64,000 nucleotides of DNA from assembly GCF_004526235.1 (NCBI RefSeq), contig NZ_CP038159.1:1426001-1490000 (forward strand). The letters are read 5' to 3'. The DNA comes from Sphingobacterium sp. CZ-2 (GTDB taxonomy: Bacteria > Bacteroidota > Bacteroidia > Sphingobacteriales > Sphingobacteriaceae). A program made the translations under genes and the position numbers. Below the pieces are notes generated by a model, which saw only the letters and a program-made list of their open reading frames with translations, had not been told where the DNA came from and did not search any database. Within the stretch, counting starts at the first letter, position 1. Each line of letters starts with the position of its first letter. Positions 1-64,000 of the stretch are shown here, one piece after another.

Positions 1-411
1 GTCACTGACGATGCCGATGGGTAAACCCTCTACCCCAAAATAGGCTGTGATCAATGGAAAGCCAACAAAGGAGGTATTACTAAGCCCTCCCACCAACATC
101 AGGGTATGGCTAGACCGCTTTGACAATTGAAGTTGCCTGCTCAGCAAATAGAAAAATCCAACACTGCCTAATAACACAATTAATGGACATAACATGGTAA
201 ACAACAAGTTATTATCCCATTTCAGATGAGGTAAAAATCGAAATGACAAGGCTGGTAGACCAAAATAGAGCACCCAGGCATTCAACGCCTTAAATCCATC
301 CTTGGCCACCCAATTCATCCGCCTACTGAGCACGCCAGCAGCCAAACAAAATATGATGAGTATAAAATTGGACACAGCCAAAGTTATTACTATTTTTGGG
401 CTCTTTATCAT
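1..411 (-). CDS. AEC-family (auxin efflux carrier-like) permease, partial
   Basis: Reverse-strand reading from an ATG at 411 gives 137 codons open to the window edge, so this is only the N-terminal part. It begins MIKSPKIVITLAVSNF and shows three to four hydrophobic helices separated by short basic loops (RRMNWVAKDG, SRQLQLSKRSS). The segments NAWVLYFGLPALSF and GLSNTSFVGFPL resemble the conserved helices of the Mem_trans/AEC permease family, which exports or takes up organic anions such as malate or malonate. Substrate cannot be told. The start lies only 9-21 bases from the start of the divergent gene to the right, so its promoter must lie inside that neighbouring gene or be shared. Family assignment fairly sure, function not. 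Confidence 0.75.
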   Translation of the reverse strand, partial: MIKSPKIVITLAVSNFILIIFCLAAGVLSRRMNWVAKDGFKALNAWVLYFGLPALSFRFLPHLKWDNNLLFTMLCPLIVLLGSVGFFYLLSRQLQLSKRSSHTLMLVGGLSNTSFVGFPLITAYFGVEGLPIGIVSD

Positions 412-420
412 TAACTGTTA

Positions 421-1569
421 TTGTTTTACTACGTGAGGCTATTTTTCTTATTCCTATCATCATTCCTAATCCCCTCTTTTCTTTTTGCTCAAGTAGAGGA
501 AATCAAAGAAAAAATTGTAAAAAGCCCGTTGGTATTGGAATTTGAGATGGAGAACGGTGGGATATTGCAGCAAAAAGGATTAAAAAACACCACCTATGAG
601 GGGGCATATTATAACGGTTTGAACCTTAAAGTAGGTTTTAAATCAAGGGCAAAAAGAGATCAATATTATCAGGTATATAATTATCCGATCTACGGTATCG
701 GAATTTATTCCAGCACGTTCAACTCTCCTATTATCGGAAGTCCCTATGCGATTTATGGTTTTGTACAAACACCTATCTATCCGAAGGAAAACAGCAAATG
801 GAGCTATGACTATCGTTTGGGGTTGGGGCTTTCTGGAAATTTTAAACCTTATAACGCACAGGAAAACCCTCTGAATCTAGTTATTGGATCGAAGAACAAT
901 GTGTTTATTGATTTGGGGATACGGGCGCAATACCGCTTGACAGACCATTTAAAAGTGGGAGCTGGATTGGCATTTCATCACTTTTCAAATGGGGCACTTG
1001 CACTGCCCAATAAAGGCGTGAATTTGATACCGGCTACGGTATCGGTTAATTATCAATTTAATCCGGATGTGAAGATCCATAGGGATTCTGTCCTGGAGCC
1101 TTTCAGCAAGAAAATCTATTATCATTTGAATTATGGGGTTGGTTTTAAGCAACTGCGGGATGATTTGGATCATCGTTTTTTCAAAACGACCTTGAGTGGG
1201 TATGCGAGTAGGTTTGTTTCCTATAAGTGGCGATTGGGTGCGGGGGTGGATCTCTTTTATTCTTCGTCTGGAAATGATGAAGAGATTGCTGGGGATAAGT
1301 CGGGGGAATTAGCATCCAAGTTGTCGGGAGGGCCTTCGTTTTATGTGGCGCATGTATTGAATGAACGATTGGTGTTGAATGGGAATGTGGGGTATTATAT
1401 TCACAACCAACGGTTTAATGGGGAAATTAAGAAGTTTTTCTTGAGGGCTGGCGCGAGGTATTATGTGTATAAGAATTTAAATGCGGGGGTTTCTATTAAG
1501 GCGCATATGGGAAAAGCAGACTTTATAGAATGGACGCTGGGGTATACGTTTAATAGGGATTATAAGTAG
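421..1569 (+). CDS. PagL-like acyloxyacyl hydrolase (lipid A deacylase family)
   Basis: Predicted outer-membrane beta-barrel of about 380 residues with an N-terminal signal peptide ending near FLFAQ. Around residues 187-200 it carries HHFSNGALALPNKGVN, which matches the PagL family pattern of an active-site His-x-Ser followed by Asn/Gly positions; the family removes the 3-O acyl chain of lipid A. The second half (from about residue 235) is another run of alternating beta strands, longer than the roughly 180-residue PagL, a layout common for Bacteroidota members. No ATG is available: TTG at 421 or GTG at 433 are the possible starts, and an in-frame stop at 412 bounds it. The C-terminus ends in a barrel strand. 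Substrate (lipid A or another glycolipid) is inference. Confidence 0.7.
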   Translation: MFYYVRLFFLFLSSFLIPSFLFAQVEEIKEKIVKSPLVLEFEMENGGILQQKGLKNTTYEGAYYNGLNLKVGFKSRAKRDQYYQVYNYPIYGIGIYSSTFNSPIIGSPYAIYGFVQTPIYPKENSKWSYDYRLGLGLSGNFKPYNAQENPLNLVIGSKNNVFIDLGIRAQYRLTDHLKVGAGLAFHHFSNGALALPNKGVNLIPATVSVNYQFNPDVKIHRDSVLEPFSKKIYYHLNYGVGFKQLRDDLDHRFFKTTLSGYASRFVSYKWRLGAGVDLFYSSSGNDEEIAGDKSGELASKLSGGPSFYVAHVLNERLVLNGNVGYYIHNQRFNGEIKKFFLRAGARYYVYKNLNAGVSIKAHMGKADFIEWTLGYTFNRDYK

Positions 1570-1587
1570 GATTGAGTGAGGGGTCCG

Positions 1588-1873
1588 CGTCATTGCAAGG
1601 AGGTCGGTCCGTCATTGCGAGGAGGTCGGTCCGTCATTGCGAGGAGGTACGACGAAGCAATCTTTCTTTCCACTTGTCATGCTGAGCGAAGTCGAAGCAT
1701 CTACATTTGGTACCCGAACAGATCCTTCGACTGCGCTCAGGATGACATGAAGGAAGATTGCTTCGTTCCTCGCAATGACGAGTTAAGATTGCTTCGTTTC
1801 TCCCAATGACGTGGGCCTCGCAATGATTAAAGATTGCTTCGTTCCTCGCAATGACGGGGGCCTCGCAATGACG
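1588..1873. repeat. Composite intergenic palindromic repeat cluster A
   Basis: The gap between the PagL-like gene and the next lipoprotein is filled by units built on GTCATTGCGAGG (direct) and CCTCGCAATGAC (inverted), with an inner pair GTCATGCTGAGCGAAGTCGA and its inverted partner TTCGACTGCGCTCAGGATGA. Outer arms end in GAAGCAATCT / AGATTGCTTC, so the core can fold as a nested hairpin about 130 bases long, followed by extra half units. The same family recurs at 15497, 28433, 37281, 55116 and 59797. Short apparent reading frames here are repeat artefacts. Confidence 0.9.
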
Positions 1874-1875
1874 TT

Positions 1876-2484
1876 CTACTTCCCAAATAAATCAAATAAT
1901 TTCTTTCCGAAATTCTTATCCACCGTAATATAAGAAGGATAATAAATATTCTGCCCGGCAATATTAATCGAAGGCTTAATCTTCAGCGCAATAAACCCTT
2001 CCGACTTCTTATTAAACAATTCATCAAAGAAATTCTCAAAACCATTCTCTTTCGCCTTATTAAAAATATTAGCCTTAAAGGTCATCGGTACAATAGCACT
2101 CTCCCCCTGCCCTAAATTCACATTCTGATCCACCTTTCCCTCAAACAAAGGCGATCCTTGCACCTCAATAATATACTTAAAAGAATTAAAAGCCGCTTTC
2201 TTTACCTCCGGATTGGTAATCTTCAAATTCACCTTTCCTTCCAAAGGCAGTTCCTTACTGAACAATGCCACTGCCAATCCTGCCAAAGAAGAGATATTAT
2301 AATTCCCATCTGCCCCCTTATACGACGAAAGGTTCTTTCCATTGAACTTCACCTGCTCCACCGAAGCTACATCATATTCACAATCAGCCAAGGCTTTTAT
2401 CTGCGCCTTCTTGTTCACCTGACAGCCCGAAAGCAACAATACCGAACATAAAACAATTAAACCTGCTATTTTTTTCATATCCAA
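1876..2484 (-). CDS. LEA14-like (LEA type 2) lipoprotein, hypothetical
   Basis: A 200-residue exported lipoprotein: MKKIAGLIVLCSVLLLSGC is a clean lipoprotein signal peptide with lipobox LSGC. The mature part has the feel of a single beta-rich LEA14/WHy-like domain: a segment on internal ligand-free strands (EGKVNLKITNPEVKKAAF, then VQGSPLFEGKVDQNVNLGQG) resembles the class in which a hydrophobic 'N-P' motif follows a strand. Function is unknown; such proteins are thought to be anchored in the periplasm or on the outer membrane. Start is either of two Met codons two residues apart (MDMKK). It lies 24 bases downstream of another lipoprotein gene on the same strand and is probably co-transcribed with it. 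Confidence 0.65.
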   Translation of the reverse strand: MDMKKIAGLIVLCSVLLLSGCQVNKKAQIKALADCEYDVASVEQVKFNGKNLSSYKGADGNYNISSLAGLAVALFSKELPLEGKVNLKITNPEVKKAAFNSFKYIIEVQGSPLFEGKVDQNVNLGQGESAIVPMTFKANIFNKAKENGFENFFDELFNKKSEGFIALKIKPSINIAGQNIYYPSYITVDKNFGKKLFDLFGK

Positions 2485-2508
2485 ACTAGTTAATATAATT
2501 CCTAAATA

Positions 2509-3255
2509 CTATTTCCTGCCAAAATTATAGATCAGCCCCAAGGTAAAAACCGCATTTCCCGGTTTTAAAAACTCATTGCTCATCAAGCCAATATTCCAGC
2601 CATTGGTATATTGCAATTGCAGTCCCTTGCTCAATTCCATCCGTGTAAAGAACACCGGTTCCACGAACACATTCTCCTCCAGAGCATGATCAACACCATT
2701 CAGCTTAAAACTATCCATTTTAATTCTGCTCAAACGAATGGCCGTCCCATAATTCAGACTCCGCTTCTTACCAAAAAGATTAATCTTGTTTTTCCGAGTC
2801 GATGAAAAATTCGCCTGAACAAAGATCTTGTTGAAATCCAGGTCCCTGGATTCCACCGGATCAGCCCCTGTAGTACTGGCTCTTTTATCCACATCCAACG
2901 TAGATCCCAGACCATAACCGCCATAAAATTCCAACACACTACGTTTGGACTTTCCGACCAAGGTATAATAGCCCAGCCCCCCTTCATAGAGGTATTGATT
3001 AAAATCATGATTACTGGATTTATAATCGCTGTAGGAACCATTGGCGATGATCGCTAGGTTATCTATGATGGCAACACCCGCATTTCCGCTAAGATTGCCC
3101 TTGAGGTTAACATGAGCTGCTAAATAACCCTCACCCTTATTATTGAACATCGGCGTTGCTGGAACGTTCGGTAGATAAACTGAACTACAACTGCTCAGAA
3201 ACCCTACCCCGCATAACAACGCCAATGCCTTTATTGGAGATCTTTTAATATTCAT
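2509..3255 (-). CDS. Outer-membrane beta-barrel-like lipoprotein, hypothetical
   Basis: 248 residues with a lipoprotein signal peptide (LALLCGVGFLSSCSS, lipobox LSSC). The rest consists of alternating amphipathic strands rich in Gly, Tyr and Asn (YEGGLGYYTLVG, LEFYGGYGLGST), ending in FTLGLIYNFGRK, a terminal aromatic barrel strand. No catalytic motif is seen. A lipoprotein signal on a barrel-like chain is unusual but frequent in Bacteroidota annotations. The upstream bases (reverse strand near 3280-3300) contain TTTGGCATAATAATTTG, which could be a promoter, but no consensus fits well. Followed closely by the LEA14-like lipoprotein gene, suggesting a two-gene envelope operon. Confidence 0.6.
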   Translation of the reverse strand: MNIKRSPIKALALLCGVGFLSSCSSVYLPNVPATPMFNNKGEGYLAAHVNLKGNLSGNAGVAIIDNLAIIANGSYSDYKSSNHDFNQYLYEGGLGYYTLVGKSKRSVLEFYGGYGLGSTLDVDKRASTTGADPVESRDLDFNKIFVQANFSSTRKNKINLFGKKRSLNYGTAIRLSRIKMDSFKLNGVDHALEENVFVEPVFFTRMELSKGLQLQYTNGWNIGLMSNEFLKPGNAVFTLGLIYNFGRK

Positions 3256-3339
3256 AGTTGAAAATAGTCTCCCTACTCTACAAATTATTATGCCAAATCT
3301 TACAATTTTAACAAAAAGTAAGATTTTATTGGCGAAAGC

Positions 3340-4173
3340 TTAAATAATACCGTGCAATTCAAGCTGTTGCTGCATCTCCTTTTGAAGGATGATAGCCTCC
3401 TGACGCGCTCTTTCCGCAAAATCCTTCCCTTGAGAAGCATAGATGATCCCGCGCGTACTGTTCACCAATAAACCACAATCCTTGTTCATACCATATTGGC
3501 AAACATCAGCCAATGAACCGCCCTGCGCACCCACTCCAGGAACCAATAAGAAATGATCTGGAGCATGTTCCCTTATCTTAAGAAAAGCTTCCCCACGGGT
3601 AGCTCCCACCACATACATGATGTTTTCTGATGTACCCCAGGTATTCACCTTATCGATCACCTCCTCAAACAACTGCTTTCCATCCGCATTGTTGAAATTC
3701 TGAAAATCAAGACTTCCTTGATTAGAGGTAAGCGCCAGTACGATCGCCCATTTCCCTTTAAAATCCAAAAATGGCGTAACAGAATCTTCGCCCATATAAG
3801 GTGCAATCGTAATGGAATCGAAATCCAAACCCGAAACCTCCGGATTAAAAAATGCCTGCGCATACATCTTTGAGGTATTACCGATATCCCCACGCTTCGC
3901 ATCAGCAATGCTGAAACAATCCTTTGGGAGTACCTCGCTGGTCTTCCTTAAAGCTTCCCAACCTTTCACCCCATAACTTTCATAAAAAGCGATGTTGGGT
4001 TTGTAGGCCACACATAGATCAGCCGTTGCCTCGATGATCGCTTTATTAAAGGCGAAGATCGGATCTTCTTCTTCCAATAGATGTGAAGGGATCTTGCTGA
4101 GATCAGTATCCAATCCTACACATAAAAAACTCTTCTTACGTTTTATCTGTTCAATTAGCTCTTGCTTGGTCAT
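3340..4173 (-). CDS. pyrF: Orotidine 5'-phosphate decarboxylase (type 2)
   Basis: 277-residue enzyme for the last step of UMP synthesis (OMP to UMP plus CO2). Near the N-terminus it has [13 protein letters not shown], then [14 protein letters not shown] and the catalytic Asp/Lys array [12 protein letters not shown] around residues 88-99, which is diagnostic. Length and the early GLDxD motif place it in the longer group of bacterial PyrF proteins (Mycobacterium/Myxococcus type) and not the 240-residue E. coli form. The VPGVGAQGG loop near residue 215 binds phosphate. It is the last gene of a tightly packed operon: the thioredoxin-like gene ends 2 bases upstream of its start. Confidence 0.95.
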
Positions 4174-4175
4174 TT

Positions 4176-4775
4176 TTATTCGTTGATAAGCGAAATAATA
4201 TAATCTTCAAATTCTTTGGTCGAGTAATCGGCCATACCCTTATGCTCAAAAACCCGGGTTCCATTTTTATTCAGCACGACCGTACTTGGGATCGCACCGC
4301 TCATCCAGGTATCAGGGATCTGGCTTTCCGGAAAATAGATCGGAAGGTTCAGGTTCTCTTTCTCTAAAAACTTTATGGCACCTTCTTGATCATGTTCGAT
4401 CTCCACCAAAAGGAAAGCGATCTTATCGTTATCCTTGTACTTATCATACAATTTTTGGATGGAAGGCATTTCTGCTCGACAGGGACCACACCAGGTAGCC
4501 CAAAGGTTGATGAACACTACTTTTCCGCGCAGGTCATGCGTACTCAGGCGATTCCCTTGTTGATCCGAAATACTCATCGTCTCCGTCAGGACCATCGGAC
4601 TTGCAGAGCCCTCGGTATTCACCTGGCCCTTTTCAATATTAGGTTTGAACAAGCCGATCTTCATCAGACCCTGTTGCATATAGGTACGACTTGTAGGCCA
4701 TATCATTAAGCCTATTAAAATGGCAAAAACCACATAATAGGTAATATCTTTCTTAGAAACCTTCTTTTTTTCCAT
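4176..4775 (-). CDS. TlpA/ResA-like membrane-anchored thiol-disulfide oxidoreductase
   Basis: 199 residues. An uncleaved N-terminal membrane anchor (about residues 10-30, [16 protein letters not shown]) is followed by a thioredoxin-fold domain facing the periplasm. The redox motif WCGPC is seen in [19 protein letters not shown] (about residues 88-106), and the cis-Pro region [11 protein letters not shown] near residue 162 is intact. Proteins of this group reduce disulfides in c-type cytochromes or other exported proteins; the specific partner cannot be inferred. Start ATG sits 2 bases after the pseudouridine synthase stop, implying translational coupling. Confidence 0.9.
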
Positions 4776-4777
4776 AA

Positions 4778-5521
4778 TTAAGCATCAAATTTCTCCAATT
4801 GCTTCAGTAAGGTAGCAAAATCTTTAGGGTATTCCGCCTCAAAACTGTATTCTTTACCGTCAAGTACGAATTTCACTGACTTGGAATGAAGGGCAAACCT
4901 CTTCATGATCGGTTGTTCCTGCTGGTCTTTGGATAGGGTATATCCCCTTTTCTTGATCTGCGAAAGATATACCGGCTTCCCCCTATACATGCTATCCCCT
5001 ACAATGGCAGCATGTTGTGTCGCCAAATGGATCCGGATCTGGTGCATGCGACCAGTGATCGGCTTGCATTCAACCAAGGTATAATGCTTGAAAAACTTCA
5101 AGCTATTAAAGATTGTTTCTGAAGGTTTTCCATTATACCGATCAATGGTAACATTCTTGTTTCCCTGATTGAGGATCGGAAGATCCACCAATAGGTTTTC
5201 AAAAACATGGGTACCATCGATAATGGCATGGTAAATTTTATCCACTCTTCTTTTTTCAAATTCAATGGACATCAATCGGTACGTTTCTGGATTCTTGGCG
5301 ATCAATAAGATACCGGAAGTATCTTTATCCAAGCGATGGCAAACCTGCGCATCGGGATGGTATTTCTTCGCCAAACGTAAAATATTCACCTCTCCCCCTT
5401 CGCGAGCATCCAAGGATGGAATAAAAGGAGGTTTGTTGATGACGATCAGATTATCATCTTCGTGAATGATCAGGTCCTGAAATTTTGGATATTTAAAGTG
5501 ATTTTGTTCTTGTGGAATCAT
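4778..5521 (-). CDS. RluA-family RNA pseudouridine synthase
   Basis: 247-residue cytoplasmic enzyme. The signature CHRLDKDTSGILLIAKN holds the catalytic Asp of the RluA family; DDNLIVINKPPFIPS upstream and GRMHQIRIHLATQHAAIVGD downstream are the other conserved blocks. There is no S4 domain, so it resembles RluA/TruC more than RluC/D. RNA target (rRNA or tRNA) not determined. An upstream in-frame extension to 5632 exists, but ATG 5521 (MIPQEQNHF) matches the usual N-terminus and leaves room for the divergent panB promoter, so it is preferred. First gene of an operon with tlpA-like and pyrF. Confidence 0.9.
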   Translation of the reverse strand: MIPQEQNHFKYPKFQDLIIHEDDNLIVINKPPFIPSLDAREGGEVNILRLAKKYHPDAQVCHRLDKDTSGILLIAKNPETYRLMSIEFEKRRVDKIYHAIIDGTHVFENLLVDLPILNQGNKNVTIDRYNGKPSETIFNSLKFFKHYTLVECKPITGRMHQIRIHLATQHAAIVGDSMYRGKPVYLSQIKKRGYTLSKDQQEQPIMKRFALHSKSVKFVLDGKEYSFEAEYPKDFATLLKQLEKFDA

Positions 5522-5548
5522 CCCGCAAAAATAAGAATTAAACGGTAA

Positions 5549-5579
5549 TTTTCTATTCCTATAAAAAAAGCTAATTTTG
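5549..5579 (+). promoter_or_regulatory. Predicted sigma-70-type Bacteroidota promoter of panB
   Basis: TAATTTTG at 5572-5579 fits the -7 consensus TAnnTTTG, with TTTT (consensus TTTG) 19 bases upstream at 5549-5552. It lies 18 bases before the panB ATG at 5598 within the short divergent gap with the pseudouridine synthase gene. Confidence 0.5.
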
Positions 5580-5597
5580 CAGGAAACGATAGAGCAT

Positions 5598-6413
5598 ATG
5601 TCAGTTAATAAAGTAATCAAGAGAGTTACCACATCCGCCTTGCGCGATATGAAACACCGGGGAGAGAAAATCAGTATGTTGACCTCCTACGATTATTCTA
5701 CGGCCAAGATCTTGGATCAGGCCGGTGTGGAAGTATTATTGGTTGGCGATTCGGCAGCCAATGTTTTTGCAGGATTTGAAACGACCCTACCCATTACTTT
5801 GGATAATATGATCTATCATGCTGCTGCCGTTGCTAGAGGGGCTTCCCGCGCAATGGTCATCGCAGATATGCCTTTCGGCGAATACCAGGGTGCTACGGAT
5901 GATGCCTATAAAGCAGCGGTCCGTATGATGAAGGAATCTGGAGTCCATGCCCTGAAGATGGAAGGTGGCGAGGAAATCATCGATAACATCAAAAAGATCG
6001 TTCAATCGGGGATTCCGGTATGTGGACACTTGGGCTTAACACCGCAATCCATCTATAAATTCGGAGATTTTGGTGTTCGGGCAAAAGAAGAAGCAGAAGC
6101 TGCACGACTGAAATCGGATGCCCTTGCGCTTCAGGAAGCCGGTTGTTTTGCCATCGTCTTGGAAAAAATCCCTGCCGAATTAGCTACAGAGGTTTCCAAA
6201 ATGCTCGATATCCCAACAATTGGTATTGGTGCGGGTAACGGTTGTGACGGACAGGTATTGGTCGTAAACGACATGTTGGGCATTACCCAGGAATTCAAAC
6301 CTAAGTTCTTAAGACAATATGTGAACCTGGCAGAGCAGATCGGGAATGCGGCGAAAGCTTATGTGGCTGATGTGAAGGCTGGCGATTACCCGAACGAGTC
6401 TGAACAGTATTAA
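5598..6413 (+). CDS. panB: 3-methyl-2-oxobutanoate hydroxymethyltransferase
   Basis: 271-residue TIM-barrel enzyme transferring a hydroxymethyl group from methylene-THF to 2-oxoisovalerate, the first committed step of pantothenate synthesis. Diagnostic stretches: KISMLTSYDYSTAKILDQAG, VEVLLVGDSAANVFAGF (metal-binding Asp), ADMPFGEYQG, GGEEIIDNI, GIPVCGHLGLTPQS, and AIVLEKIPAELA (catalytic Glu), ending GIGAGNGCDGQVLV. ATG at 5598 is chosen over a TTG 21 bases upstream because that TTG overlaps the predicted -7 element. A membrane-protein gene begins 3 bases after its stop and is probably co-transcribed. Confidence 0.96.
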   Translation: MSVNKVIKRVTTSALRDMKHRGEKISMLTSYDYSTAKILDQAGVEVLLVGDSAANVFAGFETTLPITLDNMIYHAAAVARGASRAMVIADMPFGEYQGATDDAYKAAVRMMKESGVHALKMEGGEEIIDNIKKIVQSGIPVCGHLGLTPQSIYKFGDFGVRAKEEAEAARLKSDALALQEAGCFAIVLEKIPAELATEVSKMLDIPTIGIGAGNGCDGQVLVVNDMLGITQEFKPKFLRQYVNLAEQIGNAAKAYVADVKAGDYPNESEQY

Positions 6414-6416
6414 TCC

Positions 6417-7019
6417 ATGCAAAAGTTCTTATTGATCATCGCCCTGTTGGGAATCCTTTTATATTTTATCTCCAATAAAATCATAAAGGCTGGGAAATCC
6501 ATGGCCATAAAAAGACAGGCCAAACAAGGTTATGTATTGGTAGACAGCAATGAGCAATTGATCAATAAAGTCATAAAAAGCTGTTTATATAGTGTGGGTA
6601 TTGGTGTAATCCTTTTGGCCATTACGTTATTTTTGGCGATGAAGGTCAAAATCCTATTGTTGATGCTTCCGATCAGCTTATACCTGATCGGGCAGATCCT
6701 GATCCTGAACAACCACCTCAAGTATGCCAAAGAACAGGAGATCTGGTTCAACCCGCAAAATAGTGATGTATTAGTGGAATGGACAAGCGGCAATCAGATC
6801 CGCTTCAACCTTCTAAGGGATATTCAAGGCATACGATCTGTGAAAGCTATCCAAAAAAATAATAAGGTGTTGTTTGGTTATTATGAACTCATCGTCCAGA
6901 ACAACCCCTTGTATATTCCCTTTCTATTGGAGGAAAACCCACTTAATAAACGATTCTTTCAATCCATAAAGGATAACTACACCATCGCGCAAAAGTCTTC
7001 CCTCTTCCCCATGATCTAA
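6417..7019 (+). CDS. Hypothetical membrane protein with C-terminal PH-like region
   Basis: 200 residues. One hydrophobic helix at about 2-20, then two back to back at about 56-74 and 78-97 (VGIGVILLAITLFLAMKVK, LLLMLPISLYLIGQILIL). The C-terminal half (from about residue 100) is soluble with a beta-rich pattern (VLVEWTSGNQIRFNLLRDIQG, VLFGYYELIVQ) that may be a PH-like fold, though no family name is certain. It sits 3 bases after panB, so it is expressed with it, but there is no evidence that it works in pantothenate synthesis. Convergent with the downstream oxidoreductase; no clear terminator seen in the 16-base gap. Confidence 0.7.
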   Translation: MQKFLLIIALLGILLYFISNKIIKAGKSMAIKRQAKQGYVLVDSNEQLINKVIKSCLYSVGIGVILLAITLFLAMKVKILLLMLPISLYLIGQILILNNHLKYAKEQEIWFNPQNSDVLVEWTSGNQIRFNLLRDIQGIRSVKAIQKNNKVLFGYYELIVQNNPLYIPFLLEENPLNKRFFQSIKDNYTIAQKSSLFPMI

Positions 7020-7035
7020 TGGCTTCGGCTATCTT

Positions 7036-8328
7036 TTAGATCTTTGGGAGCTTATAGCCATTATGGTATGGAGCTGCAAGCAGTCTATTCGCTTCCGCTT
7101 CTTTAAATTGCTGTCGCTCTTTGTTCCAATAGATTTTCTTACCGGTCCGGTAGGCAATATTTCCCATTTGGGATAATTTGGCAATATGGCTCCCGATTTC
7201 CAAGGGTGCATTTAATAAGCTTGGATTCTTGGCCTTCACCGCTTCAATGAAATTATAGGTATGCAGATCCAATCCATTATCCACTTTCTTCTGCAAAGGT
7301 ACAGGCTCCATTTTCTTTCCTTCCGGAATCACCTCCCAGCCATTCCGATCGACCACTAACGTACCATTATTACCGATAAAGGCAATACCATGTTCCCTGT
7401 TATATGGTCCTCCGGAAATACTTGCAGCATGTTCCCACAGGAGGTTAAATCCGTCGAACTCATAAACAGTAGTCAAGGTATCAGGAGTTTCTCCTGCATC
7501 ATCGGGATAGGCAAATTTACCTCCCGCCGCCATGATGGATTTTGGATCGGAGACTTTCATTCCAATCAGGGCATAATCCAATAGATGCACCCCCCAGTCG
7601 GTCATCAGGCCGCCGGCATAATCCCAATACCACCTAAAATTATAATGGAACCTATTGGCATTAAAGGGTCTTGATTTTGCAGGACCGATCCAGCGTTGGT
7701 AATCAACCCCTTGAGGCACCTCGCTGTCTGCCATCGCAGGAACACGCTGCTTCCAGCCAAGATAAGCCCAAGCCTTCACCAACCTGATCTTTCCCAATTT
7801 ACCGGAATGCACAAAGTCTATGGCGTCCCGGAAATGCTGCTGCGATCGCTGCCACTGGCCTACCTGCACAATCCGCTGGTATTTATCCCTGGCAGCCAGC
7901 ATGGTATTGCATTCCACAATGGAATTCCCAATAGGCTTTTCGACATATACATCTTTACCCGCCTTCACCGCGTCAATCATCTGTAAGCAATGCCAATGAT
8001 CTGGTGTACCTATCATCACCGCATCCACCTCCTTATCCTTCAACAGGTCCTCGTGTTTTTTATAGACTTTGGGGTTCTGACCAAGCTTTTTCAACTGGGC
8101 CAATCGGTCACTGATGACCTGATCATCGATATCACAAATGGCTGTACAAACGACATCCGGATGTTTCAACAAGGAATTCAGATTAGACCAACCCATCCCT
8201 TTGATGCCGATTGCAGCAACTCTTATTTTCCCTGCGTAACCCAAATTCTTGGCATAAAGGGAAGATAACTGTAAAGCAGGTATCAACAAAACGGACTTTT
8301 GGATAAAATCTCTTCTGGAAAGCGTCAT
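7036..8328 (-). CDS. Gfo/Idh/MocA-family oxidoreductase, Tat-exported
   Basis: 430 residues. The N-terminus MTLSRRDFIQKSVLLI carries a twin-arginine motif SRRDFIQ followed by a hydrophobic stretch, so it is likely exported folded with its cofactor. The Rossmann part follows: IRVAAIGIKGMGW (dinucleotide loop), ICDIDDQV, and the catalytic signature YVEKPIG near residue 135. The second domain has GGLMTDWGVHLLDYAL, typical of the periplasmic Bacteroidota sugar-dehydrogenase subgroup. Substrate probably a sugar or cyclitol but cannot be told. Not in an obvious operon. Confidence 0.88.
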   Translation of the reverse strand: MTLSRRDFIQKSVLLIPALQLSSLYAKNLGYAGKIRVAAIGIKGMGWSNLNSLLKHPDVVCTAICDIDDQVISDRLAQLKKLGQNPKVYKKHEDLLKDKEVDAVMIGTPDHWHCLQMIDAVKAGKDVYVEKPIGNSIVECNTMLAARDKYQRIVQVGQWQRSQQHFRDAIDFVHSGKLGKIRLVKAWAYLGWKQRVPAMADSEVPQGVDYQRWIGPAKSRPFNANRFHYNFRWYWDYAGGLMTDWGVHLLDYALIGMKVSDPKSIMAAGGKFAYPDDAGETPDTLTTVYEFDGFNLLWEHAASISGGPYNREHGIAFIGNNGTLVVDRNGWEVIPEGKKMEPVPLQKKVDNGLDLHTYNFIEAVKAKNPSLLNAPLEIGSHIAKLSQMGNIAYRTGKKIYWNKERQQFKEAEANRLLAAPYHNGYKLPKI

Positions 8329-8461
8329 AATGTTTAGGTTTTTTCTGAAATACTAAAATAATGAGCCTAATCCAATAATAATATAACTTTAACTGGAAAT
8401 TGTGTAACAATTTCAAACCCCTTTCTAGCGACCTTTGTTACTATATTAACAGGGATAAACC

Positions 8462-11131
8462 ATGAACAAGGAAAAAACATATAAAGTGTCAGGCATGACC
8501 TGTAATGGTTGCAGGACAAACGTGGAGAAAAAACTCAATGAATTGGAGGGAGTACATGCCGAAGTAAATCTTTCGAAAGGGGAAGCAAAAATCCATTCGG
8601 AGGAGGAGCTGGATGAAAACGCGCTCCAGGAAAAATTAGATGAACTAGGCGGCGCCTACCAGATACATTCGGATGCACATGCCCATCAGCATCATGGAGC
8701 GCATCAGCACAAAGAGCCGGAATTGTCCGAAAGTGGGCAATATATCTGTCCGATGTTCTGTGAAGGAAAAGATAAGATCTATACGGAACCAGGGCGTTGT
8801 CCTGTTTGTAATATGCATTTACGCCCTATCGAAAAGGTGGACTTTAATGCCCCATCCCATCAAGCAACCAGCGAAAAACCGAAAACGACTGCAAGTAATG
8901 CGGGGAAATATTATTGTCCGATGATGTGCGAAGGCGACAAGGTCTATGATAAATTTGGCTCCTGTCCGGTCTGCGGGATGAACCTGGAAAAGATTCCAGA
9001 AATAACCCTTAAGGTGGAATATACTTGTCCCATGCACCCAGAGATAGTGCAGGACCATCCGGGCAATTGCCCCATCTGTGGGATGGACCTGGTGGCAAAC
9101 CAAGTATCGGAGGCCGACGACGAACATTATAAAAGTCTATTAACGAAATTCTGGATCAGTGTAGCTTGTACCGTTCCGATTTTCATCCTTTCCATGGGCG
9201 ACATGCTTCCTGGACAACCCATCAGCAAGATCATCCCCTATCATATCAATGCCTGGATCCAATTGATCCTGACGCTTCCAGTCGTATTCTATACCTGTTG
9301 GATGTTTTTTGAACGTGCATGGACTTCCTTTAAAACCTGGAACCTGAATATGTTCAGCTTAATCGGACTGGGTGCTGCCGCTGCCTTTATCTTCAGTCTA
9401 TTGGCATTTTTCTTTCCGCAGATTTTCCCAGCAGAACTGAAAGGCCATCATGGCGAGGTGCATCTCTATTTTGAATCGGTAGCCGTTATCCTGACTTTAG
9501 TCCTTCTCGGCCAGGTCATGGAAGCTAAAGCCCATTCCCGGACAAATTCAGCCATCAAGGAATTGATCAAATTGAGCCCTGCAGAAGCTATTCTGGTAGA
9601 AAATGGAAAAGAAAGAAAGGTTTCCATTCATGATGTGAAAGTGGGTGATGTGCTTCGCGTACGTGCGGGTGATAAGATACCGGTAGATGGCTTGGTAACT
9701 GAAGGTTCTACTTCCATCGATGAATCCATGATCACCGGTGAGCCTATCCCGGTAGAAAAGAATGCCGAAGACCAAGTAATAGCAGGTACCATTAATGGTA
9801 ACCATGAAATATTGATGAAAGCCAATCGGGTGGGTAGCGAAACCTTGTTATCCCAGATCATCCAATTGGTGAATGACGCCAGTAGAAGTCAACCACCCAT
9901 CCAAAAGTTAACGGATAGGATCTCTAAAATATTTGTACCAACGGTGATCGTTATTGCGATCCTTACCTTCTTGGTCTGGAATTTTATGGACATTCCGAAC
10001 AGTACAGCCATGGCATTCTCCAATATGCTGGCTGTTCTGATCGTAGCCTGTCCATGTGCACTGGGTTTGGCAACTCCAATGTCTGTCATGGTGGGGATCG
10101 GAAAAGGTGCGAAATCAGGAATTCTGATCAAGAATTCCGAAGCATTGGAAAAACTGGAAAAAGCAGATGTGCTGATCGTCGATAAGACCGGTACGATCAC
10201 AAAAGGTAAACCTTCTGTTTCGGAAGTGATATCTGGAAATCCAAAGTTCAAGGAAGACGATATCCTTCAGATTGCAGCATCCGTAAATAAAAACAGTACC
10301 CATCCCCTTGCACAGGCCATGCTTGATAAAGCCAATGAAAAAGGATTACAGGTATTGGATGTGGTCCAATTTGAAAACATTGCCGGAAAAGGAGTTTCTG
10401 GAAAAATCCACCACCTTTCGGCCCTGTTGGGTACACCTCGATTGATGAAGGAACAGCATGTATCGCTTAGCGCAGAGCAAGAAGCGCAGATCGAAGAATT
10501 ACAGAAAAAAGGTAACTCGGTATCGGTATTAGCGATTGACAAGCAGTTTGCCGGTATTGTTGCTGCCTTCGATGCACTAAAGGAGAGCAGTGTCGAAACC
10601 TTGAAGAAGTTTCAGGAAGAGGGCATTGAAGTTTATATGTTCACCGGGGATAATAAAAATACCGCAGAAATCGTGGCTAAAGAAGCCGGTATAAAGCATG
10701 TACAAGCAGGCCTATTGCCTGAAGATAAATTGAAGGGCATAAAGAAACTGCAGGCGGAAGGTAAAAAGGTCATTATGGTGGGCGATGGAATCAACGATGC
10801 CCCTGCCTTGACCCAAGCCGATATCGGCATTGCCATGGGAACAGGAACGGATGTTGCTATCCAAAGTTCTGAAATCACCTTGGTGAAAGGCGATCTTACA
10901 GGCGTGCATAAAGCCTATCGATTGAGTAAGGCTATGTTGAGCAACATCAAACAGAACCTTTTATTTGCTTTCTTATATAATGTAATTGGAATTCCTATTG
11001 CAGCGGGTGTATTATACGCCGCAACAGGTTTGCTGATGTCGCCAATGATCGCAGCAGCCGCCATGAGTTTGAGTTCGGTTTCCGTAATTTTAAATTCTTT
11101 ACGATTGAATGCGCTGAACTTGGAAAAGTAA
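8462..11131 (+). CDS. Copper-exporting P1B-type ATPase with HMA and three HMBD modules
   Basis: 889 residues. N-terminal HMA domain with MTCNGC (residues 12-17), then a His-rich linker (HAHQHHGAHQHK, about 73-84) and three Cys-rich heavy-metal-binding modules at about 93-122 (YICPMFCEG...CPVCNM), 148-176 (YYCPMMCEG...CPVCGM) and 187-211 (YTCPMHPEI...CPICGM). The ATPase core has the TGEPIPVEK actuator loop, the transmembrane CPC site in VACPCALGLATP (about 527-537), the phosphorylation loop DKTGTITKGKP (about 573), STHPLA (HP motif), and GDGINDAPAL (about 774). This fits Cu(I)/Ag(I) export from the cytoplasm. The first two modules deviate from the third by CPM-F/M-CEG in place of CPMHPE. Upstream ATG at 8462 is the only good start. 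Confidence 0.93.
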   Translation: MNKEKTYKVSGMTCNGCRTNVEKKLNELEGVHAEVNLSKGEAKIHSEEELDENALQEKLDELGGAYQIHSDAHAHQHHGAHQHKEPELSESGQYICPMFCEGKDKIYTEPGRCPVCNMHLRPIEKVDFNAPSHQATSEKPKTTASNAGKYYCPMMCEGDKVYDKFGSCPVCGMNLEKIPEITLKVEYTCPMHPEIVQDHPGNCPICGMDLVANQVSEADDEHYKSLLTKFWISVACTVPIFILSMGDMLPGQPISKIIPYHINAWIQLILTLPVVFYTCWMFFERAWTSFKTWNLNMFSLIGLGAAAAFIFSLLAFFFPQIFPAELKGHHGEVHLYFESVAVILTLVLLGQVMEAKAHSRTNSAIKELIKLSPAEAILVENGKERKVSIHDVKVGDVLRVRAGDKIPVDGLVTEGSTSIDESMITGEPIPVEKNAEDQVIAGTINGNHEILMKANRVGSETLLSQIIQLVNDASRSQPPIQKLTDRISKIFVPTVIVIAILTFLVWNFMDIPNSTAMAFSNMLAVLIVACPCALGLATPMSVMVGIGKGAKSGILIKNSEALEKLEKADVLIVDKTGTITKGKPSVSEVISGNPKFKEDDILQIAASVNKNSTHPLAQAMLDKANEKGLQVLDVVQFENIAGKGVSGKIHHLSALLGTPRLMKEQHVSLSAEQEAQIEELQKKGNSVSVLAIDKQFAGIVAAFDALKESSVETLKKFQEEGIEVYMFTGDNKNTAEIVAKEAGIKHVQAGLLPEDKLKGIKKLQAEGKKVIMVGDGINDAPALTQADIGIAMGTGTDVAIQSSEITLVKGDLTGVHKAYRLSKAMLSNIKQNLLFAFLYNVIGIPIAAGVLYAATGLLMSPMIAAAAMSLSSVSVILNSLRLNALNLEK

Positions 11132-11167
11132 AATTTACCTATATAAATAAAAGCAGACAAATGTGCA

Positions 11168-11204
11168 CTGACAAACTGACCTTTTTAAGGTGTTTGTCAG
11201 TTTT
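11168..11204 (+). terminator. Rho-independent terminator after the copper ATPase
   Basis: Arms CTGACAAAC (11168-11176) and GTTTGTCAG (11192-11200) pair, with an inner helix from the loop, followed by TTTT. It sits 36 bases past the ATPase stop codon. Confidence 0.65.
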
Positions 11205-11355
11205 GGCATAAAATCATGCTTTAAAGCTATTGTAGTCCTATTGTCACGAAATCTGGCTCTCCTTGGAGAGACTTTTTCTTTTTGCGCTATCAATCAATCG
11301 CTTACAAAATCATAAAAATTTAATGACAATGGCAGAAACATACATCCTATCACTT

Positions 11356-11370
11356 TGGCACAGGTATTGA
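11356..11370 (+). promoter_or_regulatory. Possible sigma-54-like promoter (weak)
   Basis: TGGCACAGGTATTGA at 11356-11370 has the GG and the G of the -12 box 10 bases apart as in sigma-54 promoters (TGGCAC-N5-TTGC), but the last C is A. It lies about 50 bases before the start of the beta-barrel protein gene. No enhancer site was looked for by computation. Confidence 0.3.
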
Positions 11371-11418
11371 ATAATTGACCGTACATGACAATTAAGTCAA
11401 ATATTAAAATAAATAATC

Positions 11419-12012
11419 ATGAAAAAATTATTACTTACTTTAACAGCTGTTTCAGCATTATCATTAGCAGCAAACGCACAAACTGAAAAAGGAAAATTCT
11501 TATTAGGTGGTACAGTTAATTACGAAGGAACAAGCATTAAAGATAACGATGCAAAAGATAACAAGTTTGGAATTGCTCCACAAGTGGGTTATTTCGTAGC
11601 AGATAATATCGCGGTAGGTACTGGTATTGGTTACAGCTGGTCAGAAACTGAAACTGAAGCTGGTGTAAAAAACACAAACAATGCCTTCACTTTAGCACCT
11701 TTTGGTAGAATGTACTCCGCTAACCAAGGTCCTGTTAAATTCTTCGGACAATTATCAGTTCCTATGGCATGGGGTAATCATGAAATAGATGGTACTAAAA
11801 TTGGAAATACATCAAGCTATGGTGTAGAATTGGCTCCAGGTATCGCTTATTTCCCAACTAGCAACATCGGTATCGATTTTAAAGTAAAAGGTCTTTACTT
11901 CAACTCTGAAAAAAGTGAAGTGGATGCTACAAATACCTCTACAACAGTGAATAAATACGGCTTAAATGCTGATTCATTCGCTCCATCTGTAGGTGTTACT
12001 TTCCACTTTTAA
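11419..12012 (+). CDS. Outer-membrane beta-barrel protein (porin-like, OMP_b-brl type)
   Basis: 197 residues with a Sec signal peptide (MKKLLLTLTAVSALSLAANAQ). The mature chain reads as an eight-strand-like small barrel: KFLLGGTVNYEG, FGIAPQVGYFVADNIAVGTGIGY, FKVKGLYFN, ending SVGVTFHF with a C-terminal Phe that suits BAM-dependent insertion. Codon use looks strongly biased toward common codons, consistent with high expression. The 287-base upstream gap carries the ATPase terminator and a possible sigma-54-like site. Function beyond envelope structure not known. Confidence 0.82.
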   Translation: MKKLLLTLTAVSALSLAANAQTEKGKFLLGGTVNYEGTSIKDNDAKDNKFGIAPQVGYFVADNIAVGTGIGYSWSETETEAGVKNTNNAFTLAPFGRMYSANQGPVKFFGQLSVPMAWGNHEIDGTKIGNTSSYGVELAPGIAYFPTSNIGIDFKVKGLYFNSEKSEVDATNTSTTVNKYGLNADSFAPSVGVTFHF

Positions 12013-12038
12013 TAGCAAATAGAGATAAATGTGAATAG

Positions 12039-12073
12039 AAAAGGGTTGGTTCCAATTGGACCAACCCTTTTTA
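12039..12073. terminator. Bidirectional terminator between convergent barrel genes
   Basis: Near-perfect palindrome with arms AAAAGGGTTGGT and ACCAACCCTTTT-type around TCCAATTGGA, with T runs on both sides. It serves the barrel gene to the left and the convergent gene to the right. Confidence 0.85.
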
Positions 12074-12079
12074 TATAGA

Positions 12080-12631
12080 CTATTTCAGGAACTTATATTT
12101 TACGGTTCCCCCTAATTTCATGGAGTTTTTGGTTCCAAATGAACCCAGTTCCATTTCTAATAAGTCGCCATTTCTCAAGGGCGCTTGATAGCCGACTCCC
12201 AAGGAGCTATACAGGCTATTGATACTTCCTCCTTTAATGATTGTGCCATTATCCATTTGGGATTCACCATACTCGTAAGCGTAGCCCAACGCACCTCCTA
12301 AATAAAAGGAACCCACATAATACCTTGCGCCTAAACTGGCCGAGTACAGATGGTGTTTGAGCAGGCCTTCATCATCACTGGAAAAATCCGAACCGGTCAG
12401 TTCTTTTCTGGTCTGTTCATAACTTAGGCCTGCAGTAAAACCTACTGATCGGAAAGGTTTATACTCATACATCAACCCCGCTCCATAGGATGGCCCCTTT
12501 AATTTGAAGTCATATCCAGCAATTGGTCCCAGACCTAATCGATGCTTTTCGGGAAGATCTAAGGTTTGAGCTTTAAGATGGCTTGTTAAACAAACAGCGC
12601 CAAAAACAAAAATTAATGTAAATTTTTTCAT
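12080..12631 (-). CDS. Outer-membrane beta-barrel protein, hypothetical
   Basis: 183 residues with a signal peptide (MKKFTLIFVFGAVCLTSHLKAQ). The mature part is a chain of barrel-like strands (LGLGPIAGYDFKLKGPSYGAGLMYEYKP, GFTAGLSYEQTRKEL split by short turns, GARYYVGSFYLGGALGYAYEYG) ending in KLGGTVKYKFLK. It has no recognised family motif. It is convergent with another small barrel gene and shares its terminator; similar size and topology suggest a related envelope role but sequence similarity was not measured. Confidence 0.7.
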   Translation of the reverse strand: MKKFTLIFVFGAVCLTSHLKAQTLDLPEKHRLGLGPIAGYDFKLKGPSYGAGLMYEYKPFRSVGFTAGLSYEQTRKELTGSDFSSDDEGLLKHHLYSASLGARYYVGSFYLGGALGYAYEYGESQMDNGTIIKGGSINSLYSSLGVGYQAPLRNGDLLEMELGSFGTKNSMKLGGTVKYKFLK

Positions 12632-12795
12632 TTTGATGATTATTTAATGCGTTAAACATGTAATAGAATACATCAAAAATAGGTTACCACTCGTAGATAT
12701 TAATATTTTTAACTTAGATTAACAATTTGTATATCAATATGTTAACTTTTGTTAATTAACATTATTTAATTCTCCTTTTAGGTTTCCGGACTGTA

Positions 12796-13206
12796 TTAAG
12801 AAATCCAGATAGGTAGGGCGATCTGCTTGAGGAGATTGGCGAGGTTAACTGTTGAGCTCTCCTCCGGTTTCACCCACCTGACCTCTTCAATTTCTGCTTG
12901 CGCAAGCCACACTTTATCCGAATCAGCTAATTGGCATCGGAATACAAACCCCCTTACCGTCTTTCCTTTTTCATTCACCGCTTGGGCTTCATGCACGGTC
13001 AAAAAGGAACACTGCTCCTCTCTAAGGCTTAGACCTATCTCCTCTTCCAATTCGCGGATCAGGGTATCCACTGGTCGTTCATTGCTCTCGATCTTTCCAC
13101 CAGGAAGTTGATAATAGGTCGATCCGAATTTACGCACCGTTAGCAGCTCATTCTTTTTATTGATGATGATGGCAACAGCAATCTTTATAAATCCATTTGG
13201 CTCCAT
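12796..13206 (-). CDS. Nudix hydrolase (MutT-like)
   Basis: 136-residue single-domain Nudix enzyme. The Nudix box is intact: GGKIESNERPVDTLIRELEE followed by EIGL (about residues 35-58), giving G-x5-E-x7-REL-x-EE-x-G. It begins IKIAVAIIINKKNELLTVRK, a usual first strand. Such proteins clear oxidised or non-canonical nucleotides or nucleotide sugars; the substrate is not readable from sequence. Stands alone between a barrel gene and the L,D-transpeptidase pair. Confidence 0.9.
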   Translation of the reverse strand: MEPNGFIKIAVAIIINKKNELLTVRKFGSTYYQLPGGKIESNERPVDTLIRELEEEIGLSLREEQCSFLTVHEAQAVNEKGKTVRGFVFRCQLADSDKVWLAQAEIEEVRWVKPEESSTVNLANLLKQIALPIWIS

Positions 13207-13352
13207 AACTACAAAAAAAAGCTAAATTTTTCGAAATCCGCAAACTTGGAATGATTTTTAGGCTCTAAAGCTTAAGAAACAGTTTTAGTATCAAAAGTTT
13301 TGATATTTTTACTAAAATTGACAAAAACACTAAACATTACCAAACTATTCGA

Positions 13353-14393
13353 ATGAGAAATACGATTTTCTTTATCTTTCTTTTTGTTATTATAGCAACA
13401 GCTGCCTGTAAAAATTCATCTAAAAACAGCAGTGCTGCGGAACTTCGGAGAAAAGATTCCCTAGAAAAAGTAAAGGAAGCTAAAGAAGCAGCTGAAAAGG
13501 CTGAAAGAGAAAAGCCTCGTACAGCTGCGGACATCAAACTGGACAAGGACATCCAGTTTGAAAAATATACTTTGGAAGATGTTTATCCTTATGAGGATAC
13601 TACCCGGATATTTCAGTTTGATAAGATAAAAGAAAAACTAGCCCATATCGAGAATTTCATGAGGATGCCTCATGTCTATGGTGTCCTGGACAATTATAAA
13701 AACCGGAATGGCGAAGCTGCGGTTGTAGAGAATTTTGTAAGGAACGCCTATAAACGGGTTTCCGACACCTTGGGGAATGAAAAGTACCAATCTGCTCCTT
13801 TATATCAATCAGAAAACAGTAAGAAACCGAGTAGATATGGGCGCGATGGTTCCTTAGTGGCCATTGAAAGCAGTGATACCTTGGACATGGTTAAAGTGAC
13901 CGGTTTATCCTTTGAAGGTACTTGGTATGTGCCGAAAAGATATGTCAAATCGAAGGGAGATTCGGTGAAAATTGCCCATGTTGCGGTGGTAGATGTTACA
14001 AACCAAAATATTTGTGTGCTGGAAAGAACGGGTGAAAATGAATGGAAAATCAGGTCGATGAACCCGGCAACTTCGGGCCGTCATAAGCCTCCTCATGCGA
14101 TGGAAACTCCGCTAGGAATCTTCTTCGTTCAGGAGCAAAAAGCCAAGATGTTCTACTTCAAAGACGGCACGAAATCGATCGAGGGATATGCCCCATATGC
14201 GTCCCGATTCACGAATGGAGGCTATATTCACGGTGTTCCGGTCAATAATCCGAAAGGAAAAATCATTGAGTATAGTTGGTCCTTGGGAACCACGCCACGA
14301 TCGCATATGTGTGTGCGGAATGCGTCCTCTCATGCCAAGTATGTGTACGACAATTTTAAGCCCTTCCAATCCTTGGTGGTGGTGATTGATTAA
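13353..14393 (+). CDS. L,D-transpeptidase (YkuD family) lipoprotein
   Basis: 346 residues. The N-terminus (IFLFVIIATAACKNSSK) looks like a lipoprotein signal with a somewhat weak lipobox ATAAC. A charged, probably coiled-coil stretch follows at about residues 28-60 (RRKDSLEKVKEAKEAAEKAE). The catalytic part is at the C-terminus: METPLGIFFVQ, GYIHGVPVN and SHMCVRN, matching the YkuD pattern His-Gly ... Ser-His-Gly-Cys-x-Arg except that Met replaces the Gly before Cys. Catalytic Cys and His are kept, so peptidoglycan 3-3 or protein crosslinking is plausible. Directly precedes a second L,D-transpeptidase of a different subfamily. Confidence 0.82.
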   Translation: MRNTIFFIFLFVIIATAACKNSSKNSSAAELRRKDSLEKVKEAKEAAEKAEREKPRTAADIKLDKDIQFEKYTLEDVYPYEDTTRIFQFDKIKEKLAHIENFMRMPHVYGVLDNYKNRNGEAAVVENFVRNAYKRVSDTLGNEKYQSAPLYQSENSKKPSRYGRDGSLVAIESSDTLDMVKVTGLSFEGTWYVPKRYVKSKGDSVKIAHVAVVDVTNQNICVLERTGENEWKIRSMNPATSGRHKPPHAMETPLGIFFVQEQKAKMFYFKDGTKSIEGYAPYASRFTNGGYIHGVPVNNPKGKIIEYSWSLGTTPRSHMCVRNASSHAKYVYDNFKPFQSLVVVID

Positions 14394-14459
14394 TACTATT
14401 TAACATTTTGATTGTCAATTTTTTCCTAATTTTGTACCCGAAGATTAGGAAAAGTGCTT

Positions 14460-15248
14460 ATGAACAAATTATTGCTATTATCCCTGTGGGCAATCGCAAC
14501 TTCAGGATTCAACGTAAACCAAAACCATTCCAACATTATTCAGGAATCGACATCAGAAATTGTTAAAACTACTGAGGTTAGCAAAGACCCTATCAGAGGA
14601 CTTTATGATGAAATGAAACTTTCATCGATTTTAAAATGGGAAGCTTTCGAGCAGGCCATGCAAGGATACAACCAACTCCGAGCAAAGAACAAAGACATCA
14701 TTACCGTGATCGACTTCACCTTACCATCTACCGAAAAGCGGATGTATGTGATCGATCTGAAAGCGAAAAAATTATTATTCCATAACATCGTATCCCACGG
14801 AAGAAACAGTGGCGAAAAATACGCTACTTCTTTCTCCAACAAACATGGATCTTTCCAAAGCTCCTTAGGATTCTATGAAACACAGGAAACCTACAACGGC
14901 GGAAACGGATTTTCCTTACGCTTGAACGGTTTGGAAAGAGGAATCAATGATCAGGCTAGACCACGTGCGATCGTTATCCACGGTGCAGATTACTGCAGCA
15001 CAGACGTCATCAAATCCACTGGAAGGTTAGGAAGAAGCTATGGCTGCCCTGCCCTACCAAGAGAATTGAACAAACCGATCATCAACACCATCAAAGACGG
15101 CAGCTTATTGTTCATCTATTCGCAGAACAAAGAATACTTGGCCAGTACAAAAATCATCAAAGCGCCGAAATTGAACCAACCTACCAATACTATGATTGCG
15201 ACACAACACGACGCAGAATTGGATAAAGGTAAAGGCGTTCTGAACTAA
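14460..15248 (+). CDS. Murein L,D-transpeptidase catalytic domain protein (YkuD_2)
   Basis: About 262 residues after ATG 14460 (a GTG two codons upstream is less likely). Signal peptide MNKLLLLSLWAIATSGF. The family's core blocks are visible: ITVIDFTLPSTEKRMYVIDL, VSHGRNSGEKYATSFSN, GFSLRLNGLERGIND, IVIHGADYCS and GRSYGCPALPREL, in which His and Cys are the catalytic pair (SYGCPA replaces SHGCxR). It is the wide-spread Bacteroidota type assumed to make 3-3 crosslinks or attach proteins to peptidoglycan. It lies 66 bases after the other L,D-transpeptidase and ends at a strong terminator; a TAATTTTG -7-like element at 14427-14434 suggests its own promoter. Confidence 0.88.
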   Translation: MNKLLLLSLWAIATSGFNVNQNHSNIIQESTSEIVKTTEVSKDPIRGLYDEMKLSSILKWEAFEQAMQGYNQLRAKNKDIITVIDFTLPSTEKRMYVIDLKAKKLLFHNIVSHGRNSGEKYATSFSNKHGSFQSSLGFYETQETYNGGNGFSLRLNGLERGINDQARPRAIVIHGADYCSTDVIKSTGRLGRSYGCPALPRELNKPIINTIKDGSLLFIYSQNKEYLASTKIIKAPKLNQPTNTMIATQHDAELDKGKGVLN

Positions 15249-15276
15249 GATTAAGAACATAACAATAAAATATCAT

Positions 15277-15320
15277 AGCAGAGGCTGTATCAATATACCG
15301 ATACAGCCTCTGCTGTTTTA
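15277..15320 (+). terminator. Strong rho-independent terminator after the L,D-transpeptidase pair
   Basis: 15-bp perfect stem: AGCAGAGGCTGTATC at 15277-15291 and GATACAGCCTCTGCT at 15300-15314, 8-base loop, then GTTTT. Confidence 0.9.
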
Positions 15321-15375
15321 AAAGCTTTATTGTTATAATAGGACAATACATATTTTATCATTACCTGCTTCGAGG

Positions 15376-15454
15376 TGCAAGCGCCATGTAAGTGCCCTGT
15401 AAGTGAGTTGTAAGTGACTTTAGGCACTTACATACTACTTGCAGCCTACTGACA
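15376..15454. repeat. 11-bp-period inverted motif array (copy 1)
   Basis: Motif TGYAAGYG occurs at 15376, 15387, 15398 and 15409, each exactly 11 bases apart. After a short loop the inverted form follows at 15425 (CACTTACA), 15436 (TACTTGCA) and 15447 (TACTGACA), again every 11 bases. The two halves are complementary, so the region can form a hairpin. Related arrays are at 44159 and 59956. Confidence 0.85.
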
Positions 15455-15496
15455 ATATCGGTTCATAGGGGCTCTTCCTATGTCTTGAACTTCCCA

Positions 15497-15796
15497 CGTC
15501 ATTGCGACACCCACGTCATTGCGACACCCACGTCATTGCGAGGAACGAAGCAATCTTTCGATATGTCATGGTGAGCGTAGTCGAACCATCTGTTCGTTTA
15601 TCAGCGTACAGATCCTTCGACGATGCTCAGGATGACAGTGTTCAAAGTTTGCTTCGTCGTGCCTCCTCGCAATGACGTGTAGAACTCCTCGCAATGACGT
15701 GTAGAACTCCTCGCAATGACGTGTAGAACTCCTCGCAATGACGCGGAGGACATCTTGCAATGACGTGGAGGACATCTCGCAATGACGCGGTGAGGC
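15497..15796. repeat. Composite palindromic repeat cluster B with a 22-bp tandem tail
   Basis: Same family as cluster A: GTCATTGCGACAC/GTCATTGCGAGG half units, the inner pair GTCATGGTGAGCGTAGTCGA versus TCGACGATGCTCAGGATGAC, then a closing inverted arm. From 15665 to 15796 the inverted half unit CTCGCAATGACG is repeated six times in tandem with a 22-base period, the last three copies slightly diverged. No protein is encoded. Confidence 0.9.
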
Positions 15797-15811
15797 AAAA
15801 AAAACATTACA

Positions 15812-15850
15812 AACAAAAAAAGGCTGAACCATTTATCATGATTCAGCCTG
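15812..15850 (-). terminator. Terminator of the purF-type gene
   Basis: On the reverse strand AGGCTGAAT (from 15850) pairs with TTCAGCCT, and the stem is followed by TTTTTT. It lies about 60 bases beyond the amidophosphoribosyltransferase stop. Confidence 0.8.
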
Positions 15851-15867
15851 TTTAAGCGCTTGTAGTG

Positions 15868-15921
15868 TCTAACTACTAAATACTATCTACTTGATACTAA
15901 ACAATACCTAACTACTAAAAT
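15868..15921 (-). repeat. AGTATTTAGTA-type micro-repeat overlapping the purF stop
   Basis: Read on the reverse strand, the end of the gene runs TTTTAGTAGTTAGG and then GTATTGTTTAGTATC, AGTAGATAGTATTTAGTAG. The same words occur beside both tRNA-Phe genes (56819, 59740). The stop codon TAG and last two Ser codons of the gene fall inside it. Confidence 0.6.
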
Positions 15922-17818
15922 AAGCCCTTACATTCTTTCCTTCCATCCAGTTCATAAAGGCTTTGTTCACCACCTTATTTCCTCCTGGAGTCGGATAATT
16001 ACCGGAGAAGTACCAATCCCCTTTATGGTTCGGACATGCTTCATGTAAATTCTCCAATGTTTGGAAGATCACTTCAACCTCTGCTTTTAGGCTATGTGGT
16101 TTAATAATCCTAGCAATCTCTTGAGATATCTCCTCATCGGTGAATGGTTCATAGATCGCTTTCACATAATTCTGCACCTTTTCTCTTGGAAGCGTCGTCG
16201 ATGCCAGACATTTCTGGTAAACCTCCTCAATAATATGTGCCAATCCTTTTTTACGCAATAGGGAGATCGCAGCTTCAAAAGCAACAAACTCACCCATGCG
16301 GGACATATCAATACCATAACAGTCCGGGTAACGGATCTGAGGGGCTGAAGAAACGATTACGATCTTCTTAGGATGCAAACGATCCAAGATGGTTAAAATA
16401 CTTTGTTTTAAGGTCGTTCCCCGTACGATGGAGTCATCGATGGCAACAATGGTATCTTCATGGTCACGAACGATACCATATGTGGTATCATAGACATGTT
16501 GAACCATATCCTGGCGATCTGCATCTTGCGTGATGAACGTACGTAATTTAGCATCTTTCACGTTCAATTTCTCGAAGCGTGGTTTCATGCTCAATACCTC
16601 TTCCATTTCCTCGTCGGTGATCTTATCGTCTCTATTTAAAAGGATATCCTTTTGGCAATTTCTCACATAGGCATTGATACCATCCATCATCCCATAATAA
16701 GACACTTCAGCCGTATTTGGAATGAAAGAGAATACCGTATTCTTGATATCGTTGTCGATGGACTTCAACACCTGCGGACAAAGCAAACGTCCTAAGGATT
16801 TACGTTCCTGATAGATATCCGCATCCGAACCTCTCGAGAAATAGATACGCTCGAAAGAACAGGATTTCTGTTCAACGGGCTCACGGAACATTTCTTCTGA
16901 AACCGTTCCATCTTTTTTCGCGATCAAGGCATGACCTGGTTTGATCTCTTTCACGGCATTCAATGGAATATTGAAGGCTGTTTGAATCACCGGTCTTTCC
17001 GATGCTACCACAAGAACTTCATCGTCCTGGTAATAGAATGCCGGACGGATCCCCGCTGGGTCACGCATCACGAATGCATCCCCATGTCCAAAGATCCCAG
17101 CAATGGTATAACCACCATCCCAGGTTTTGGCTGAACGGGTCAATATATTGGAAACATCAATGTTTTTGGCAATCTGCGCAGAAATCTCAATGTTCGACAG
17201 GCCATCTTTTTTGAACTTATCGAACAATTGTTGGTTTTCTTCGTCCAGGAAGTGTCCGATTTTTTCCAATACCGTAACGGTATCGGCTTGTTCCTTTGGA
17301 TGCTGGCCCAGGTCGTAAAGCTGTTGTAAAAGCTCATCAACATTGGTCATATTGAAGTTACCAGCAACTACCAAGTTTCTGGACATCCAGTTGTTCTGAC
17401 GAAGGAATGGGTGACAGCTTTCGATGCTGTTTTTACCATGGGTTCCATAACGTAAGTGACCAAGTAAAACCTCGCCCGTAAAACTTACGTTCTCTTTTAA
17501 CCATTGAGTGTCTTTCGACTCCTCTGGATAAGCCTTTTGTACAGCTGCAAATTTCTTCTGAACATATTCAAAGATCTCAGCTACTGCAGATGAACCCATC
17601 GCTCGGTATCTGGAAATATAACGGTTGCCGGGAGGCACGTCGAATTTAATCGTCGCGATCCCTGCCCCATCCTGACCACGGTTGTGCTGCTTTTCCATAA
17701 GCAGGTACAACTTGTTGATCCCGTAGTAGGGCGTACCATATTTTTCTTGATAATAAGATAGGGGTTTTAACAGTCGGATAAATGCGATCCCGCACTCGTG
17801 TTTTATAGCGTCACTCAT
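15908..17818 (-). CDS. purF: Amidophosphoribosyltransferase-type class II glutamine amidotransferase (long form)
   Basis: 636 residues, longer than the about 500 of E. coli PurF. The N-terminus MSDAIKHECGIAFI suggests processing before Cys9 to expose the catalytic N-terminal nucleophile. The glutaminase domain has HNRGQDGAGIA and LLGHLRYGTHGKNS; the phosphoribosyltransferase part has the PRPP motif VAIDDSIVRGTTLKQS at about 455-470 and RIYFSRGSD. PurF makes 5-phosphoribosylamine from PRPP and glutamine. Bacteroidota often carry a normal PurF plus this long form; which one is the main enzyme is not decided here. The final codons (AYFSS) lie in a dispersed micro-repeat. Confidence 0.85.
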   Translation of the reverse strand: MSDAIKHECGIAFIRLLKPLSYYQEKYGTPYYGINKLYLLMEKQHNRGQDGAGIATIKFDVPPGNRYISRYRAMGSSAVAEIFEYVQKKFAAVQKAYPEESKDTQWLKENVSFTGEVLLGHLRYGTHGKNSIESCHPFLRQNNWMSRNLVVAGNFNMTNVDELLQQLYDLGQHPKEQADTVTVLEKIGHFLDEENQQLFDKFKKDGLSNIEISAQIAKNIDVSNILTRSAKTWDGGYTIAGIFGHGDAFVMRDPAGIRPAFYYQDDEVLVVASERPVIQTAFNIPLNAVKEIKPGHALIAKKDGTVSEEMFREPVEQKSCSFERIYFSRGSDADIYQERKSLGRLLCPQVLKSIDNDIKNTVFSFIPNTAEVSYYGMMDGINAYVRNCQKDILLNRDDKITDEEMEEVLSMKPRFEKLNVKDAKLRTFITQDADRQDMVQHVYDTTYGIVRDHEDTIVAIDDSIVRGTTLKQSILTILDRLHPKKIVIVSSAPQIRYPDCYGIDMSRMGEFVAFEAAISLLRKKGLAHIIEEVYQKCLASTTLPREKVQNYVKAIYEPFTDEEISQEIARIIKPHSLKAEVEVIFQTLENLHEACPNHKGDWYFSGNYPTPGGNKVVNKAFMNWMEGKNVRAYFSS

Positions 17819-17921
17819 AGCTTGAATTGATGCTGCAAAGGTACGGATTTTTGAAAAAATCTCCTATACATAAAGGGGTAAAAAATGTCGTGAAAAATCT
17901 GCTTTTTACAAATAGATTATA

Positions 17922-18446
17922 TTAGTCTTCAAAAGCTGTTTTTTCGCGTTTTAAGGCATTGTATTCCACAAATCTCTCCCTACGGGACTGTAATTCCATT
18001 TTCTCCAATCGCTGCCAGGTCATGTAACTGTTCACATAACTCCCTCCGGACAAAATAGGTTCAACTGATTTCAGATAAAGGATATCGCCTTCGAAATCTA
18101 TTTTTCGCACCTGCAATTGTCCTTCCCAATTGGGGAAGGAAGAAGTCTGAATAGCATAGGTAACCGTCGCTGTATTATTATCAATCTGATAGGATCCGGC
18201 AAAAGCAATAAAACCTTTTACGCAGGAAAGCAATTCCTCTTCGTTCACAATGAAACGATCATTGGAACTGAACAGACCTCGTTCGGAACTGGAAATCTGG
18301 ACAGACATATGTCCATCTGGACCATAAATTAGGGATCCTTTCGGATTTTTGCCCATGGGAAAAGTGGAATCGAGACCATTCAATGGGACTTCTATATAGG
18401 AAAGTAGTGACCAAGTGCCAACTAACTCATTTTTCAATGTTGTCAT
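17922..18446 (-). CDS. Lipocalin-like domain protein
   Basis: 174 residues, no signal peptide. ELVGTWSLLSYIEV opens the chain with the G-x-W of the lipocalin-like beta-barrel, followed by GSLIYGPDGHMSVQISSSER, as in the Lipocalin_5 family. SYQIDNNTATVTYAIQTSSFP continues the barrel strands. Members are found as stand-alone proteins of unknown ligand; some act in polyketide-related pathways. No co-transcribed neighbour; its 5' end faces the YchJ-like gene 107 bases away. Confidence 0.75.
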   Translation of the reverse strand: MTTLKNELVGTWSLLSYIEVPLNGLDSTFPMGKNPKGSLIYGPDGHMSVQISSSERGLFSSNDRFIVNEEELLSCVKGFIAFAGSYQIDNNTATVTYAIQTSSFPNWEGQLQVRKIDFEGDILYLKSVEPILSGGSYVNSYMTWQRLEKMELQSRRERFVEYNALKREKTAFED

Positions 18447-18552
18447 TTAGGGTATTATTGTTTATGTGAATAACGGTGAAAATTCATTAATAGTTTGTAA
18501 CATTCTTTATATACAAATTTTCGATAGCAAAATTTCCTTTTTATCTTCGCTG

Positions 18553-18936
18553 ATGATGAGCGAAAATTGTTTTTGTGGGTCTGCCCTACCTTATGGGCAA
18601 TGTTGTGAATTGGTGCACTCGAATCTTAAGAATGCCGAAACATGCGAGCAATTGATGCGTGCTCGGTATACAGCATTTGTGTTACAAAAGATAGATTTTA
18701 TCTATGAAACTTTCCATCCCCAGACCCGAAGGTTTCAGAACAAAAAAGAAATTGAACAATGGAGTCGCGAATCTAATTGGCAGGAACTTAACATCCTGAA
18801 AACCACCCCATCAACAGTTGAATTCAAAGCCATTTATTTGGATAGGAATATGGTTTTGCAGGAGCATCACGAGAAATCCAATTTCAAAAAACTGCAAGGA
18901 ATATGGTATTATGTAGATGGAAAGCTCCTTGCTTAA
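18553..18936 (+). CDS. YchJ-like (UPF0225) protein with SEC-C-type zinc motif
   Basis: 127 residues from the MMSENC start. N-terminal CFCGSALPYGQCC matches the SEC-C zinc-binding motif (C-x-C ... C-C), followed by the NTF2-like middle domain with MRARYTAFVLQKIDFIYETFH, typical of the YchJ family. A longer reading upstream to 18466 starts with an implausible AT-rich extension. TATCTTCG at 18542-18549 resembles a -7 element, so the message may be nearly leaderless. Function of the family is not known; a role near nucleic acids or protein quality control has been suggested only by the SEC-C motif. Confidence 0.82.
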   Translation: MMSENCFCGSALPYGQCCELVHSNLKNAETCEQLMRARYTAFVLQKIDFIYETFHPQTRRFQNKKEIEQWSRESNWQELNILKTTPSTVEFKAIYLDRNMVLQEHHEKSNFKKLQGIWYYVDGKLLA

Positions 18937-19009
18937 GAAAAAAGTTTTTTAAGCCTATCTACTATTTATTGAAATTTAGTAAATTAGGTTATAAACAACA
19001 AAATCGATT

Positions 19010-19345
19010 ATGGGAAAGTTTGTAATCTCTACTAGGAAAAACGGAGAATTTCAATTCAACCTAAAGGCTTCCAACGGCCAGGTTATTTTAAGTAGCGAAG
19101 GCTACACCACCAAAGCAGCTTGTGAAAATGGCATTGCATCAGTAAAGAAGAATGCTGCAGATGAAAGTAAGTTCGACAAATTGACAGCGAAGAACGGTAA
19201 GTTCTATTTCAATCTGAAAGCTGGAAATGGTCAGATCATCGGTACAAGTGAAATGTACGAAAGTGAAGCAGGTCGCTCAAACGGTATTAAATCTGTTATG
19301 GAGAATGCTCCAGATGGGCCTGTAGATGATACAACAACTCATTAA
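19010..19345 (+). CDS. YegP-family protein (two DUF1508 repeats)
   Basis: 111 residues made of two tandem copies of a short beta-alpha repeat: GKFVISTRKNGEFQFNLKAS and DKLTAKNGKFYFNLKAGNGQ, each followed by SEGYTTKAACENGI / SEMYESEAGRSNGI. That is the classic DUF1508 duplication. Soluble, cytoplasmic, function not established. Probably monocistronic, with a terminator 35 bases past its stop. Confidence 0.92.
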   Translation: MGKFVISTRKNGEFQFNLKASNGQVILSSEGYTTKAACENGIASVKKNAADESKFDKLTAKNGKFYFNLKAGNGQIIGTSEMYESEAGRSNGIKSVMENAPDGPVDDTTTH

Positions 19346-19380
19346 TACAAAGAGCCGCCCTGAGGCAGCTCCTGTATAAT

Positions 19381-19418
19381 CAAAAGGTTCTGATGTGAGA
19401 TCAGGACCTTTTGTTTTT
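19381..19418 (+). terminator. Terminator after the YegP-like gene
   Basis: Stem AAAAGGTTCTGAT with ATCAGGACCTTTT around GTGAG, followed by GTTTTT. Confidence 0.85.
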
Positions 19419-19435
19419 ATATTCATTTGGTCTGA

Positions 19436-21439
19436 TTACCAAATAACAATCCTTTTATCTTTAGGAACATAAAGCTTATCGCCTTCTTTGGTTCCAAATG
19501 CCTTATGGAATGCGTCCAAGTTGATGGTTGGTCCAATCGCACGGTATTGCGCTGGCGAATGTGGATCTGTTTTCACTTGGTTCACCACAAATTCATCCGT
19601 GGTTTTCGCTCTCCAGATGGTTGCCCATGAAAGGAAGAAACGCTGATCTTGGGTATAACCATCGATCAGACCTGGGTTCCCTTTATCTTTTAGGTAAGCT
19701 TGCATAGCATCAAAAGCAACCGATGATCCACCAAGGTCACCGATATTCTCGCCCAAGGTAAATCTACCATTTACAAATACACCTGGTACCGGTTCATAAG
19801 ACTCGAACTGTGCAACCAAGGCATCTGCTGCTTTTTCAAATTTAGCACGGTCTTCATTGGTCCACCAGTTGCTCAGGTTTCCATTACCATCATATTGCGA
19901 ACCTGAATCATCAAAACCATGGGATAATTCGTGACCTATTACGGCACCAATTCCGCCAAAGTTTACTGCAGGATCTGCTTTGTAATCATAGAAAGGCGGC
20001 TGAAGGATAGCTGCCGGGAATACAATCTCGTTGAACATTGGATTGTAGTACGCATTTACCGTTTGAGGTGTCATACCCCACTCCGACTTATCCACTGGCT
20101 TTCCTTGTTTCGCCAAGTTCTCCTTAAATGACCATAATTTCGCATTATTTACATTCTCTACCAACGAAGTACCGATCGTTAAAGAAGAATAATCTTTCCA
20201 CTTGTCCGGGTAACCGATCTTCACATTGAATTTTGACAATTTCTCCAATGCTTTTTCTTTCGTAGTTGGCGACATCCAAGCCAAGTTCTTGATATGTAGA
20301 TCAAATGATTTGATCAGGTATTGAACCAATTCCTCACAGGCCTGTTTCGCTTCTGCCGGGAAATTATCCTTCACATAGATTTTTCCCAAAAGCTCACCCA
20401 CTGTACCATTCACAAACTCCAATCCGCGCATATCCAAGGCACGTTGTTCTTGCTGACCTTTTAAGGTACGACCATAGAAATTAAAGGAAAGTTCATCCAG
20501 TTCTTTGGTCAGGTAGCCTGTAGCATCATCCATTACATGGAATTTCAGATATTCCTTGATCACCGGTAGGTTTTCCTGATTGACGATCTTATCCAGATTC
20601 TGGTAATATTTAATTTCGCCAATGATCACCGTGTCAGCTTGGAAACCTAAGGTTTTCACATATTTCGCTACATCGATGTTCTTCACCATTTTGCCTAGAT
20701 CCTTCACCGCAACTGGGTTATATCGTTTCTGTGCATCTCTGGATTCTTCTACCGTTTTTAGGTTAGCAGCGATCAACTTTTCGAACTCGATTACTTTAGG
20801 ACCTTTCAGATCTCTAGTTCTTGGGTCGATCTTGTTGTATAGGGTATTGATGTATTGATTATAGTTACCCAACGTTTCGGTGTTTTTCTCATCTACCTTT
20901 TGGTAATAGTTACGCCCAAGGCCTAAACCTCCACCACCAAGATAAACAGCATTCATTTTACTGTTTTTCATGTGCGCATAAACATATGCCCCAAAGAATG
21001 GGTTTCCGCCGGTAGCACCATATTTCACGAAGTAATTATACAGGTCGTTCAGGTTGTTCACCTTATCGATATCCGCTAATTGTTGGCGGATTGGCTCGTA
21101 TCCTAATTTATTTCTGGTTTCGAAATCCACATAGGAACGGTAAAGGTCAGCGATTTTCTGTCCATCCGAACCTTTCTCGAACTTCTGGTCCAGAGATTCC
21201 TTTAGGATCTTTAAAGACGCCTTATCCGTATTTTCTCTAAGCTCGTCGAAAGAACCCCAACGCGCTTTATCGGAAGGGATCTGAACCGTTTTCATCCAAT
21301 TACCATTTACGTAATTGTACAGATCATCTTGTGGGCGGACAGTTTTGTCCATGTACGACGGATTGATCGCTTGATGTTGCTGTGCATAGGAGAATCCTGT
21401 GCTGGCCATCAAAGCCGCCATAAATACATATTGTTTCAT
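19436..21439 (-). CDS. pepO: M13-family zinc metallopeptidase (PepO/neprilysin-like), exported
   Basis: 667 residues with a signal peptide (MKQYVFMAALMASTGFSYAQ). Zinc site HELSH in VIGHELSHGFDDSGSQYD (about 502-506), third ligand and accessory Asp in GENIGDLGGSS (about 562-572), substrate-binding NAYYNP (about 455) and C-terminal terminal block RVxP-like TDPHSPAQYRAIGPTIN are all present. The length matches the family. Cleaves peptides in the periplasm or on the cell surface. Its end near KDKRIVIW (residues 660-667) replaces the usual CRVW motif. Monocistronic. Confidence 0.95.
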   Translation of the reverse strand: MKQYVFMAALMASTGFSYAQQHQAINPSYMDKTVRPQDDLYNYVNGNWMKTVQIPSDKARWGSFDELRENTDKASLKILKESLDQKFEKGSDGQKIADLYRSYVDFETRNKLGYEPIRQQLADIDKVNNLNDLYNYFVKYGATGGNPFFGAYVYAHMKNSKMNAVYLGGGGLGLGRNYYQKVDEKNTETLGNYNQYINTLYNKIDPRTRDLKGPKVIEFEKLIAANLKTVEESRDAQKRYNPVAVKDLGKMVKNIDVAKYVKTLGFQADTVIIGEIKYYQNLDKIVNQENLPVIKEYLKFHVMDDATGYLTKELDELSFNFYGRTLKGQQEQRALDMRGLEFVNGTVGELLGKIYVKDNFPAEAKQACEELVQYLIKSFDLHIKNLAWMSPTTKEKALEKLSKFNVKIGYPDKWKDYSSLTIGTSLVENVNNAKLWSFKENLAKQGKPVDKSEWGMTPQTVNAYYNPMFNEIVFPAAILQPPFYDYKADPAVNFGGIGAVIGHELSHGFDDSGSQYDGNGNLSNWWTNEDRAKFEKAADALVAQFESYEPVPGVFVNGRFTLGENIGDLGGSSVAFDAMQAYLKDKGNPGLIDGYTQDQRFFLSWATIWRAKTTDEFVVNQVKTDPHSPAQYRAIGPTINLDAFHKAFGTKEGDKLYVPKDKRIVIW

Positions 21440-21527
21440 AATTAAACCTTTTGTTTTATAGTAATAGAACGAAGAACGTTCTTATTACAAACATAAGAAT
21501 TCTAACCCAAAATGGTTAATTTGCGCT

Positions 21528-22091
21528 ATGTATTTAGAAATCGACGGTAAAGGCTATGAATTGGTCAGTTCAACGGAGGAAGGGATCATCCTGGATCTGA
21601 AGAACCCTGCCTTACCAACAATCTATGCACATCCCCTGATCTCCATGGAAGAGGTTAAAACCTATATCCGGCAGCAATCTTTCAGGTTCCCAGCGAATGA
21701 AAAAAGTGGTATCGCCCTGGAATTCATGCACATGGAACTTTTTGATAAAAAAACAGCTGTAAAAATCACCCGAGGAAACAAGTTCGACTGTTTTGAAAAG
21801 GGTGATATGGTTTATTGCCAGATCAAAAAGAATGAAATCATAAACGAAGAAAAACTCCAGGAGAAAATAGCCGGAAAAATATTTGAACAGTTTATATTGA
21901 ACAGGGTCTCCCACTGGGAAGAGGAACTTGGCTTTTTGATTTCACAGATCTCTTTCAGAAAGTTAAAAAGCAGTCCGTATGTAGTTGATAAAACTGAAAA
22001 AAGCATTACGTTCAATAAGAAGAATATTACATTGACCAAGCAGATGAATGATTCCCATGTGTTCAAGAGCATGAATGAAATGTTGAAATAA
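21528..22091 (+). CDS. Hypothetical protein
   Basis: 187 residues of soluble character with no signal or membrane segment. Visible features: an N-terminal MYLEIDGKGYELVSSTEEGI beta hairpin, a middle segment rich in Lys and Glu (QIKKNEIINEEKLQEKIAGKI) that is probably helical, and a basic C-terminal region (TEKSITFNKKNITLTK). No family recognised; it may be a metal-independent peptidase-like or DUF45-related fold in view of the short C-terminal stretch, but this is only a guess and no HExxH is present. Start 88 bases from the divergent metallopeptidase gene. Confidence 0.6.
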   Translation: MYLEIDGKGYELVSSTEEGIILDLKNPALPTIYAHPLISMEEVKTYIRQQSFRFPANEKSGIALEFMHMELFDKKTAVKITRGNKFDCFEKGDMVYCQIKKNEIINEEKLQEKIAGKIFEQFILNRVSHWEEELGFLISQISFRKLKSSPYVVDKTEKSITFNKKNITLTKQMNDSHVFKSMNEMLK

Positions 22092-22128
22092 AAAATGCCC
22101 TGAAGGATTAACTCCTCAGGGCATTTTT
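22092..22128. terminator. Bidirectional terminator
   Basis: ATGCCCTGA at 22095-22103 pairs with TCAGGGCAT at 22115-22123; A and T runs on both sides serve the convergent hypothetical and S1/P1 nuclease genes. Confidence 0.88.
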
Positions 22129-22148
22129 CTTTAAGGTTTGTTACGCTT

Positions 22149-22940
22149 TTAACCAAAGATACTGTTCAGTTCCTTGGCCAAACGCAAGCCAGCTTTCAAT
22201 AAACACTCTTCCATTGGACTCTTGAACTTAAAGATATAGTCATAGGAAAGTTTGTTGTTTTTTGCTACATCATCATAGATGATATTCGCAAGCTTATGCG
22301 ATTCATATAGCCATTCCTCCAATGTGGAATTGGTGTATTGCTTATAGAAATATTTCTCATAGTCCAATACCCGAGCAAACTCGGTATAGGACCATTTTTC
22401 ATTGTCAACAAGGTCGCTGTCCCAAACGCGATGAATATTGCCCTCACGACCAAAAAAGGTAATGGAGATCCGATTTCCACCTAAATCTTCCGCCCGACTG
22501 ACATGCATCGGCTGGTGCGCATCGCCCAAGAGATGCACCAAAAAATAAAAAGCTTGCTGCCTTTGTTCCAAGGTCAACTCCTTATTGACCACCTGTTTTC
22601 TGACCCGGTTGTAGGCTTTGTACAGGTTCTCTTCTGGTGAATTCTGCAAGGCAACTAAAAACTGCTCGTAGGTCAGGTTTCCGGCTGTATTCAAAAAATG
22701 CCAAGATCCGGTACGATTGATCAGGGTATCCGGAGATGATTTGATGAAGTCTGCCCAATTGGACCAATAGGCCAGTTTTTGGTGACCAATCAATTTCTCT
22801 ATGTTTCGCTTAGCTTTGCGGTTGAGGTGTTTTTCGGCAATCTCTGCAATCACCCGGTGCCCGGTCATTCCCCAAGCCATCACATCCTGGCTGCTTGTCA
22901 GGATCATAAAAAACACTAGAATTCTACCTACTAGTTTCAT
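22149..22940 (-). CDS. S1/P1-family zinc nuclease, exported
   Basis: 263 residues. After a signal peptide ending near DVMAWG the mature chain begins WGMTGHRVIAEIAEKHL, where the N-terminal Trp and first His bind zinc in the S1/P1 class. Further zinc ligands lie in YWSNWADFIKS, WHFLNTAG, and FLVHLLGDAHQPMHVSRAEDLGGN. It is expected to degrade single-stranded nucleic acids and 3'-nucleotides in the periplasm, a phosphate/nucleoside scavenging role. Adjacent genes do not suggest an operon. Confidence 0.92.
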   Translation of the reverse strand: MKLVGRILVFFMILTSSQDVMAWGMTGHRVIAEIAEKHLNRKAKRNIEKLIGHQKLAYWSNWADFIKSSPDTLINRTGSWHFLNTAGNLTYEQFLVALQNSPEENLYKAYNRVRKQVVNKELTLEQRQQAFYFLVHLLGDAHQPMHVSRAEDLGGNRISITFFGREGNIHRVWDSDLVDNEKWSYTEFARVLDYEKYFYKQYTNSTLEEWLYESHKLANIIYDDVAKNNKLSYDYIFKFKSPMEECLLKAGLRLAKELNSIFG

Positions 22941-22964
22941 ATATACTGTTATTATTTATTGATA

Positions 22965-23474
22965 TTATTTAAAGAGTTCAAAACCATACTGCGCGGAAGA
23001 CCAAAAACTATCCAATGCCATGATCCTTGGTTTGAAAAAGGAAATCAGCTGTGGCCAATCTTCCTGTTTGAAAACACTAACACCCCTTATATCAATGAAT
23101 ATCCTGGACTTTGCTTTTCCGTACTCATCGTAATAATCAAAATCCCAGATCCATTCTTCTTGGAGTTCCTCTAAAAGCATTTGTTCATATTCCTTGAACT
23201 GCTCCCAAATCAATGCCCTGATGCCTTCGTCAGGATTAGCGATTTCAATAGCAATTGTCGCGTGTTTATTATCGGCGTCCATCCTGAAAAACAGGTGTTT
23301 GATACCGGTTTTATAGTTTACCCAAGTGACCTTCTCCCCATCTACATTAGGAACCACGGACATATATTGGCCGAAACTGGTCCAAAAGTTTTCTTTTATC
23401 TTCTTCGCTTCTTCTCTTGAGTACAAATCGTTAATTTTAGGCAAAGCTAGGAATCTCCCTAAACTTTTATCCAC
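22965..23474 (-). CDS. DUF4268 domain-containing protein
   Basis: 169 residues without signal peptide. EAKKIKENFWTSFGQYMSVV and KTGIKHLFFRMDADNKHATI, followed by IRALIWEQFKEYEQMLLEEL and WPQLISFFKPRIMALDSFWS, resemble the small DUF4268 domain found alone or at the C-terminus of restriction-related proteins. Here it stands alone. No function can be given. Start codon is only 29 bases from the divergent lipocalin gene. Confidence 0.7.
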   Translation of the reverse strand: MDKSLGRFLALPKINDLYSREEAKKIKENFWTSFGQYMSVVPNVDGEKVTWVNYKTGIKHLFFRMDADNKHATIAIEIANPDEGIRALIWEQFKEYEQMLLEELQEEWIWDFDYYDEYGKAKSRIFIDIRGVSVFKQEDWPQLISFFKPRIMALDSFWSSAQYGFELFK

Positions 23475-23503
23475 TTTAGGTTGTTTATTATTAAAAAATT
23501 ACA

Positions 23504-24073
23504 ATGAACAAGAAAAAATCACTTATCGCATTATCTGCCGTTGCATTAGGGTCTGTGCTATACAACTACCTGAAACCCATCCGCTCTAACGTGGAAGTTG
23601 TTCGCAATTTCGATATCAACAAATATTTAGGTTTATGGTATGAAATTGCCCGATTGGATTTCAAGCATGAAAAGAACTTAAGGAATGTAAGTGCGACCTA
23701 TGAATTCAATGAAGATGGCAGTATCAAGGTACTTAATCAAGGTATAGATATGCGTACCGGAGAATTAAAGCAAAGGACAGGAAAAGCGAAATTTATTGAC
23801 AGTGAGACGGAAGGTGCATTAAAGGTTTCCTTTTTCGGACCGTTCTATTCCGGGTATAACATCGTTCAATTAAATCCAAATTACGAGGATGTATTGATCT
23901 TTGGCGAAAATCTGGATTATATGTGGATTTTATCCCGCAGCAAGGAGCTTTCGGAAGATAGAAAGAAAATCTATTTGGATTATGCCCTAGCTTATGGCTA
24001 CCAGATCCAGAACCTCGTTTGGACCAATCAAGAAGATCTTGTGGATCAAACTAGCCAAATACTGGCTGAATAA
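23504..24073 (+). CDS. blc: Bacterial lipocalin Blc-like
   Basis: 189 residues. N-terminal signal/anchor KKSLIALSAVALGSVLYNYL without a lipobox Cys, then the lipocalin signature DINKYLGLWYEIARLDF with GxW (about residues 40-56), and the second structurally conserved block GYNIVQLNPNYEDVLIFG followed by WILSRSKELS. Family members store or carry lipids or fatty acids in the envelope. In E. coli the protein is an outer-membrane lipoprotein; here anchorage may differ as the lipobox is missing. Its last 23 bases overlap the end of a convergent gene. Confidence 0.9.
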   Translation: MNKKKSLIALSAVALGSVLYNYLKPIRSNVEVVRNFDINKYLGLWYEIARLDFKHEKNLRNVSATYEFNEDGSIKVLNQGIDMRTGELKQRTGKAKFIDSETEGALKVSFFGPFYSGYNIVQLNPNYEDVLIFGENLDYMWILSRSKELSEDRKKIYLDYALAYGYQIQNLVWTNQEDLVDQTSQILAE

Positions 24074-24359
24074 CGGAATAATTTAAGGTAGTATCCTGTG
24101 AGATCGCCTCGGCTATTTCTTGCAGGTCTGTAGCGGAAATGATGTTCTTCATGCCCGCATTGAATAGCTTACTTAGCTGAAGGGCCGCCTCAGGCTTTTC
24201 AGCTAGGCTGAGCAAAGAACTCCCCACATAGAAGTTCAATATGGATCCGGCATATTCGCCAAACAATTGAAAATCCAATCCCCTTCTTTCGGCACCTAAA
24301 TGCTTGATGAATTTTTCAAAATCATCCTGAATCATGTTTTTCTGGGTCGTTGTTAGCAT
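24051..24359 (-). CDS. Hypothetical small helical protein
   Basis: 102 residues, apparently all helical (MIQDDFEKFIKHLGAERRG, SILNFYVGSSLLSLAEKPEA, AALQLSKLFNAGMKNIISAT). No recognised family. The coding pattern is convincing, but the 3' end overlaps the lipocalin gene by 23 bases on the opposite strand. Upstream lies a terminator of the OmpA-family gene, so it needs its own promoter or readthrough. Confidence 0.55.
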   Translation of the reverse strand: MLTTTQKNMIQDDFEKFIKHLGAERRGLDFQLFGEYAGSILNFYVGSSLLSLAEKPEAALQLSKLFNAGMKNIISATDLQEIAEAISQDTTLNYSVIQPVFG

Positions 24360-24384
24360 GTCCCAAAAATAATTAAATAAAAAT

Positions 24385-24422
24385 AGGGATAGTAAAAAGA
24401 TTAGATAATCTTTACTATCCCC
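24385..24422 (-). terminator. Terminator of the DUF937-OmpA gene
   Basis: Reverse-strand stem GGGATAGTAAA-type (24385-24395 with 24412-24422) around AGATTA/TAATCT, followed by TATTTTTATTT. A second perfect hairpin GTTCTATG-CAAG-CATAGAAC at 24428-24447 sits between it and the gene's end. Confidence 0.75.
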
Positions 24423-24496
24423 GTTTTGTTCTATGCAAGCATAGAACGGTATGGTTGTATATAAGCGTTCTCTTGCTTAATTAATGTTGAGCAAAA

Positions 24497-25795
24497 TTAC
24501 TTACGAACACTCACAGAAACTCTTCTGTCTAGGATACGGTCAGACTCTGGTGCTGAAGCATCATACTTCGCAAATTCAGAACCATAACCTTCGGTCTCAA
24601 TAACTTGAGCTCCTACCCCTTTCGCATCCAATGCATTTTTCACTGCAACGGCACGATCATTAGATAATTTCTTGTTAAGATCTTCATCACCAGTCTTGTC
24701 GGTATATCCACCGATTTTGATTTTGGTATCGGGGAATGCTTTCAAGATGGCAGCAATGTTATTTACCTGATCTTGGCTTTCCGGAACGATGGTCGATGTA
24801 CCGGTTTCGAAATTAAGGTTATCAAAATCGAACCAACGGTTTTTCAGGTCATCATCCGACATGGTGCTGTAACCAGCGGTCAAGAACTGAACCAACTGAT
24901 CTTCGATTCCGCCTTTGTAAGCGTTCAACGTACTTCCATCAGGAAGGGTAACCATGATCGATTCACGAGCTGGAACCGTTGTTGTGATGGTATCTGGCTC
25001 CACAGGATTAACAACAACCGTGGTATCAGTGGTCGCCGCTTTGTCATCATTGCGGAAGTTTTTACCAAACAGGAACCATAGTGCCAATAACAATAATGGA
25101 ATCAGAAGCCACCAAAGACCACCCCCGCGCTTACGTTCTTCTTCTACCACCACCGGTTCATTGATGTTTCTTACCGGCGTAACTGGTTCAACGCGTTCTC
25201 TTACAGGCACTACTGGTTCTTCTACCAATACATCTTTTACAGGATCTACGATTGGCTCCGTACGGGAAATTCCATCTCCGAATAGGCCTAAGGAAAGGCC
25301 AGCTGGTAATGCACTCAAAAATCCGGCTTTGTTTTCGTTTAGGTCGCTGGAAATACGGCTAGCATTCCAATTCACCCCGTTCATGGTCAAGGCTGAAATA
25401 ACAGATGGTACTGCAGCTTTTAATAAGTTCATGACCGAACCTCCGTTCATCCCCAAAAACCCTGATAATTTCTCTAGAACGAGGTCTAGTTTTCCGCCAA
25501 ATAATTGGCCGATCAATCCTTGGGTCTCATTTCCAAATCCGGAATCTGGGCGGTCTATAGGAACATTGATGTCCTGCCCGGGTTCATTTGTTCCGGTGAA
25601 CATTCCTTTAAATTTGTCTAAAATTCCCTGCAAAGCACCTTCTGGTTGCTGTTGTAGGCCCAAAAATAAAGCTGGAAGCGAAGCATCCAATCCTTTATTT
25701 ACTTGTTCTGAAGTCAACCCTTCTCGTTGAGCTAATCCATTGATGGTATCTCCATCAAAAAGAGAGCGGGCTGCATTTAGCAATCGGTTTTCCAT
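24497..25795 (-). CDS. DUF937 (YidB-like) - transmembrane - OmpA fusion protein
   Basis: 432 residues. N-terminal DUF937/YidB-like domain (about 1-170; LLNAARSLFDGDTINGLAQREG, NGGSVMNLLKAAVPSVISAL), a Pro/Val-rich linker (VEEPVVPVRERVEPVTPVRN), one membrane helix at about 228-246 (WWLLIPLLLLALWFLFG), a spacer, and a C-terminal OmpA-like peptidoglycan-binding domain (about 320-432: LNFETGTSTIVPES, IKIGGYTDKTGDEDLNKKLS, NALDAKGVGAQVIETEGYGS). So the N-domain is cytoplasmic and the OmpA part is periplasmic. The N-domain is of unknown role. Separated by 136 bases from the divergent alkaline phosphatase gene. Confidence 0.9.
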   Translation of the reverse strand: MENRLLNAARSLFDGDTINGLAQREGLTSEQVNKGLDASLPALFLGLQQQPEGALQGILDKFKGMFTGTNEPGQDINVPIDRPDSGFGNETQGLIGQLFGGKLDLVLEKLSGFLGMNGGSVMNLLKAAVPSVISALTMNGVNWNASRISSDLNENKAGFLSALPAGLSLGLFGDGISRTEPIVDPVKDVLVEEPVVPVRERVEPVTPVRNINEPVVVEEERKRGGGLWWLLIPLLLLALWFLFGKNFRNDDKAATTDTTVVVNPVEPDTITTTVPARESIMVTLPDGSTLNAYKGGIEDQLVQFLTAGYSTMSDDDLKNRWFDFDNLNFETGTSTIVPESQDQVNNIAAILKAFPDTKIKIGGYTDKTGDEDLNKKLSNDRAVAVKNALDAKGVGAQVIETEGYGSEFAKYDASAPESDRILDRRVSVSVRK

Positions 25796-25931
25796 AATAA
25801 ATACGATTAGTGATAATGCAGTAACAAACCATGTAACAATTTGTTTGCATGGGATTTCATTATTAAATTAATATTAACTTAACTTCTGAACCCTATTTTT
25901 GTAAACATATTATACATATTCGAAATACGAC

Positions 25932-27347
25932 ATGAATAAAAGACTATTTAATTTATTTTTAGCATTAATTCTTTTCACGGGTATAGCCAATGCCCAAAAG
26001 CAACCGAAGTATATCTTTTTCTTGATTGGAGACGGAATGGGTCTTAGCCAAGTAAATGTAGCGGAAGCATTTTTAGCTGCTCAACAGAATAAGAATGGTA
26101 CCCTACCTTTGGTTTTCAGTAAGTTTCCTCATGTTGCTTTCGCGACATCCCATTCCCTATCGCATGGGGTTACGGATTCAGGAGCTGGTGGTACGGCTTT
26201 GGCGGTTGGCCATAAAACTAAAAATGGAGTGATCGGTATGGATAGTGCCGGTGTGAAACCTTATAAAAGCATTGCTTACCTTGCCAAAGAAAAAGGTATG
26301 AAAGTGGGTATTACTTCTAGCGTGAGTATCGACCATGCTACTCCGGCTTCTTTTTATGCAAACCAACCGGATCGCGACATGTATCATGAGATCGGTTTGG
26401 ATATCATCAAATCTAAATTTGATTTCTTTGGCGGTTCAGGTTTCCTAAAACCAACTACCAATGCCAAAAAAGAGGAAGTTCCTTCCTTGTTGCCACAATT
26501 GGAAAAAGCAGGTTATAAATTGGTGAATGGTATTGCCGAATACAACCAGGCAAAAGCTTCTTCTGATAAGATCATTTTAATGAACAATAAAGGTGCAAAT
26601 AATGTATCCTTAAAGTATGCGATCGACCAAAAGCCTGGTGATCTTAAGTTGGCGGAAATCACATCTGCAGCTATCGAATCCTTGAGCAAAGGAAAGAACG
26701 GTTTCTTCTTAATGGTTGAAGGTGGAAAGATCGATTGGGCTTGTCATGCTAATGATGGTGCCGCAACGATTCAGGAGGTTTTGGATTTCAATTCGGCGGT
26801 AGCAAAGGCTTACGAATTTTACCAAAAACACCCAGAAGAAACATTGATCGTGGTTACAGCGGATCATGAAACTGGAGGATTGGCTTTGGGTAATGGAAGT
26901 TCTACCTTACGTTTGAAAACCATTGCTAACCAAAAGATCTCTCAGGAAGTGATGTCTACATTGATCAACGACTTCCGTACTAAGAATGCATCAGCATCTT
27001 GGGATCAGGTGAAAGCTTTCCTAACAGAACATACTGGACTTTGGAAAGATGTTAAAGTAGCAGAGAAAGACGAAAAAGAAATCTTTGCAGCTTACGAGAA
27101 AAGTTTTGTGAACCACCAGAACGAAACGCAAAAAAGCTTATATGCATCCAATGATAAGATTGCTTCTTTAGCGGTAAACGCGTTGAACAAAGCATCTTCG
27201 TTGAGTTGGGCATCTGGAAGCCATTCTGCGGCTTATATTCCGGTATTTGCTATCGGTGTAGGTGCGGAGCAGTTCAAGAATAAAATGGATAATATCGATA
27301 TTCCTAAAACGGTAGCAAAGATTGCCGGCTGGAATTTACCAGAATAA
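25932..27347 (+). CDS. Alkaline phosphatase (PhoA superfamily), exported
   Basis: 471 residues with signal peptide (LFNLFLALILFTGIANAQ). Metal-binding and catalytic blocks: FLIGDGMGLSQV (Asp), TDSGAGGTALAVGHKT (nucleophile Ser at about residue 83), SVSIDHATPASFYA, LMVEGGKIDWACHANDG, VVTADHETGGLALG (Asp-His-Glu) and SGSHSAAYIPVFAIG (His). Hydrolyses phosphomonoesters in the periplasm for phosphate supply. No Pho box was recognised upstream. A terminator closes the transcript. Confidence 0.95.
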   Translation: MNKRLFNLFLALILFTGIANAQKQPKYIFFLIGDGMGLSQVNVAEAFLAAQQNKNGTLPLVFSKFPHVAFATSHSLSHGVTDSGAGGTALAVGHKTKNGVIGMDSAGVKPYKSIAYLAKEKGMKVGITSSVSIDHATPASFYANQPDRDMYHEIGLDIIKSKFDFFGGSGFLKPTTNAKKEEVPSLLPQLEKAGYKLVNGIAEYNQAKASSDKIILMNNKGANNVSLKYAIDQKPGDLKLAEITSAAIESLSKGKNGFFLMVEGGKIDWACHANDGAATIQEVLDFNSAVAKAYEFYQKHPEETLIVVTADHETGGLALGNGSSTLRLKTIANQKISQEVMSTLINDFRTKNASASWDQVKAFLTEHTGLWKDVKVAEKDEKEIFAAYEKSFVNHQNETQKSLYASNDKIASLAVNALNKASSLSWASGSHSAAYIPVFAIGVGAEQFKNKMDNIDIPKTVAKIAGWNLPE

Positions 27348-27390
27348 TTGCTATGACTATAGTAGAAAAGTAACTGTAACAGTTAAATGA

Positions 27391-27428
27391 AAAAGGTGGG
27401 CCATTCGGAAATGGCCCACCTTTTTTGT
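27391..27428 (+). terminator. Terminator after alkaline phosphatase
   Basis: AAAAGGTGGGCCATT pairs with AATGGCCCACCTTTT around a TCGGA-type loop, then TTTTTTG. Confidence 0.92.
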
Positions 27429-27509
27429 GCTTTAAAAGCTATTCTATGATTTATATTATCTTATGAATTATATTATCTAATGAATTATATTATAATATGA
27501 TTTTGTCTA

Positions 27510-27896
27510 TTATGATTTTGCCGACGCAGCCATGGCCTCTGTTATAGGCAGGTTGGTTTCATTGGGGCTGGATAGGAACAATAATCGGTCTACCCGAACT
27601 TCGGTTTTCCGTTGCTCCATACCATTTCTATCGAGGTAGGTGTTATTGACCAGCTTGCCTTGGACAATCCAAAGGCTTCCCTTCTGCCCTTTTTTCTCCA
27701 AGACCCTGGTCAGGCTCCCCCAGATACTCAACGAGTGCCATTGCACGGTGGAAACCTCATTTTTATCTTTATCCAGGTAGGTTAAATTGGTCACAAAACT
27801 GATATGGCAATATTGGACCCCGTTTTGACTAACCTTTACCTGCGCATCTCTTCCTAATCTACCTAATAATTGTACTGAATTTTTTAATGAACTCAT
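27510..27896 (-). CDS. ssb: Single-stranded DNA-binding protein
   Basis: 128 residues (MSSLKNSVQLLGRLGRDAQV). The OB-fold of SSB is seen: VQLLGRLGRDAQVKV, YCHISFVTNLTYLDKDKNEV, VQWHSLSIWGSLTRVLEKKG and GSLWIVQGKLVNNTYLDRNG. The acidic C-terminal tip (DDDIPF) of housekeeping SSB is absent; the chain ends PITEAMAASAKS. It may therefore be a secondary SSB, expressed in competence or stress, and the main ssb would be elsewhere. A second start two codons earlier (MIMSSL, 27902) is possible. Confidence 0.9.
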   Translation of the reverse strand: MSSLKNSVQLLGRLGRDAQVKVSQNGVQYCHISFVTNLTYLDKDKNEVSTVQWHSLSIWGSLTRVLEKKGQKGSLWIVQGKLVNNTYLDRNGMEQRKTEVRVDRLLFLSSPNETNLPITEAMAASAKS

Positions 27897-28050
27897 AATC
27901 ATAACTTTAACTTGTTTTTATATATTAACTGCCAGAAGGCTTGATTACACAGTTCAAAGTTGCATCGTATGGCCAGCAACACTCGGATATCAATTAATTA
28001 TAGCTGGATATAAATGTTTAAAATCGTTTAATTAGCTTATACAAACCCAT

Positions 28051-28425
28051 ATGGAAGAGAAAACCTGTTCAGAATGTCATCGGATCATTAGAGGAAGGTC
28101 GGATAAAAAGTTCTGTGATGATAATTGCCGTAATGTGTTCAATAACCGGAAAAACAGTAACGATGAGGATGTACTCCGAAAAATAAACCGAAAATTGAAA
28201 AGGAACAGGAGGATTTTGGAAACCTACCTGGGGGAAGAAAAAATGGTAAAGGTGAATAAAGTGAAATTATTATCGGAAGGGTTTTCTATTGATTACCACA
28301 CTCATATATTAAATACGAATAAAGGGCAAACCTATTACTTTAGCTATGAATATGGTTTTCTGGAAATTGAGAATGGAATGATGCTGATCGTTAAGAATAG
28401 TAAGGAGAAACAAAAAACAGCTTGA
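28051..28425 (+). CDS. Zinc-ribbon protein with coiled segment, hypothetical
   Basis: 124 residues. The N-terminus KTCSECHRIIRGRSDKKFC and DDNCRN form a treble-clef/zinc-ribbon-like C-x2-C ... C-x3-C group, followed by a basic, probably helical stretch (RKINRKLKRNRRILETYLGE) and a short beta-rich C-terminus (HTHILNTNKGQTYYFSYEYG). No named family certain; similar small zinc-ribbon proteins are found across Bacteroidota. Upstream, ssb is divergent at 154 bases. Nucleic-acid binding is a reasonable inference from the ribbon plus basic helix. Confidence 0.65.
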   Translation: MEEKTCSECHRIIRGRSDKKFCDDNCRNVFNNRKNSNDEDVLRKINRKLKRNRRILETYLGEEKMVKVNKVKLLSEGFSIDYHTHILNTNKGQTYYFSYEYGFLEIENGMMLIVKNSKEKQKTA

Positions 28426-28432
28426 CAAGGTT

Positions 28433-28694
28433 CGTCATTGCGAGGAGGGGTCTACGTCATTGCGAAGAGGCACGACGAAGCAATCTTTGGACTTTGTCAT
28501 CCTGAGCACAATCTTTTTGTCATCCTGAGCGCAGTCGAAGGATCTGTACGGTTAATAACGAACAGATGCTTCGACGATGCTCAGCATGACATGTGGGAAG
28601 ATTGCTTCGTGCCTCGCAATGACGAGAGGCCTCGTAATGACGTGTTAAATATTGCTTCGTGCCTCGCAATGACGTAGACTCCTCGCAATGACGA
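28433..28694. repeat. Composite palindromic repeat cluster C
   Basis: Opens with GTCATTGCGAGGAGG and GTCATTGCGAAGAGG, inner pairs GTCATCCTGAGCGCAGTCGA and TTCGACGATGCTCAGCATGA, closing arms with GAAGATTGCTTCGTGCCTCG and three inverted CCTCGCAATGACG half units. Between the arms a truncated inner unit (GTCATCCTGAGCAC) is inserted. Lies at the 3' ends of two convergent genes. Confidence 0.9.
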
Positions 28695-28698
28695 GGTC

Positions 28699-29409
28699 TT
28701 AAACAGGAACTTCCATCAACAGAAATTCTGCTTGAGTATCTGCCTTTATCGTCACATGCTCCTCTCCAACAATACCTAACCCATCCCTGCTCTCCAATTT
28801 ATGTCCCGAAACTTCCACATCCCCTTTCAACACAAAAACATACAATCCATTATGTTTATCCTTCAACACATACTCCCGTTCATAACCAGCCGAAAAATCA
28901 GCCCAATGGAACCAAGCATTTTGATGGATCCAAACCCCATCATCATCCTTCTCCGGAGATAGAATCTGCAAAAAATTGTTTTTTGCCTTATCAAAATCAA
29001 TACTCAATTGATCGTATCTAGGTTCTACATTCTGCTTATTCGGAATCAACCAGATCTGCAAAAATCTTACTGGTTTTGTCTCGCTGTGGTTGTATTCACT
29101 ATGTTCGATACCTGTTCCTGCACTCATTACCTGAATATCTCCCTTTTTGATCACCGAACCGGTACCCATGCTATCATTATGCGCCAATTCACCCTCCAAA
29201 GGGATCGAAATGATTTCCATATTGCTGTGAGGGTGTCTTCCAAAACCCATACCTCCTGCAACATAATCATCGTTCAATACCCTTAACGCTCCGAAGTTCA
29301 TGCGTTCGGCATTATAATATCCAGCAAAACTGAATGTATGTTTAGAATGCAACCATCCATGGTTCGCATCACCCCTAGAATCTGCTTTATGCAATGTGTA
29401 TTTTGCCAT
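28699..29409 (-). CDS. Pirin-family protein
   Basis: 236 residues from ATG 29409, preceded at 8 bases by GGAGG (29418-29422), an unusually strong Shine-Dalgarno that settles the start against a Met 5 residues upstream. Cupin metal-binding positions: FGRHPHSNMEIISIPLEGEL and GTGIEHSEYNHS (His/His/Glu/His). Reported bacterial pirins act as quercetin dioxygenases or redox-sensing regulators; which one applies here is unknown. Convergent with the zinc-ribbon gene across repeat cluster C. Confidence 0.93.
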   Translation of the reverse strand: MAKYTLHKADSRGDANHGWLHSKHTFSFAGYYNAERMNFGALRVLNDDYVAGGMGFGRHPHSNMEIISIPLEGELAHNDSMGTGSVIKKGDIQVMSAGTGIEHSEYNHSETKPVRFLQIWLIPNKQNVEPRYDQLSIDFDKAKNNFLQILSPEKDDDGVWIHQNAWFHWADFSAGYEREYVLKDKHNGLYVFVLKGDVEVSGHKLESRDGLGIVGEEHVTIKADTQAEFLLMEVPV

Positions 29410-29486
29410 TTTGTTTTCCTCCAATTTTTATAACACAAAGATGCTGATATTGGTTTGTCTACGCATTGATGTATGGTAAGAAAGAA

Positions 29487-30173
29487 CTAGATCAGCATTT
29501 CATCCTTAAAACTGTAATAACTGGAATCAGTGATGATCAGGTGGTCTATTACATAGATATCCATCGTTTTTGCTGCCGCTTGTATTTTCTTGGTGAGTGC
29601 TTTGTCGGCTTCACTGGGTTTTAAGGTACCAGAGGGATGGTTGTGGACCAGAATAAGCGAATGTGCCTGGTTGATAAGGGCATGCCGAAGGATAATTCGA
29701 ATATCAACTGGTGTAAAATCATTTCCCCCTCGGCTTATTTGTTGCCTATCCAAGGGTTTACAGGAAATGGAAAGATAAATGACCCAGAATTCTTCATGTG
29801 GCAGATCCTGTAGTTGGTCCTTGATATAGATATAGGCCAATTTACTGTTGTTCAATGGTTCCTGAAGGGCTCCATCCGTCTCCTGCCTTCTCCTTCCCAG
29901 TTCTAATGCGGCTATGATACTGACCGCCTTAGCTGTTCCTATCCCCTTAAATCTGCACAGATCATTTACTTCCAATCGAGATAATCTTAGCAGATTATTA
30001 TCCACACTGAGCAATATCCTTTTACAGAGTTCAACGGCCGTTTCTTCCGTCGAACCAGAACCCAAAAATATCGCCAATAGCTCGGCGTTTGTTACGGCCC
30101 TTCTCCCCAAGGTCAATAGTTTTTCTCTAGGTCTATCTGCCTCCGCCCATTCGCGGATCACCATTTTTTCCAT
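29487..30173 (-). CDS. radC: RadC-family protein (JAB/MPN domain)
   Basis: 228 residues from ATG 30173. N-terminal helix-hairpin-helix part (PREKLLTLGRRAVTNAELLA, RFKGIGTAKAVSIIAALELG), C-terminal JAB metalloprotease-like domain with HNHPSGTLKPSEAD (about 177-190). Despite its name a role in DNA repair is not proven; the family has also been linked to competence and mobile elements. No partner gene. Confidence 0.95.
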   Translation of the reverse strand: MEKMVIREWAEADRPREKLLTLGRRAVTNAELLAIFLGSGSTEETAVELCKRILLSVDNNLLRLSRLEVNDLCRFKGIGTAKAVSIIAALELGRRRQETDGALQEPLNNSKLAYIYIKDQLQDLPHEEFWVIYLSISCKPLDRQQISRGGNDFTPVDIRIILRHALINQAHSLILVHNHPSGTLKPSEADKALTKKIQAAAKTMDIYVIDHLIITDSSYYSFKDEMLI

Positions 30174-30274
30174 ATGACTGATTATCAAGACGCTAAGAAC
30201 CCTATCTGCTTAAAGATAGAAAAATAGTACGAGAAAATGTATCTTTGTGACTTATTTCAATAATTTTGAAAACT

Positions 30275-30733
30275 ATGAGTAAAGCAATTATCAAGACTGA
30301 AAAAGGCGACATGACTGTGGAATTCTACACAGCAGACGCTCCAAATACGGTGGCAAACTTTATCAAGTTAGCTAAATCAGGATATTATGATGGACTGACT
30401 TTCCACCGTGTAATCCCTGATTTTGTAATCCAAGGTGGATGTCCAAACACCCGCGAAGGTGCAACTGGTGTTCCGGGAACTGGTGGTCCTGGCTACAAAA
30501 TTGATTGTGAATTGACTGGTGAGAACCAATACCATGACCGTGGTGTATTATCCATGGCTCATGCTGGCCGTAATACTGGAGGTTCTCAATTCTTTATCTG
30601 CCATAGCCGTAACAATACCGCTCACCTTGACCGCAACCACACTTGTTTCGGTAAAGTGATCGAAAATGTGGCTGTAGTGGATGATATCCGTCAAGGCGAC
30701 AGAATCTTAGGAATTGAAGTAATCGAGGATTAA
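30275..30733 (+). CDS. Peptidyl-prolyl cis-trans isomerase, cyclophilin type
   Basis: 152 residues from ATG 30275, no signal peptide (cytoplasmic). Typical blocks: [34 protein letters not shown] (catalytic Arg), [20 protein letters not shown] and THTCFGKV-type [18 protein letters not shown]. Catalyses proline isomerisation in folding. The DUF5606 gene begins 15 bases downstream and is likely in the same transcript. A TATCTTTG -7-like element at 30240-30247 fits the promoter. Confidence 0.95.
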
Positions 30734-30748
30734 TAACGTTTTATACCC

Positions 30749-31153
30749 ATGAATTTAAGAGGATTAGTATCAGTTACTGGTAAACCAGGCCTGTTCAAAT
30801 TAATCGGACAAAATAAAGGTGGTTTCGTATTGGAAACCTTAGACGCTAGCAAGCTGAAATCTGTAGTCAACCTTTCTACAACCAAAATGGCAACATTGGA
30901 AGACATCACCATCTACGGAGAAGATGAGGAAATCCGTTTATTGGATATCTTTGAAAAGATCAAAACCGATAATGTGGAAACTCCAGATGTGAAAGCTGAT
31001 GGCGCTACTTTACGTAATTTTTTCCGTGAAGTTGCCCCTAACCACGATGAAGAACGTGTGTATTCTTCTGATATCAAAAAAATCATCACTTGGTACAACA
31101 TCATCAAAGAACTTCCTTTGTTCGATGAAGAAGCTCCGGCTCCTTTGGTATAA
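30749..31153 (+). CDS. DUF5606 domain-containing protein
   Basis: 134 residues, cytoplasmic. NLRGLVSVTGKPGLFKLIGQ opens the chain, followed by IYGEDEEIRLLDIFEKIKTD and HDEERVYSSDIKKIITWYNI; this matches the small Bacteroidota family named DUF5606. Function unknown. It lies close behind a cyclophilin gene, an arrangement suggesting co-expression in protein homeostasis but no more. Confidence 0.85.
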   Translation: MNLRGLVSVTGKPGLFKLIGQNKGGFVLETLDASKLKSVVNLSTTKMATLEDITIYGEDEEIRLLDIFEKIKTDNVETPDVKADGATLRNFFREVAPNHDEERVYSSDIKKIITWYNIIKELPLFDEEAPAPLV

Positions 31154-31172
31154 GTGGATCAAAAAAAATACG

Positions 31173-31209
31173 AAAGGCCTATTAGCACACGCTATTAGGC
31201 CTTTTTTTT
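31173..31209 (+). terminator. Terminator after the cyclophilin-DUF5606 unit
   Basis: AAAGGCCTATTAGC pairs (one mismatch) with GCTATTAGGCCTTT, followed by eight T. Confidence 0.88.
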
Positions 31210-31222
31210 ATATATTTAGCCT

Positions 31223-32305
31223 ATGAGTCTATACGAAGAACTGAGCAGAATAGAAAACTCCCAATACCAATCCTTTTGGAATTGGTTCAAGGATAATAGT
31301 GAAAACTTTCTCCAGACCTTAAGGGCTAGAGAAAACGTAGAGGAGAATTTAATTGCCATTCTAGCACCCAAGATCGAAGAATTGGATCTGGGATTGTTTT
31401 TCCTGATAGGCATTGAGAATGATGATGTCGCGGAATTGATCTTTACTCCCGATGGGAACATACAGAACGTTTACCTGGCGGAAGAAATCGTGGCGGCAGC
31501 ACCCGAGATCGAAAATTGGAGTTTCAAAGCCCTTAAACCGCCAACTAATATCCCTTCTTTTGAGATCAGGATGATGGATCTGGTGTTCAGCAAAAGTAAT
31601 ATCACTTTCTATCCAAAAAACCATCCGGCCTATCCAGATGAGATCGATCTGGTGATGATCTATAAGGATTGGAGGGAAGAATTGGCCGATGAAATCGTGA
31701 ATGGGGTCTATATTTTCCTGGACAATTTTCTGGGTGAAGAGGCCATGATCGAAAAAATCGACCGCATCCAAGTGATTGGTCCAGAAGAAGAAGTTCCCGA
31801 AGAAATTCCTGTTGAAAAACTACCGGAATACATCAATTGGCGAGAAAAAGAATTTGTGGAAAAATACCAGGATATTACCTATTCCGATGAAAACGATAGC
31901 TATACCAGTTTTGAAACGATTCTGGAAGACGATACCCCAATCATCTCCACCATCAATACCGGCGCTTTGAACTGGGATAATAAAGCCTCCCACCCATGGA
32001 TATTGGTATTGATGATCAACTTCCTTGAGGTCCATGATTCAGGCATGCCCAATCAAAAGGATTTGGATGTTTTAGGAGAAATCGACAAACTGACCTTACA
32101 ATTATTACCCAATCTGGAAGGTTATATCTATATCGGTCGAGAAATCGGTGATGGAAAATGTGAGCTGTTTTTTGCCTGCAAAGATTATCGGATGCCTGCT
32201 AAGATTGCAGATTGGCTAGGATCACAGTTCAATGATGGAGTGGAGATCACGGCGGATATCTTCAAAGATAAATACTGGCAGATATTCGAACGATTCAACC
32301 AATAA
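31223..32305 (+). CDS. DUF695-like hypothetical protein
   Basis: 360 residues, acidic, soluble. The first part (about 1-150; YQSFWNWFKDNSENFLQTLR) and the C-terminal part (about 255-360; MNQLxxLE-type GEIDKLTLQLLPNLEGYIYI, GREIGDGKCELFFACKDYRM) look like separate domains; the latter resembles DUF695. An acidic spacer (GPEEEVPEEIPVEKLPE) lies between. No catalytic signature. It begins a run of four same-strand genes (GNAT 12 bases behind). Confidence 0.6.
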   Translation: MSLYEELSRIENSQYQSFWNWFKDNSENFLQTLRARENVEENLIAILAPKIEELDLGLFFLIGIENDDVAELIFTPDGNIQNVYLAEEIVAAAPEIENWSFKALKPPTNIPSFEIRMMDLVFSKSNITFYPKNHPAYPDEIDLVMIYKDWREELADEIVNGVYIFLDNFLGEEAMIEKIDRIQVIGPEEEVPEEIPVEKLPEYINWREKEFVEKYQDITYSDENDSYTSFETILEDDTPIISTINTGALNWDNKASHPWILVLMINFLEVHDSGMPNQKDLDVLGEIDKLTLQLLPNLEGYIYIGREIGDGKCELFFACKDYRMPAKIADWLGSQFNDGVEITADIFKDKYWQIFERFNQ

Positions 32306-32317
32306 TTTCTTATAGAA

Positions 32318-32770
32318 ATGGAAATAAACATTCGTCCATATGATACCAGAGATCGGGAATCTTTATTACAGGTTCTGAATTCCAATATTCCAACATATTT
32401 CCATCCGGATGAATTGGAAGATTTTAAATCCTATCTGGATAAGGAACTGGAAGATTATTTCGTTTTGGAGGTAGATGGAAAAGTGGTTGCGGGGGCAGGC
32501 ATCAACTATGAGCTGTCAGAAAATCTTGCCAAACTGAGCTGGGACTTTATATCTTCCGATTGGCAACAACAAGGTTTGGGATCCAGATTGATGCAACATC
32601 GATTGGGGCACATATTGAGCAATCCAGCTATTAAACATATTACTGTGCGAACTTCCCAATTGGCGGAAGAATTTTATGCCAAGCATGGTTTTGTAGAAGT
32701 GGAAAGGAAAAAAGATTATTGGGCGGAAGGATTTGATATGGTAAAAATGCAATATGCTTTTACCAGGTAA
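32318..32770 (+). CDS. GNAT-family N-acetyltransferase
   Basis: 150 residues. The acetyl-CoA-binding motif A is WQQQGLGSRLMQHRLGHIL (Q-x-x-G-x-G/A), preceded by a beta strand VVAGAGINYEL and followed by KHITVRTSQLAEEFYAKHGF (motif B). Substrate unknown. Follows the DUF695-like gene by 12 bases. Confidence 0.9.
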   Translation: MEINIRPYDTRDRESLLQVLNSNIPTYFHPDELEDFKSYLDKELEDYFVLEVDGKVVAGAGINYELSENLAKLSWDFISSDWQQQGLGSRLMQHRLGHILSNPAIKHITVRTSQLAEEFYAKHGFVEVERKKDYWAEGFDMVKMQYAFTR

Positions 32771-32823
32771 CCTAGGTTACAAAACATCAAGCAATTTTTT
32801 ACGAATTTTGAAGGTATAAAGAA

Positions 32824-33423
32824 ATGAGCGAAACACTTGATCAAGGGTATTGGAACAATAGGTGGCAGCAGCATCAATTGGGTTGGGATATTGGTTATCC
32901 CTCCACCCCATTGGTTGACTATATTAACGGCTTGGAGAACAAAGGGATTTCCATCCTGATACCAGGCTGTGGAAATGCCTATGAGGCGGCCTATTTATTG
33001 GAACAAGGGTTTAACAATATCACCGTCATCGACATTGCGGAGAAGGCTGTGGAACTGGTGAAGGAAAAGTTCGCTGGGAAAGAAGGAATCCGTATCATCC
33101 ATGGGGATTTTTTCGAATTGGAAGGACGGTACGACCTCATCCTCGAACAAACGTTTTTCTGTGCTCTGGATCCTGCACTAAGACCAAAATATGTTTCTAA
33201 AATGGCCGAACTTTTAAAGACCGATGGTCAGTTGGTCGGTGTATTGTTCAATACCCAATTCCAAAGACAGGGCCCTCCTTTCGGAGGTTCAGAGGCGGAA
33301 TATAGACCGCTGTTCGAGAAGTCAATGGACATAAGTGTGATGGAGCCTTGCCGGAACAGTATCCCGGAACGACAAGGAAATGAATTGTTTATCATCTTAA
33401 AAAAGAAAAATGGAAAAGATTAA
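32824..33423 (+). CDS. TPMT-family SAM-dependent methyltransferase
   Basis: 199 residues. The thiopurine S-methyltransferase family opens YWNNRWQQHQLGWDIGYPST, then has SAM-binding ILIPGCGNAYEAAYLLEQGF and FELEGRYDLILEQTFFCALD, QRQGPPFGGSEAEYR. Likely acts on small thiols, selenium or tellurium compounds, or toxic metalloids; the copper-related genes just downstream make metal or thiol detoxification plausible. The next gene starts 14 bases before its stop. Confidence 0.88.
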   Translation: MSETLDQGYWNNRWQQHQLGWDIGYPSTPLVDYINGLENKGISILIPGCGNAYEAAYLLEQGFNNITVIDIAEKAVELVKEKFAGKEGIRIIHGDFFELEGRYDLILEQTFFCALDPALRPKYVSKMAELLKTDGQLVGVLFNTQFQRQGPPFGGSEAEYRPLFEKSMDISVMEPCRNSIPERQGNELFIILKKKNGKD

Positions 33424-33613
33424 AATATATGTAAGTCAATGGACCATTATGCGCTTCCTAAGGCTAATAATGGGGATACTCATCGTTATCCAAGGAGTCA
33501 AAGCAGAACAATGGTTGATCGCAGGTATTGGGGTGCTGTTCAGCATTTTACCTTTATTCAATATGGGTTGTGGGGTCAATGGCACATGTGATATTCCAAA
33601 TAGAAAAAATTAA
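33410..33613 (+). CDS. Small membrane protein (DUF2892-like)
   Basis: 67 residues. Two membrane helices (about 13-30 FLRLIMGILIVIQGVKAE and 33-50 WLIAGIGVLFSILPLFNM) then a short tail with two Cys (NMGCGVNGTCDIPNR). It resembles the family found next to rhodanese/thiol and metal-handling genes. Starts inside the methyltransferase reading frame by 14 bases, so translation is probably coupled. Confidence 0.7.
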   Translation: MEKIKIYVSQWTIMRFLRLIMGILIVIQGVKAEQWLIAGIGVLFSILPLFNMGCGVNGTCDIPNRKN

Positions 33614-33624
33614 AAACATTTCTT

Positions 33625-33632
33625 TAGATTTG
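33625..33632 (+). promoter_or_regulatory. -7 element TAGATTTG before the copper cluster
   Basis: TAGATTTG matches TAnnTTTG 14 bases before the Cys/His-rich gene start; no clear -33 element. Confidence 0.35.
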
Positions 33633-33645
33633 TCGTTATAAAGAC

Positions 33646-34008
33646 ATGTTGAAATTGCTCTACATACCGATAATCATGATGTGTTGGATCTTCATTCCAA
33701 AACAATCAGCGGCCTGTGAAGAGCATTCCTCCCCGAAAAAAGAAATGAGCTGTACGCATGCGCAGCAAGAAAACACTGAAGAACATGCTTCTACAGATCA
33801 AGAACATGCCTCTCCGAATAAAGACTGTTGTTCTTCCGATGGCCCATGCTGTTGCATCATTCCTATGGTACAACATACCTTTTTATTGGTACAGCATTTA
33901 GATTTTCAATTTATTGCTACTGAAAATATTACAGAATATCACTTCTATGACCAGCCGCTATCCAGTGCTGGATTTTCTAAAATTTTTACCCCTCCTAAAA
34001 TAGCCTAA
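33646..34008 (+). CDS. Small secreted Cys/His-rich protein, probably copper-binding
   Basis: 120 residues. N-terminal hydrophobic signal (LLYIPIIMMCWIFIPKQSAA, processed near AAC), followed by a spacer with regularly placed His/Cys/Glu (CEEHSSPKKEMSCTHAQQEN, EEHASTDQEHASPNKDCC), a dense CCSSDGPCCC and a C-terminal part with H-x-H-like residues. No homologous family recognised. Its place just upstream of an HMA-DUF3347 protein and a multicopper oxidase suggests a copper buffer or chaperone, which is inference. Confidence 0.6.
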   Translation: MLKLLYIPIIMMCWIFIPKQSAACEEHSSPKKEMSCTHAQQENTEEHASTDQEHASPNKDCCSSDGPCCCIIPMVQHTFLLVQHLDFQFIATENITEYHFYDQPLSSAGFSKIFTPPKIA

Positions 34009-34135
34009 TCTATTTCAATTTATTTAGGTAGTATTCTTACGAATATGGATGTATTCGAAGGAATCGCTAGCTTTTCTATGGATGTCATTACCCAACGGTA
34101 TGACGGCTATTTTATGTGATTAAAAATTTAAGAAA

Positions 34136-34990
34136 ATGAAAAAATTAACGATATATATCTTCATCAGTGTATTAGGTATTGGAGCATTACAGGCTCAAAT
34201 CAAGAACCAGGAAACCATTACAGCAAGTATCAAGGGGAATTGCGGGATGTGCAAAAAAACCATTGAAAAAGCAGGAAACGAGAAAAACATTTCGGCGGTT
34301 AATTGGGATGCAGACAGCCAAACGGCTAGCATCAGTTTTGATAAGACAAAAACATCAAAAGAGGCCATTTTGAAGAAAATTGCGCAGGTAGGTTATGATA
34401 ATGAATCATTCCGTGCCCCTGACGATGTGTATGCTAAATTGCATGAATGTTGTTTATATGATAGGGATCATGAAACGGCGGTTGCAAAAGAAGACCATGC
34501 AGGGCATATTGCTAAAAATGATCATGCAGCCCATTCAAGCCATCAAATGAACAACAGCAAGGAAACCAGTCTGAACTCGGTTTATGGCCATTATCTTGGT
34601 CTTAAAGATGCCTTGGTCGCTAGCAATGCAAATACCGCGGCATCTCATGCCAAAGAATTAAGCAAGGCTATTCAACAAGTGGATATGGGGAAATTGGAAA
34701 AATCAGAACATGATGCCTGGATGAAAGTCTATAAATCCTTGGAAAAAGACGCTTCAGCAATTGCAGCGGAGAAATCCATCGATAAACAAAGAATCAATTT
34801 CATCAATCTTTCCAACAATCTTTACAGCTTAGCAAAGGTAGCCAAAGCGGATAAGCCTCTTTATTGGCAATTCTGCCCAATGGCAAATAACAATAAAGGT
34901 GCGTTTTGGTTAAGTTCAGAGCAAGAGATCAAAAACCCTTACTTCGGCAGTAAAATGTTGACCTGTGGTTCGGTAAAAGAAAAGATATGA
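34136..34990 (+). CDS. HMA domain plus DUF3347 copper-handling protein
   Basis: 284 residues, exported (signal ending ALQAQ). HMA-like domain at about 25-95 with GNCGMCKKTIEKAG, a His-rich spacer (KEDHAGHIAKNDHAAHSSHQ, about 119-138), and a DUF3347 domain at about 145-284 ending FCPMANNNKGAFWLSSEQEI and KMLTCGSVKEKI. Cys/Met positions near the C-terminus (CPMA, LTCG) look like a metal site of the CusB-like fold. Likely delivers Cu(I) to the multicopper oxidase, whose start overlaps its stop by 4 bases (ATGA). Confidence 0.88.
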   Translation: MKKLTIYIFISVLGIGALQAQIKNQETITASIKGNCGMCKKTIEKAGNEKNISAVNWDADSQTASISFDKTKTSKEAILKKIAQVGYDNESFRAPDDVYAKLHECCLYDRDHETAVAKEDHAGHIAKNDHAAHSSHQMNNSKETSLNSVYGHYLGLKDALVASNANTAASHAKELSKAIQQVDMGKLEKSEHDAWMKVYKSLEKDASAIAAEKSIDKQRINFINLSNNLYSLAKVAKADKPLYWQFCPMANNNKGAFWLSSEQEIKNPYFGSKMLTCGSVKEKI

Positions 34991-37275
34991 GAAGTCTAAC
35001 GAAATACATCCTGCTCCTATTAACGGCAGTCCTGTATTTTCCGGCGGATGCACAACAGGTCGTGCGATATGATCTTTATGTAAGGGATACCATGGTCAAC
35101 TTCAGCGGAAAACCAAAGAACGGGATTTCGGTTAATGGCGGTATTCCGATGCCGACATTGACCTTTACAGAAGGAGATACCGCAGAAGTGCATGTCCATA
35201 ATAAAATGAAAGCAGGAACATCCCTCCATTGGCATGGGGTGTTTCTGCCTAATAAAGAAGATGGGGTTCCTTTTTTGACCCAAATGCCCATCAAAACCGA
35301 TGAACCTTTTGTATATCGTTTTCCGATCAAACAGAATGGTACTTATTGGTACCATAGCCATTCAGGAATGCAGGAACAAATAGGCATGTATGGAGCCATC
35401 ATATTCAATAAAAAGAAGGGTGATCCAACTTTCCGAAAGGGAATAGACGATATTCCATCCATCCCCTTGGTGCTTAGCGAATGGACAGATCTTGATCCAG
35501 ACAATGTACACCGGATGTTGCACAATGCAAATGATTGGTTTGCGATCAAAAAGAACGCAGTTCAGAGTTATGCAGAAGCAATCCAGGCGGGACATTTCAA
35601 GACCAAAGTGACGAATGAATGGAAACGCATGTTGGCCATGGACGTGAGTGACGTTTATTACAACAAATTTCTCATTAATGGGGGCTCTGAAAAAGTGTAT
35701 CCGGATTTCAAAGCGGGTGATAAGGTTAGGCTGCGTGTGATCAATGCCGGAGCATCTTCCTACTTTTGGTTGACCTATGCCGGTGGTAAGATCACGGTGG
35801 TTGCGAATGATGGAAATGACGTAGAACCGGTGGAAGTTGATCGTTTGATCGTTGGGGTTTCAGAAACCTACGATGTGGTAGTGACCATTCCGGAAGATGG
35901 ATTTTCCTATGAATTCATGGCTACGCCAGAGGATCGGACAGGAAATTCTTCTATTTATTTAGGGAATGGCATCAAACAGTTGGTCACTCCCCTTCCTACC
36001 CTTAAGTATTTTGAGGGGATGAAGATGATGAACGACATGATGAAGATGAATGGGGATCTGGATGATATGGGCATGAAAATGACGCTCCAGAAAATGGATA
36101 TGAATACGGTGATGTATCCAGAAATGGAAGATCAGCAGAAGGAGGCACATGAAGGGCATCAAATGCAGGAGAACCATAAGGGACATGATATGCAGGAAAA
36201 GCAAGATAATTCAGCGACCCATGAAGGACATGATATGAACAGTCATCAAGGGTCGGGAAACATCAAAACCCTGAATTATGGGATGTTAAAATCAACTATT
36301 CCTACTTCCCTTCCGAAGGATGCGCCTGTCCGGAACCTACATTTTGAACTGACCGGAAATATGAACCGCTATGTTTGGAGCTTGGACAATAAGGTCTTGG
36401 ACGAATCGGATAAGATCCTGATCAAGAAAGGTGAAGTATTAAGGATCACCATGTACAATAACTCCATGATGCGGCATCCGATGCATCTCCATGGTCATGA
36501 TTTCAGAGTGATCAATGGACAAGGCGAATATGCTCCTTTAAAAAATGTGTTGGATATTATGCCGATGGAAACCGATACTATTGAATTTGAATCCAATGCG
36601 GATGGTGATTGGTTTTTTCATTGCCATATCCTTTATCATATGATGGCAGGTATGGGTCGTGTTTTCAGCACGGAGAACCAACCTGCAAACCCTTATCTTC
36701 CCAATGAGCGGATGGGATACCCCATGCTCCAGAAGGAAAGCAACATGGCTCATTTCATGATCCAAAATGATTTTGCCACGAATGGGAATGATGGGGAATT
36801 AATGGCCCATAATGCGAGGTATAGCTTGACCACGGAATGGCGCTTGGGTTATAATAAGATGCATGGTTATGAGGTGGAAACCCATTTGGGAAGGTATATT
36901 GGGAAGATGCAGTGGTTTATGCCTTTTGTAGGTTTTGATTATCGATATCGAAAAATGGAAAACCATGAATCGGAGAAGAATCTTTTCGGCCAAGCGAATA
37001 GTAAGGATGAACGGGCTTTGTTCAGTGCAGGATTTGCTTATACTTTACCGATGCTGGTTCGGTTTCAGGCGGAGGTTTATCATGATGGAACGTTGAGGTT
37101 GGGGTTAATGCGGGAGGATATTCCTTTGACCAAGAGGCTGAGAGGTGGATTTATGGTGAATACGGATAAGGAGTATATGTTAGATCTGAGGTATATTTTG
37201 ACGAAGAATTTTGGTGTGCGAGGTCATTATGATTCGGATATGGGTTATGGGATTGGGTTGAGTGTGAATTATTAA
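34987..37275 (+). CDS. Multicopper oxidase with Met/His-rich linker and C-terminal beta-barrel extension
   Basis: 762 residues, exported (signal ending FPADAQQ). Copper-ligand motifs of a three-domain laccase/CopA type: LHWHGVFLP (about 78-86), YWYHSHSGMQEQ (about 119-130), RHPMHLHGHDF (about 495-505) and WFFHCHILYHMMAGM (about 541-555). Between domains, about 340-420 is rich in Met, His and Asp (MNDMMKMNGDLDDMGMKM, HEGHQMQENHKGHDMQEK), as in copper-storing or Cu(I)-sensing segments. From about 590 the chain is barrel-like (SLTTEWRLGYNKMHGYEVET, MQWFMPFVGFDYRYRKM) and ends ...GYGIGLSVNY, resembling CopB. Oxidises Cu(I) to Cu(II) to protect the cell. Overlaps the preceding gene by 4 bases. Confidence 0.9.
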   Translation: MRSLTKYILLLLTAVLYFPADAQQVVRYDLYVRDTMVNFSGKPKNGISVNGGIPMPTLTFTEGDTAEVHVHNKMKAGTSLHWHGVFLPNKEDGVPFLTQMPIKTDEPFVYRFPIKQNGTYWYHSHSGMQEQIGMYGAIIFNKKKGDPTFRKGIDDIPSIPLVLSEWTDLDPDNVHRMLHNANDWFAIKKNAVQSYAEAIQAGHFKTKVTNEWKRMLAMDVSDVYYNKFLINGGSEKVYPDFKAGDKVRLRVINAGASSYFWLTYAGGKITVVANDGNDVEPVEVDRLIVGVSETYDVVVTIPEDGFSYEFMATPEDRTGNSSIYLGNGIKQLVTPLPTLKYFEGMKMMNDMMKMNGDLDDMGMKMTLQKMDMNTVMYPEMEDQQKEAHEGHQMQENHKGHDMQEKQDNSATHEGHDMNSHQGSGNIKTLNYGMLKSTIPTSLPKDAPVRNLHFELTGNMNRYVWSLDNKVLDESDKILIKKGEVLRITMYNNSMMRHPMHLHGHDFRVINGQGEYAPLKNVLDIMPMETDTIEFESNADGDWFFHCHILYHMMAGMGRVFSTENQPANPYLPNERMGYPMLQKESNMAHFMIQNDFATNGNDGELMAHNARYSLTTEWRLGYNKMHGYEVETHLGRYIGKMQWFMPFVGFDYRYRKMENHESEKNLFGQANSKDERALFSAGFAYTLPMLVRFQAEVYHDGTLRLGLMREDIPLTKRLRGGFMVNTDKEYMLDLRYILTKNFGVRGHYDSDMGYGIGLSVNY

Positions 37276-37280
37276 ACCTA

Positions 37281-37445
37281 CGTCATTGCGAGGCACTGCG
37301 TCATTGCGAGGAGGCATTACCCCGTCCTTGCGAACCATCCGTCATTGCGAGGAGGCACGACGAAGCAATCTTTACACTAATCGAAAGATTGCTTCGTTCC
37401 TCGCAATGACGTAATTTTCGCAATGACGTTGTTTTTGCAATGGCG
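37281..37445. repeat. Composite palindromic repeat cluster D (short form)
   Basis: Several GTCATTGCGAGG half units, then GAAGCAATCTTT ... AAAGATTGCTTC around a short loop and inverted arms CCTCGCAATGACG and CGCAATGACG. Inner GTCATCCTGAGC unit is missing, so this is a reduced copy. Sits at the 3' ends of two convergent genes. Confidence 0.85.
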
Positions 37446-37468
37446 TTGTTCTCCCTATTACATTTTTC

Positions 37469-37915
37469 CTAAATATCCCTTTTATACCCTGGCTTATCCA
37501 TCATCTTATCCAAAGACATCGGGCCAGAACCTACTACCACAAAATAACAAAGCAACAACAACACCACCAAAGACAACCAGAACTCCGAATTCAGAAAACT
37601 AAATCCCTGCGTGATATTCACGAAAAACACCGCACCTATCAAAATCGGGATCTGTATCAACGCCGCTAACCTCGTCGCAAACCCCATCATGATAAAAATA
37701 CCACCTACCAAATGCGCAAATACCACATAATGTACCGCCCCCCAAATAGAAAGCTGAAAATGCGTTCGCTCAATTAATGCAGCTACGGAATCCCTGTCCA
37801 TAACAAAACTTACACCTTTGGCAAAAATCAAAATGCCGAGTGCAATCCGGATGAAATCAATCCACCTTGGATGGTGATGATCTCCCCAATATTCAATTCG
37901 TTGAATTAGGTTCAT
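37469..37915 (-). CDS. DoxX-family membrane protein
   Basis: 148 residues with four membrane helices (IDFIRIALGILIFAKGVSFV, HYVVFAHLVGGIFIMMGFA, AALIQIPILIGAVFFVNI, FWLSLVVLLLLCYFVVVG). The reading resembles the DoxX family of small quinone- or thiosulfate-linked proteins. A strong AGGAGG lies 7 bases before ATG (37919-37926 on the reverse strand), unusual for this genome and suggesting high translation. No operon partner: the fucosidase gene is 62 bases downstream and the barrel-fused oxidase is convergent. Confidence 0.88.
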   Translation of the reverse strand: MNLIQRIEYWGDHHHPRWIDFIRIALGILIFAKGVSFVMDRDSVAALIERTHFQLSIWGAVHYVVFAHLVGGIFIMMGFATRLAALIQIPILIGAVFFVNITQGFSFLNSEFWLSLVVLLLLCYFVVVGSGPMSLDKMMDKPGYKRDI

Positions 37916-37918
37916 AAT

Positions 37919-37926
37919 AACCTCCT
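37919..37926 (-). promoter_or_regulatory. Strong Shine-Dalgarno of the DoxX gene
   Basis: AGGAGGTT 5 bases before ATG on the reverse strand, much closer to the E. coli consensus than most starts here. Confidence 0.6.
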
Positions 37927-38001
37927 TTTTTAATTGGTCATACTAAAACAACGAACAATAACCCGCTGATATTGTGTGGATTATTATCAAATATTTTTAG
38001 A

Positions 38002-39408
38002 TCAGTTCAATATCAACTCAATAACCGGAATTTCCACATTCGGTTTTACCACCGGCAGATCCATGATCAGATCATTCTCTCTGGCCGTAATCGCCATGTG
38101 CTCCCCATCGTTGGATTTTGTCCTGGAGGTATATTTAACTTCCGAATTATCATGCAGAAATTGCGCATATTTCACCTTCCCTTTAAAATTTGGCAGATAA
38201 AGCGTTTTGAAAGGATATTGCAATAAATGAACATACAAACGCTTGGTCTTCGGGTTATAGGTCAACAACGTATTACCCGGTTTCTGAAAATCCGCAGGCG
38301 CCTCTGTACAGCCGTAAATAGATGCCGAGTGGAATTTCATCCATTTCCCAATAGCTTCCAATCGATCATTTGCCCGATCATCAAAATTCCCTCTCGCTGT
38401 TGGCCCCACATTCAGTAACAGGTTACCGCCCTTACTCACCACCTCGATCAGCATGGCGATAAGCTGGTTGGAGGACTTCCAGGTGTTCTCATCCCTATGG
38501 TATCCCCAAGATCCCGAAAAAGTCTGGCAAGTCTCCCAAGGAACCCTCACCCCGTTAAAAGTCGGCCACTCATTCGGCATGAATTGTTCTGGCGTTTTAT
38601 AATCCCATCCCCAAGCTTCAGCTCCCATATCCAAACGATCATTCATGATGATGTTAGGTTGCAGCTCCCGCGCCAGTTTGATCAGTCCCTCGCTGTCCCA
38701 ATCCTTGTTTCCTTTGCCATTAGGCCCCGGATACGAAAAATCCCAGAACAACAGATCGATCTTTCCATAATTGCCCAGCAATTCCCTGACCTGCTCCTTC
38801 AAATACTTCCGGAAATTATCCATATTTTTACCCGAATTCGTGGCGATGGCTTCCTGGTTGCCTCTCAGAGGATGCGTATTATCAATGGTAAAGTCTGGAT
38901 GGTACCAATCGATCACCGAAAAATAGAAACCCACTTTCAGTCCGTTCTTACGGCAGGCTTCCACAAAAGGTTTCAACAGGTCTTTTCCATAAGGTGTTTT
39001 GGCCGCATTGAAATTGCTCGATTTGGTATCCCACAAACAAAATCCCTCATGATGCTTGGCGGTTAACACCACATATTTCATCCCGGCATTCTTGGCCGCT
39101 AAAGCCCATTCTTCGGGATGGTATAAGTCAGGATTAAAAAGATCAAAGTATTTCTTCTTATAGGTTTCATGGTCGGTTCTTTCGATCTGCTGAACCCATT
39201 CATGCCGTGCTGGCAAGGCATACAATCCCCAATGGATGAACATTCCGAATCGGTCGTTCTTCCACCAGGCCATCCGTTCTTCTTTGTTATCAATGGATTT
39301 TTCCTTCCAGTCTTTTCCTTGGGCAACGGCTTGGGAGGAAACAGAACCAAAAAGCAAACAGGCTAACGCTAATTTTTTAAGTAAAGGTTTTTGGAATAAG
39401 TTGATCAT
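38002..39408 (-). CDS. GH29 alpha-L-fucosidase, exported
   Basis: 468 residues with signal peptide (LACLLFGSVSSQAVAQG). Family GH29 blocks: WWKNDRFGMFIHWGLYALPA, AKNAGMKYVVLTAKHHEGFC, WDTKSSNFNAAKTPYGKDLL, YFSVIDWYHPDF, and KIDLLFWDFSYPGPNG, whose Asp (about residue 225) fits the nucleophile; GGNLLLNVGPTARG is also seen. It removes terminal alpha-fucose from glycans in the periplasm or outside. No SusCD pair or sulfatase next to it, so it is not in an obvious polysaccharide-utilisation locus. Confidence 0.94.
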   Translation of the reverse strand: MINLFQKPLLKKLALACLLFGSVSSQAVAQGKDWKEKSIDNKEERMAWWKNDRFGMFIHWGLYALPARHEWVQQIERTDHETYKKKYFDLFNPDLYHPEEWALAAKNAGMKYVVLTAKHHEGFCLWDTKSSNFNAAKTPYGKDLLKPFVEACRKNGLKVGFYFSVIDWYHPDFTIDNTHPLRGNQEAIATNSGKNMDNFRKYLKEQVRELLGNYGKIDLLFWDFSYPGPNGKGNKDWDSEGLIKLARELQPNIIMNDRLDMGAEAWGWDYKTPEQFMPNEWPTFNGVRVPWETCQTFSGSWGYHRDENTWKSSNQLIAMLIEVVSKGGNLLLNVGPTARGNFDDRANDRLEAIGKWMKFHSASIYGCTEAPADFQKPGNTLLTYNPKTKRLYVHLLQYPFKTLYLPNFKGKVKYAQFLHDNSEVKYTSRTKSNDGEHMAITARENDLIMDLPVVKPNVEIPVIELILN

Positions 39409-39486
39409 AATGGTTAGAATATAAATAACTGAAAATAGGAAAAATAAAACTATTTCTACAATTTATTGTTTATTAATAAGATAATC

Positions 39487-39498
39487 CCTAAAGGAGAA
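39487..39498 (+). promoter_or_regulatory. Ribosome binding site of the amidohydrolase-like gene
   Basis: AAAGGAGAATTT sits 5 bases before the ATG at 39503, a clear Shine-Dalgarno for the three-gene operon. Confidence 0.55.
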
Positions 39499-39502
39499 TT
39501 TT

Positions 39503-40291
39503 ATGCCTTTGCTTACAAAATATGAAATCAAATTGGCCGATAGCCCATTCTGGACTTTTGCTATCCACGACGGCCACGATATAGATGAAAAATTACTGCC
39601 TTATCAACTGTTGAATGAGGAAGAACGATTACGGGAGGAAGATCCCTTTACTGCGCTGATCGCCGAACTTCCCTGCAATCGCTTTATTATGGAAAGCTCA
39701 CGCTTTCAATTGGACATCAACCGTACCTTGGATGACGCCATCTACCTCAAACCCGAACAGGCTTGGGGTTTAAATGTATGGAAAGAGGACTTCCCATTGG
39801 AATTGATCAGTGAACTCCGTAATGATCATCGCGAAATATTTGAAATCATAGAGAGTAAGATCCAGGATACCATTGCCCAATTTGGCTATTTCATTATCTT
39901 GGATATCCATAGCTATAACGCCAAACGCGAAGGTCCAGACCAAGAGATCAATATGGATACGGATCCTGAAATAAACTTTGGCACCATCCACCTCAACCAA
40001 AAGTGGAGACCATTAATGGATGAATTGATTAACTTTATATCAGCGGAGGAATTGAATGGCCAGGCCATTGATGTAAGGGAGAATGTAAAGTTCAAAGGCG
40101 GCTATTTCGCGCAGACCATGAACCAACTCTATGGAGACTATGGTTTCGTGCTGGCGATCGAATTCCGGAAAGATTTTATGGATGAATGGACCGGTGACCC
40201 CGATTACCACAAAATCATGGCCTGCAAACAGTTACTCTTAAAATCATTGACGGTATTTAACCAGTATTTTCACCAAGATGGAAAAGAATAA
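39503..40291 (+). CDS. N-formylglutamate amidohydrolase-family protein (FGase)
   Basis: 262 residues, cytoplasmic. Zn/active-site blocks of the FGase family: IHDGHDIDEK (about 21-30), SSRFQLDINRTLDDA with the DINR motif (about 62-76), YFIILDIHSYNAKREG (about 129-144) and KFKGGYFAQTMNQLYG (about 196-211). Classical members remove formyl or other N-acyl groups from glutamate in histidine degradation, but no hut genes are here. Instead it leads an operon with a DUF1704 carboxypeptidase (14-base overlap) and an ATP-grasp ligase, so the true substrate is probably another N-acyl or peptide-like amide. Confidence 0.85.
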   Translation: MPLLTKYEIKLADSPFWTFAIHDGHDIDEKLLPYQLLNEEERLREEDPFTALIAELPCNRFIMESSRFQLDINRTLDDAIYLKPEQAWGLNVWKEDFPLELISELRNDHREIFEIIESKIQDTIAQFGYFIILDIHSYNAKREGPDQEINMDTDPEINFGTIHLNQKWRPLMDELINFISAEELNGQAIDVRENVKFKGGYFAQTMNQLYGDYGFVLAIEFRKDFMDEWTGDPDYHKIMACKQLLLKSLTVFNQYFHQDGKE

Positions 40292-42107
40292 AGCACTTTT
40301 ACGTATTCTAAATGCGATCAATAAACGTACTCCTATCCATTATCAAGTTCCAAATGCCGGTAAATTCATATTCAATAAAATAGTTCCCTATATTTTTATT
40401 TACCGTGTTCCAGACACGGGTAAAAAGGATAAAATGATTGCCGATTTGGCAAAGACCGAAAATGCAAGCATTGTATGTAAAGAAGATGAATTTGCGCTGG
40501 AGGAATGGATAAAACCGATTGCTGAATCCTTGGCACAAGAATTTGGTGCCTGTCTATTGATTGAAACTTGGATTTCGGAATCCAACCAAAAGGATGATAT
40601 CCTTTTGCATGTCGGTCAGAAAGATATACTCCCACTTGCGGAATATTTTGAAAGGAACATCCGGATGGAAACGGCAGAATTATCGGTAGCCATTTCTAAG
40701 GACCTGCAGATTCCAAAACCGGAAAACCTGCCATCCTTATTCTCGAAGAAATACCTGCAGAACAAGCAGATTTTATTATTGGGAATATCCATAAAAAAGC
40801 GATATATCGATTACGAAGAGAATATTTTACCACTCTTGATGCGTACCTATCGCGAAACATTGGCAAAATCACTTTCCCGACTTTTCTTTGAATTCCTGCG
40901 GGTCTATACCCACTTGAATGCCACTGCCCAAAAGATCAATGTTCATCAGGAACTTACCCCGATGATGAATGAGATCGATGATGCCTTGGCCCAGGAAAGC
41001 AAGAAATTCGATTTCCTATTGATGGTCACGCCTTTGAATGCCCATGAAGCTTGGTTGCAGTTCAAAAAGGATAAATATTGGAAAACACCAAAATTCCTTT
41101 ACCGACCTATGCACGTAGATCCCGATCTGGTTAAACGCCGGTTGTACAACCTCCGGATCGAAGATATTTACGATCCTACGATGGCCTATATTTTTCGGGA
41201 CAAAAGAACCGAATTGGACTCCATGATCACCATGCTGGCCGATCGTGGTAAAGAGGATTTCCTGCATGGGAGCCTACAGGTATTCGGGAATGTTTCAGAG
41301 AAACTATACAACTCCGCTTTGGCCCTATTGATGATGACCGAACCAGAAACGACTTCCAGCAAAAATGAAGAATGGATCGGACCAAGTGAATTTGCCAAAA
41401 TGGCCAAGGAAGAAGTTAAATTTCTGCAACAACAAAATCAGGAATTCAATTGTCCTATCCGTATCCGCGAAGATATTTCGGGGGTTATGGTCAATAGAGG
41501 GGCATTGAATATCAGTAAGGAGTATAAACTCACCAAATCACGGGCAAAAGCACTCATCCAGCATGAGATCGGCACCCATGTCGTAACCTATTTCAATGGC
41601 AGGATGCAACCATTGAACCTTTTTAGTTTGGGTGTTCCCGGCTATGAAGAATTACAGGAAGGCTTGGCGGTACTTTCGGAATATATTGTTGATGGTCTGA
41701 ACAACGATCGGTTAAGGATCATTGCAGCGAGGGTTATTGCGGTACAACATATGCTCTTGGGTAATTCCTTCACCGATACCTTTGCCCTGTTGGTCGACCA
41801 ATTTGGGTTCAAACATGAAACATCTTTTCAGATTGTCATGCGGGTTTATCGTGGTGGTGGATTGACCAAGGATATGCTCTACCTCAAGGGCATCATGGAA
41901 TTGATCGAATACCTAAAGGAAAACAACAATGTACATCTCCTGATGATGGGGAAAATACGAAAAGATTACCTGCCGATCATCAAAGACCTGCTGCAAAAAG
42001 AAATCCTTATTCCACCAGCCATTACACCGAGGTTCATGTTTCCTGAATATTTGGATAAATGGAAAGAGGTGAAGACAAAAGCATCTGTTTTTAAATTGAC
42101 ACATTAA
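40278..42107 (+). CDS. DUF1704/QEGLA-motif metallopeptidase (tyrosine carboxypeptidase-like)
   Basis: 609 residues, soluble. The zinc site HEIGTH is in KALIQHEIGTHVVTYFNG (about 428-434), with downstream Glu in GYEELQEGLAVLSEYIV (QEGLA motif, about 456-472). This is the DUF1704 family, whose eukaryotic members (MATCAP1/2) remove the C-terminal tyrosine from tubulin; the bacterial members are often annotated 'flavohemoglobin expression-modulating'. N-terminal half (about 1-260) has no recognised motif, perhaps a specificity domain. It overlaps the FGase gene by 14 bases and precedes a glutathione-synthetase-like ligase by 31 bases. Confidence 0.9.
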   Translation: MEKNKALLRILNAINKRTPIHYQVPNAGKFIFNKIVPYIFIYRVPDTGKKDKMIADLAKTENASIVCKEDEFALEEWIKPIAESLAQEFGACLLIETWISESNQKDDILLHVGQKDILPLAEYFERNIRMETAELSVAISKDLQIPKPENLPSLFSKKYLQNKQILLLGISIKKRYIDYEENILPLLMRTYRETLAKSLSRLFFEFLRVYTHLNATAQKINVHQELTPMMNEIDDALAQESKKFDFLLMVTPLNAHEAWLQFKKDKYWKTPKFLYRPMHVDPDLVKRRLYNLRIEDIYDPTMAYIFRDKRTELDSMITMLADRGKEDFLHGSLQVFGNVSEKLYNSALALLMMTEPETTSSKNEEWIGPSEFAKMAKEEVKFLQQQNQEFNCPIRIREDISGVMVNRGALNISKEYKLTKSRAKALIQHEIGTHVVTYFNGRMQPLNLFSLGVPGYEELQEGLAVLSEYIVDGLNNDRLRIIAARVIAVQHMLLGNSFTDTFALLVDQFGFKHETSFQIVMRVYRGGGLTKDMLYLKGIMELIEYLKENNNVHLLMMGKIRKDYLPIIKDLLQKEILIPPAITPRFMFPEYLDKWKEVKTKASVFKLTH

Positions 42108-42138
42108 ATCACTACATAAGAAAAAACTCAACGCAAAT

Positions 42139-43170
42139 ATGAAAATTGCATTTTTGATCAATCAAACGCATAAAGAAGAAGAGAAATTCACGACCACGAT
42201 ATTAGCCCTCAAAGCATTGGAGAGAGGCCATACGGTATTGTATATTGGTTTGGCAGATTTCGTTTACAAGGATGAACAGCGGGTTATGGCACACTGTAGG
42301 CTCATGGAACCTCCTGAAACCATGCCTACTGCAGCCAAGTTCATGAAAACCCTAAAAGCGAAAGAAAAAGAACTGGTCGATATGGCCGATGTGGAGGTGC
42401 TTTGGCTAAGGTTCGACCCTACCCTAGATATGATCGGAAGGCCATGGGCTTCAGCAGCAGGGATTCAGTTTTCCCAACTTGTAAAACGCAATGGAGGATT
42501 TGTTATCAATGACCCTGATAACCTAATCGAGGCGAATAATAAGCTGTACCTGCAGAATTTCCCAAAAGCCATCCGCCCAAAAACGTTGGTCACCAGAAAC
42601 CATGAAGATGTAACGGCATTCCTGAAAGAACAAGGGGATAAAATTATCCTTAAACCTTTAAAAGGCTCCGGCGGAAAGAATGTGTTTATGATCAAATCGG
42701 GAGAGACACAGAACCTGAAGCAAACGGTAGAAGCCATTGCGCGGGATGGTTATGTTATGGCTCAGGAATATCTTCCAGATGCTGTTAAAGGCGATATCCG
42801 TTTCTTCCTGCTGAATGGTGCCCCTTTGGTGGCTGAAGGTAAGTACGCCGCGGTTAGACGTGTGCAATCTGCAGATGAAATCCGAAGCAATATCCATCAG
42901 GGAGGATCGGCTCAAGAAGCAGAAATTACGGATGATATTCTAAAGTTGGTTAAAAAAGTGACCAAAAAGCTAAAGGACGACAATATGTACCTAGTGGGAT
43001 TGGACATTGTAGGCGACAAAATTATGGAGATCAATGTATTCTCTCCCGGCGCTCTGATGCATATTAATCAATTGACTGGCATTGATTTCACCGAAACCAT
43101 CATCATCGATCTGGAAAAACGAGTGAAAGCATTCTATAAACCTACTTCTCGACCACAGTCTCGTCGGTAG
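42139..43170 (+). CDS. Glutathione-synthetase-like ATP-grasp ligase
   Basis: 343 residues, soluble. N-terminal pre-ATP-grasp domain (KIAFLINQTHKEEEKFTTTI, ERGHTVLYIGLADF), then ATP-grasp: DKIILKPLKGSGGKNVFMIK (about 166-185, Lys plus Gly-rich loop), VMAQEYLPDAVKGDIRFFLL (about 206-225) and GDKIMEINVFSPGALMH (about 289-305; Glu-x-Asn for Mg2+). Overall layout is GshB-like (gamma-Glu-Cys + Gly), but no gshA is next to it, and the operon partners are hydrolases of amide bonds, so the substrate pair is open. Ends 29 bases inside the convergent YihY gene. Confidence 0.88.
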   Translation: MKIAFLINQTHKEEEKFTTTILALKALERGHTVLYIGLADFVYKDEQRVMAHCRLMEPPETMPTAAKFMKTLKAKEKELVDMADVEVLWLRFDPTLDMIGRPWASAAGIQFSQLVKRNGGFVINDPDNLIEANNKLYLQNFPKAIRPKTLVTRNHEDVTAFLKEQGDKIILKPLKGSGGKNVFMIKSGETQNLKQTVEAIARDGYVMAQEYLPDAVKGDIRFFLLNGAPLVAEGKYAAVRRVQSADEIRSNIHQGGSAQEAEITDDILKLVKKVTKKLKDDNMYLVGLDIVGDKIMEINVFSPGALMHINQLTGIDFTETIIIDLEKRVKAFYKPTSRPQSRR

Positions 43171-44131
43171 TAAGTGGAGCGGGCGGAATTTCTTTGACAT
43201 TCCGCTCGATCTCTTTAACCTCTACATGAACCGCATATTCCGATGGCTCTATCGGATAATTTTTGAAGGTGGCATATTCCCTCGTAAAAATTGCCCCAAA
43301 ATATAGAATAGCCGCGGTATAATACACCCATAATAAAATCAATACGATCGATCCAGCAGCGCCATAAGTCGTAGCGGTATCTGAATTGGAAAGATAAAAT
43401 CCTATTCCTAAGCGTCCGAAAATAAAAAGAATAGCGGTAAATAAGGCGCCCGCCTTAACCGGTTTCCATTGGATGTTGACATCAGGAAGAACCTTAAAGA
43501 TAACCGAGAATAATAAAAATATAATTCCAAAGGTTAGCATGAAATTGATGATATCCATAACATGCACGGCCATATCCGGGAAATACCGCAATAAGTTATC
43601 GGTAAAGGCAATAATGATCCCGTTGACCACTAAGGTGACCACCAATAGAAATCCTAAACCAATGACCAATGAAGAGGATAACAAACGGTCCATGATCAAT
43701 TTTAACCAACCTTTTTTCGGTTTCGCCCGCACATGCCATATTTTGTTGATGGAGTTCTGAATATCCCCAAAAACAGTGGTCGCACCAATGATTAATGTGA
43801 CTATACTGATGATCAACGCCATGGAAGATTTTCCGGAAAGCTCCAAGTTTTTAATGATTTCTTGAACCTGACGTGCTGCATTTCTTCCTATCAGTTCATT
43901 CAACTCCGAAAATAATTTACCTTTAATGGCATCTTCCCCATAGAAAATACCCGCCAAAGAGATCATCAGCACCAAAATAGGACCTATGGAAAAGATAGTA
44001 TAATAAGCCAAGGAAGCACTATACTTCATGGTATCTTCATTGATAAATCCTAATGCACTATTTTTTAAAATCGTAAAGGTGTTTTTAAAGAAACCTCCTT
44101 GTTTTTTATCTTCTTTTCGCTGTTGATCCAT
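43142..44131 (-). CDS. YihY/BrkB-family inner-membrane protein
   Basis: 329 residues with six membrane segments (TMKYSASLAYYTIFSIGPIL, GKSSMALIISIVTLIIGATT, SSLVIGLGFLLVVTLVVNGI, INFMLTFGIIFLLFSVIFKV, AGALFTAILFIFGRLGIGFY, GSIVLILLWVYYTAAILYFG). The LAYYTIFSIGP and FGDIQNSINKIWHVR-type blocks are typical of the YihY family, once wrongly called RNase BN. Function still open; an envelope or export role is supposed. The C-terminal 30 residues are acidic. 3' end overlaps the ATP-grasp gene by 29 bases. Confidence 0.9.
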   Translation of the reverse strand: MDQQRKEDKKQGGFFKNTFTILKNSALGFINEDTMKYSASLAYYTIFSIGPILVLMISLAGIFYGEDAIKGKLFSELNELIGRNAARQVQEIIKNLELSGKSSMALIISIVTLIIGATTVFGDIQNSINKIWHVRAKPKKGWLKLIMDRLLSSSLVIGLGFLLVVTLVVNGIIIAFTDNLLRYFPDMAVHVMDIINFMLTFGIIFLLFSVIFKVLPDVNIQWKPVKAGALFTAILFIFGRLGIGFYLSNSDTATTYGAAGSIVLILLWVYYTAAILYFGAIFTREYATFKNYPIEPSEYAVHVEVKEIERNVKEIPPAPLTTDETVVEK

Positions 44132-44158
44132 GTGTTGTATTTAATATTTTTTTCGAGA

Positions 44159-44259
44159 TGTAAGTGAGGTGTAAGTGACTTGCAAGTGTGGTGTAAGTGC
44201 AAAAAGGCACTTACAATATACTTACAACCTAATTACAGTATACTTAAAGTGTGTTCACA
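44159..44259. repeat. 11-bp-period inverted motif array (copy 2, best)
   Basis: TGTAAGTG-type octamers at 44159, 44170, 44181 and 44192; after an 8-base A-rich loop the inverted CACTTACA-type octamers at 44208, 44219, 44230, 44241 and 44252. All intervals within each half are exactly 11 bases. The spacer bases are not conserved. It fills the gap between the YihY and lipoprotein genes. Confidence 0.9.
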
Positions 44260-44344
44260 GTCCTATTCAAGGCTTTATCCTTAAAACACCAAAGTCAAAA
44301 AATGGTTTGAAACCAGTAAAATATGGGGATTGCTTTGAACCTAG

Positions 44345-44941
44345 CTAAGAAGCTTCCTCAAATCTACCTTCGGAAGTCAGCAAATAATTGGTAACCGTTT
44401 TTGTAGGCTCTTCCGACATGTAATTCCAATCGGTAAGCACTACCCTATCCTTCTCCATCACGCTCTCCTTCCGAAAAGCTGATTCGGCAATCTCATCATA
44501 GGCAATATCCAAGAAATCAATGATTTTTCCTTCTTTATTGATATTCAACAAGGTTGTAATGATTTCATGTTCTCCTAGAGGATAGGTCAATACAATACTA
44601 TAATAGGCTGGAGAATAGTGAAGCCTATACCTCAAGCGTACATCTTTAAAATTCACTTCATCGGCCTCAAAATGGATACGTTTCAAAAAATCAGGATTAT
44701 GGATCCCTTTTTTATCCACATTATCAAAATTGGTCGAATCGGCCAAAGGAAATGAACGGTTATCAAGGCCTTCGATAACGGCCAAAATTTCGTCCTTTTC
44801 TTCGGATGTTGGGGCAACGGAAACTTCCTTTTCTTCTTGCTGAACAAGCTGCTCCACAGGCTGTTCTACAACCTTATTCTCGGTCTGCTGTCTACAACCT
44901 ACCAGCACAATAAAACAACATGTTGTCAAAAAGATTTTCAT
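44345..44941 (-). CDS. Hypothetical lipoprotein
   Basis: 198 residues. Lipoprotein signal MKIFLTTCCFIVLVGC with lipobox LVGC. A Gln/Glu/Val-rich low-complexity spacer follows (VEQPVEQLVQQEEKEVS), then a beta-rich mature domain (FKDVRLRYRLHYSPAYYSIV, TYPLGEHEIITTLLNINKEG) of unknown family. Lies between two 11-bp array-containing or terminator-containing gaps, so probably its own transcript. Confidence 0.7.
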   Translation of the reverse strand: MKIFLTTCCFIVLVGCRQQTENKVVEQPVEQLVQQEEKEVSVAPTSEEKDEILAVIEGLDNRSFPLADSTNFDNVDKKGIHNPDFLKRIHFEADEVNFKDVRLRYRLHYSPAYYSIVLTYPLGEHEIITTLLNINKEGKIIDFLDIAYDEIAESAFRKESVMEKDRVVLTDWNYMSEEPTKTVTNYLLTSEGRFEEAS

Positions 44942-45054
44942 TTCCCGTTCGAATTTTCTGCAAAATTAATCAATTTCAGAACAAGTTTGTAGGGTAGAAA
45001 GTTTTGTAGGGCAGCTAATTATTTCAATTTTCTAAACATTCAGCTACAATTACG

Positions 45055-45090
45055 AAAAAAGAGGCTGAATCTTTACGATCAGCCTCTTTA
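45055..45090 (-). terminator. Terminator of the RND efflux operon
   Basis: Reverse-strand arms AAAGAGGCTGA and TCAGCCTCTTT around a short loop, followed by T-rich TTTTCG. Confidence 0.85.
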
Positions 45091-45112
45091 AGTATGTGAT
45101 TTTTAAATTGTT

Positions 45113-48100
45113 CTAGTTGTGTTTCACATCCATTTCATCCACATAATGTTCGTTCGGAACATAATCGGCATCAATAAGTTCCACATAGTTGGTTTTCTTT
45201 TTACTTCCCCAACGGCGGCCCATACTATCAAATAGCGAATAAACCACTGGAACTACCACTAAGGTAAGTAATAGGGAAGATAATAGACCCCCGATAATTA
45301 CGATAGCCAAACCTTTGTTCATATCTGCACCATCACCTGTTGCCAACGCGATCGGGATCATACCGAATACCATCGCAATGGTCGTCATTAAGATCGGACG
45401 AAGACGGGCATGGTTGGCAGCAACCAAGGCATCGTGCGTAGTATCCCCATTATCCTTACGGTGGTTAGCAAAGTCGACCAATAGGATCGCATTCTTCGCC
45501 ACCAAACCGATCAACATGATGATACCTAAGATGGTAAAGATGTTCAAGGATTGACCAGTCAATGCCAATAAGATCAAGGCTCCAATAAAGGATAGTGGAA
45601 TCGAGAACATCACGACAAATGGTGTACTGAAACTATCGTACAGGGAAACCATTACCAAGTAAACCAACAGGATAGATGCCAATAATGCCACTCCCAAGGT
45701 CCCGAAACCTTCTTGTTGGTTTTCCATGTTACCACCCCAGATATAGACTACTCCTGGCTTACGCTCTAACTTAGAGAACTCTGCTTCCCATTCTCCAGCC
45801 ACATCCCCTAAGGTACGACCTACAAGAGATGCTTGAACCGAAACAGCTGGCGATTTATCACGACGCTCCAATAAGGAAGGTCCTGAACCGTATCCTACCG
45901 TAGCAAATTGCTCTAAGGAAATAGGAACACCTTGTTTGTTGATGAATTTCAATCCCCTCACATCAGCGATGTTAGAACGGCTAGCTTCATCAAAACGGAT
46001 ATTGATATCATATTCATTATCACCTGCACGGAATTTATTGTCTGTATTTCCGGAGAATGCTGTTTGCATGGTCATACCTACGGTAGCCACATCCAAACCT
46101 AATGAAGTCATTTTCTCGCGGTCTACCTGCACATTGATTTCAGGGTTACCACCTTCAGAAGTTAATTTCACGTTGGTAGCTCCCGGAACCTTACGAAGTA
46201 GGTCTGCTGCTTTCTCAGCAAATTCATTCGCATCTTTCAGGTCAGAACCGATCACGGTCAATTTCAATGGTGCCTGTTCTGCTCCCATCAATCCCATACT
46301 CACGAATTTTACCTTCGCTCCTACCAATTCTTTTTCCAATTCACGTTGCAATCTTGCCGCATAAACTTTTGAATTCTCGGTATAGGTATCCTTCATGATC
46401 ACGTGGATCTCGGATTTATAACGCGTTCCTGAAGTAGAGTTCATACCATCTGAGGACTGACCTACTGTAGTAATGATACGTTCCACTTCTGGCTTATTTT
46501 TAATGATATTCTCTGCTTTTTGGGTCAGGAAGTTGGTCTTCTCTAGAGAAGCATCTTTCTCCAACTCAAACTGCATCAGGTATTCCCCTTTGTCCGAAGA
46601 TGGGAAAAAGTCAGTACCGATATAACCTGCAGGAACCAGGGCACAAGATCCTACCAAAAGGAAAAAGGCGATAAATAAAGTTCCCAACTTGGTCCATCTG
46701 TTCTTCAATGACCATTCCAAGATACCGGAGATCCAGTGGGTGAATTTGGTCAATCCAGCTTCAAATCCATGGATGATCTTTCCAAAGAAAGAGTTTGGAT
46801 TCAAATGCTCTAATTTTCCGAAACGGGAATATAACCAAGGCACCACCGAGAAAGATACCAATAAGGATAGTAAGGTCGATATAATAACCGTTACACAGAA
46901 CTGCGCAAGGATATTAGCCACCAAACCAGAAGACATCGCGATCGGTAAAAATACCACCACGATAACCAAAGTAATCGCTGTTACGGTAAAACCGATCTCT
47001 TTTGCTCCGTCGTAAGCCGCACGCACCTTGTTCTTACCCATCTCCATATGGCGGTGGATATTCTCGATAACAACGATCGCATCATCGACAAGGATACCCA
47101 CTACTAGGGAAAGTCCTAAAAGGGACATCAAGTTCAGGGTATAACCCATCAACAATAATCCGATAAAGGTCGCGATCAAGGACAATGGAATAGCCACCAT
47201 GGTAATCGCCGCATTTCTCAAGGAATGCAAGAAGAACAACATGATGAAACCTACCAAGGCAATCGCGATCAATAAGTCATGGATTACGTTATTTGCTGCG
47301 TTCAAAGTATAATCTGTCGAGTCATTCGCCAACAATACTTTCACATTGTCTTTCGAATAATCTGTTTCAACCGTTGCAATAGTTTCTTTTACCAACCTGG
47401 ATACCTCTACCGCATTCGCATCCGACTGCTTGAACACCTGTAACATGATGGTATTCTTTTGGTCTAAACGAGCGATCTTTTCGATCTCTTTGATACCATC
47501 CTGTACATCGGCCACATCACGAAGGAAAATCGTTGTTCCAGTCGGAGTAGTAATAGGCAGGTTTCTCAATTCATCAATTGACGTTACTTTACCGGCCAAA
47601 CGGATGGTGGTACGGTTTTCACGTGTACTCACATTACCTGTAGGGAAATCGAGGTTGGATGATCCGATCACCTGTTGGATCTGACCAATGGATAAGCCAT
47701 ATCCTTCCAATTTCTGTGCATCCACACTGATCTGGATCTCTCTTTCTTCACCACCGATCAGGTCTACTTTCGCAACACCATTGATACGGGCAAAGATCGG
47801 TTGGATCTTATTGTCCAGTAAGTCGTAAAGTTGTTTCTCCGATAGGTTGGAAGTCACCGCTAAACTCATAATAGCGACATCATCCAAGGAGAATTTATTC
47901 AACGATGGTGCATCAACATCATCTGGTAAATCGTTCAGGATGGCATTGATCTTACGTTGGGCATCGGTCAACAGGAAGTTGACATCGGCTCCGTCGTTCA
48001 AGGTAATCATCACCACCGAAACGTTTTCCATGGAAGTAGCTTCCAATTTTTTGATGTTTTCCAAGGAGGAGACGGCATCCTCAATTTTCTTGGTTACGGT

Positions 48101-48283
48101 ATTTTCCACCTCCGTAGGCGAGGCACCTGGATATACAGTTTGCACGGTAATTACGTTTACCTCAAACTTAGGTACCAACTCATACCCCAACTGGGTATAG
48201 GAGAATATCCCCCCCAAGGTCAGTATTATAAATAATACGATGATCAGGCTGGGACGTTTTATCGATATTTCAGTAATCTTCAT
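45113..48283 (-). CDS. RND efflux transporter permease (HAE1/AcrB type)
   Basis: 1056 residues. N-terminal MKITEISIKRPSLIIVLFII and the second copy starting near residue 530 (WTKLGTLFIAFFLLVGS) show the duplicated RND fold with 12 helices. The proton-relay Asp pair is in GILVDDAIVVIENIHRHMEMG (residues about 398-418), and KNAILLVDFANHRKD repeats the block in the second half. This points to a hydrophobe/drug exporter, not a metal one. Last gene of the tetR-tolC-adaptor-permease operon; the adaptor ends 26 bases upstream. Confidence 0.95.
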   Translation of the reverse strand: MKITEISIKRPSLIIVLFIILTLGGIFSYTQLGYELVPKFEVNVITVQTVYPGASPTEVENTVTKKIEDAVSSLENIKKLEATSMENVSVVMITLNDGADVNFLLTDAQRKINAILNDLPDDVDAPSLNKFSLDDVAIMSLAVTSNLSEKQLYDLLDNKIQPIFARINGVAKVDLIGGEEREIQISVDAQKLEGYGLSIGQIQQVIGSSNLDFPTGNVSTRENRTTIRLAGKVTSIDELRNLPITTPTGTTIFLRDVADVQDGIKEIEKIARLDQKNTIMLQVFKQSDANAVEVSRLVKETIATVETDYSKDNVKVLLANDSTDYTLNAANNVIHDLLIAIALVGFIMLFFLHSLRNAAITMVAIPLSLIATFIGLLLMGYTLNLMSLLGLSLVVGILVDDAIVVIENIHRHMEMGKNKVRAAYDGAKEIGFTVTAITLVIVVVFLPIAMSSGLVANILAQFCVTVIISTLLSLLVSFSVVPWLYSRFGKLEHLNPNSFFGKIIHGFEAGLTKFTHWISGILEWSLKNRWTKLGTLFIAFFLLVGSCALVPAGYIGTDFFPSSDKGEYLMQFELEKDASLEKTNFLTQKAENIIKNKPEVERIITTVGQSSDGMNSTSGTRYKSEIHVIMKDTYTENSKVYAARLQRELEKELVGAKVKFVSMGLMGAEQAPLKLTVIGSDLKDANEFAEKAADLLRKVPGATNVKLTSEGGNPEINVQVDREKMTSLGLDVATVGMTMQTAFSGNTDNKFRAGDNEYDINIRFDEASRSNIADVRGLKFINKQGVPISLEQFATVGYGSGPSLLERRDKSPAVSVQASLVGRTLGDVAGEWEAEFSKLERKPGVVYIWGGNMENQQEGFGTLGVALLASILLVYLVMVSLYDSFSTPFVVMFSIPLSFIGALILLALTGQSLNIFTILGIIMLIGLVAKNAILLVDFANHRKDNGDTTHDALVAANHARLRPILMTTIAMVFGMIPIALATGDGADMNKGLAIVIIGGLLSSLLLTLVVVPVVYSLFDSMGRRWGSKKKTNYVELIDADYVPNEHYVDEMDVKHN

Positions 48284-48309
48284 AATAGAATTGTCGTACT
48301 TAGCACAAA

Positions 48310-49368
48310 TTATTTAATAACTTCAACCGCAGTTTGATCCAACAAGTTGATCTGACCAGAAGTGATCACCTGATCGCCAGCTTGAAGACCGCTTGTGATT
48401 TCGATTAAATCACCAAAGCTTCTACCCGATTGAACTTTTGTTTCGATGGCTTTGCCATTTCTCAATACAAACACCTTGTTATCAGAGATGGAACCTACGA
48501 AAGCTGTACGAGGGATAACCAACGCTGAAGCAGTTCCAGAACCGCCGAATACCGCTGTTCCGTACATACCTGCACGAAGGTCATTGTTAGGGTTGTTAGC
48601 AATTTCGATCTCTACAGGGAAGTTCAAGCTACCATCAGATTTAGGTGCGATGAACGTAATTCTACCTGTAAATTTCTTGTCGCTGTATACACTAGCCAAT
48701 ACTTCTACTGTCTGTCCGACGCGAAGTGTTGCCACATTTTTCTCATCTACATTAACTCTCAATTTCAAGGTGCTCACATTAACGATATCAAATGCCGGAG
48801 TACCTGGACTTACATAAGCACCTGGTTCAATTTTACGGGAATTTACGATACCAGAAACTGATGTTTTGATTGTTACATCACCCGCAGTTAACTTCGCACT
48901 TTTCAAGTTGTTCTTTGCGTTTTCGAATTGAAGACGCATCTGATCTACCTGTGCTTGGGTTACACCACCAGTAGTTAATGCACTCTGATAACGTTGAAGG
49001 TTGGATTGTGCAATATCGTATGCCGCTTGTGCATTGGATACATTTACATTCAATTTATCACCTTCAACCACCGCTAAGGTTTGACCTGCACCAACTCGTG
49101 ATCCCTCATCCACCAACACTCTTACTACACGGCCACCTGTTTCTGCAGCTACGGTAACTTCTTGTTTCGGCATAAACGTACCATTGGCTTGGTAAGCTAA
49201 GTTCATGGCTTCTGTACGAGCTGTATCAATACGTACAGCTACCGCAGCATTTTTCTCTGCTACCACGGCAGTCTCTGCTTCAACTTTCTTTTTGTTCTTG
49301 TTCAAAATCATGAACATCCCTACTAGGGCTGCCCCGATTACTATAATAGCTATTATTGCGCGTTTCAT
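48310..49368 (-). CDS. RND periplasmic adaptor subunit (HlyD/AcrA-like)
   Basis: 352 residues with an N-terminal membrane anchor (IIAIIVIGAALVGMFMIL). Lipoyl/beta-barrel blocks: VAAETGGRVVRVLVDEGSRV, helical hairpin AAYDIAQSNLQRYQSALTTG, and GDVTIKTSVSGIVNSRKIEP. Ends QVITSGQINLLDQTAVEVIK. Links the permease to the TolC-like channel. Tightly spaced between tolC-like (13 bases) and permease genes. Confidence 0.95.
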   Translation of the reverse strand: MKRAIIAIIVIGAALVGMFMILNKNKKKVEAETAVVAEKNAAVAVRIDTARTEAMNLAYQANGTFMPKQEVTVAAETGGRVVRVLVDEGSRVGAGQTLAVVEGDKLNVNVSNAQAAYDIAQSNLQRYQSALTTGGVTQAQVDQMRLQFENAKNNLKSAKLTAGDVTIKTSVSGIVNSRKIEPGAYVSPGTPAFDIVNVSTLKLRVNVDEKNVATLRVGQTVEVLASVYSDKKFTGRITFIAPKSDGSLNFPVEIEIANNPNNDLRAGMYGTAVFGGSGTASALVIPRTAFVGSISDNKVFVLRNGKAIETKVQSGRSFGDLIEITSGLQAGDQVITSGQINLLDQTAVEVIK

Positions 49369-49381
49369 ATGGAGTGTTATA

Positions 49382-50719
49382 TTATTCGTTAATTAAAGAT
49401 TTGATGTTACCGTTCGCTTTGATCAATTGGATCTCGGCAACTTTATAGTTCAATAAAGAGGTGTTCAAGTTATTTTCTGCATCTGCCAAAGCATTCTCTG
49501 CATCTAATAGTTCGGTCAATGTGGCCAAACCATTGTGGTAGTTGTTCTGCGTATTGGACAACACATTTTTGGCAAGTTCGATGTTACGGCGGTTATTGTC
49601 TACCGTGATCAAACTATTCTTGATCTGTGCTCTTGCGTTTTCTGCTGCAAGGTTCAATCCTAATTTTGCATCTTCTTTATCTACCTGTGCCTTACGGATC
49701 TCCACATTTGCCTGGTTGATCTGTGATTTAGTTCTTCCACCACTAAAAATCGGGATGGAAAGGTTCAGACCGATGGCTGAATAAGGAGAGAAATTGGCGT
49801 TGCTATTGAAAATTGGAAATTTCTGACCAAATCCTAGATATCCCAAGTTTCCAGTAAAGGATAGGTTCGGGTAATAGTTGGAGATCATCGCTTTCTTGTT
49901 CAGCTCCAACAATTCGATCTGCTTATCCAATAACTTGATTTCCGTACGGTTATCCAAGTTGAATTCTGCACTTAGGTAATCGGCTTTGATATCAAAGGTT
50001 TCCTTCGGAAGGACAATGTCTTCTGTAATGGGCATACCGATAGCGAATTTCAAGGCATTTTCGCGAAGATCTGCCCCATTGATCACCTGTTGTTTGGAAG
50101 CCAAAAGGTTATTGATCGCTACTTCCACACGGTCAAGGTCAATTTTCTTTGCTAAACCAGCATCCACCAAGCCTTTTAAAACATCTCTCGTTTTGATTGT
50201 GTTCTGAAGGTTGTTTTCAATCGTCTGCAATTGCATTTCCGATTGGTAAACTTCGTAATACGCATTGGCTACTTTCTCGATCAATTGCTCATCTGTCAGT
50301 TCATTGTTGATCTGATAGAATTCGCGAGTCGATTTAGCGGCCTTTAATCCGGTAAACAAGGACTGGTTAAAGATCTGCTGGCTCACTTGCACAACAGCAT
50401 TGGCTTGCCAAGGTTGTCCAAATGCTACCATGATCGTTTCTCCGGGCCTTCCCATCAAGGCACCATCCAATGCACTTTTCTGAATCAATGGATTATAGGT
50501 CAAGGATCCTTGTCCGCTGATCTGCGGCAATGCTCCTGCACGTACTTCAGCAATCTTGTATTCTGAATTCTCCAGGTCCAGTTTTGATTTCTTTGCCTCC
50601 GCTTTGTTTTCTAACGCATACTTGACTGCCTCCTGCAACGTCAAGGTTTCTTGCGCATGTAAGAATGTGCCGGTAAAAATACCAGACAACATTAGTGCGA
50701 TTACTTTTATATTTCTCAT
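49382..50719 (-). CDS. TolC-family outer-membrane efflux protein
   Basis: 445 residues with a signal peptide (VIALMLSGIFTGTFLHAQ). Two outer membrane efflux repeats: TLQEAVKYALENKAEAKKS and LTDEQLIEKVANAYYEVYQS in the first, LSFTGNLGYLGFG and the coiled parts AQIKNSLITVDNNRRNIELA, NTQNNYHNGLATLTELLDAE in the second. Forms the exit duct of the efflux pump. The start lies 4 bases after the TetR stop. Confidence 0.95.
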   Translation of the reverse strand: MRNIKVIALMLSGIFTGTFLHAQETLTLQEAVKYALENKAEAKKSKLDLENSEYKIAEVRAGALPQISGQGSLTYNPLIQKSALDGALMGRPGETIMVAFGQPWQANAVVQVSQQIFNQSLFTGLKAAKSTREFYQINNELTDEQLIEKVANAYYEVYQSEMQLQTIENNLQNTIKTRDVLKGLVDAGLAKKIDLDRVEVAINNLLASKQQVINGADLRENALKFAIGMPITEDIVLPKETFDIKADYLSAEFNLDNRTEIKLLDKQIELLELNKKAMISNYYPNLSFTGNLGYLGFGQKFPIFNSNANFSPYSAIGLNLSIPIFSGGRTKSQINQANVEIRKAQVDKEDAKLGLNLAAENARAQIKNSLITVDNNRRNIELAKNVLSNTQNNYHNGLATLTELLDAENALADAENNLNTSLLNYKVAEIQLIKANGNIKSLINE

Positions 50720-50723
50720 GGTG

Positions 50724-51326
50724 TTAATTGCGATTTATTTTACCATCAAAGATCAATTTTGCCGACCTTTTTTGGCTTTCTAATATTTTATCCACATTGC
50801 TATCGTTCGGAATGCCTGTAATCACATCCGCAACGGTATGTAATAGGGCGATGCCTTTCTGTATTTCCGTTAAACAAACGGCTGCCTCGTCTATATTATT
50901 CATTTTCAACTCTCCGGCTTCTACAGCTTTGTTCAATAGGCTTTTCAATACTTCCACATCCCTTTTATAGAATTTCTCCATCGTATCGGTCAGATCGATA
51001 CCTTTGATCCAATCCAAATTCTCATTGATCTGGAACAGGTAGTATTTACGCATGAAACGAGACCTCGTTTCTATGACTTCATTGACCACCTTCAAAATAT
51101 CACCATTGTATTTTTCAACGATGGCCAATTCCGCTTCATGCAGATCAGAGGCGATCTTGCATAAAACATCAATTATCAAGGATGGTTTGTCCGGATAATA
51201 ATAATATAGATTTGCTTTTGTAATTCGTAGATCGTCGGCAATCTCGTTCATAGTGGTTTTGTGGAAACCAAAATGTGAGAAGCGCTTTAGCGCCACCTCG
51301 ATGATCTGATCCTTACGATTCTCCAT
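50724..51326 (-). CDS. TetR-family transcriptional regulator of the efflux operon
   Basis: 200 residues. N-terminal TetR helix-turn-helix: IIEVALKRFSHFGFHKTTMN, EIADDLRITKANLYYYYPDK. The C-terminal ligand domain is alpha-helical. It is the first gene of the same transcription unit as the pump, so it probably represses its own promoter (upstream of 51326) and is released by the pump substrate. Promoter/operator not resolved. Confidence 0.93.
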   Translation of the reverse strand: MENRKDQIIEVALKRFSHFGFHKTTMNEIADDLRITKANLYYYYPDKPSLIIDVLCKIASDLHEAELAIVEKYNGDILKVVNEVIETRSRFMRKYYLFQINENLDWIKGIDLTDTMEKFYKRDVEVLKSLLNKAVEAGELKMNNIDEAAVCLTEIQKGIALLHTVADVITGIPNDSNVDKILESQKRSAKLIFDGKINRN

Positions 51327-51466
51327 TTTTACTTTTGTTATTTTTGACTTTTTCTAAAAATTGTTCAAAAGTAAAGAATAGAAAATAAATAATATCATTC
51401 CTTTGTCATAAAAACGATTATTAACATTTTCTTAACTTAGGAAGCGTATTTTATGAAGTGTAGAGA

Positions 51467-52129
51467 TTAATCTTGATTGAATTGCTTTTGGAACTTTTTC
51501 TTATCAAAGGCATAAAGTTTTGCCGCACGATAGGAAACCCCCTTCTGAAATTCATTAAGTTCTTTGAGATAACCTAAATTATTGATTTTCTTGCGGAAGT
51601 TCCTTTTATCCAATTTTTTGTTCAACAAGGCTTCATAAACCTGTTGCAATTGGGTAAGGGTAAATTTGGAGGGTAGTAATTCATAAGGGGTGGTGGAATA
51701 ACCTACTGTTTTTTTCAAACGATCTAAGCTCAGTTCGATGATCTCGCGGTGGTCAAAAGCCAGGTCTGGAAGTTCATCTACCGAAAACCACTTTAATTGG
51801 CGCATATAATCAGAAATGGCGACGATTTTATTCTTCACATCTTCCATCTGTACCAGGGCCATATAAGCCACGGTTAGGATACGGCCTTCAGGATGTCGCT
51901 TAACACCGGCAAATGCAGCCAATTGGTCCATGTAGATATCCTTTAAGCCCGTCATTTCAAAGAGAATCCTTGCAACCGCATCTTCCATTTCCTCGTATTT
52001 GTTCACAAAATATCCGGGAAGCGCCCACCAATCTTTGTAGGGATATTCGTTACGTTCCGCCAATAACACTTTCAGTTGACCCTCGTCAAATGTCAGTATG
52101 ACACAATCAATGGTAAAATACGTCTGCAA
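51467..52129 (-). CDS. Nudix-domain transcriptional regulator (NrtR-like)
   Basis: 220 residues: N-terminal Nudix fold (FTIDCVILTFDEGQLKVLLA, WWALPGYFVNKYEEMEDAVA) whose catalytic box is degenerate - RILFEMTGL in place of REL-x-EE-x-GL, so two of the metal-binding Glu are lost - then a winged-helix part (about 150-220: SKFTLTQLQQVYEALLNKKL, RNFRKKINNLGYLKEL). This is the architecture of NrtR/AraR-type regulators that sense nucleotide sugars or NAD precursors. Divergent from pfkA by 139 bases, with a palindrome in the pfkA promoter. Confidence 0.85.
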   Translation of the reverse strand: MQTYFTIDCVILTFDEGQLKVLLAERNEYPYKDWWALPGYFVNKYEEMEDAVARILFEMTGLKDIYMDQLAAFAGVKRHPEGRILTVAYMALVQMEDVKNKIVAISDYMRQLKWFSVDELPDLAFDHREIIELSLDRLKKTVGYSTTPYELLPSKFTLTQLQQVYEALLNKKLDKRNFRKKINNLGYLKELNEFQKGVSYRAAKLYAFDKKKFQKQFNQD

Positions 52130-52221
52130 AATTTAAATCTTATTTAACTGATTAATATAGTCTCATGAATTTATCAACAATAATACTAATTAAACAAACA
52201 ATTTACTAAAAAAATTTAATA

Positions 52222-52246
52222 GTGTAAGAAATACACATTATATTCG
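52222..52246 (+). promoter_or_regulatory. Candidate operator and promoter of the pfkA operon
   Basis: GTGTAAGAAATACAC (52222-52236) is a perfect 5-5-5 palindrome, followed at 52239-52246 by TATATTCG, close to the TAnnTTTG -7 element. It lies in the gap between the Nudix-type regulator and pfkA, overlapping the presumed -33/-7 spacer. Confidence 0.5.
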
Positions 52247-52268
52247 TAAATCAAAAAAGAAAGACCTA

Positions 52269-53252
52269 ATGAAGCAAATCAAAAGAATTGGTGTTTATAC
52301 TTCTGGGGGTGATGCTCCCGGGATGAACGCTGCAATTCGCGCAGTAGTCCGGACTGCACTCTATAATGGATTAAAAGTTACAGGCATTTACAGAGGATAT
52401 GAAGGGATGATCGAGGGGGATTTCAAGGAGATGGTGAGCCGTTCAGTGAGTTCTATCCTGCAAAAGGGAGGAACGGTATTGAAGTCGGCAAGATGCCCGG
52501 AATTCCGGACGCCTGAAGGCCGTAAAAAAGCCTATGAAAATATTAAGGAAGCCGAGATCGATGCATTGGTCGCAATCGGTGGTGATGGAACCTTTACCGG
52601 AGCGGAAATCTTCTCGCAGGAATACGATATTCCGGTGATGTGTATTCCCGGTACGATCGACAATGATCTATATGGTTCTGACTACACCTTAGGCTTTGAT
52701 ACTGCGAATAATACGGTAATTGATGCGATCGATAAAATTAAAGATACTGCGGCATCACATAATCGTTTATTTTTCGTTGAAGTAATGGGAAGGGACTCCG
52801 GATGTATTGCGTTGAACGCTGGGGTTGCCGGTGGTGCCGAAGCCATCATGCTACCTGAAAAGGATACAGCGATCGATGAACTGATCGACATGCTGGAAAC
52901 AGCAAAACATCGTAATAAGACCTCTATGATCGTTATTGTGGCCGAAGGGGATAAAAATGGTGGAGCTTACCATGTGGCGAAAAGGGTGAATGAAAAATTT
53001 GATTATTATGATACAAAAGTTAGTATATTAGGACATTTACAGCGAGGAGGATCCCCAAGCAGTTTTGATAGAGTGCTTGCCACCCGGATGGGATACTTTG
53101 CGGTAAACGAACTAATCAAAGGAAATAGAAGTGCAACAGTGGGCATCCGCGGAAGCCAGATCGTATCAACCAGTCTTGAAGAGGCTTTGCGTGGCAAGGA
53201 ATTCAAACTGGATGAAGAGTTGGTCACTATCTCCCAAGTAATGAACATTTAA
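52269..53252 (+). CDS. pfkA: ATP-dependent 6-phosphofructokinase
   Basis: 327 residues. Signature sites: YTSGGDAPGMNAAIRAVVRT, ALVAIGGDGTFTGAEIF with GGDG (ATP-dependent rather than PPi-dependent, which has GGDD), PGTIDNDLYGSDYTLGFDTA (catalytic Asp) and VMGRDSGCIALNAG. Length matches the short bacterial ATP-PFK, with the C-terminal GHLQRGGSPSSFDR. Commits fructose-6-phosphate to glycolysis. First gene of an operon: the next start is 4 bases after its stop, and gap 6 bases after that. Confidence 0.97.
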   Translation: MKQIKRIGVYTSGGDAPGMNAAIRAVVRTALYNGLKVTGIYRGYEGMIEGDFKEMVSRSVSSILQKGGTVLKSARCPEFRTPEGRKKAYENIKEAEIDALVAIGGDGTFTGAEIFSQEYDIPVMCIPGTIDNDLYGSDYTLGFDTANNTVIDAIDKIKDTAASHNRLFFVEVMGRDSGCIALNAGVAGGAEAIMLPEKDTAIDELIDMLETAKHRNKTSMIVIVAEGDKNGGAYHVAKRVNEKFDYYDTKVSILGHLQRGGSPSSFDRVLATRMGYFAVNELIKGNRSATVGIRGSQIVSTSLEEALRGKEFKLDEELVTISQVMNI

Positions 53253-53255
53253 CAT

Positions 53256-54104
53256 ATGATTGCAGTAGTTTTTAGTGGCTCCAGGTACGCCGATTGGCGT
53301 TTAGCAGAAAAAGGTAGAATTCTCCATGGCTTCCGTACGACGGGTATCAACCCCTACATACAGGATGAAAGGTTCATTTATCAATTACTCAATAAGAACA
53401 CCCAATTGATCAACAATGCCGAACGGATCCGTAAGATCTACTTTTTCGGTGCTGGCGCCTCCTCTACCGAGCGTCAGGAAAAGATCGAAAAGGTGTTCAG
53501 CCAGTTCTTCAAGAATGCCAAAGTGAAAGTGAGCCATGATGTACTGGCTTCTGCCATTTCGACTTTTGGAAACGAGAAGGGCATTATCGGAATCATTGGT
53601 TCCGGATCGAATGCAGCCTATTATAATGGGCGTAAAATCACGGAAAACAATTATGGGCTAGGCTATATTCTTGCGGATGAAGCATCGACCAACTGGCAGG
53701 CCAGACAGGTCCTCAAGGATTTTCTGACAGAGGCGATGCCTGCGGGTTTTCGGGACAAGTTCGTAAGGAAGCATGCCATAGACCGAAAAACAATATTGGA
53801 TAAAACCTACAATACCCCCAATCCGAACATCTTTTTGACCTCTTTTGCGGATTTCATCCTGGAGAACAAGGACGATCCTTATATGGAAGGCATCATCAAG
53901 AAAGGATTGGAACTATATGTAAAAACTTATTTGGTACCGCTTTCCGAAGCGTATCCGGATGCAACAATCAACTTCACAGGCTCGGTGGCAAATAATTATG
54001 CCGACTGGCTGACGGAGATCGTTCAAGATCACCATCTGGCCATAGGTACGATTATACGGGAACCTGTTCAAAACCTATTAAAATATTATTTAAATAAAAA
54101 TTAG
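53256..54104 (+). CDS. N-acetylglucosamine kinase-like (BadF/BadG-type ATPase fold)
   Basis: 282 residues of ASKHA fold: MIAVVFSGSRYADWRLAEKG (phosphate loop I), RKIYFFGAGASSTERQEKIE, GIIGIIGSGSNAAYYNGRKI (loop II) and TINFTGSVANNYADWL (adenosine site). Resembles Bacteroidota annotated GlcNAc kinase / BadF-BadG-BcrA-BcrD ATPases of unknown sugar. Placed between pfkA and gap, so glycolytic phosphorylation of an amino sugar or glucose is plausible. Confidence 0.8.
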   Translation: MIAVVFSGSRYADWRLAEKGRILHGFRTTGINPYIQDERFIYQLLNKNTQLINNAERIRKIYFFGAGASSTERQEKIEKVFSQFFKNAKVKVSHDVLASAISTFGNEKGIIGIIGSGSNAAYYNGRKITENNYGLGYILADEASTNWQARQVLKDFLTEAMPAGFRDKFVRKHAIDRKTILDKTYNTPNPNIFLTSFADFILENKDDPYMEGIIKKGLELYVKTYLVPLSEAYPDATINFTGSVANNYADWLTEIVQDHHLAIGTIIREPVQNLLKYYLNKN

Positions 54105-55109
<1,005 letters not shown>

Positions 55110-55115
55110 TGATAA

Positions 55116-55370
55116 CGCCATTGCGAGGCTATTAACACGTCATTGCGAGGCACTCATTACCGCGTCATTCCGACACGGCCGTCATTGCGAGGCACTCATT
55201 ACCGCGTCATTGCGAGGCACGAAGCAATCTTTCGCCGTGTCATCCTGAGCGCAGTCGAAGGATCTGTACGGAGAGAAATATACGAACAGATGCTTCGACT
55301 ATGCTCAGCATGACATGCTTAGTAAAATACTTAAGAAAAGATTGCTTCGTCGTACCTCCTCGCAATGACG
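55116..55370. repeat. Composite palindromic repeat cluster E
   Basis: Four GTCATTGCGAGG / GTCATTCCGACAC half units (one GCCATTGCGAGG), then the full nested unit GAAGCAATCTTTCG, GTCATCCTGAGCGCAGTCGA, GGATCTGT, loop, GAACAGATGCTTCGAC, TATGCTCAGCATGACA and closing GATTGCTTCGTCGTACCTCC, CGCAATGACG. The 314-base gap between gap and mnmA holds this and the mnmA terminator, nothing else visible. Confidence 0.9.
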
Positions 55371-55399
55371 AAAAAAGGGATCCAAATGGATCCCTTTTC
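55371..55399 (-). terminator. Terminator of mnmA
   Basis: Arms AAAAGGGATCC and GGATCCCTTTT around AAAT, with T run TTTTTT on the reverse strand directly bordering repeat cluster E. Confidence 0.85.
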
Positions 55400-55423
55400 T
55401 ATTTCTATCTAATTCCTAACTCA

Positions 55424-56524
55424 CTAAAACTCTTCCTTCATCAAAAATCCGCCGCCCAACAAATCATCTCCCTCATAAAACACCGCAGATTGTCCTGGCG
55501 CAATACCCTTCACCGTATGGGTAAAATCCACCTTCATAATATCCCCTTGTTGGGTAATGGTAGACAATGCACCAGCATCCTTATATCTAATCTTCGTAAT
55601 AGCCTCCATAGGCTCCTCAATCGAAGCATATTTCACCAGATTAATATTCTTCACAAAAGCTTGGGTTCTTTCCAATTCATGCTCTTCACCCAACACCACC
55701 GAATTACTTTCCGGAAGGATCTGGATCACAAACATCGGTTTACCCAAAGCAATCCCCAAACCTTTACGCTGTCCGATCGTGAAATAAGGATAGCCGATAT
55801 GCTTCCCTACCACAGTACCATCCGACAACAAAAAGTTCCCTGGTCCAATCTCTTGATCCAACGTAGGTCTTTTATGTCTTAAGAACGAACGGTAATCATT
55901 ATCCGGAACGAAACAGATCTCATAACTCTCCGATTTATTGGCAAGCTCTTTCTGCCCCATATCCAATGCCATCTGACGGATTTCAGATTTCGCGAATTTC
56001 CCCAATGGGAACTGCGTCCTGGCAAGGTTCTCCTGTGACACCCCCCAAAGTACGTAAGATTGGTCTTTATGTTCATCCTTACCTTTGGAGATCACATAGC
56101 GACCATTATCATGTTGCCTGATATTGGCATAATGTCCTGTTGCGATAAATTCACAATCCAATTTATCAGCGCGTTTCATCAACGCTTCCCATTTGATGTG
56201 GGTGTTACATAACACGCAAGGATTTGGCGTACGACCAGCAATATATTCATCCACAAAATTATCAATCACAAAATCGCCGAATTCATCGCGGATATCGAGA
56301 ATATAGTGTGGGAAACCATAGTTTACCGCCAGCATGCGAGCATCATTGATACTATCCAAGCTGCAGCAACCCGTTTCCTTTGAAGAGCCACCAGAACTTG
56401 CATAATCCCATGTTTTCATCGTAATACCGATGACCTCATACCCTTGTTCGTGTAGCATGACAGCAGCAACGGAGCTATCCACTCCCCCACTCATTGCTAC
56501 CAATACTCTTCCTTTTTTACTCAT
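55424..56524 (-). CDS. mnmA: tRNA-specific 2-thiouridylase
   Basis: 366 residues. PP-loop VAMSGGVDSSVAAVMLHEQG (residues about 8-27) for ATP, GCCSLDSINDARMLA, first catalytic Cys in NPCVLCNTHIKWEAL, tRNA/hinge GHYANIRQHDNGRYVISKGK, and second Cys in ESYEICFVPDNDYRSFLRHK. C-terminal beta-barrel present. Thiolates U34 of tRNA-Lys, -Glu and -Gln. Its last codons and stop (EEF, TTTTAGTGAGTTAGG) resemble the same dispersed micro-repeat as at the purF end. Confidence 0.96.
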   Translation of the reverse strand: MSKKGRVLVAMSGGVDSSVAAVMLHEQGYEVIGITMKTWDYASSGGSSKETGCCSLDSINDARMLAVNYGFPHYILDIRDEFGDFVIDNFVDEYIAGRTPNPCVLCNTHIKWEALMKRADKLDCEFIATGHYANIRQHDNGRYVISKGKDEHKDQSYVLWGVSQENLARTQFPLGKFAKSEIRQMALDMGQKELANKSESYEICFVPDNDYRSFLRHKRPTLDQEIGPGNFLLSDGTVVGKHIGYPYFTIGQRKGLGIALGKPMFVIQILPESNSVVLGEEHELERTQAFVKNINLVKYASIEEPMEAITKIRYKDAGALSTITQQGDIMKVDFTHTVKGIAPGQSAVFYEGDDLLGGGFLMKEEF

Positions 56525-56645
56525 ATTAATTTATTGAGCTGCAAAGATACCGTTAATTCACGATTCACAATGTTTATTTCGTGTAATTTTATCTCAATCA
56601 AAATCAAGACATTGCTGAAAAGGGATAAACTTTTTGGGCGAAAAG

Positions 56646-56676
56646 TTTTAGAATTCGAAAAAAGACGGTACATTTG
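56646..56676 (+). promoter_or_regulatory. Promoter of the first tRNA-Phe
   Basis: TACATTTG at 56669-56676 fits TAnnTTTG, with TTTT (consensus TTTG) at 56646-56649, spacer 19. Start about 33 bases before the tRNA. Confidence 0.55.
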
Positions 56677-56709
56677 CATCGCAAGTCCGGTAACGGATTA
56701 GCAAAAAAA

Positions 56710-56782
56710 GGTGCCATAGCTCAGTTGGTAGAGCAAAGGACTGAAAATCCTTGTGTCGCTGGTTCGAATCCAGCTGGCACCA
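56710..56782 (+). tRNA. tRNA-Phe (GAA), copy 1
   Basis: 73-base tRNA with acceptor GGTGCCA / TGGCACC, D-loop AGTTGGTAGAGC, anticodon loop CTGAAAA (anticodon GAA, Phe), T-arm TTCGAAT flanked by GCTGG/CCAGC, discriminator A. The genomic end reads ACA, so CCA is added later. Identical in every base to the copy at 59635. Confidence 0.96.
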
Positions 56783-56784
56783 CA

Positions 56785-56814
56785 AAAAAGCTCGTCGGAA
56801 GACGAGCTTTTTTT
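56785..56814 (+). terminator. Terminator of tRNA-Phe copy 1 (GGAA loop)
   Basis: AAAAAAGCTCGTC pairs with GACGAGCTTTTTT around loop GGAA. It starts 3 bases after the tRNA. Confidence 0.92.
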
Positions 56815-56818
56815 GTGG

Positions 56819-56847
56819 GTATTTAGTATTGAGTATTTAGTAGTTAG
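56819..56847 (+). repeat. AGTATTTAGTA-type micro-repeat beside tRNA-Phe copy 1
   Basis: GTATTTAGTATTGAGTATTT and TAGTAGTTAGG follow the tRNA terminator. The same words follow tRNA-Phe copy 2 and end the purF-type gene. Confidence 0.6.
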
Positions 56848-56879
56848 GATCATACCGAAAGTTTGGGGGGTAAAGATTT

Positions 56880-57863
56880 TTAAGCATATAATTTCATCAC
56901 TCTGTACAGGAAGAATGTTGTGTCCCTTACGCCACGAAAGACACTCCTAAAAGCTTTGAGTTTTGCATTGAAAGATTCTGCCGAGGCATTGGTGCTTCTG
57001 TTATCGAAGTAGTGTAGTATATATTGGTGATGTGCTGCAATGGATCTTGCCACGCTCTCAAAGGAAGCAATGCCCGCATTCTCAACCTGATTGTGCCACA
57101 GACCTAGCTTTGTAAAAGCTATCTTTTTGTCCCTGCATTTGTTGAATATGTCACCCAGGGCAATTCCAAGATCATAAGCCTGTTTTAGCTTGGGAAACCG
57201 CAGGAACAACAGTTCAGCTCGGTTTTTCTGGCTTTCCGACCATCTGCTTGGATGTTTGAACAGCAGGTGTCTCGACCTGGCCAATAGCTGTTTGAGCGTA
57301 TCACCATTGGGCAACAATTCGGGTTCATATGGGATCCCTCTCTTTCGCGACTCCATTATCTTCTTGCTTTCTGCATCCAGGACTTCCCAACGATATTTGA
57401 TACGGAGTTCCTGTACTGCATCATAGGCCAGTTTTTGGACATGGAACCGATCGACCACACGTCTGGCATTCCTGAAACACCTTCGGATAGCCTTGGCCAT
57501 GTTGGGGGCCATATCCATGGTCACCTCCTTTACCCTGTTCCGTGAGCGCAAGGGTATCCGATCAAGAACAGCCATGATATCCTCAGCCTTAGTGCCCTTA
57601 ATAGTTGCCAGGATCGTTCCTTTACGCCCCTTTGCCGATTTACTGCTAACAATGGTATATAACTCACCATTGCTGAAGCTGGTCTCATCTATGCTCAGAT
57701 GTTCCGAGATGTTTTCAGGAAACAATGTCCAGCTCTCGGCATGAGGTTTTTGGTCCCAATCATGGAAATCACTGAGGTGGTTCTTGTACTGATCCTGGAG
57801 TTGCTTGCCGTCCATTTGGAAGAATAATCCTACCAATTGGGTGCTTACAGGATGGTTATCCAA
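56880..57863 (-). CDS. DDE transposase (ISL3-superfamily, ISAon1-type)
   Basis: 327 residues starting at a TTG that overlaps the stop of the upstream ORF (TTGGATAA). Catalytic block EHLSIDETSFSNGELYT (first Asp, about 57), VKEVTMDMAPNMAKAIRRCF and RVVDRFHVQKLAYDAVQELR (second Asp), and terminal SFNAKLKAFRSVF (Glu/Asn block: ASAESFNAK). This resembles ISL3-type DDE transposases that are common in Bacteroidota with a separate N-terminal ORF. Intact. Confidence 0.9.
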   Translation of the reverse strand: MDNHPVSTQLVGLFFQMDGKQLQDQYKNHLSDFHDWDQKPHAESWTLFPENISEHLSIDETSFSNGELYTIVSSKSAKGRKGTILATIKGTKAEDIMAVLDRIPLRSRNRVKEVTMDMAPNMAKAIRRCFRNARRVVDRFHVQKLAYDAVQELRIKYRWEVLDAESKKIMESRKRGIPYEPELLPNGDTLKQLLARSRHLLFKHPSRWSESQKNRAELLFLRFPKLKQAYDLGIALGDIFNKCRDKKIAFTKLGLWHNQVENAGIASFESVARSIAAHHQYILHYFDNRSTNASAESFNAKLKAFRSVFRGVRDTTFFLYRVMKLYA

Positions 57864-58209
57864 ATATCTTCTTTAAAAAAAGCCCGAATTCCGTAGTCAT
57901 TCGAGCACCCTCACGCACAAGGTTCCAATCTCTTGTAATGATCTGTCCGGTATCCAGGACCGTCCAGCGACGACGACGGATATGTAGCGTAACTTTCTGG
58001 CCTCGAATGGGAAAGTCCGAGATCTCGGTGGAAGGCATGAAGCCCTTTGACTCCAACCTGTTGTTCTCATAGCCTGTCGGAGCAATATTAAGTTCATCTA
58101 AATAAATATGGAGCTGATTGTCGACCTGATCGACTTCTATGATCTGAAAGTATACCAAAAGCCCTTCGGGCATCAACAAGGATAGTAATTTACGTTCGGC
58201 TTCTTGCAA
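57856..58209 (-). CDS. Insertion-sequence N-terminal region protein
   Basis: 117 residues. QEAERKLLSLLMPEGLLVYF and TEISDFPIRGQKVTLHIRRR (a basic DNA-binding-looking stretch) then RRWTVLDTGQIITRDWNLVR. It is the usual first ORF of ISAon1-like elements, probably the zinc-free DNA-recognition half of the transposase. Its stop TAA overlaps the transposase TTG start, so translation is likely coupled. Ends KKIFG. Confidence 0.8.
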   Translation of the reverse strand: MQEAERKLLSLLMPEGLLVYFQIIEVDQVDNQLHIYLDELNIAPTGYENNRLESKGFMPSTEISDFPIRGQKVTLHIRRRRWTVLDTGQIITRDWNLVREGARMTTEFGLFLKKIFG

Positions 58210-58348
58210 GGGATAACTGTTTTAAAGATGCTAAACTAAGAAATTTTTAGTATTCCCCCCCAAGGATTCAGCTTGATCCAGTAGTTAGACCTGTGGCGCC
58301 TCTGCCCATTGTTGTTTTCTGAAGTTCATTTTATATTGGTTCTTCTTA

Positions 58349-58435
58349 ATCCTGAAGGAAGAACAAGAACATTGTCAGGAACTTGCGCGGAAAACAAGTA
58401 GACAAAAACTGAAAGAGATTTTAGGCATCTAAGAT
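58349..58435 (+). pseudogene. Possible C-terminal gene remnant
   Basis: A short open run on the plus strand ends LKEEQEHCQELARKTSRQK then LKEILGI and stop. It is charged and helix-like, unlike random sequence, and it borders the insertion sequence on the right. It has no start of its own, so it is likely the tail of a gene cut by the insertion or by the duplication. Low confidence. Confidence 0.25.
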
Positions 58436-58482
58436 TGAATTACGTAATTATACATATCGACATACCCTCCCAATTGTGGAGG

Positions 58483-58983
58483 CTATATTTTTATACTTTT
58501 GGTTTTACGATTTAATACTTCTTTTAAAGGATTAATATTATTTAAGCCTGTATAGGGATTGGTTAAGACCAATCTTTCTTTGAATTTATTTGGCAAATCA
58601 TTCAAGGATTTATCATCATCAATAATGATAATATCTTCTGATCTATAATTATGGAATTGTATATAATTAAAAATTTCTGTTCTTCTATTTATTGGTAATC
58701 GGATGTTATTATCCTTATTTACAATTGAGCTGTTATTACCAAGGATACTTACATTTTTAAATTTTAGTCCTCTCCTATGAAATATTTGTTTCCACTGCGC
58801 AATGTTATATTTAAATCGATGTGATGTAGACAAAATAATTTCATCCTTGCTGGTATATAAAATTGATTTTAGAATATCCACTGCTAATTCATTAAACTTA
58901 TAAAACCCATCATCCTCTAGCTCCACCTTTCTATGGGGATTAGCATGAACCATTACGCCATCAATATCCAAAAAAACAATCAT
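58483..58983 (-). CDS. HAD-superfamily phosphatase/RNA-repair-type domain protein (HAD_SAK-like)
   Basis: 166 residues, AT-rich. HAD motif I is DIDGVM in MIVFLDIDGVMVHANPHRK; motif II is in EIILSTSHRFKYN; motif IV in IIIIDDDKSLNDLPNKF. This matches the small HAD domain seen in 'Swiss Army Knife' RNA repair proteins (HAD_SAK), which remove phosphates from RNA ends, but nucleoside or sugar phosphatase is possible. It starts 2 bases after the ParB-like gene, so the two form a cassette. Base composition is visibly more AT-rich than the neighbours. Confidence 0.75.
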   Translation of the reverse strand: MIVFLDIDGVMVHANPHRKVELEDDGFYKFNELAVDILKSILYTSKDEIILSTSHRFKYNIAQWKQIFHRRGLKFKNVSILGNNSSIVNKDNNIRLPINRRTEIFNYIQFHNYRSEDIIIIDDDKSLNDLPNKFKERLVLTNPYTGLNNINPLKEVLNRKTKSIKI

Positions 58984-58985
58984 AA

Positions 58986-59369
58986 TTACTTTCTTTTAAA
59001 TTCTTCTAACCATTCTCCATCAAAAATAAATCTTCTATTCTTATATAAATGAACATCCCAATCGTTGTCAAAATCAATAGCTAAGTTACTATATTCTAAA
59101 GGATTATCCGAATTATTACTAGAAGATTCGATTATGCTAAATTCTATTCCTGCTAATAAATAAGCTATATAACGATGGTTACCTTCAACAATAATCATCT
59201 TGTTATAACAAGCTTTAATATCTTTAAAGTAATAATTTCGCTTGCATCTGCTATAGATTCTTTTAATAATATGGAAGCAAATTTTCTTTTGAATTGTCTT
59301 AAATCCAAATTTATAGGATTCCATAAAATTTTGAAATTCTTGCTTTGTTAGCTCATTTTTTGCTTCCAA
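58986..59369 (-). CDS. ParB-like / HNH-fold-like small protein
   Basis: 127 residues, basic, very AT-rich. The segment VEGNHRYIAYLLAGIEFSII has the G-N-H-R core of the ParB/Srx fold, followed by an alpha helix. Before it, KRIYSRCKRNYYFKDIKACY is basic and may bind nucleic acid. CTPase, nuclease or sulfiredoxin-like activity cannot be told. It precedes the HAD gene with a 2-base gap. ATG 59369 opens; the upstream gap to the second tRNA-Phe is 265 bases. Confidence 0.6.
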   Translation of the reverse strand: MEAKNELTKQEFQNFMESYKFGFKTIQKKICFHIIKRIYSRCKRNYYFKDIKACYNKMIIVEGNHRYIAYLLAGIEFSIIESSSNNSDNPLEYSNLAIDFDNDWDVHLYKNRRFIFDGEWLEEFKRK

Positions 59370-59634
59370 AATAACTACCTAAAGGTTATAATAATTTAAT
59401 AAATAACTCCTCCATTATACGATGCTTACCACATAAGCGATACTTCTGAAATAAAAACAATGCATCAATTTTAGGTTAACTTTCAAAATCGCGGTTTAAA
59501 TCGTTTAAAAGATGATTTTATCCTACTCATTTTCTGATGATTAATAAATAGTTTTATACGAATATTTGCATAATAGCTCAAGATTACTACCTTTGTAGCG
59601 TTGTCAATCAAATTCGATTAACACAAGAATAAAA
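59370..59634. other. AT-rich gap between cassette and second tRNA-Phe
   Basis: 265 bases with no gene visible. It contains the promoter of the small cassette (reverse strand) and of the tRNA-Phe copy 2. Very A/T-rich, with short dyads but no terminator clearly seen. Confidence 0.5.
59565..59595 (+). promoter_or_regulatory. Perfect Bacteroidota promoter of tRNA-Phe copy 2
   Basis: TTTG at 59565-59568, spacer of exactly 19 bases, then TACCTTTG at 59588-59595: full match to TTTG-N19-TAnnTTTG, 39 bases before the tRNA. Confidence 0.85.
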
Positions 59635-59707
59635 GGTGCCATAGCTCAGTTGGTAGAGCAAAGGACTGAAAATCCTTGTGTCGCTGGTTCGAATCCAGCT
59701 GGCACCA
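59635..59707 (+). tRNA. tRNA-Phe (GAA), copy 2
   Basis: Same 73 bases as copy 1 from acceptor GGTGCCA to TGGCACC plus A, anticodon GAA. Promoters of the two copies are unrelated, while the downstream terminators are inversions of one another. Confidence 0.96.
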
Positions 59708-59710
59708 CTG

Positions 59711-59740
59711 AAAAAAGCTCGTCTTCCGACGAGCTTTTTT
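59711..59740 (+). terminator. Terminator of tRNA-Phe copy 2 (TTCC loop)
   Basis: Same stem as copy 1 (GCTCGTC / GACGAGC) but loop TTCC, that is, the exact reverse complement of the copy 1 hairpin. Confidence 0.92.
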
Positions 59741-59773
59741 AGTATTTAGTAGGGAGTATTTAGTAGGTAGACC
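59740..59773 (+). repeat. AGTATTTAGTA-type micro-repeat beside tRNA-Phe copy 2
   Basis: AGTATTTAGTAGGGAGTATT, TAGTAGGTAGACC; the last part resembles AGTAGTTAGACCTGTGGCG to the right of the insertion sequence (58279-58298). Confidence 0.6.
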
Positions 59774-59796
59774 TATGGCGGTTGAGACACATACTC

Positions 59797-59823
59797 CGTC
59801 ATTGCGAGGAACGAAGCAATCTC
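59797..59823. repeat. Single palindromic half unit (cluster F)
   Basis: CGTCATTGCGAGGAAC then GAAGCAATCTC: a solitary copy of the outer arm of the composite repeat family. Confidence 0.75.
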
Positions 59824-59955
59824 TATTCACCTTTGCAATCCATCATGGTTCGAGACTTATAAACTAAGCAAAAAACCTTAACCTAAATTATCCATTTTCT
59901 CAACCTGGCTCCTAACCTATATCTTCAAAATATGTTTGAATTAGGGTCAGAATCG

Positions 59956-60051
59956 TACTTAAAACATGCTTAAAGCAGGATTAAAGTATCGGAAAAGTAT
60001 ATAAAGCATACATTTTGCATACTTTCAGCATCCTTTCAGTATGCTTTTGCA
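59956..60051. repeat. 11-bp-period inverted motif array (copy 3, diverged)
   Basis: TACTTAAAACA, TGCTTAAAGCA, GGATTAAAGTA, TCGGAAAAGTA at 59956, 59967, 59978, 59989, each 11 bases; second half TACATTTTGCA, TACTTTCAGCA, TCCTTTCAGTA, TGCTTTTGCA at 60009, 60020, 60031, 60042. Same period as the other two arrays but a different motif. Confidence 0.8.
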
Positions 60052-60079
60052 CCGAAGGTAACTATAATAAAAACAGCTC

Positions 60080-61198
60080 TTATTGTATCTGCTTATAAAA
60101 GTTCGAAGGAGTCAATCCCGTAATTTCTTTAAAATATTTATTGAAGGTAGATTTAGAGTTAAAACCCGAAGCATAGGCTGTGGTCAACATATTAACTTCC
60201 AGATCCCTTTCCACCGCCCTTTCAATACGATCTTTAAAAGAATTCACCCGATACTCATTGATATAGGTATAAAAGGGCTTATTAACATAATGATTCAACG
60301 TTTCACTAATTCGATATTTATTGATCCCTACCAAACTTGCCAATTTATCTAACGTTAGCTCTGTATCCTTAAAATATTCCTCATTCTTCATGGAAGATTC
60401 AAGTTTATCCCAAATTTCCATCATTTCCGTTTCAGAGATTAATTCCCTTCGCTTTTTAGGTTGTTCAAGGGCTATTTCAGATGATCCTTTTTCCCCTTGA
60501 GGCGCTGTTGGAAAGCCTAATCCATTTGTATTCTGCGACACTTTTGTATCAACAAACCGATATTTAATGATCAAAACACATATAATCACTAATATAGCAT
60601 ATACGATCGTTCTTAAGAGAATGGGATCTAGACTATAGGAACTAATCTCAAAAAAAAGGGTATAACTCAATGCTAGGACATTTATAGTCAAAAAACCAAT
60701 GGACATGCTGAGTGTTAACCTTTTTTCCGCTGGACTAAATTTATTTTTTAATGTTAATACGATAGCTTTAGTGCAAAGTATAATCGTAAAGGGAATGAGT
60801 GTCCAATAACTAATCTTATTGTACCAGTCCAATATATATTTTCCCTTCTCTAAATCAATGCTCAAAGCCGTTATCGCAGAAAAATAAACTATGCTGGCCA
60901 TAAAAAACGGTAATAAGAGGTAAAATTTCTGTGCGATCTTCAAGGAAAAATTTGCCTTTTGAAGCGTAAAAAAATAAACAAATGGACCGTAACAATAACC
61001 GATAAAAGTATTCATCATATCGCGCACACTCTGCTCTTCCACAAAATTGAATATGGTGAATTTTATGGATAGATGAATGGTTACACAAGTAATGATTGCC
61101 AACAAAAGAAAATCACTTTTATCCCGCGATTTCAATTGCAGCAAAAAAAACATACAAAGAATTGCCTGAAAGATTCCGATTGAAATAACAATAGTCAT
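60080..61198 (-). CDS. Membrane-anchored AraC-family regulator
   Basis: 372 residues. N-terminal half has seven membrane helices (VISIGIFQAILCMFFLLQLK, FLLLAIITCVTIHLSIKFTI, CYGPFVYFFTLQK, FYLLLPFFMASIVYFSAITA, YWTLIPFTIILCTKAIVLTL, SIGFLTINVLALSYTLFF, LLRTIVYAILVIICVLII) and the C-terminus an AraC HTH (KDTELTLDKLASLVGINKYR, YINEYRVNSFKDRIERAVER, AYASGFNSKSTFNKYFKEIT, GLTPSNFYKQ). Divergent from the TonB receptor and its likely regulator. Confidence 0.92.
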   Translation of the reverse strand: MTIVISIGIFQAILCMFFLLQLKSRDKSDFLLLAIITCVTIHLSIKFTIFNFVEEQSVRDMMNTFIGYCYGPFVYFFTLQKANFSLKIAQKFYLLLPFFMASIVYFSAITALSIDLEKGKYILDWYNKISYWTLIPFTIILCTKAIVLTLKNKFSPAEKRLTLSMSIGFLTINVLALSYTLFFEISSYSLDPILLRTIVYAILVIICVLIIKYRFVDTKVSQNTNGLGFPTAPQGEKGSSEIALEQPKKRRELISETEMMEIWDKLESSMKNEEYFKDTELTLDKLASLVGINKYRISETLNHYVNKPFYTYINEYRVNSFKDRIERAVERDLEVNMLTTAYASGFNSKSTFNKYFKEITGLTPSNFYKQIQ

Positions 61199-61424
61199 GT
61201 GATTAAATTCAATAACCTAAGCTATAAAAGCAATATTACCTAAGTATTAATAGTTTAATAACAATTTAATAACAACCCATAAGCAATTGTAAATCAACAG
61301 GTAAACGTCCGCTTAAAATGATACGGACTTGGGACAATCGCTATTATTTGTTGGGGGCGAAAAATCTTTGGAATCCTTAAAACTTTGTTCCAAATGAATG
61401 CAAAAAATCAAATCCAATAAAAAA

Positions 61425-64000
61425 ATGAAACCTCATCGTATTTGCTTAGCAATCGGGTTCTTTATTATTCTTCTTGTCTCGGGGAACAAAGAATTAAGTG
61501 CCCAAGTTATTAAATCCAATGTAATTGGCGCCACAGGCAATTTGCCAGGAGCTACTGTAAAAGGCTTGACTTTTAAAAACAGTGTTACCACCAATCTACA
61601 GGGCGAATTCACTATAGTAGCACCAGATACTGGAATGGCTAAATTAGAAATAACATACATCGGATATCAGCCAATGGAGATTGAACTCCACGTTAAAAAG
61701 GGAATTAACAGTTTGTCCCCTATTGAATTAAGCGAAGGAGCTAATGCCCACATTCAAGAAATCCTACTATCCGGAACCATGGCACCCTCCCAAGCCAAAG
61801 CATTAGCCATTAAAAAGCAATCAAACGCCATTATGGATGTCTTAGCAGCCGATGCGATCGGAAAATTACCCGATAGAAATGCTGCTGAAGCCGTTCAGCG
61901 TATGCAAGGTGTTGCTGTGGCCAGGTATCACGGTGAAGCGGATAGAGCAGCAGTGCGAGGAACTCCTTTTTCTTGGACTTCCGTTTTGTTCAACGGTAGC
62001 CGCCTTCCAAGTGCTGATGTTCTTGGCAATCGCTCCACTGTACTCGATGCTATCCCTTCCGAAATTATTCAATATGTGCAAGTAGCGAAAGCGATCACTC
62101 CGGAGATGGAAGGTGATGCAATTGGTGGTTCTATAAATTTTATTACGCGAACCGCACCTGCTAAAAGAACATTAAATGTGAGTGCTGCAGGAGGATATAA
62201 TACCTTTAGCCAAAATGGAACCTATAATGGTTCTCTTGTCTATGGAGACCGATTTTTCAACAACAAACTTGGAGTCATTCTTTCTTCTGCCATTTGGACG
62301 CGGAAATGGGGTTCTGATTCCTTTGATGTTTCCTATAATACTGGACTTTCGAATGAGCAGCAAAAAAATTCCATTGGTTCGGTGATGCTTAAGCGGTATT
62401 TGGGAGAAAGACAAACCAAAGGTGTGAACCTTGGTGCAGAATATAAAATTAATGCTGGAAACAAGGTTTTTGTTCGGGGAATGCTGAACAAGTTTGAAGA
62501 TATCCGACCTGTTTATGAAGCCTATGTCGATTATAACAAATCAAGATATCAGTATAACAATCGCTACTCCCACTACAATACCACCATCAATGGCATAGAA
62601 CTTGGCGGAGAAAGCCAATTAGCCAACAATGTAGTTTTAGATTGGACGCTGAGCGATTACAAATCCAAGTATTACCTCAATACCCCGCCTGCCAATGAAA
62701 GAAAGGGTTTACCAATTGCTACATTCCAACAGAAAATCCAAAGTGGATTTGATAATCTTTCCAACGATGGCCTTCGTTATTGGGAATTCGATTCTCCAAA
62801 TGCTGTTGGTGGATCGCCAAATGATTTTCAATCGGGCGTAAAAGATCCATTGGAAAACATGGACCCCAATAAATTAAAATTAAACCAATTGGTCATTGCC
62901 AAATTGGATAACAACGAACGAGATCAGGTCGGACAATTGAATTTGAAATGGACGGCCTCTTCCAAGGTGAAATTTCAAATAGGAGGAAAATTCCGCCATA
63001 AATTCCGGGAAAATAAATTTGGTGCCAACCATGTTTATCTAGCATCCGCATCACTGGGCATACCTAATTCAGCTCCGGCATTGAGTTTAGCAGAATTAAA
63101 TAGGCAGGATTTCCCTGCCGGAGTGGAATACTTTGATCATTTAAATGGAAATTATGAAGCCTTCAAATTAGACCCATTAACAAAAAATCAAATTCTAGAC
63201 CTTTTTGATCCTAATTTCTTGGATCAACATGGTTTTAAGGATTATACAGACGCTGCATCGGCTGCTTCCGAATATTCAGGATATGAAAATGTTTCTGCAG
63301 GATATATTATGTTAGATTATGACTTATCCGACCGTTTGAAAATGCTGGTGGGTGTTAGAAACGAATACACACACATGGAATTGAATGGCCAACGCGCCGT
63401 TCCAAAAGATAAAACATCAGAATTGATCCCGGCACAGACCAAAAATGACTACAATTCTTTGCTTCCTATGCTTCATTTCAAATATAAATTATCAGAAAAT
63501 GCCAATTTGAGGACTGCATACACCAGAACTTTCATACGTCCAAACTTTGGCGATATGTCACCAGGATCATCCATTGACAGGACAAGCGCTATAATCACCA
63601 TTTCTCAAGGAAACCCCGATCTAAAACCTACATTCAGCAATAATTTCGACCTTATGGGTGAATATTATTTCGATAATATTGGAATCCTTACTGCTGGGAT
63701 TTTCTATAAGGATATCCAGGACGTGATATTCACAGATATCAGCCAACAGGAAATTGAGGGACAATTATTCAGAATTTCACAAGCAAAAAACCTGAATAAT
63801 GCCTCAACCTTAGGTCTTGAAGCTGGGATCAATAAACGCTTTGATTTTCTACCTGGATTTATGAGCAATTTAGGAATGGAAGTGAACTATTCCTATATCG
63901 ATTCCAAAACAAAAGTACCGCGCCTCGGAAATGCTGGGATCATTGACAAAAGTCCGCTTCCTAATCAATCAAAACACTTGATGAATGCGATTTTATTCTA
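61425..64000 (+). CDS. TonB-dependent receptor (carboxypeptidase-regulatory-like domain type), partial
   Basis: From ATG 61425 the frame stays open to the window edge, at least 858 residues. Signal peptide then a regulatory-like domain (NVIGATGNLPGATVKGLTFK, EFTIVAPDTGMAKLEITYIG; carboxypeptidase D regulatory-like fold), plug with DVLAADAIGKLPDRNAAEAV, QRMQGVAVARYHGEADRAAV and MEGDAIGGSINFITRTAP, and barrel strands after. Matches the TonB-dependent receptor family with the LPDRN-AEA plug motif, for which the best known substrates are saccharides and xenosiderophores. The barrel end (PNQSKHLMNAILFY) is near where the family normally concludes, so little is missing. No SusD follows inside the window. 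Confidence 0.92.
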   Translation, partial: MKPHRICLAIGFFIILLVSGNKELSAQVIKSNVIGATGNLPGATVKGLTFKNSVTTNLQGEFTIVAPDTGMAKLEITYIGYQPMEIELHVKKGINSLSPIELSEGANAHIQEILLSGTMAPSQAKALAIKKQSNAIMDVLAADAIGKLPDRNAAEAVQRMQGVAVARYHGEADRAAVRGTPFSWTSVLFNGSRLPSADVLGNRSTVLDAIPSEIIQYVQVAKAITPEMEGDAIGGSINFITRTAPAKRTLNVSAAGGYNTFSQNGTYNGSLVYGDRFFNNKLGVILSSAIWTRKWGSDSFDVSYNTGLSNEQQKNSIGSVMLKRYLGERQTKGVNLGAEYKINAGNKVFVRGMLNKFEDIRPVYEAYVDYNKSRYQYNNRYSHYNTTINGIELGGESQLANNVVLDWTLSDYKSKYYLNTPPANERKGLPIATFQQKIQSGFDNLSNDGLRYWEFDSPNAVGGSPNDFQSGVKDPLENMDPNKLKLNQLVIAKLDNNERDQVGQLNLKWTASSKVKFQIGGKFRHKFRENKFGANHVYLASASLGIPNSAPALSLAELNRQDFPAGVEYFDHLNGNYEAFKLDPLTKNQILDLFDPNFLDQHGFKDYTDAASAASEYSGYENVSAGYIMLDYDLSDRLKMLVGVRNEYTHMELNGQRAVPKDKTSELIPAQTKNDYNSLLPMLHFKYKLSENANLRTAYTRTFIRPNFGDMSPGSSIDRTSAIITISQGNPDLKPTFSNNFDLMGEYYFDNIGILTAGIFYKDIQDVIFTDISQQEIEGQLFRISQAKNLNNASTLGLEAGINKRFDFLPGFMSNLGMEVNYSYIDSKTKVPRLGNAGIIDKSPLPNQSKHLMNAILF

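Follow-up and report, generated by a model that had tools for sequence, protein, structure and literature searches.

An FGase-like hydrolase, a MATCAP protein and a GshB/RimK-type ligase encoded together in a conserved bacterial operon

Results

As summarized in Table 1, three ORFs follow one another on the plus strand of the window (the whole 64,000-nucleotide stretch of Sphingobacterium sp. CZ-2 DNA analyzed here) in the order FG, MC and GS. An earlier note on this DNA had described three genes running in one direction, and it was confirmed that FG and MC overlap by 14 bases (40278-40291) and that a 31-base gap (42108-42138) separates MC and GS. A Shine-Dalgarno-like AAGGAG sequence (39491-39496) precedes the ATG codon of FG. 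A consensus scan of the divergent intergenic region for promoters gave chance-level scores, and no promoter is claimed; promoter and terminator scans at the operon likewise scored at or below chance. BrkB was considered as a partner of the triad and rejected; apart from the window, where it is convergent, it adjoins the triad in Aminobacter alone and is not a recurrent neighbor.

Table 1. Features of the FG-MC-GS operon and its upstream region (positions in the window)
Feature	Position	Strand	Basis and size
Divergent intergenic region, 5′ of the operon	39409-39502	+	sequence
FG (FGase-like hydrolase)	39503-40291	+	ORF, 262 aa
MC (MATCAP/DUF1704)	40278-42107	+	ORF, 609 aa, two domains
MC N-terminal domain, degenerate FGase-like (residues about 1-213 to 1-230)	40278-40916	+	hhalign, Foldseek
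MC catalytic MATCAP domain	40977-42083	+	conserved residues, Foldseek
GS (GshB/RimK-type ATP-grasp ligase)	42139-43170	+	ORF, 343 aa

In a profile search, FG matched the FGase family PF05013 (E 7.6e-16, 59.4 bits, cut-off 28.9). The residues of its motifs AIHDGH (39560-39577), REEDP, SRFxxDxNR and DIHSYN (39902-39919) are invariant in 25 homologues. The best solved match of the AF2 model (pLDDT 93) is the NFGase 2q7s (E 6e-12), followed by M14 carboxypeptidases near E 1e-3; the modeled fold appears to be distantly like that of M14 carboxypeptidases, a likeness that the earlier note had missed. FG shares its fold and PF05013 membership with HutG (2q7s, 2odf), whereas its identity to 2q7s is only about 16% and no histidine-degradation genes lie beside it in the window. 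Because FG is so distant from HutG, it has no NCBIfam call, that of the HutG equivalog (N-formylglutamate deformylase) included; the S. meliloti copy scores 22 bits against the HutG cut-off of 278.75.

The tubulin-trimming role of MATCAP is a recent discovery, and annotation gives the bacterial members of the family the uninformative label "flavohemoglobin expression-modulating QEGLA motif protein". MC belongs to this family (PF08014, E 1.9e-89, 300.6 bits, cut-off 27), while its score for TIGR02421 (325.6 bits) is slightly below the cut-off of 338.65. Its HEIGTH (residues 429-434, 41562-41579) and QEGLA (residues 460-464, 41655-41669) motifs hold H429, E430, H434 and E461, which are invariant in 26 system sequences and are also conserved in the alignment of the human structure; the predicted metal site is intact. 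The only solved relatives of MC are human MATCAP structures, the catalytic domain matching 7z5g with E 2e-8 and a TMt of up to 0.71 (Foldseek). Conversely, a human MATCAP segment used as a query found the system-type MATCAPs (E 1e-8 to 2e-4) but missed all three solo bacterial MATCAPs. In the tree, the human sequence sits on a very long branch, and its placement is uninformative.

The nature of the N-terminal domain of MC had escaped the earlier note. This domain aligned with an independent FG alignment at a probability of 95% (E 3e-8, hhalign), the best of 40 column-shuffled controls reaching 0.8%. The model of this domain weakly matches the 2odf FGase, M14 carboxypeptidases and the succinylglutamate desuccinylase 1yw6 (E about 0.01, Foldseek). 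The FGase metal motifs are absent, ETWISE standing where FG has DIHSYN. It is a dead FGase-like domain.

GS matched GSH-S_ATP (PF02955, E 4.4e-51) as well as GSH-S_N. The catalytic letters K, G, E and N of its KPLKGSGGKN (residues 172-181, 42652-42681) and EIN (residues 297-299, 43027-43035) motifs are invariant in 26 sequences, so the active-site motifs named in the earlier note for the second and third genes both stand. Its profile found E. coli GshB first among solved structures (1gsa, E 3e-66, profile residues 2-332) and then RimK (5zct, E 1e-21); the solved relatives are GshB, RimK, LysX-type enzymes and cyanophycin synthase. TTL, to which the ligase had been likened, is not among them.

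Is GS then a glutathione synthetase? It is homologous to GshB over its full length with the ATP-grasp residues conserved, while the tree places it outside the GshB clade (support 100/100); in the same tree, the GS-A ligases are sister to GshB (97/99). Window GS scores below both glutathione synthase equivalog cut-offs (TIGR01380, 208 bits, cut-off 299; NF003573, 220.6 bits, cut-off 272). The GS-A member tested passes NF003573 and falls below TIGR01380, and GS-A is above the PRK05246 cut-off. For NF009110, which NCBI names glutathione synthetase (cut-off 408), the S. meliloti and L023 ligases score 501 and 467 bits, and window GS falls under it with 397. The MDP, RGN and TSPT motifs common to three sampled GshBs are absent from the system ligases, which carry an RSN motif like that of RimK. 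The window genome lacks GshA of two families, GCS2 (PF04107) and Glu_cys_ligase (PF04262), both of which matched the E. coli control. The absence of GshA is judged on these two; PF08886, tried as a further test, matched no control. Both families are also missing from 9 of the 16 MATCAP genomes, and none of the 16 has a glutathione reductase over the cut-off. Since no recognizable GshA was found in the window genome, ordinary glutathione synthesis by GS is unlikely. Thus, the possibility raised in the earlier note of a normal glutathione synthetase with its GshA elsewhere does not fit this clade position and gene content.

The linkage of the three genes extends far beyond the window. At all 30 MATCAP loci checked in the family of the window, both FG and GS are present on the strand of MC. 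Among 30 larger loci of Bacteroidota, rhizobia and Vibrionaceae, 24 have all three genes, and in a sample of 297 Bacteroidota genomes every system-type ligase lies beside a MATCAP gene (17/17). With 30/30 family loci and 17/17 ligases, the linkage is far above chance, and the conserved neighborhood that the earlier note had expected in other genomes was borne out. The distribution is patchy across Bacteroidota (16/297 genomes), and the triad is near-core in the genus of the window (48/52 among the genomes listed). The three genes are thus a unit conserved between distantly related bacteria, and very probably a single unstudied system. No paper on it was found in the literature library searched. 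A 2009 amidoligase survey by Iyer and colleagues may, reportedly, have noted this gene neighborhood.

Several variants of the locus were found. FG and MC are fused into one ORF in L025, L041 and L042 (three of the 24 full loci), a fusion that the earlier note had missed. At three more of the 30 larger loci (L032, L034 and L035), no FG lies beside MC; an aspartoacylase-like gene (AstE_AspA_cat) adjoins GS instead. Because the ligases of these three loci form one clade in the tree, the swap was probably one event. FG and the AspA-like protein have no sequence likeness; thus, what they share is chemistry, the hydrolysis of N-acyl acidic amino acids, and a broad fold.

Among the neighbors, six flavobacterial loci have an SDF symporter, most similar to GltP, immediately upstream of GS-A; as this link was seen in one family only, it could be inherited gene order. 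A rhodanese is found within the operon at L026 and L029, and a DCC1-like thiol-disulfide oxidoreductase neighbors six loci. The survey of neighbors found no recurrent exporter, tailoring enzyme or precursor peptide beside the triad, and no conserved candidate substrate protein in the loci. A second operon of Bacteroidota, in the order C39-like peptidase, RimK-like, GCS2 and FGase, also sets an FGase next to amino-acid ligases; it differs in having other ligases and no MATCAP, and is a separate system.

Published expression data are available for Photobacterium damselae. At 1% versus 3% NaCl, RS17020 (labeled GshB) is up 38-fold and RS17025 (a QEGLA protein) 27-fold, and RimK and putrescine genes rise with them (PMC10308900). 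In related Photobacterium loci, GS-A adjoins a fused FG-MC, and I infer from the adjacent locus tags that RS17020 and RS17025 are an L041-type pair. These data suggest that MC is co-induced with a ligase in Photobacterium (PMC10308900).

Discussion

The reading favored here, which has about an even chance of being correct, is that the triad is one system adding and removing C-terminal residues of a small substrate, either a peptide or an acyl-amino acid of the glutamate or aspartate type. GS would convert a carboxylate into an acyl phosphate and join an amino acid to it, the MATCAP domain of MC would take off a C-terminal residue, and FG would cut the amide of N-acyl glutamate or aspartate, that is, remove a C-terminal acidic residue from the acyl group. 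The fusion of FG and MC in some species, together with the dead FG-like domain of MC, makes it probable that the two work as a complex. I infer one substrate common to all three, a glutamate/aspartate-type small molecule and not a protein, and likewise the direction of flux.

The same three-step logic, with an acidic-residue ligase, a carboxypeptidase and an N-acyl-amino-acid hydrolase, is known from the NAAG pathway, which uses the ATP-grasp enzymes RIMKLA/B, the carboxypeptidase GCPII and aspartoacylase (PMC3872778). The aspartoacylase-like gene standing in for FG at three loci adds to the likeness. This is a working analogy only, drawn from gene content; GS is closer to GshB, and MATCAP is not known to be a relative of GCPII.

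The earlier note had proposed an amino-acid addition and removal cycle on a protein or peptide. Its outline is retained, with a conserved unit, a predicted metal site of MC that is intact and a GS that is not a standard GshB; its parallel with the tyrosination cycle is not supported as stated, as nothing found indicates a protein tail. In such a cycle, GS would add and MC and FG would remove C-terminal residues of a bacterial protein, as TTL/TTLL, MATCAP and M14-type CCP do in tubulin tyrosination and glutamylation. MATCAP is indeed the sole solved relative of MC, its catalytic residues match, the human segment finds system-type and no solo bacterial MATCAPs, and FG is distantly M14-like, so that each of the three enzymes of the eukaryotic cycle has a counterpart of its broad catalytic type. 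RimK, a related ligase, works on a protein, and so does human MATCAP. Human TMCP1 moreover requires a penultimate Glu (PMC10499314). Against this, GS is GshB/RimK-like and not TTL-like, FG is an FGase and not a CCP, the FGase/AspA relatives of known function use small molecules, and the triad is set in one bacterial operon without a tubulin-like substrate candidate. The swap of FGase for aspartoacylase, the GltP-type dicarboxylate symporter of six flavobacterial operons and the low-salt co-induction with polyamine genes in Photobacterium fit a small metabolite of the glutamate type better than a protein tail. A protein-tail cycle is unlikely. In a bolder form, which is improbable, an ATP-grasp ligase, a MATCAP carboxypeptidase and an M14-like deacylase would edit the acidic C-terminal ends of some cellular protein reversibly, and the system might stand close to the bacterial source of eukaryotic MATCAP.

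It is also unlikely that GS, as a variant glutathione synthetase, makes or remodels a glutathione-like thiol that MC and FG degrade. The NF009110 name, the position of GS-A with GshB and above the PRK05246 cut-off, and the rhodanese and DCC1-like neighbors fit such a role, while the missing GshA families and glutathione reductase, the low equivalog scores of window GS and the loss of the GshB-common motifs argue against it. Alternatively, the triad could make a secondary peptide metabolite in one direction only, FG taking off a protecting N-acyl group and MC cutting away a leader or an additional residue. Such one-way biosynthesis would suit a ligase with two hydrolases, a common biosynthetic layout, as well as the patchy spread in the phylum and the second FGase-with-ligase operon. 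It is very unlikely, given the lack of a recurrent exporter, tailoring enzyme or precursor peptide by the triad and a near-core status in the genus that better fits housekeeping.

Through its linkage to two partners, an amino-acid ligase and a hydrolase of acyl-amino acids, a large bacterial class of MATCAPs gains a testable biochemical context. The results suggest that many genes named glutathione synthetase, such as one on the pSymB plasmid of S. meliloti, are misnamed, and the low-salt-induced "GshB" gene of P. damselae is probably another. The triad also bears on the origin of a tubulin-code enzyme.

Conservation and architecture of the three-gene operon

The three ORFs of the Sphingobacterium operon, with a 14-base overlap and a 31-base gap, are exactly as an earlier note on this DNA described, and belong to the Pfam families FGase (the hydrolase FG), MATCAP (MC, the QEGLA protein) and GSH-S_ATP (the ATP-grasp ligase GS). 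The complete genome (3.93 Mb) has a single MATCAP and a single FGase, both inside this operon. The nearest named relative, Sphingobacterium humi, has the same gene order and a MATCAP protein of 77% identity. A convergent YihY/BrkB gene overlaps the end of the ligase gene by 29 bases; in Aminobacter (L038), a BrkB gene is also found upstream of the triad. Two tRNA-Phe(GAA) genes of the window, 2.9 kb apart with near-identical 87-base surroundings, may point to a duplication or to an integration site.

Is this gene order common? Within the genus, 48 of the 52 genomes listed have MATCAP; the figures are 68 of 251 for the family and 16 of 297 for Bacteroidota genomes drawn from across the phylum. 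Each of the 30 family loci read has MC between an FG ORF and a GS ORF, both on the MC strand. Among the 297 genomes, 19 GSH-S_ATP matches exceed 150 bits, the next anywhere scoring 97 bits; 17 of them adjoin MATCAP and come from 15 of the 16 genomes that carry it, and the other two, in G190 and G072, group with E. coli GshB. The annotations of Sinorhizobium meliloti pSymB, Pararhizobium, Aminobacter and Shinella give an identical order: FGase, QEGLA, 'glutathione synthase'. The linkage is beyond chance, and the three-gene system is real and conserved. It is apparently uncharacterised; no paper on it was found in a literature search that covered few subscription papers.

The system has two ligase types, GS-A and GS-B, and MC occurs in a long (MC-long) and a short (MC-short) form. 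The three Type IV ligases form one clade (support 98/92), and thus the exchange of FG for an AstE/AspA-like gene was probably a single event. In two flavobacterial genomes a rhodanese gene lies inside the operon, that of L029 being closest to 3-mercaptopyruvate sulfurtransferase. In Sinorhizobium medicae WSM419, the FG match stops early and ~1.8 kb of extra DNA precedes MC, as if FG were interrupted by an insertion; the other rhizobial loci read have no such gap. The sole phage match to the MATCAP domain has 28% identity.

Architectures and coordinates of the features
Feature	Content	Location	Coordinates
Type I	FG > MC-long > GS-B	window, rhizobia, most Bacteroidota	
Type II	GS-A > FG > MC-short		
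Type II, fused	FG and MC-short in one ORF	Bacteroidota L025; two Photobacterium replicons (L041, L042)	
Type III	GS-A > FG > MC-long > GS-B	L026, L027	
Type IV	MC-long > GS-B, AstE/AspA-like gene replacing FG	L032, L034, L035	
Solo MATCAP	~425-445 aa, without partners	L021; Pseudoalteromonas (L040); Aeromonas (L044)	
YihY/BrkB gene	membrane protein	window	43142-44131 (-)
tRNA-Phe(GAA) pair		window	56710-56783; 59635-59708
Rhodanese	between GS-A and FG	L026; L029	10316-11137; 5770-6609
Locus with early-ending FG (Sinorhizobium medicae WSM419)		L018	5178-9833
Phage MATCAP domain	Pseudomonas phage Y1	OQ572403.1	63494-64531
GshB-like gene and pair	~250-350 aa and ~450 aa proteins	L051; L052	1446-4881; 5147-8539
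Second ligase-FGase operon	C39-like peptidase > RimK-like ATP-grasp (~485 aa) > GCS2 ligase > FGase	L047; L048; L049; L050	3885-7241; 3229-7324; 5325-9717; 5701-9818

The enzymes and an FG-like domain in MC

In FG, 35 residues are invariant, among them the HxG(H) and DxHSYN motifs, and the FG model (pLDDT 93) best matches N-formylglutamate amidohydrolase 2q7s, followed by M14 carboxypeptidases near E 1e-3. In MC, HExxxH, the Glu of EGxA, several Arg, GG, KD and Tyr are invariant, and the solved relatives are the MATCAP entries 7z5g, 7z5h and 7z6s only. GS has the complete ATP-grasp residue set. MDP, RGN and TSPT are common to three sampled GshBs, while the system ligases carry other letters, RSN and SPGG.

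No Pfam model matches residues 1 to ~230 of MC-long. It was revealed that the profile of this domain matches an independent FG profile (probability 95%, E 3e-8), the best of 40 column-shuffled controls reaching 0.8%. Since ETWISE replaces the aligned FG motif DIHSYN and the first motif has kept no histidine, the domain is unable to carry the FG metal site. In Foldseek, the C-terminal part of the AF2 model of MC (pLDDT 87.6) falls on human MATCAP 7z5g; weaker matches (E ~0.01) include FGase 2odf, M14 carboxypeptidases and succinylglutamate desuccinylase 1yw6. Because some lineages have the two proteins fused and others have the dead homologous domain, FG and MC may be in physical contact.

Possible roles of the system

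The earlier note had proposed a parallel to tubulin tyrosination; the linkage behind it holds, and the parallel itself stays an analogy. A segment of human MATCAP matches system-type bacterial MATCAPs (E 1e-8 to 2e-4); the three solo types gave no match. The system-like proteins are thus its closer relatives in this comparison, but in the tree the human branch had no reliable position. Among the solved relatives of GS, GshB is best and RimK next, and TTL was not found. A tubulin-like cycle on protein tails is a possible but less probable reading. Another rival is a role in thiol metabolism, because GS-A is closer to GshB than GS-B is and a rhodanese or DCC1-like thiol oxidoreductase adjoins the system in some flavobacterial loci, although the two GshA families that the E. 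coli control shows are absent from the window genome and from 9 of the 16 MATCAP genomes, and none of the 16 has a glutathione reductase above the curated cut-off.

In G190 and G072, the true GshB-like genes are followed by a conserved pair whose ~450 aa product may be a glutamate-cysteine ligase. A second Bacteroidota ligase-FGase operon is unrelated to MATCAP; its C39-like peptidase, assigned by eye, is absent in L047.

In Photobacterium damselae RM-71 at 1% versus 3% NaCl, the adjacent A0J47_RS17020 ('glutathione synthase GshB', 38-fold) and RS17025 (QEGLA protein, 27-fold) are among the most induced genes, as are RimK (52-fold) and putrescine/norspermidine genes (PMC10308900). The authors' discussion equates RS17020 with the GshB described in V. 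cholerae (PMC10308900); from its location on chromosome II, next to the QEGLA gene, it may instead be GS-A of the three-gene system.

GshB and RimK lengthen a carboxylate by one amino acid, and the MATCAP reaction takes a residue off the C-terminus. The substrates of FGase and AstE/AspA are N-acyl glutamate or aspartate; on their cleavage, an acyl group loses its C-terminal acidic residue. The human MATCAP-family enzyme TMCP1 takes off further residues too and requires a penultimate Glu (PMC10499314). The swap of FG for an AstE/AspA-like gene (Type IV) implies that N-acyl-Glu/Asp cleavage is the chemistry the system needs. Taken with these enzyme chemistries, the system reads as one in which GS would add, and MC and FG would trim, C-terminal residues of a Glu/Asp-type compound, with the same logic as the NAAG pathway (PMC3872778). 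In six loci, a gene for a GltP-type symporter lies immediately upstream of GS-A, which would suit a small acidic metabolite.
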